Program-made: the position numbers and the translations under genes | Shown: positions 1 to 13,364 of the stretch, piece after piece | Position numbering within the stretch: position 1 is the first letter of the stretch | How the letters are laid out: each line of letters starts with the position of its first letter | Notes under the pieces: generated by a model | The model's database searches: none | Told to the model about the DNA's origin: nothing | The model's input: the letters and a program-made list of their open reading frames with translations, nothing else | Origin: a bacterium | Lineage (GTDB): Bacteria > SZUA-182 > DTGQ01 | Length of the DNA: 13,364 bases | Reading direction: 5' to 3' | Assembly: GCA_023512255.1 (NCBI GenBank) | Contig: JAILZY010000090.1 | Location: 1 to 13,364, forward strand

Positions 1-525
1 GCCAGCTATACCGCCACCGCTACCTACTCGGATGGATCAACCAAGGAGGTAACCGCACAGGCCACTTGGAGTGTCTCTCCCTCAACCTATGCTGCTGTAG
101 CCGCAGGCAAGCTGACCACCAAGGAGGTGTCGTCCAACCAGACCATCACCATAACGGCTAGCTACACCGAGGGTGGGGTGAGCAAACAAACCACCAAGAG
201 CGCTACCATTGTGGATGTGCCAGCTACCCTGACCAGCCTCTCGATCTCAGGGCCTGATAGGGTCAATGAGAAATCAAGCGCCAGCTATACCGCCACCGCT
301 ACCTACTCGGATGGATCAACCAAGGAGGTAACCGCACAGGCCACTTGGAGTGTCTCGCCCTCAACCTATGCTACTATTGCCTCAGGCAAGCTGACCACCA
401 GTGGTAATCTTTTCACTAGCCAAACCGTTACCATAACCGCTAACTACACTGAGGGCGGCATCACTAAACAAGCTAACAAAACAGTTACTATCTCTGTTAT
501 ATCAGTTTCTTACCAATTTATCCCC
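1..525 (+). repeat. Ig-like intragenic repeats 1 (partial) and 2, 279-bp period
   Basis: Bases 1-86 recur without change at 280-365, an offset of exactly 279 bp (93 codons). The copies then diverge in the second half: repeat 2 has LTTSGNLFTSQTVTITANY where repeat 1 has LTTKEVSSNQTITITASY. Each unit begins LTSLSISGPD and carries YSDGSTKEVTAQATWSVSPSTY. Near-identity at synonymous positions points to recent duplication or gene conversion. Confidence 0.9.
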
Positions 526-2904
526 GACACCGGGCAAACCCAATTTTACACTGACACCCTTGGCGAGGACTCAGACTACCTAATCAATCCCCCCTCATAT
601 ACTAAGCTCGATGCTCGAGGCAATCCCCTGCCGGATTCGGCTTCATCCTGGAGTATGGTGAAGGACAATGTTACTGGCCTGATCTGGGAGGTTAAGACTG
701 ACGATGGCTCAATTCATGACAAAGATAATACCTACACCTGGCAGGATGCTCAGGATAAATTTATCGCCAAGCTTAACGCCGAAAAGTTTGGTGGCTATTC
801 TGACTGGCGCTTGCCGACGGTTAAGGAATTGTCAATGATAGTAGACAGTGGGAGGTTTGATCCTGCCATTAATACTAATTATTTTCCCAACACGAAGTCG
901 TCTCCCTATTGGTCGTCTACCAGTAGTGTCTACAGTACCGACACTGCATGTTATGTGAACTTCAAAGACGGCTATGTTTTTATCTATAGTTTTAAGACAA
1001 GCCTACGTTACGTACGTGCAGTGCGTGGCAATAGTGCTTTCAGTACGTTTGTGGTTAATGGTGATGGTACAGTTACCGATACCTCGACCAGCCTGATGTG
1101 GCAACAGGATACGGCCGGTCCGATGAACTGGGAGGAAGCGATCAACTATTGTGAGAACCTTTCTCTTGGCGGATACACCGACTGGCGACTCCCCAATAGA
1201 AATGAGCTACAATCTCTACTAGACTATAATCATTTTTCTCCTGCTATAGATGCTACTGTCTTTCCTAATACTGCAAATACTGCTTACTGGTCGTCTACCA
1301 CCTACGCTGGCGATCCTGAGTGCGCATGGTTAGTGGACTTCTATCAAGGCAACGTTTTTGGCCCCTACCGCTATAATAAATCAGATAAGGTTTATTATGT
1401 GCGTGCGGTGCGTGAGGGGGGAAATATCCTCATCAGGAGTGAGGTGATCATAACCTTTAATATGGAATTGACGAGTAACGTTAATGATTTGAAGTCAGCT
1501 ATCACCTTGGCCAGAGATGGCGTTGACTTTCGTCCTCTTGATGAGGATGATACGGCAGTTATTAAGGGGGATACCTTGATATTGACTGTCAGCCCTCCTC
1601 TTACCGGCCGCAAAAACAGTATCAGAATAGCGGCTAATGCATTGAAAGACTTAAATGATAATGTAGTGTCCGAGGCTATAACTATAGATAACCTGGCGGG
1701 AGAACTGGAGGGAGAAGAAGAGAAAGAGGTACCGTCTCTGACAGGAGTATCAGTGTCAGGTCCGGACAAGGTCAATGAGAACTCCACAGCAAATTATACG
1801 GCCAAGGCTCTCTTCTCAGACGGAACCACTCAGGATGTTACCAGCACAGCTCAGTGGAGTGTCTCGCCTTCAACCTATGCCGCTGTAGCCGCAGGTAAGC
1901 TGACCACCCGCGAGGTGCCGTCCAGCCAGATCATCACCATAACGGCTAGCTACAGCGAGGGCGGGGTGAGCAAACAAGCCACCAAGAGCGTTACCATTGT
2001 GGATGTGCCGGCTATCCTGACCAGCCTCTCGATTTCAGGCCAAGACAAAGTTAATGAGAAATCGAGTGCCAGCTACAGCGCCACGGCCGCCTATTCGGAT
2101 GGATCAACCAAGGAGGTAACCGCACAGGCCACTTGGAGTGTCTCGCCCTCAACCTATGCCGCTTTAGCCGCAGGCAAGCTGACAACTAAGGAGGTGTCAT
2201 CCAACCAGACCATCACCATAACGGCCAGCTACAGTGAGGGTGGGGTGAGCAAACAAGCCACCAAGAATGTTACCATTGTGGATATACAGCCAGGAGGTAG
2301 TACATCCTCAAAATGCCAAGAGGATGATTCGGGATCGTTGGATATTATAGGAACCAGCGGCAAGGTGGGTGATGAGGTGCAGATAGCAGTCAGAGTGCAG
2401 AATGTACCCGCTGCAGTTTATTCCTTTGGCTTTGAATTGACTTATGATCCTGATGTTTTGGAATACCAGGGTTATGAAGCCGGGGATTTGACATCGTCTT
2501 TCTTAATTTTGAGTGCAGCGGCTGTTGGTTCTGGCAGAATAAGAGCTGGCGGCCTAGGTGATAAGTATCTGGCCAGGGGCGCAAGCGGCAAGGTTATTGT
2601 GCTTAAGTTCAAGGTTAAAGGTGGTCAGAATGGTAACTGTTATCCCTTGAGGCTAGAAAAGCTTACGGATGATATCAGCACTTTTTCAACCAGCGGAGGG
2701 TATTTTTGCCTTAAAACCTGCAGCGGTGACCTCAATGAAGATGGGAAAATTACGCCATCTGATGCCCTGATAGTCTTTAAATGCTACCTGGGCACAGGCT
2801 CATGCAGTGAACGTGCTGATGTTGATGGAAACGGTGAGGTTACACCGGCAGATGCTCTTTGTCTGTTTAGAAAATATCTAGGTCAGCCGTCCTGTTTGGA
2901 TTAA
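1..2904 (+). CDS. Secreted modular surface protein (5'-partial): Ig-like repeats, two DUF1566 domains, cohesin, dockerin
   Basis: The frame is open from base 1 to the TAA at 2902-2904 (967 codons visible), so the start lies upstream of the window. The GTG at 127 is internal to a repeat and is not the start. Domains by base position: Ig-like repeat 1 (1-228, partial), repeat 2 (229-516), DUF1566/Lcl-type domain 1 (658-1029, with TGLIW, DWRLPT, YWSST, YVRAVRG), DUF1566 domain 2 (about 1084-1416, with SLMWQQ, DWRLPN, YWSST, YVRAVRE), an SbsA/Big_5-like Ig domain (about 1435-1700, VIITFNMEL…ALKDLND), Ig-like repeats 3 and 4 (1738-2016, 2017-2286), a cohesin domain (2332-2715, YSFGFELTYDPDVLEY) and a type I dockerin (2725-2898) with two Ca-binding loops (GDLNEDGKIT, ADVDGNGEVT). 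There is no catalytic domain in the visible part. It is likely an exported adhesin or scaffold-like protein; the ligand is unknown. Domain calls are by motif recognition, and the export signal would lie outside the window. Confidence 0.88.
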   Translation, partial: ASYTATATYSDGSTKEVTAQATWSVSPSTYAAVAAGKLTTKEVSSNQTITITASYTEGGVSKQTTKSATIVDVPATLTSLSISGPDRVNEKSSASYTATATYSDGSTKEVTAQATWSVSPSTYATIASGKLTTSGNLFTSQTVTITANYTEGGITKQANKTVTISVISVSYQFIPDTGQTQFYTDTLGEDSDYLINPPSYTKLDARGNPLPDSASSWSMVKDNVTGLIWEVKTDDGSIHDKDNTYTWQDAQDKFIAKLNAEKFGGYSDWRLPTVKELSMIVDSGRFDPAINTNYFPNTKSSPYWSSTSSVYSTDTACYVNFKDGYVFIYSFKTSLRYVRAVRGNSAFSTFVVNGDGTVTDTSTSLMWQQDTAGPMNWEEAINYCENLSLGGYTDWRLPNRNELQSLLDYNHFSPAIDATVFPNTANTAYWSSTTYAGDPECAWLVDFYQGNVFGPYRYNKSDKVYYVRAVREGGNILIRSEVIITFNMELTSNVNDLKSAITLARDGVDFRPLDEDDTAVIKGDTLILTVSPPLTGRKNSIRIAANALKDLNDNVVSEAITIDNLAGELEGEEEKEVPSLTGVSVSGPDKVNENSTANYTAKALFSDGTTQDVTSTAQWSVSPSTYAAVAAGKLTTREVPSSQIITITASYSEGGVSKQATKSVTIVDVPAILTSLSISGQDKVNEKSSASYSATAAYSDGSTKEVTAQATWSVSPSTYAALAAGKLTTKEVSSNQTITITASYSEGGVSKQATKNVTIVDIQPGGSTSSKCQEDDSGSLDIIGTSGKVGDEVQIAVRVQNVPAAVYSFGFELTYDPDVLEYQGYEAGDLTSSFLILSAAAVGSGRIRAGGLGDKYLARGASGKVIVLKFKVKGGQNGNCYPLRLEKLTDDISTFSTSGGYFCLKTCSGDLNEDGKITPSDALIVFKCYLGTGSCSERADVDGNGEVTPADALCLFRKYLGQPSCLD
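1738..2286 (+). repeat. Ig-like intragenic repeats 3 and 4, 279-bp period
   Basis: Unit 3 begins at 1738 and unit 4 at 2017, again 279 bp apart. Unit 4 (about 2092-2157) shares a run of over 60 identical bases with unit 2 (from about 307), while the first half of unit 3 is clearly more diverged (LTGVSVSGPDKVNENS). Units 2 and 4 are therefore closer to each other than unit 3 is to unit 4 over this stretch, although 1.2 kb of DUF1566 and SbsA-like sequence separates them. Confidence 0.88.
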
Positions 2905-2918
2905 ATGGATTAAAAGAG

Positions 2919-2941
2919 TCGCTCTTATATATCAGATACCA
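2919..2941. repeat. 23-bp dispersed repeat, copy 1
   Basis: Lies 15 bp after the stop of the modular surface protein gene. It matches 13152-13174 at 21 of 23 positions (core ATATATCAGA, preceded by TCGCTCT). The function is unknown. It may be a remnant of a mobile element end or a shared 3' element. Confidence 0.45.
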
Positions 2942-2943
2942 TA

Positions 2944-2976
2944 AACCCTCAAGGGAGCTTAGCTCTTATTAGGGTT
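2944..2976 (+). terminator. Hairpin downstream of the surface protein gene, possible terminator
   Basis: A dyad centred on base 2960 pairs AACCCT (2944-2949) with AGGGTT (2971-2976) and GAGCT (2955-2959) with AGCTC (2961-2965), with partial pairing between. It sits 40 bp past the TAA. No long T-tract follows, so it is either a weak intrinsic terminator or an mRNA 3' stabiliser. Confidence 0.4.
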
Positions 2977-2997
2977 ATGTCTCTCAATGGTAGCTAG

Positions 2998-3215
2998 TGT
3001 CTGTCCGAAAAAAATGCCTTTTGGGATTACACCTATAATGAGCAAAATCAAATATATAGGTAACAGACACATGTATATAAGTGAACAGAAACTCGTTAAA
3101 AATCGGATGAAATAGATGAAAAATTAATAATTATTTCAAATGGTTACGAACTCTTACCTGTAATAGTACTAATTAACATAATATTGTCAATAAGTTAGTC
3201 AATTTCGGACAGACA
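2998..3215. mobile_element. MITE-like element, 218 bp, with 13-bp TIRs and CTAG target duplication
   Basis: TGTCTGTCCGAAA at 2998-3010 is perfectly inverted at 3203-3215 (TTTCGGACAGACA). Each end is bordered by CTAG (2994-2997 and 3216-3219). A four-base CTAG duplication matches the YTAR target habit of some IS5-family elements. The interior is AT-rich and has no transposase; the longest plus-strand open frame (3014-3115) is 33 codons. This is the structure expected of a non-autonomous miniature inverted-repeat element mobilised in trans. The parent IS is not in the window. Confidence 0.7.
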
Positions 3216-3250
3216 CTAGTTATTAATTAAAGTTTTAGGAAAGGGGTTAT

Positions 3251-3309
3251 AAGGGGAAAACCCTTTTTCAAAAGGGTTTTCCCCTTCTTTTCAAAAGGGT
3301 TTTCCCCTT
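3251..3309. terminator. Bidirectional intrinsic terminator with a duplicated 3' arm
   Basis: AAGGGGAAAACCCTTTT (3251-3267) pairs perfectly with AAAAGGGTTTTCCCCTT (3270-3286) across a 2-nt loop. The same 17-nt right arm recurs at 3293-3309, abutting the stop codon of the minus-strand gene, so the left arm can pair with either copy. Read on the minus strand, the hairpin also follows that gene directly. It separates two convergent transcription units. Confidence 0.8.
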
Positions 3310-3310
3310 T

Positions 3311-4507
3311 CTAATCTAAAATATATCCCTCCTGTTGCAGCTTTCGGTATAATTCACCAGCTTTGTTCAGGCTATCGAAAATAAGCGATACGCTCATCGT
3401 GGCTCCGCTAATGGAATCATACTCAGGTCGGAATTGGTAATTGTGTTTAAGGTCTCGGCCAATGATCCGCCCTTGAAGTTTCTGACTATCGGCTGCGGTT
3501 ATGAGCAGGTTCTCATACTTGGTAATATGGAGAGGAATAAAGTGAGTAACTATGCCCTGTTGGTTAAAAATTAGCAAAAAATATATCGGATGGCAAACAT
3601 CGCACAAGGGAGGGCGGCTGTAGAGTTTAGCAAACCAGCGCTTTTTTTTGGCTAAAGAGCTAGAGTCAATTATATCAATAACATAGACGTTTTGGTATTG
3701 CGGCCAGCTCTTTTTATTAAAGGATAAGCGCGGCTTGCTGTTGCCATGAAGGATGGCCTGTTGAATTTTTTTCTTTATTTCCTCTTCTGACCAGGAGAAT
3801 TGAATAGGGCTTGGCCTGGCTGCGTCAACAGCTTCAGCCTGCCGCTCCTCCTGGACAATTTTCTGAAAAGAGGCTAGGTCAAGTGAGATGAGCTTTCGCA
3901 ATTCACTAAGTAATATATCCCCATTTTTAATCAATCCAAGATATGATTTGGCCAGCAAAACTCCTTCTGGAGAGCGCCGTAGGATAAGAAGGTATGGGGT
4001 GCCGCCTGGATTTCCCAAGGCATCGTAAGCCTCAAATTCTGGATCTGGGATAACGGGAAAGGGGACATTTTTTTCCACTCGAAAGCGCTCTGTCTCTCGG
4101 TGAGTATTTCCAACTCCAACAGCCAGCATCTTGATCCGACTGCTTAGGCTTTTATCCTCTGAAATTTTCTGATAGAGCTCACCCAGCACAGGAGCCTGAA
4201 CCAGACAAGAGACGCAATAGCGGTTAAAAAATTCCAAAACGATATAATCAGCCTGAATATCATCAAGGGAGAAAGTCTCATCTTCACCAAAATGAAACAG
4301 CCAACTTCTCAAGCCAAGATATCGGCGCTCTTTCCTGGTCAGGGTATTCTGCAAAGAGAGGGAAGGGATTTTCTCCCCTGGCCAAAGCCGGCGGCTTTCA
4401 GCCCAAAAGCCCTCCCTCTCGGCAGAATGAGTGAGGGTAGCAGATACACCAAATAGAAACAGGAAGATTAGGAAAGGTAAGACAAGGGAGACTTTTAGAT
4501 AGCTCAT
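3311..4507 (-). CDS. Exported thioredoxin-like / FMN-binding domain fusion protein
   Basis: 398 aa, ATG at 4507. Residues 1-29 form a signal peptide or anchor (hydrophobic 5-25, then THSA). Residues about 45-205 are a TlpA/AhpC-like thioredoxin fold with a CVSC active site (C98, C101) and the usual cis-proline loop GGTP (P171). A charged linker follows (about 210-260). Residues about 270-395 resemble the FMN-binding domain of RnfG/NosR-type proteins: the flavinylation-type motif DSISGAT places T370 as the likely covalent FMN acceptor, preceded by IPLHITKYEN. C302-D-V-C305-H306 is a CXXCH sequence, which could bind c-type heme or a metal. The gene is last in a three-gene operon and overlaps the upstream flavoprotein gene by 4 bp (ATGA). 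The inferred role is extracytoplasmic thiol or flavin electron transfer; the partner is unknown. No ApbE flavin transferase gene is in the window. Confidence 0.82.
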   Translation of the reverse strand: MSYLKVSLVLPFLIFLFLFGVSATLTHSAEREGFWAESRRLWPGEKIPSLSLQNTLTRKERRYLGLRSWLFHFGEDETFSLDDIQADYIVLEFFNRYCVSCLVQAPVLGELYQKISEDKSLSSRIKMLAVGVGNTHRETERFRVEKNVPFPVIPDPEFEAYDALGNPGGTPYLLILRRSPEGVLLAKSYLGLIKNGDILLSELRKLISLDLASFQKIVQEERQAEAVDAARPSPIQFSWSEEEIKKKIQQAILHGNSKPRLSFNKKSWPQYQNVYVIDIIDSSSLAKKKRWFAKLYSRPPLCDVCHPIYFLLIFNQQGIVTHFIPLHITKYENLLITAADSQKLQGRIIGRDLKHNYQFRPEYDSISGATMSVSLIFDSLNKAGELYRKLQQEGYILD

Positions 4508-5109
4508 ACGCTCTCCAAAATGATTTGAGCCAGATATCTTCCAAGTCGCATGGCTTGCTGTATGGCCAGAGGATGGCGCTTGATCTGCCCTTTTTGATCA
4601 ATACCAGGATAAAAAAGCTCGGAAAGGTATCGGATGTTCATGATGGTGAACCAAACTTTAACAATCTGCTGGGCATTTTGAAAGAATTGATACCTATTCA
4701 TGCCGCCTACGCACAGGAATACTCCCGGAATTTTCGCCTCCTGGGGGAAAAAGGGTGTCTTGAGGAGATACTTGGCTACCCAGCAACACTGGCCCCGATC
4801 AATGAGCGCCTTGGTTTGAGCTGTCAGACTTCCGAAGAATATCGGGGAGGCCAGAATGAGTCCTCTTGCCTGCCGAAGATAAGAGTAGATCTTGGGCATA
4901 TCATCACCAATCACACATTGGCCGCTCTTAAGACATCCTCCGCATTCCTGACATGGCCTTATCTGCAATTGATTTAACTGAAATTTTTCACCCCCAAGAC
5001 CGGCTTCCCTAGCTCCCTGAAGGCAGGCATCAACCAGCAAATCAGTGTTTCCCCCAACCCTGGGGCTTCCGCACAGGGCAATGATTGATCGGTTGGCGGC
5101 TGCGGTCAT
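4504..5109 (-). CDS. Iron-sulfur flavoprotein, NADPH-dependent FMN reductase-like (Isf-type)
   Basis: 201 aa, flavodoxin-like fold. The N-terminal FMN phosphate loop is GSPRVGGNT (residues 14-22). A compact cysteine cluster C53-x2-C56-x2-C59-x5-C65, followed by VIGDDM, matches the [4Fe-4S] motif of Isf proteins (CX2CX2CX4-7C), and ILASPIFFGS is the second flavin-contact region. There is no signal peptide, so it is cytoplasmic. Isf proteins shuttle electrons between ferredoxin and acceptors such as oxygen species or quinone-like carriers in anaerobes; the acceptor here is unknown. The ATG at 5109 overlaps the preceding gene's TGA (ATGA), and its own TGA overlaps the next ATG, so translation of all three genes is probably coupled. 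Confidence 0.85.
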   Translation of the reverse strand: MTAAANRSIIALCGSPRVGGNTDLLVDACLQGAREAGLGGEKFQLNQLQIRPCQECGGCLKSGQCVIGDDMPKIYSYLRQARGLILASPIFFGSLTAQTKALIDRGQCCWVAKYLLKTPFFPQEAKIPGVFLCVGGMNRYQFFQNAQQIVKVWFTIMNIRYLSELFYPGIDQKGQIKRHPLAIQQAMRLGRYLAQIILESV

Positions 5110-5927
5110 TTTTTGTTTCTCCTTTTCAAGGCCGAATGCCTTGGCCGAGGCTCATGAGCGGCTGAAGCATAAGATGGAGACGATGGCGGCGGCTCGGCTG
5201 ATGGATTGAGCACTCTTTTCATTTTTCGATAGAATAAAAACATAGTGGTCGGAATAGAAATGATGATAAAGATAAGAATGAGAACAAAAACCCTAGCTAT
5301 TTTCCTGGTTGTGGTTAGATCCGAAGGATTACCGGTCGAATCCGCGACCGCGGCCGATTTGCTCTCTACCCCTGCTGATTTGCTCTCTCCTCCTGCTGAG
5401 GAGGTGGGCGGCTGATTAAGCTGTTTGAGATTGACAAATCCCTGAAGCAGGGCAGAGGGAGCCGCTGTTTGCTCACTACTCTTGATAGGTACGGTAATCA
5501 GCAGACGAACTCCGATGTAGTTTTCCCCAAGAGCAGTAGCTGGAATAGAGAGATATTTTCCCCCGGTTTGGGGATTTTTTAGCGCAATCTCTTCGAATGC
5601 TGGATGCTGATTCTGAAACCGCTCAATGTGCTGAAAGACAATCTTCTGCTCATTTACCAAGGGCTGGCTCTTTTCTGTGCTCAAAGAGCGCTCTGCCTGC
5701 GTCAGGTATTCTCTGAGCTGCGGATCTTCAGCCAACTTAAGCAAGGCTGACTCCAATGCCCAAACCCAATCAGGACAAAAGAGCTCTTGGGTGGTGAGAG
5801 AATTTCGAACATTTCCCCTTTCGGCTACCCGTGAGCGGGCACTCAGATAGAAAATAGAAAATGTGATCACCACAAGGAGCGGGACCGATCCGCTGAGAAC
5901 AGCAATGATCAAAAATCTCTTCGGCAA
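5106..5927 (-). CDS. Two-TM membrane protein with Cache-like extracytoplasmic domain, no output domain
   Basis: 273 aa with a TTG start at 5927, chosen because a strong Shine-Dalgarno GGAGG lies 6 nt upstream and no in-frame ATG precedes it. TM1 is about residues 5-28 and TM2 about 211-233. The roughly 180-residue loop between them resembles the periplasmic sensor segment of histidine kinases or chemoreceptors (LAEDPQLREYL, HPAFEEIALKNPQTGGKY, IGVRLLITVPIKS). The loop ends in a low-complexity stretch with a short direct repeat (ESKSAGVESKSA). After TM2 there is only a basic, proline-rich tail (FYRKMKRV…KRRNKK) and no HAMP, kinase or methyl-accepting region. First gene of the three-gene redox operon. 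It may be a membrane anchor or sensor for its partners. The fold call is tentative; membrane topology is more certain. Confidence 0.7.
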   Translation of the reverse strand: MPKRFLIIAVLSGSVPLLVVITFSIFYLSARSRVAERGNVRNSLTTQELFCPDWVWALESALLKLAEDPQLREYLTQAERSLSTEKSQPLVNEQKIVFQHIERFQNQHPAFEEIALKNPQTGGKYLSIPATALGENYIGVRLLITVPIKSSEQTAAPSALLQGFVNLKQLNQPPTSSAGGESKSAGVESKSAAVADSTGNPSDLTTTRKIARVFVLILIFIIISIPTTMFLFYRKMKRVLNPSAEPPPSSPSYASAAHEPRPRHSALKRRNKK

Positions 5928-5931
5928 TTTT

Positions 5932-5938
5932 CTCCTCC
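5932..5938 (-). promoter_or_regulatory. Ribosome binding site deciding a TTG start
   Basis: On the minus strand GGAGGAG precedes TTG (5927) by 4 nt (6 nt from the GGAGG core). An ATG at 5940 is out of frame, and no other start in this frame has a comparable site. Confidence 0.7.
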
Positions 5939-5954
5939 ATTTTTATTTTAACAG

Positions 5955-5982
5955 ATTATAAGGAGTCAAATCTCAGATTCAA
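5955..5982 (-). promoter_or_regulatory. Sigma-70-type promoter of the minus-strand redox operon
   Basis: On the minus strand TTGAAT (5982-5977), a 16-bp spacer, then a perfect TATAAT (5960-5955). The predicted start point is near 5948, giving a leader of about 20 nt that holds the ribosome binding site. Confidence 0.6.
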
Positions 5983-6167
5983 GTGTTAATTAAGGATTCA
6001 GATTTAAGAGATAGCATTAAATCATACCCTTGAGTGCTTCGTCAAGTCTGCCGCGATCCCCCCAGCAATTCAGAAGGTAGCAATTTTAAAGTTTTAAAGA
6101 GAGATAGCAAAATGATCAGGCCGCCTTGGTGCGCTGGTGCGCCCCGGTGTGCCCATCCTCTTTTCCC

Positions 6168-6195
6168 TTGACATCTGCGGGAAAACGGCTAAAAT
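6168..6195 (+). promoter_or_regulatory. Sigma-70-type promoter of the homocysteine operon
   Basis: Perfect TTGACA (6168-6173), a 16-bp spacer, then TAAAAT (6190-6195). The predicted start point is around 6202, leaving a leader of about 120 nt before the ATG at 6322. I did not recognise a known riboswitch in that leader. The rest of the 5928-6321 gap is mostly AT-rich, with a GC-rich patch of GGTGCGC-like repeats at about 6127-6155. Confidence 0.6.
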
Positions 6196-6210
6196 ACTTC
6201 AGAAAGTATT
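6193..6210. promoter_or_regulatory. Operator-like dyad over the -10/start point
   Basis: AATACTT-CAGA-AAGTATT is a perfect 7-4-7 inverted repeat that overlaps the end of the -10 box and the predicted start point. This is a typical repressor position. The cognate regulator is not in the window. Confidence 0.4.
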
Positions 6211-6321
6211 AACTTATCCCCTCCAAGCTTTTGCCGCGAGAGATGGAGTGCAAGGAGAAAATATAGTCTTACCTTTTCGTAGAGCAAGATTAATCAGCAA
6301 AAGAGCAGTCTGTGAAGAGAT

Positions 6322-7503
6322 ATGAAGACATATGAAGAGATAAATGAAAAGATCAAGCAAGGGAAAGCTGTCGTAGTTACAGCCGATGAGGTGTGTGAGC
6401 TGGCCGAGGCCGAGGGGATTAAGGCTGTGGCTGAAAAGGTCGATGTGGTAACGACAGCCACCTTTGGCCCGATGTGCTCATCAGGGGTTTTTTTGAATTT
6501 CGGACATGCCGATCCTCCAATCAAGATGAGCAAGATTTGGCTAAATAATGTGCCTGCCTATGCTGGTCTTGCCGCGGTGGATGCCTATCTTGGGGCTACG
6601 GCTGTTTCGGAGACGGAAGGAATCCAGTATGGAGGAGGGCACGTAATCGAGGACCTTTTGTCTGGCAAACCGATACGGCTGGAGGCCGAGGGCTGCAAAA
6701 CGGATTGCTATCCTGCCGAAAGAGTCTCTGTCCAGATCACGCTGGACAGCCTCAATCAGGCTATATTACTGAACCCTCGTAACGCTTATCAAAACTATGC
6801 CGCGGCCACCAACTCTTCTTCAAGAACCCTGCATACCTATATGGGCACCCTGCTGCCCAGGCTTGGGAATGTGGCCTATTCCACCTCAGGGCAGTTGAAT
6901 CCCCTAATCAATGATCCTGAGTATCGCACCATTGGCCTTGGGACCAAAATATTCCTAGGCGGCGGAATTGGCTACGTTCTGGGTGAAGGGACCCAACACA
7001 ATCCCAATCAGCTTCGGGCCGCCAACAAGGTCCCTCTCAGCAGCGCTGGAACCTTGATGCTAATGGGTGATCTGAAGCAGATGAATCCCCGCTACCTTAG
7101 AGGAGCAACCATAAAAAAATACGGCGTATCTCTCATGGTAGGCATTGGGATTCCGATTCCGGTGCTGGATGAAGGTATAGCCGAGTCGGTATCTGTTCGG
7201 GATAAGGATATTTACACCACTATTTATGACTACAGTGTAGAAAAATTATCCAGACCAACCTACGGAAGGGTCAACTACCAGGAATTGAAGTCAGGGTCGG
7301 TCCAGATCAACGGAAATCAGGTGCCGACCAATCCGGTCTCAAGCCTCTTTATGGCCAAAGAGATTGCCGCCATATTGAAAGACTGGATCAGGCGGGGAGA
7401 GTTTTTCCTGGTAGAGCCTATTTGCCTCCTCCCTCGGGATACCCGCCTTAAGCCCTTACCACAGAAGGAGGATGAATCCAAAAAGGATGGCTTGAAGTTA
7501 TGA
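6322..7503 (+). CDS. Homocysteine biosynthesis protein (DUF39/HcyBio family)
   Basis: 393 aa. ATG 6322 is the first start after an in-frame TGA (6313-6315). The whole length matches the COG1900/DUF39 family typified by MA1821 of Methanosarcina acetivorans. With a NIL-ferredoxin partner, that family converts aspartate semialdehyde to homocysteine by a sulfur-transfer route needing no O-acylhomoserine. Hallmark stretches: TTATFGPMCSSGVFLNFGH (C52), the glycine-rich YGGGHVIEDLLSG, EAEGCKTDCYP (C125, C129), SSAGTLMLMGDLK and GIGIPIPVLDEG. C52 and one of C125/C129 are the likely catalytic or sulfur-carrying cysteines by analogy. It is cytoplasmic. Its stop overlaps the next gene's ATG by 4 bp (ATGA), and that next gene encodes the expected partner, which makes the assignment strong. 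There is only a weak purine-rich ribosome site (GAAGAG). Confidence 0.92.
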   Translation: MKTYEEINEKIKQGKAVVVTADEVCELAEAEGIKAVAEKVDVVTTATFGPMCSSGVFLNFGHADPPIKMSKIWLNNVPAYAGLAAVDAYLGATAVSETEGIQYGGGHVIEDLLSGKPIRLEAEGCKTDCYPAERVSVQITLDSLNQAILLNPRNAYQNYAAATNSSSRTLHTYMGTLLPRLGNVAYSTSGQLNPLINDPEYRTIGLGTKIFLGGGIGYVLGEGTQHNPNQLRAANKVPLSSAGTLMLMGDLKQMNPRYLRGATIKKYGVSLMVGIGIPIPVLDEGIAESVSVRDKDIYTTIYDYSVEKLSRPTYGRVNYQELKSGSVQINGNQVPTNPVSSLFMAKEIAAILKDWIRRGEFFLVEPICLLPRDTRLKPLPQKEDESKKDGLKL

Positions 7504-7913
7504 ACACCGTTACCAGAAGAGTCGTCTTAACCTTTCCAGCCAACCTAGTTGAAGATACGGCTATTTATCACCTGATTAAGGATTATGATCTAGTGGTCAA
7601 TATCCTCCGGGCTAAGATTATCCCCAAGGAAATCGGACGTATTGTCCTTGAGCTGCGTGGGAAAATCGATAATATTAAAAAAGGAGTGAGTTATCTTGAG
7701 AGCAAGGGCATTGAGGTCAAGCCCCTGGCCCAGGATATTTACCTCAATGAGGATAAGTGCGTAAGCTGTGGGATGTGTTTGGCTGTATGTCATCAGAAGG
7801 CGCTGTCGTTAAATAAAAATACTTGGAAGATTGAGTTCAATCGGGATGATTGTATCTTGTGCGAGCAGTGCGTGTCAGTCTGCCCTCTCAAGGTTATCCA
7901 GGTTACCTTCTAA
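7500..7913 (+). CDS. NIL-domain [4Fe-4S] ferredoxin, partner of the homocysteine biosynthesis protein
   Basis: 137 aa. Residues 1-77 are a NIL domain (RRVVLTFPANLVEDTAIYHL…GRIVLELRG), the small ACT-like fold also found at the C-terminus of MetN methionine transporters, where it binds methionine. Residues 79-137 are a bacterial-type 2[4Fe-4S] ferredoxin with clusters C87/C90/C93/C97 (second-site C-P replaced by C-H98) and C118/C121/C124/C128-P. The domain order matches MA1822-type proteins that work with DUF39 proteins, probably supplying electrons for the reductive sulfur transfer. The ATGA overlap with the upstream gene implies coupled translation and near-equal expression. Confidence 0.92.
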   Translation: MNTVTRRVVLTFPANLVEDTAIYHLIKDYDLVVNILRAKIIPKEIGRIVLELRGKIDNIKKGVSYLESKGIEVKPLAQDIYLNEDKCVSCGMCLAVCHQKALSLNKNTWKIEFNRDDCILCEQCVSVCPLKVIQVTF

Positions 7914-7985
7914 GGTGTTTGCTGGTTTCCTCACCTTAAAGCCAATATTTTGTGGCCTGCAAAAGCCACTTACATAGGGTTTGCC

Positions 7986-8873
7986 GTGCAGTCCTGGCGA
8001 TTAGTTGACTTGACAGCCCATAATGCCTTTATGAATATGGCTATTGATGAGGCCATATTAAAGGCCTCTATCCAGCAAGAGGACCAGTGGGAGAGCCAGC
8101 AAGGGGATCAGCAGAGAGAATGGGTGGGCACTATCCGATTTTATACCTGGACTCCAGCCGCAATTTCAATTGGATGTATGCAGAAATTTTCGGCTGACTT
8201 CAATCTGAGCCAGATTGAACAGCTAGGGCTTGCCCTGGTGCGGCGGCCAACGGGTGGAAGAGCAGTGCTCCATTGGGGAGATCTTACCTACTCTTTAGTC
8301 TTTGCTGAAAATAATCCGATAATCCCACGGGGGACTATGGCTAGCTACTACAAAATTAGCCAGGCCATCCAGAGGGGATTAGCCCTTTTAGGGCTTCCAG
8401 CTCAACTTTGCCCTAAGCGGAAAATCAGCCGATCTGCTTTTTGCTTTGCCGGGAAGGCCAAGTACGAAATTTTGCTCCAGGGGAAAAAGGTTATGGGTAG
8501 TGCTCAAAGGAGAGAAAGAGGGGCCGTTTTGCAGCAGGGCTCGATTATGGTGGAAAACCAACGGGAGCTGATTCAAAGAATTTTCTCTAGCCCTAGACTT
8601 GATGAACTTCTCTCAGTCGAAGGCGCAAGCCGAGACAGCAGAGCCAAAGAGGTGGAATTTGGCTCTGAATTCACTTCCCTGGAGGAGGTAGCCGGAGGCC
8701 CTATTGCGATCTGTCTCCTCAAGGAGGCTCTGATCAGGGGTATTGAGGAAGAGTTTGACATCTGTCTAGCCCGTGGCCCATTGACCGGCTGGGAGAAAAA
8801 TGAGTCTGAGAGGCTTTGTCAGGGAAAATACTCCCGGCCGCTTTGGACAATAAGGGGTTATCGGGGTGAATAG
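7986..8873 (+). CDS. lipM: LipM-type octanoyltransferase / lipoate-protein ligase family protein
   Basis: 295 aa from the GTG at 7986, preferred because AGGG lies 6 nt upstream and the family normally begins near this WRLVDL sequence. A TTG at 7950 would add 12 residues but has no ribosome site. Biotin/lipoate A/B ligase fold: NMAIDEAIL (17-25), RRPTGGRAVLH (86-96), LTYSLV (100-105), C153 followed by the YEILLQGKKVMGSAQRR segment (160-176), then LQQGSIM. C153 sits where LipM/LipL enzymes carry their catalytic thiol (Cys150 in Bacillus subtilis LipM), and K168 is the conserved acyl-site lysine. It would transfer octanoyl from ACP to GcvH or 2-oxoacid dehydrogenase E2 subunits, so that LipA can insert sulfur. 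lipA is not in the window. A plain lipoate ligase is a less likely alternative given the cysteine. The 3' end overlaps the cytidine deaminase gene by 8 bp. Confidence 0.82.
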   Translation: MQSWRLVDLTAHNAFMNMAIDEAILKASIQQEDQWESQQGDQQREWVGTIRFYTWTPAAISIGCMQKFSADFNLSQIEQLGLALVRRPTGGRAVLHWGDLTYSLVFAENNPIIPRGTMASYYKISQAIQRGLALLGLPAQLCPKRKISRSAFCFAGKAKYEILLQGKKVMGSAQRRERGAVLQQGSIMVENQRELIQRIFSSPRLDELLSVEGASRDSRAKEVEFGSEFTSLEEVAGGPIAICLLKEALIRGIEEEFDICLARGPLTGWEKNESERLCQGKYSRPLWTIRGYRGE

Positions 8874-9315
8874 AGTGAATTGTGTTGATCTTGGGGCTCT
8901 CGATGATCTTGTTTCTGGCTGGCGAGAGCTGATCGAGCAGGCCGCTCAGGCCAAAGAGAGGGCTATTGTCCCGCTCTCCGGGTTCAGGGTGGGGGCCGCC
9001 CTGCTCACGACTGAGGGGCGGTGTTATCTTGGTTGTAATATCGAAAATACCTCCTTGAGCCTCAGTATCTGCGCCGAGCGGGTGGCTTTCTTGAAGGCAC
9101 TCTCCGAAGGAGAAAAAAGCTTTCAGGCTCTGGCCATTGTCAGCGACAGTGAGGGGATCATTACCCCTTGCGGAGCATGCCGACAATTGATCTGGGAGTT
9201 TGCCCCCCAAATTACGGTCATAATGAACAATCCGCGAGGAGATGTTCGATGGGCCAGAATAGGCGATCTGCTGCCGCAGGCCTTTTCCTATCTAAATACC
9301 ACCCTCCCTAAATAA
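8866..9315 (+). CDS. cdd: Cytidine deaminase
   Basis: 149 aa from the GTG at 8866; a second in-frame GTG at 8875 is possible. Homotetrameric-type CDA of roughly family length (about 130 aa) with a short N-terminal extension. Zinc and catalytic signature: C69-A-E71 in SICAERVAFLKAL and C102/C105 in TPCGACRQ. Substrate-site motifs are FRVGAAL and GCNIENTSLSLSICAER. It deaminates cytidine and deoxycytidine to uridine and deoxyuridine in pyrimidine salvage. It is last in the operon, overlaps the lipM stop by 8 bp, and has no pathway link to the sulfur genes, so it is probably carried along for co-expression. Confidence 0.93.
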   Translation: MNRVNCVDLGALDDLVSGWRELIEQAAQAKERAIVPLSGFRVGAALLTTEGRCYLGCNIENTSLSLSICAERVAFLKALSEGEKSFQALAIVSDSEGIITPCGACRQLIWEFAPQITVIMNNPRGDVRWARIGDLLPQAFSYLNTTLPK

Positions 9316-9374
9316 ATTAAGGAATGACAGTAGGGTGAGGGAAAAGAAATCAAGCTATTGATAGCTACAGTGTG

Positions 9375-11444
9375 ATGTTGACCATATCTAATAAAGCAAA
9401 GAGCCGGTTGCTATCTAAAGCAGCAAAGACTAAAGCAAAGAGCTGGTTGCTGCTCCTGGTGCTGGCCGGAGCCAGAGTTTTTGGGGCTCAGTCAATGCTC
9501 TTCCAAGACCTTTGTTTTGCCCAAGCCTCTGTTTCCATCTCTGTCTGCCCGTCCAAATCTTGGGGAAGCAGTAAAGAACAGCAAATCTTAAAACCGGTCA
9601 TGGTAGAGGGCAGGCTCTATCTGGCTATCAATATCCAGGGTGAAAAATTTCACCTCTGGCGTATTGATCCGAACGCTTCGACTCAGGACTGGCAAGAGAT
9701 AAATCTCGGCGGCTCAGGCGGCATTAATGATCCAAATGCCACTGCTCTTGGCTCTCATGCCGGCTATCTCTATCTGGCTACAAAGAAAGAGGGAGAGCGC
9801 CCCCATCTTTGGCGGCTGCAAGACCCTAATCAGGGAGTATGGAAGCCTGTTGGCCCGCCGGAGATTGGATTAGCCAAAACAATCATCTCCCTCTGCTCAT
9901 TTGACCGTTGCCTCTACCTTGGATCTGTAAGCGGGCAGGAGGAGGGAGATTTAGAAGGCTTGGAGGTACAACTTTGGCGGTCTACCGAAACAGAAACGTA
10001 TAACCAAGAGCTTTCTTCTGCTACCTGGAAGCCAGTGAGCGACGTGGTGGCCTCTGCCCTGATCTCGAGCGATTTTCAGGAATTTGAGGCCAAACTCTAT
10101 CTTGGGATTGAAAGCAGAGCCAATAACCAAAAGAAGGCCGAGGTCTTGAAGCTTGATCCAAGCCCTGCCTCACCTTACCGATACAACATCTTCGGCCAGA
10201 GGGAGAACAATCAGAGCGTTACTGCCCTAGCTGTCTGTGATCAGACTTTGTATGCCGCCACAAGAAATAATGACTATGGAGCGCAGGTGTGGTTTCTGAT
10301 CAAGGGAGGCGAGGATTTTAGCCGTCTGTCTTCCTGGGATAGTTTTATCAATCCTAACCGCTCCTATCCCAGGTCCCTGGAGAGCCTTGGCTCCTATCTT
10401 TTCCTAGGCTTTGATACTCCTGCAGGGGTGGAAATTTTCCGCTTATCGGCCAATCCAGACCATTTGGAAAATAGACAAAAAGAGTGGGAGAAGGTCTCCA
10501 TCATCTATGATCAGGCGAAGGATCAGCCGCTTTTGGCCGATAAATCAAATCGCCTCTGCTGGCTGTATGCTGATCAAAGCAATGGTTATCTTTTCCTTGG
10601 GACCAAAGACTCCAGCGGCGCCTTTACCCTCTGGAAATCAGACCGGCTGCCGATTATCACCATAACCTCCCCACAGTATGATTACCAGAGTCATCCTCCC
10701 TATGCCTACCTTGGCGCCTTTGGTCCAAAATCAGGGAAATTGCAGGTTAGCTGGCGATCAACCCGAAGCGGTAACTACCTCATTCATCAGCTTCAGTTAA
10801 AGGATCCGAACAATCAAACAAATACAAGCCCAGGATTTCTATTCCGGGAGCAGGGAGCCGAGAAGGGAAAAATCTACACTAGCCCAAAGCTTCCCCCGGG
10901 CGATGAGCAGGGCACCTATGTGGCTGAAATTGTCTGGGATCCAAATCAAACCTCTCTGCCTAAAGAGCAGGGGCGCTATCCAGTGCTTTTCTCCTTTATT
11001 TACGATACCAAAGGCCCAGAGCGTCTGCCAGTGGTAACTTCGCTAACCCCAGGGAACAGAAAACTTAGGGTGAGATGGACCGCGGCTCATGATAAGCTTT
11101 CAGGGGTGGCTCACTACCGTATCTTGTGGAAGGAATCGCCCAAAGAGGCAGATGCCAATAGCATCCCTTTTTCCTACAAGGACTTGCCCAAGGAGAGTAA
11201 AGAGGAGAGTAAATATGAATACGAGATTAGCGGCCTGATCAATGGACGCAGGTACATGGTGGCAGTTTTGGCCGTAGATAGGGCGGGCAATGAATCTGAC
11301 CTCTCGCCGATCACGGACAAAAGCTTTGCTACCCCACAGGCTGGGCAGAGTTTGACCGATCTTGTTGGTGAGAGCGGTGGTTGTTTTTTGAAAGCCTTAG
11401 GAGCGAAAAAAATTCACACCATGATTTCCCGAAGCAGAAAATAA
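9375..11444 (+). CDS. Secreted candidate seven-bladed beta-propeller protein with FnIII domain
   Basis: 689 aa from ATG 9375 (a GTG sits directly before it at 9372). There is no good ribosome site; a palindrome AGCTAT-TG-ATAGCT (9353-9366) lies just upstream. An extended, lysine-rich signal peptide (hydrophobic core about 24-35) ends at CFAQA near residue 51. Seven L-[YF]-[LA]-[GA] strand motifs at about residues 81, 132, 180, 241, 292, 342 and 406, several followed by an [LI][WF][RK]-type strand, suggest a seven-bladed propeller of the kind often annotated only as hypothetical. Residues about 430-545 look like a beta-sandwich linker, and residues about 549-650 like a fibronectin type III domain (LRVRWTAAHDK…YEYEISGLINGRRYMVAVLAVDRAGNES). 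The tail holds SGGCFLKAL. No catalytic motif is seen and the ligand is unknown. It is followed by the barrel-like gene after 14 bp, so the two are probably co-transcribed. Confidence 0.7.
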   Translation: MLTISNKAKSRLLSKAAKTKAKSWLLLLVLAGARVFGAQSMLFQDLCFAQASVSISVCPSKSWGSSKEQQILKPVMVEGRLYLAINIQGEKFHLWRIDPNASTQDWQEINLGGSGGINDPNATALGSHAGYLYLATKKEGERPHLWRLQDPNQGVWKPVGPPEIGLAKTIISLCSFDRCLYLGSVSGQEEGDLEGLEVQLWRSTETETYNQELSSATWKPVSDVVASALISSDFQEFEAKLYLGIESRANNQKKAEVLKLDPSPASPYRYNIFGQRENNQSVTALAVCDQTLYAATRNNDYGAQVWFLIKGGEDFSRLSSWDSFINPNRSYPRSLESLGSYLFLGFDTPAGVEIFRLSANPDHLENRQKEWEKVSIIYDQAKDQPLLADKSNRLCWLYADQSNGYLFLGTKDSSGAFTLWKSDRLPIITITSPQYDYQSHPPYAYLGAFGPKSGKLQVSWRSTRSGNYLIHQLQLKDPNNQTNTSPGFLFREQGAEKGKIYTSPKLPPGDEQGTYVAEIVWDPNQTSLPKEQGRYPVLFSFIYDTKGPERLPVVTSLTPGNRKLRVRWTAAHDKLSGVAHYRILWKESPKEADANSIPFSYKDLPKESKEESKYEYEISGLINGRRYMVAVLAVDRAGNESDLSPITDKSFATPQAGQSLTDLVGESGGCFLKALGAKKIHTMISRSRK
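9392..9451 (+). repeat. Short in-frame direct repeat in the signal peptide region
   Basis: A 21-bp sequence beginning TAAAGCAAAGAGC at 9392 recurs at 9431 with one mismatch (20 of 21), a 39-bp (13-codon) period. It encodes KAKSRLL then KAKSWLL, lengthening the basic region of the signal peptide. Confidence 0.75.
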
Positions 11445-11450
11445 GGGGAG
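11443..11450 (+). promoter_or_regulatory. Ribosome binding site deciding the ATG at 11459
   Basis: AAGGGGAG lies 8 nt before the ATG at 11459 and overlaps the stop of the upstream gene. It supports this start over in-frame codons further upstream, which would overlap the preceding gene and put charged sequence before the signal peptide. Confidence 0.7.
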
Positions 11451-11458
11451 TAATAGGT

Positions 11459-12157
11459 ATGGCCAAGGAGTTTTTGAGATGTGCTTTCTGGAAGTGGCTG
11501 GGGGGATGTGGCGGGTTATTCCTAGTTGGTTTTTTTTGGCTTTGTTGCCCTTATCGGGCCTGGGCAGAAGCCCCTTGCGGCCTCTCGACCTCTGTCTGGG
11601 CAGGGTATTACATCCCGCAGGATACCAATTTTCGAAGGGTCTATAATAAGGATAATATTTACAGTGATGAAGGACAATTAGCTCTGTTCTTAGAATTTTC
11701 CAAAAGTTGGTTTAGCCAGATTGAACTAGCGGCGGGATTTGGTGGAACCCAATTCAGAGGCTATACTCTGCTTGGCCCTGACAATCCCAGTATTGATAGG
11801 GTCAAAATGTCCCTGCTTGCCGGATATACGCAGGTTTCATACCTTTTCCGGTATGTCGAAGGACAGATGCTGGTCCCCTATTTTGGTGGTGGGTTTGACG
11901 CCTGGGGATATCAGGAGAAGGAGGAAGGAGATGATCCGGTCAGGGGTGGCAAATACGGCTATCATGGCCTGGTTGGGGTTCGTCTCCTACTTGATTGGCT
12001 CGACCATCGAGCAGCGGAAAGCTCACGGCAGGAGTTTGGAATTGAGAATACCTATCTAGTTTTTGAAGCCAAGTGGTTGAAAATTAATAATTTTGGAGAA
12101 AGTAAACTTGACTTCAGCGGTCGGCTCTATCGGGCTGGGCTGTTATGGGAATTTTAA
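11459..12157 (+). CDS. Small outer-membrane beta-barrel-like protein
   Basis: 232 aa. The signal peptide covers about residues 1-36 (hydrophobic core LFLVGFFWLCC, likely cleavage after AWA). The mature part is rich in alternating aromatic and polar strands and in glycines (VWAGYYIPQDTNF, IELAAGFGGTQF, MSLLAGYTQVSYLFRYV, VPYFGGGFDAWGY, YGYHGLVGVRLLLDW). The last strand ends LYRAGLLWEF with a C-terminal phenylalanine, the usual BAM-recognition signature of outer-membrane barrels. The length fits a barrel of roughly 8 strands. It is not assigned to a named porin family; it could be a small channel, an anchor or an assembly helper for the upstream secreted propeller protein, from which it is 14 bp away. 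Confidence 0.72.
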   Translation: MAKEFLRCAFWKWLGGCGGLFLVGFFWLCCPYRAWAEAPCGLSTSVWAGYYIPQDTNFRRVYNKDNIYSDEGQLALFLEFSKSWFSQIELAAGFGGTQFRGYTLLGPDNPSIDRVKMSLLAGYTQVSYLFRYVEGQMLVPYFGGGFDAWGYQEKEEGDDPVRGGKYGYHGLVGVRLLLDWLDHRAAESSRQEFGIENTYLVFEAKWLKINNFGESKLDFSGRLYRAGLLWEF

Positions 12158-12202
12158 CCCGATTTCCTCCTGCTCTGCTATCTTCAAAGACTGTCTAAAA
12201 AG

Positions 12203-12444
12203 GTTAAAATTATAAAATTATAAGATTAAAAGATAATTAAAAGATATAAACCTACACTTTTGCAGAAATTTCTTGACACTTTGAAGTCCTTGGGAAATTA
12301 CCTCTAATAGCAAATCCGGTAAAATAAAAGGCTTGGCAAATACGGTAAAATCAAGGGTTCGAAAAAAAAATGCAAGAATATATAAAATGCAAGAGCATAT
12401 AAGGTATAAACGAAGATTAAAATTATAGGATTAAAAGATATAAG
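12203..12444. repeat. AT-rich intergenic region with several short direct repeats
   Basis: The 12158-12489 gap has no credible gene. GCAAATMCGGTAAAAT occurs at 12310-12325 and 12336-12351 (15 of 16 identical, 26-bp period, about 2.5 helical turns). TTAAAATTATA followed by GATTAAAAGATA occurs at about 12203-12236 and again at about 12416-12442. AAATGCAAGA occurs twice at about 12368-12395. A TTGACA lies at 12273-12278, but no convincing -10 follows at the right spacing. The paired 16-mers look like tandem binding sites upstream of the zinc-ribbon gene. Confidence 0.5.
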
Positions 12445-12489
12445 CAAAGAAATAACAAAGAGATAAGGGTATCTAAGGAGCAACAATAT

Positions 12490-13086
12490 ATGCCGATCTC
12501 ATGTCCTAAGTGCAATATTTTGAACCCCCGTGGGGCGGAAATCTGCGGCCAATGCGGCTTCGGATTAACTTCGGTGTCCACCTCCCGGATAGGCCAGGCT
12601 TCTTCTCGCTCGCCTCTACCCTCCTCAGCGCAAAATAAGAGCAAAAGCCCCCTGACCGGTACTTCGATATTTCCCCGCGGCGGCAGAGGGGGGAAAAATG
12701 TTCCTCTCCTAGCCCAGCTCGTGTCGGGAGTTTTGTGGATTTTGAGTGCACTCTTAATTGCTCTGTCGATTTTTCTGATAAAACCAGGGAAAGTTATTCT
12801 TCCAATCCCTTGGCTGTCATCTCCTCGCCCTTACTCCTTTCGGCTTCTGTGGGCTTTGGTGATTCTGGCCGGCGGGATTTATACCACGATTGTTGCCTAT
12901 GGGATTTGTGCCTTAAAAAGATGGGGTCTCAAGCTCTACATAAGCTGGGTTATGGTCCAAGTGGTATTAGAGATTTTGGCCCGAATCTACCATCAGCAGC
13001 TCGGAGTGTATCTGTCAGCTTTGGTTTCAGCAGAGCTGATAGCTATTCTTCTCCTCTGGAAGAGAAGACAGGATTTTTCCTTATAA
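12490..13086 (+). CDS. Zinc-ribbon membrane protein with four predicted TM helices
   Basis: 198 aa. AAGGAG (12475-12480) lies 9 nt before the ATG. The N-terminus is a zinc ribbon, C5-P-K-C8 and C19-G-Q-C22-G, in the common short form that begins many membrane or regulatory proteins. A serine/proline-rich low-complexity linker follows (about 28-70), then four hydrophobic segments (about 74-97, 117-141, 147-165, 171-190) and a short basic C-terminus. No transporter or enzyme signature was recognised. The zinc ribbon probably faces the cytoplasm. It stands alone as a transcription unit after the repeat-rich gap. Calling it a membrane protein is safe; its function is unknown. Confidence 0.75.
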   Translation: MPISCPKCNILNPRGAEICGQCGFGLTSVSTSRIGQASSRSPLPSSAQNKSKSPLTGTSIFPRGGRGGKNVPLLAQLVSGVLWILSALLIALSIFLIKPGKVILPIPWLSSPRPYSFRLLWALVILAGGIYTTIVAYGICALKRWGLKLYISWVMVQVVLEILARIYHQQLGVYLSALVSAELIAILLLWKRRQDFSL

Positions 13087-13151
13087 CTAACGTGAGTTCG
13101 ATATAACTGTGGTGAAAAAACTAAGCAAAACAATAGGTTATTATAAAATGT

Positions 13152-13174
13152 TCGCTCTCATATATCAGACACCA
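13152..13174. repeat. 23-bp dispersed repeat, copy 2
   Basis: Matches 2919-2941 at 21 of 23 positions, in the same orientation, and again lies downstream of a plus-strand gene (66 bp past its stop). It overlaps the stop codon of the partial minus-strand frame. Confidence 0.45.
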
Positions 13175-13364
13175 GAGAGAGTCCTTTGTGGTGAAAGAAT
13201 AATGAGTAAAAAAGTTTCATGAGTGTGGCAATAAAATCTTTAACATTCTGCAATGTCGAGTTTAAGATAAACATAGATCGTTCAAAGGCAGTCAAATTGC
13301 GATGATTACGCTGGAATTGAAATACCTTAGCATAATCAGGCAGGTATTCTTGGGATACCCCTCT
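13158..13364 (-). CDS. Partial open frame running off the right edge, unrecognised
   Basis: On the minus strand the frame is open from base 13364 to a TGA at 13160-13158, giving 68 residues that would be a C-terminus (…EYLPDYAKVFQFQRNHRNLT…HHKGLSLVSDI). No family was recognised. The mix of aromatic and basic residues would suit the end of a transposase, but that is a guess. Other frames here are shorter. The C-terminal VSDI-stop is coded within the 23-bp repeat, and the other copy (2919-2941) also reads VSDI-stop on the minus strand, which would fit a remnant of the same element. It could also be noncoding. Confidence 0.3.
   Translation of the reverse strand, partial: RGVSQEYLPDYAKVFQFQRNHRNLTAFERSMFILNSTLQNVKDFIATLMKLFYSLFFHHKGLSLVSDI

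Follow-up and report, generated by a model that had tools for sequence, protein, structure and literature searches.

The exported protein encoded by gene 3 joins a thioredoxin domain to a C-terminal flavin-like domain, and this fusion, not the three-gene operon as such, is the real find, since it represents a protein family that is widespread and apparently undescribed. The features of the fusion, together with its varied gene neighbors, lead us to read it as an extracytoplasmic flavin-dithiol reductase, most likely involved in oxidative-stress or thiol homeostasis. In the full reading, held tentatively at a probability of about 0.4, the operon is confined to one family, and the exported fusion, supplied by general electron donors, would reduce disulfides or peroxides outside the cell membrane in the oxidative-stress and thiol homeostasis of anaerobes. 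One survey treats flavinylated proteins and thioredoxins as distinct electron carriers beyond the bacterial cytosol that can partly stand in for each other (PMC8238504). A fusion of the two, conserved in many anaerobic lineages beside genes for oxygen defense, formate dehydrogenase, or multiheme cytochromes, would directly connect these carrier classes, and it offers proteins with which to test how the envelope proteins of anaerobes are protected or matured. A search of open-licence papers found no described thioredoxin-flavin fusion, and a description elsewhere is possible. In the available parts of two flavinylation surveys, thioredoxin is either a separate gene, as in DsbD and P19 systems, or unmentioned (PMC8238504, PMC11334425), and in the available part of an ApbE review, thioredoxins, if mentioned, are separate proteins (PMC12052999).

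The window, that is, the whole stretch of 13,364 nucleotides that was analyzed, is one complete contig (C97) of a 3.83-Mb draft genome. The three genes overlap by 4 bp at positions 5106-5109 (genes 1 and 2) and 4504-4507 (genes 2 and 3), as the preliminary description had reported, and the domains that it assigned were also borne out: FMN_red in gene 2 and AhpC-TSA in gene 3 score over their cut-offs, and the flavin domain of gene 3 is FMN_bind-like. The trio is flanked by a divergent homocysteine-biosynthesis-type gene starting at 6322 and by a convergent surface-protein gene ending at 2904, and, judged by position, it forms its own transcription unit. The repeat block just past gene 3 consists of a 17-nt perfect inverted repeat with a 2-nt loop and one further copy. 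This block was not called in the terminator scan, shuffled sequence contained promoter- and terminator-like sites at least as often, and the Rfam search gave no match. Two further features lie beyond the operon. At 2991-3222, 20-nt terminal inverted repeats (95%) flank 192 bp without a gene, in what looks like a small non-autonomous transposable element, and positions 1-2904 encode a large open-ended protein with Lsa25-like repeats (surface adhesin model, below cut-off) and a dockerin-like C terminus.

Table 1. Genes and sequence features of the operon, in positions of the window.
Feature	Position	Strand	Description
Gene 1	5106..5927	minus	273-aa two-TM protein
Gene 2	4504..5109	minus	201-aa cytoplasmic FMN_red-family flavoprotein, Isf type
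Gene 3	3311..4507	minus	398-aa exported thioredoxin (ResA/TlpA-like) + FMN_bind-like fusion
Ribosome-binding site GGAGGAG	5932..5938	minus	precedes the TTG start codon of gene 1; sequence reading
C53-x2-C56-x2-C59-x5-C65	4915..4953	minus	candidate 4Fe-4S ligands in gene 2; sequence reading, alignment A2
Thioredoxin-type C98-V-S-C101	4205..4216	minus	gene 3; kept in 49/50 members; predicted redox role
Second motif C302-D-V-C305-H306	3590..3604	minus	gene 3; opens the flavin-like domain
Flavinylation motif D364-S-I-S-G-A-T370	3398..3418	minus	gene 3; exact D-x-x-[S/T]-G-A-[S/T] match
Inverted/tandem repeat block	3251..3309	none	just past the gene 3 stop codon; possible terminator

Hydropathy places a single signal or anchor at the N terminus of the fusion. 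The N-terminal part matches PF00578 (AhpC-TSA) with 28.8 bits against a cut-off of 26, and the predicted model of its thioredoxin fold (pLDDT 83.4) retrieves ResA/CcmG/DsbE chains with Z scores of 14 to 17. The C-terminal part reaches 12.6 to 14 bits for FMN_bind (PF04205), below the gathering cut-off of 22 bits, and is therefore filed as FMN_bind-like and not as a member. Nonetheless, FMN_bind is matched weakly (E ≤ 0.1) by 34 of 38 members of the fusion family, and the profile of the C-terminal domain aligns with the RnfG of the same genome around the flavinylation motif (55% probability; E of 1e-4, which holds for a single comparison). The match of this domain to 2kzx is weak (E of 0.14), and the domain modeled alone and without an alignment gave a poor model (pLDDT 39). 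Structure searches with the full model were filled by thioredoxin-fold chains, so the absence of FMN_bind chains there means nothing. From these sequence comparisons, the C-terminal domain is FMN_bind-like and probably carries a flavin.

The family was collected by genome searches and a GTDB-wide scan with an alignment; a contig scan with the single protein matched nothing. Fifty distinct full-length homologs were compared from approximately 23 lineages, mostly of anaerobes, which include Deltaproteobacteria/Thermodesulfobacteriota, Desulfobacteraceae, Poribacteria, and Gemmatimonadota. The only member that departs from the thioredoxin CxxC (L101_03) reads YGFSC, having lost the first cysteine. 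The second CxxC retains both cysteines in all 50 proteins, and it is followed, after 55 to 57 residues, by a Dxx[ST]x[AG][TS] motif that is likewise present in all 50. The seven-residue flavinylation motif is given as D-x-x-[S/T]-G-A-[S/T] in the ApbE review, which also states that replacing its glycine by alanine halved flavinylation in one studied enzyme (PMC12052999). This canonical glycine is found in 5 of the 50 fusions, the window protein and its kin among them, and support for flavinylation therefore rests with the window protein and not with most members. For the window protein, flavinylation, predicted from its motif, is well supported, and the FMN would be carried on Thr370. The flavin transferase ApbE is encoded in the same genome (G000:C53; PF02424, 294 bits) and in 13 of the 15 genomes tested, and none was found in the fusion-bearing genomes G004 and G105 (92 to 93% complete).

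Several loci carry variants of the fusion. Longer second fusions of 561 to 569 residues (L109, L125, and L127) and an open-ended 477-residue copy (L122) have extra sequence between the thioredoxin and flavin-like domains, and all of them adjoin a standard copy of 373 to 416 residues. Three tandem copies are found downstream of FdhE in L120 and L123, the last of which has TSGT instead of the usual motif. Many shorter thioredoxin relatives, mostly from sulfate reducers (L142-L184), match over the thioredoxin part only, and oxygen-defense genes are present at 12 of these 42 loci.

The neighbors of the fusion vary by lineage and comprise oxygen-defense genes, formate dehydrogenase genes with FdhE, or multiheme cytochromes c. 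In G128, the fusion follows desulfoferrodoxin, rubrerythrin, a flavodiiron-type protein, an FAD-dependent reductase, a second rubrerythrin, glutaredoxin, and thioredoxin reductase (TrxR), and in G002, from the family of the window, it shares one run of genes with desulfoferrodoxin, a flavodiiron-type protein, glutaredoxin, and TrxR. In G004, of the same order as the window, it lies with a Fur-family regulator, a sulfite-reductase-like protein, and a multiheme cytochrome and adjoins AhpC pieces, whereas in L112 a ferritin-like protein overlaps the fusion by 4 bp and is accompanied by rubrerythrin, peroxiredoxin, and MsrA. At L047 (5008-5739), an AhpC-type peroxiredoxin lies beside the fusion in two open frames, as a pseudogene or a sequencing error. 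Among the genes 3′ of the fusion are those of a 2-oxoacid:ferredoxin oxidoreductase (L122 and L125) and, in three lineages, genes of aromatic amino acid metabolism (L041, 6539-10276; L044 and L099-L104; L118, L120, L123, and L124). The latter encode chorismate mutase/prephenate dehydratase and an aminotransferase in G001 (L041), DAHP synthase in the G116 phylum, and a class I/II aminotransferase in L118-L124.

The link to oxygen defense was quantified with stress-protein models built from the neighbors of the fusion and run over all loci and over 40 random stretches, drawn regardless of content from genomes of the same kinds. Oxygen-defense genes are present in 6 of 23 fusion lineages, grouped by hand, and absent in the other 17, against 2 of the 40 random stretches (Fisher one-sided, 0.023), a count that is biased upward because the models were seeded from fusion loci. 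The count for loci of the gene 2 flavoprotein, 5 of 14 against the same random stretches (Fisher one-sided, 0.0095), is not so biased. These flavoprotein loci, once intended as a neutral baseline, proved to be enriched in stress genes themselves, and the random stretches took over that part. An example is G133, where a homolog of gene 2 (42% identity) stands at the end of an island with a Fur-type regulator, a flavodiiron protein, a ferritin-like protein, desulfoferrodoxin, peroxiredoxin, glutaredoxin, TrxR, and rubrerythrin, named from the models of this analysis and from sequence reading. No oxygen-defense gene adjoins the trio itself in the window, G001, or G003. Taken together, the neighborhoods support, short of proof, a role in stress for the cytoplasmic flavoprotein as well as for the exported fusion.

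The other neighborhoods bear on a different reading, unlikely although the likeliest of the rivals. Here the fusion would be a ResA/CcmG-like reductant, or a chaperone-like partner, that helps to mature respiratory proteins after their export, for instance apocytochromes c or a formate dehydrogenase of the periplasm, and its flavin domain would let the electrons in. The best structural and sequence matches of the fusion, ResA/CcmG/TlpA, are those expected of such a protein. Moreover, the fusion directly adjoins multiheme cytochromes c in the G116 phylum, in Poribacteria (with 4-bp overlaps), and in G004, it closes the formate dehydrogenase-type operons, FdhE included, of G066 and G105, and FdhE is found near it in L118-L124. 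However, neither cytochrome c nor formate dehydrogenase genes adjoin the trio, and the fusion has many other neighborhoods. Cytochrome c assembly proteins are encoded in all 12 genomes tested, but they are common anyway and score over cut-off in 8 of 14 control genomes.

The same assembly proteins, the export of the fusion, and the histidine that follows the second CxxC in 45 of the 50 members would also fit a heme c site at this motif, giving a protein with a thioredoxin dithiol, a c-type heme, and perhaps a flavin. While both cysteines are invariant, this histidine is replaced by lysine (two members), threonine, glycine, or glutamine (one each) in at least four lineages, and heme c at CDVCH is for that reason kept as a rival only. 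Alignment A4 reveals no obvious second conserved axial ligand, and the motif runs directly into a predicted beta strand, which makes this reading rather improbable.

As a flavin-dithiol reductase, the reading preferred here, the fusion would sit on the outer face of the cytoplasmic membrane, and electrons would pass between the FMN, C302/C305, and C98/C101, in either the reductase or the oxidase direction. They would come from a CcdA/DsbD-type protein, from RNF flavins, or from cytochromes c, and not from the trio. A DsbD/CcdA-type protein (PF02683) is indeed present in the genome of the window, and RNF genes surround its only FMN_bind protein at the Pfam level. No PF02683 protein was found in three fusion-bearing genomes of the G116 phylum, which, with a multiheme cytochrome beside the fusion, would suit a donor other than DsbD/CcdA. 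A bolder reading of this widespread family, possible but somewhat doubtful, is a self-contained relay within one polypeptide, from the covalent flavin through the second CxxC(H) to the thioredoxin dithiol, that would feed the envelope thiols of anaerobes without a DsbD-type conduit, drawing on flavin, quinol, or cytochrome donors.

The protein encoded by gene 2 matches PF03358 (FMN_red) with 64.7 bits against a cut-off of 24, and hydropathy predicts no TM helix. Across 15 homologs, C53, C56, and C65 never vary, and 3 of the 15 lack C59. Its closest solved chains are 7d38 and 1rli, and the PDB sequence matches at E ≤ 1 name no Isf chain. In an anaerobe, oxidative and nitrosative stress induces Isf proteins (PMC3164229), and the Isf-like flavoprotein would serve a stress response inside the cell, either in O2 or peroxide removal or as an electron carrier. 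Homologs of gene 2 are common and are also encoded in G005-G008, which represent sister families within the class and are without the fusion.

Gene 1 is far more restricted, with homologs in G001 and G003 only among the 145 genomes searched. Its product has TM helices at residues 5-23 and 213-231 by hydropathy, approximately 190 residues outside between them, and a basic C-terminal tail rich in proline and serine, and it would act as an anchor or a sensor. It has no meaningful match to Pfam or NCBIfam, and so to no known family, including those of electron transfer, and no output domain was seen. A Cache or PAS sensor named from the pattern is not claimed, as there is no profile match. The single cysteine of the protein is missing from both homologs.

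The three genes occur in the same order in G001 and G003, both from the family of the window, with identities of 52, 81, and 72% for genes 1, 2, and 3 between G001 and the window. In G003, the trio is split inside gene 2 over two contigs, the ends of which share an exact 127-bp overlap. The ATGA overlaps are not universal, since G001 has a 4-bp overlap and then a gap of a few base pairs, and G003 has an 11-bp overlap and then 8 bp. By this comparison of sequences, the trio is conserved by more than chance, and the co-occurrence in other genomes on which the preliminary description had made its proposal depend is thus seen. As a general system, the trio was rejected, because gene 1 is found in only three genomes of one family. 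The fusion occurs without genes 1 and 2 in nearly all lineages, and G002, of the same family, encodes a divergent fusion and neither of the other two genes. The independent occurrence of the partners in G002 and in G005-G008 indicates that older parts were brought together locally to form the trio.

The preliminary description had proposed a fixed-ratio complex, with the membrane protein as anchor or sensor, that passes electrons from the cytoplasmic Fe-S flavoprotein toward the exported fusion. A fixed complex with an electron path by way of the membrane protein is favored by the close coupling of the genes and by their shared conservation in the window, G001, and G003, but it is very unlikely: the gene 1 protein lacks a conserved cysteine and resembles no electron-transfer family, so that the trio has no visible membrane-crossing carrier and a dedicated trans-envelope path is unsupported, and the fusion and the flavoprotein mostly occur apart, which makes a fixed three-part complex doubtful.

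Each component resembles a known system in part. Like Isf of the Methanosarcina thermophila type, the gene 2 protein combines an FMN_red fold with CX2CX2CX5-7C, the compact cysteine motif of iron-sulfur flavoproteins (PMC3164229); its Fe-S cluster and FMN are putative. DsbD/CcdA systems would have the same role of delivering reducing power to a thioredoxin outside, yet the gene 1 protein lacks their conserved pairs of membrane cysteines and gives no PF02683 match. With ResA/CcmG/TlpA (DsbE), the fusion has in common a membrane-anchored or exported thioredoxin fold, a CxxC, and the conserved Thr-Pro (T170-P171), and it differs in its active-site dipeptides (VS, FS, FG, TS, and similar) and in the addition of a C-terminal flavin-like domain with a second CxxC. 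Like RnfG, NqrC, and the other ApbE-flavinylated FMN_bind proteins surveyed in PMC8238504 and PMC11334425, the fusion is exported, and it shows weak similarity to them across the whole family and the exact seven-residue motif in the window protein. In contrast to these proteins, it scores below the Pfam cut-off, has the glycine of the motif replaced in most members, and bears a CxxC(H) in a flavin-like domain that is joined to a thioredoxin.
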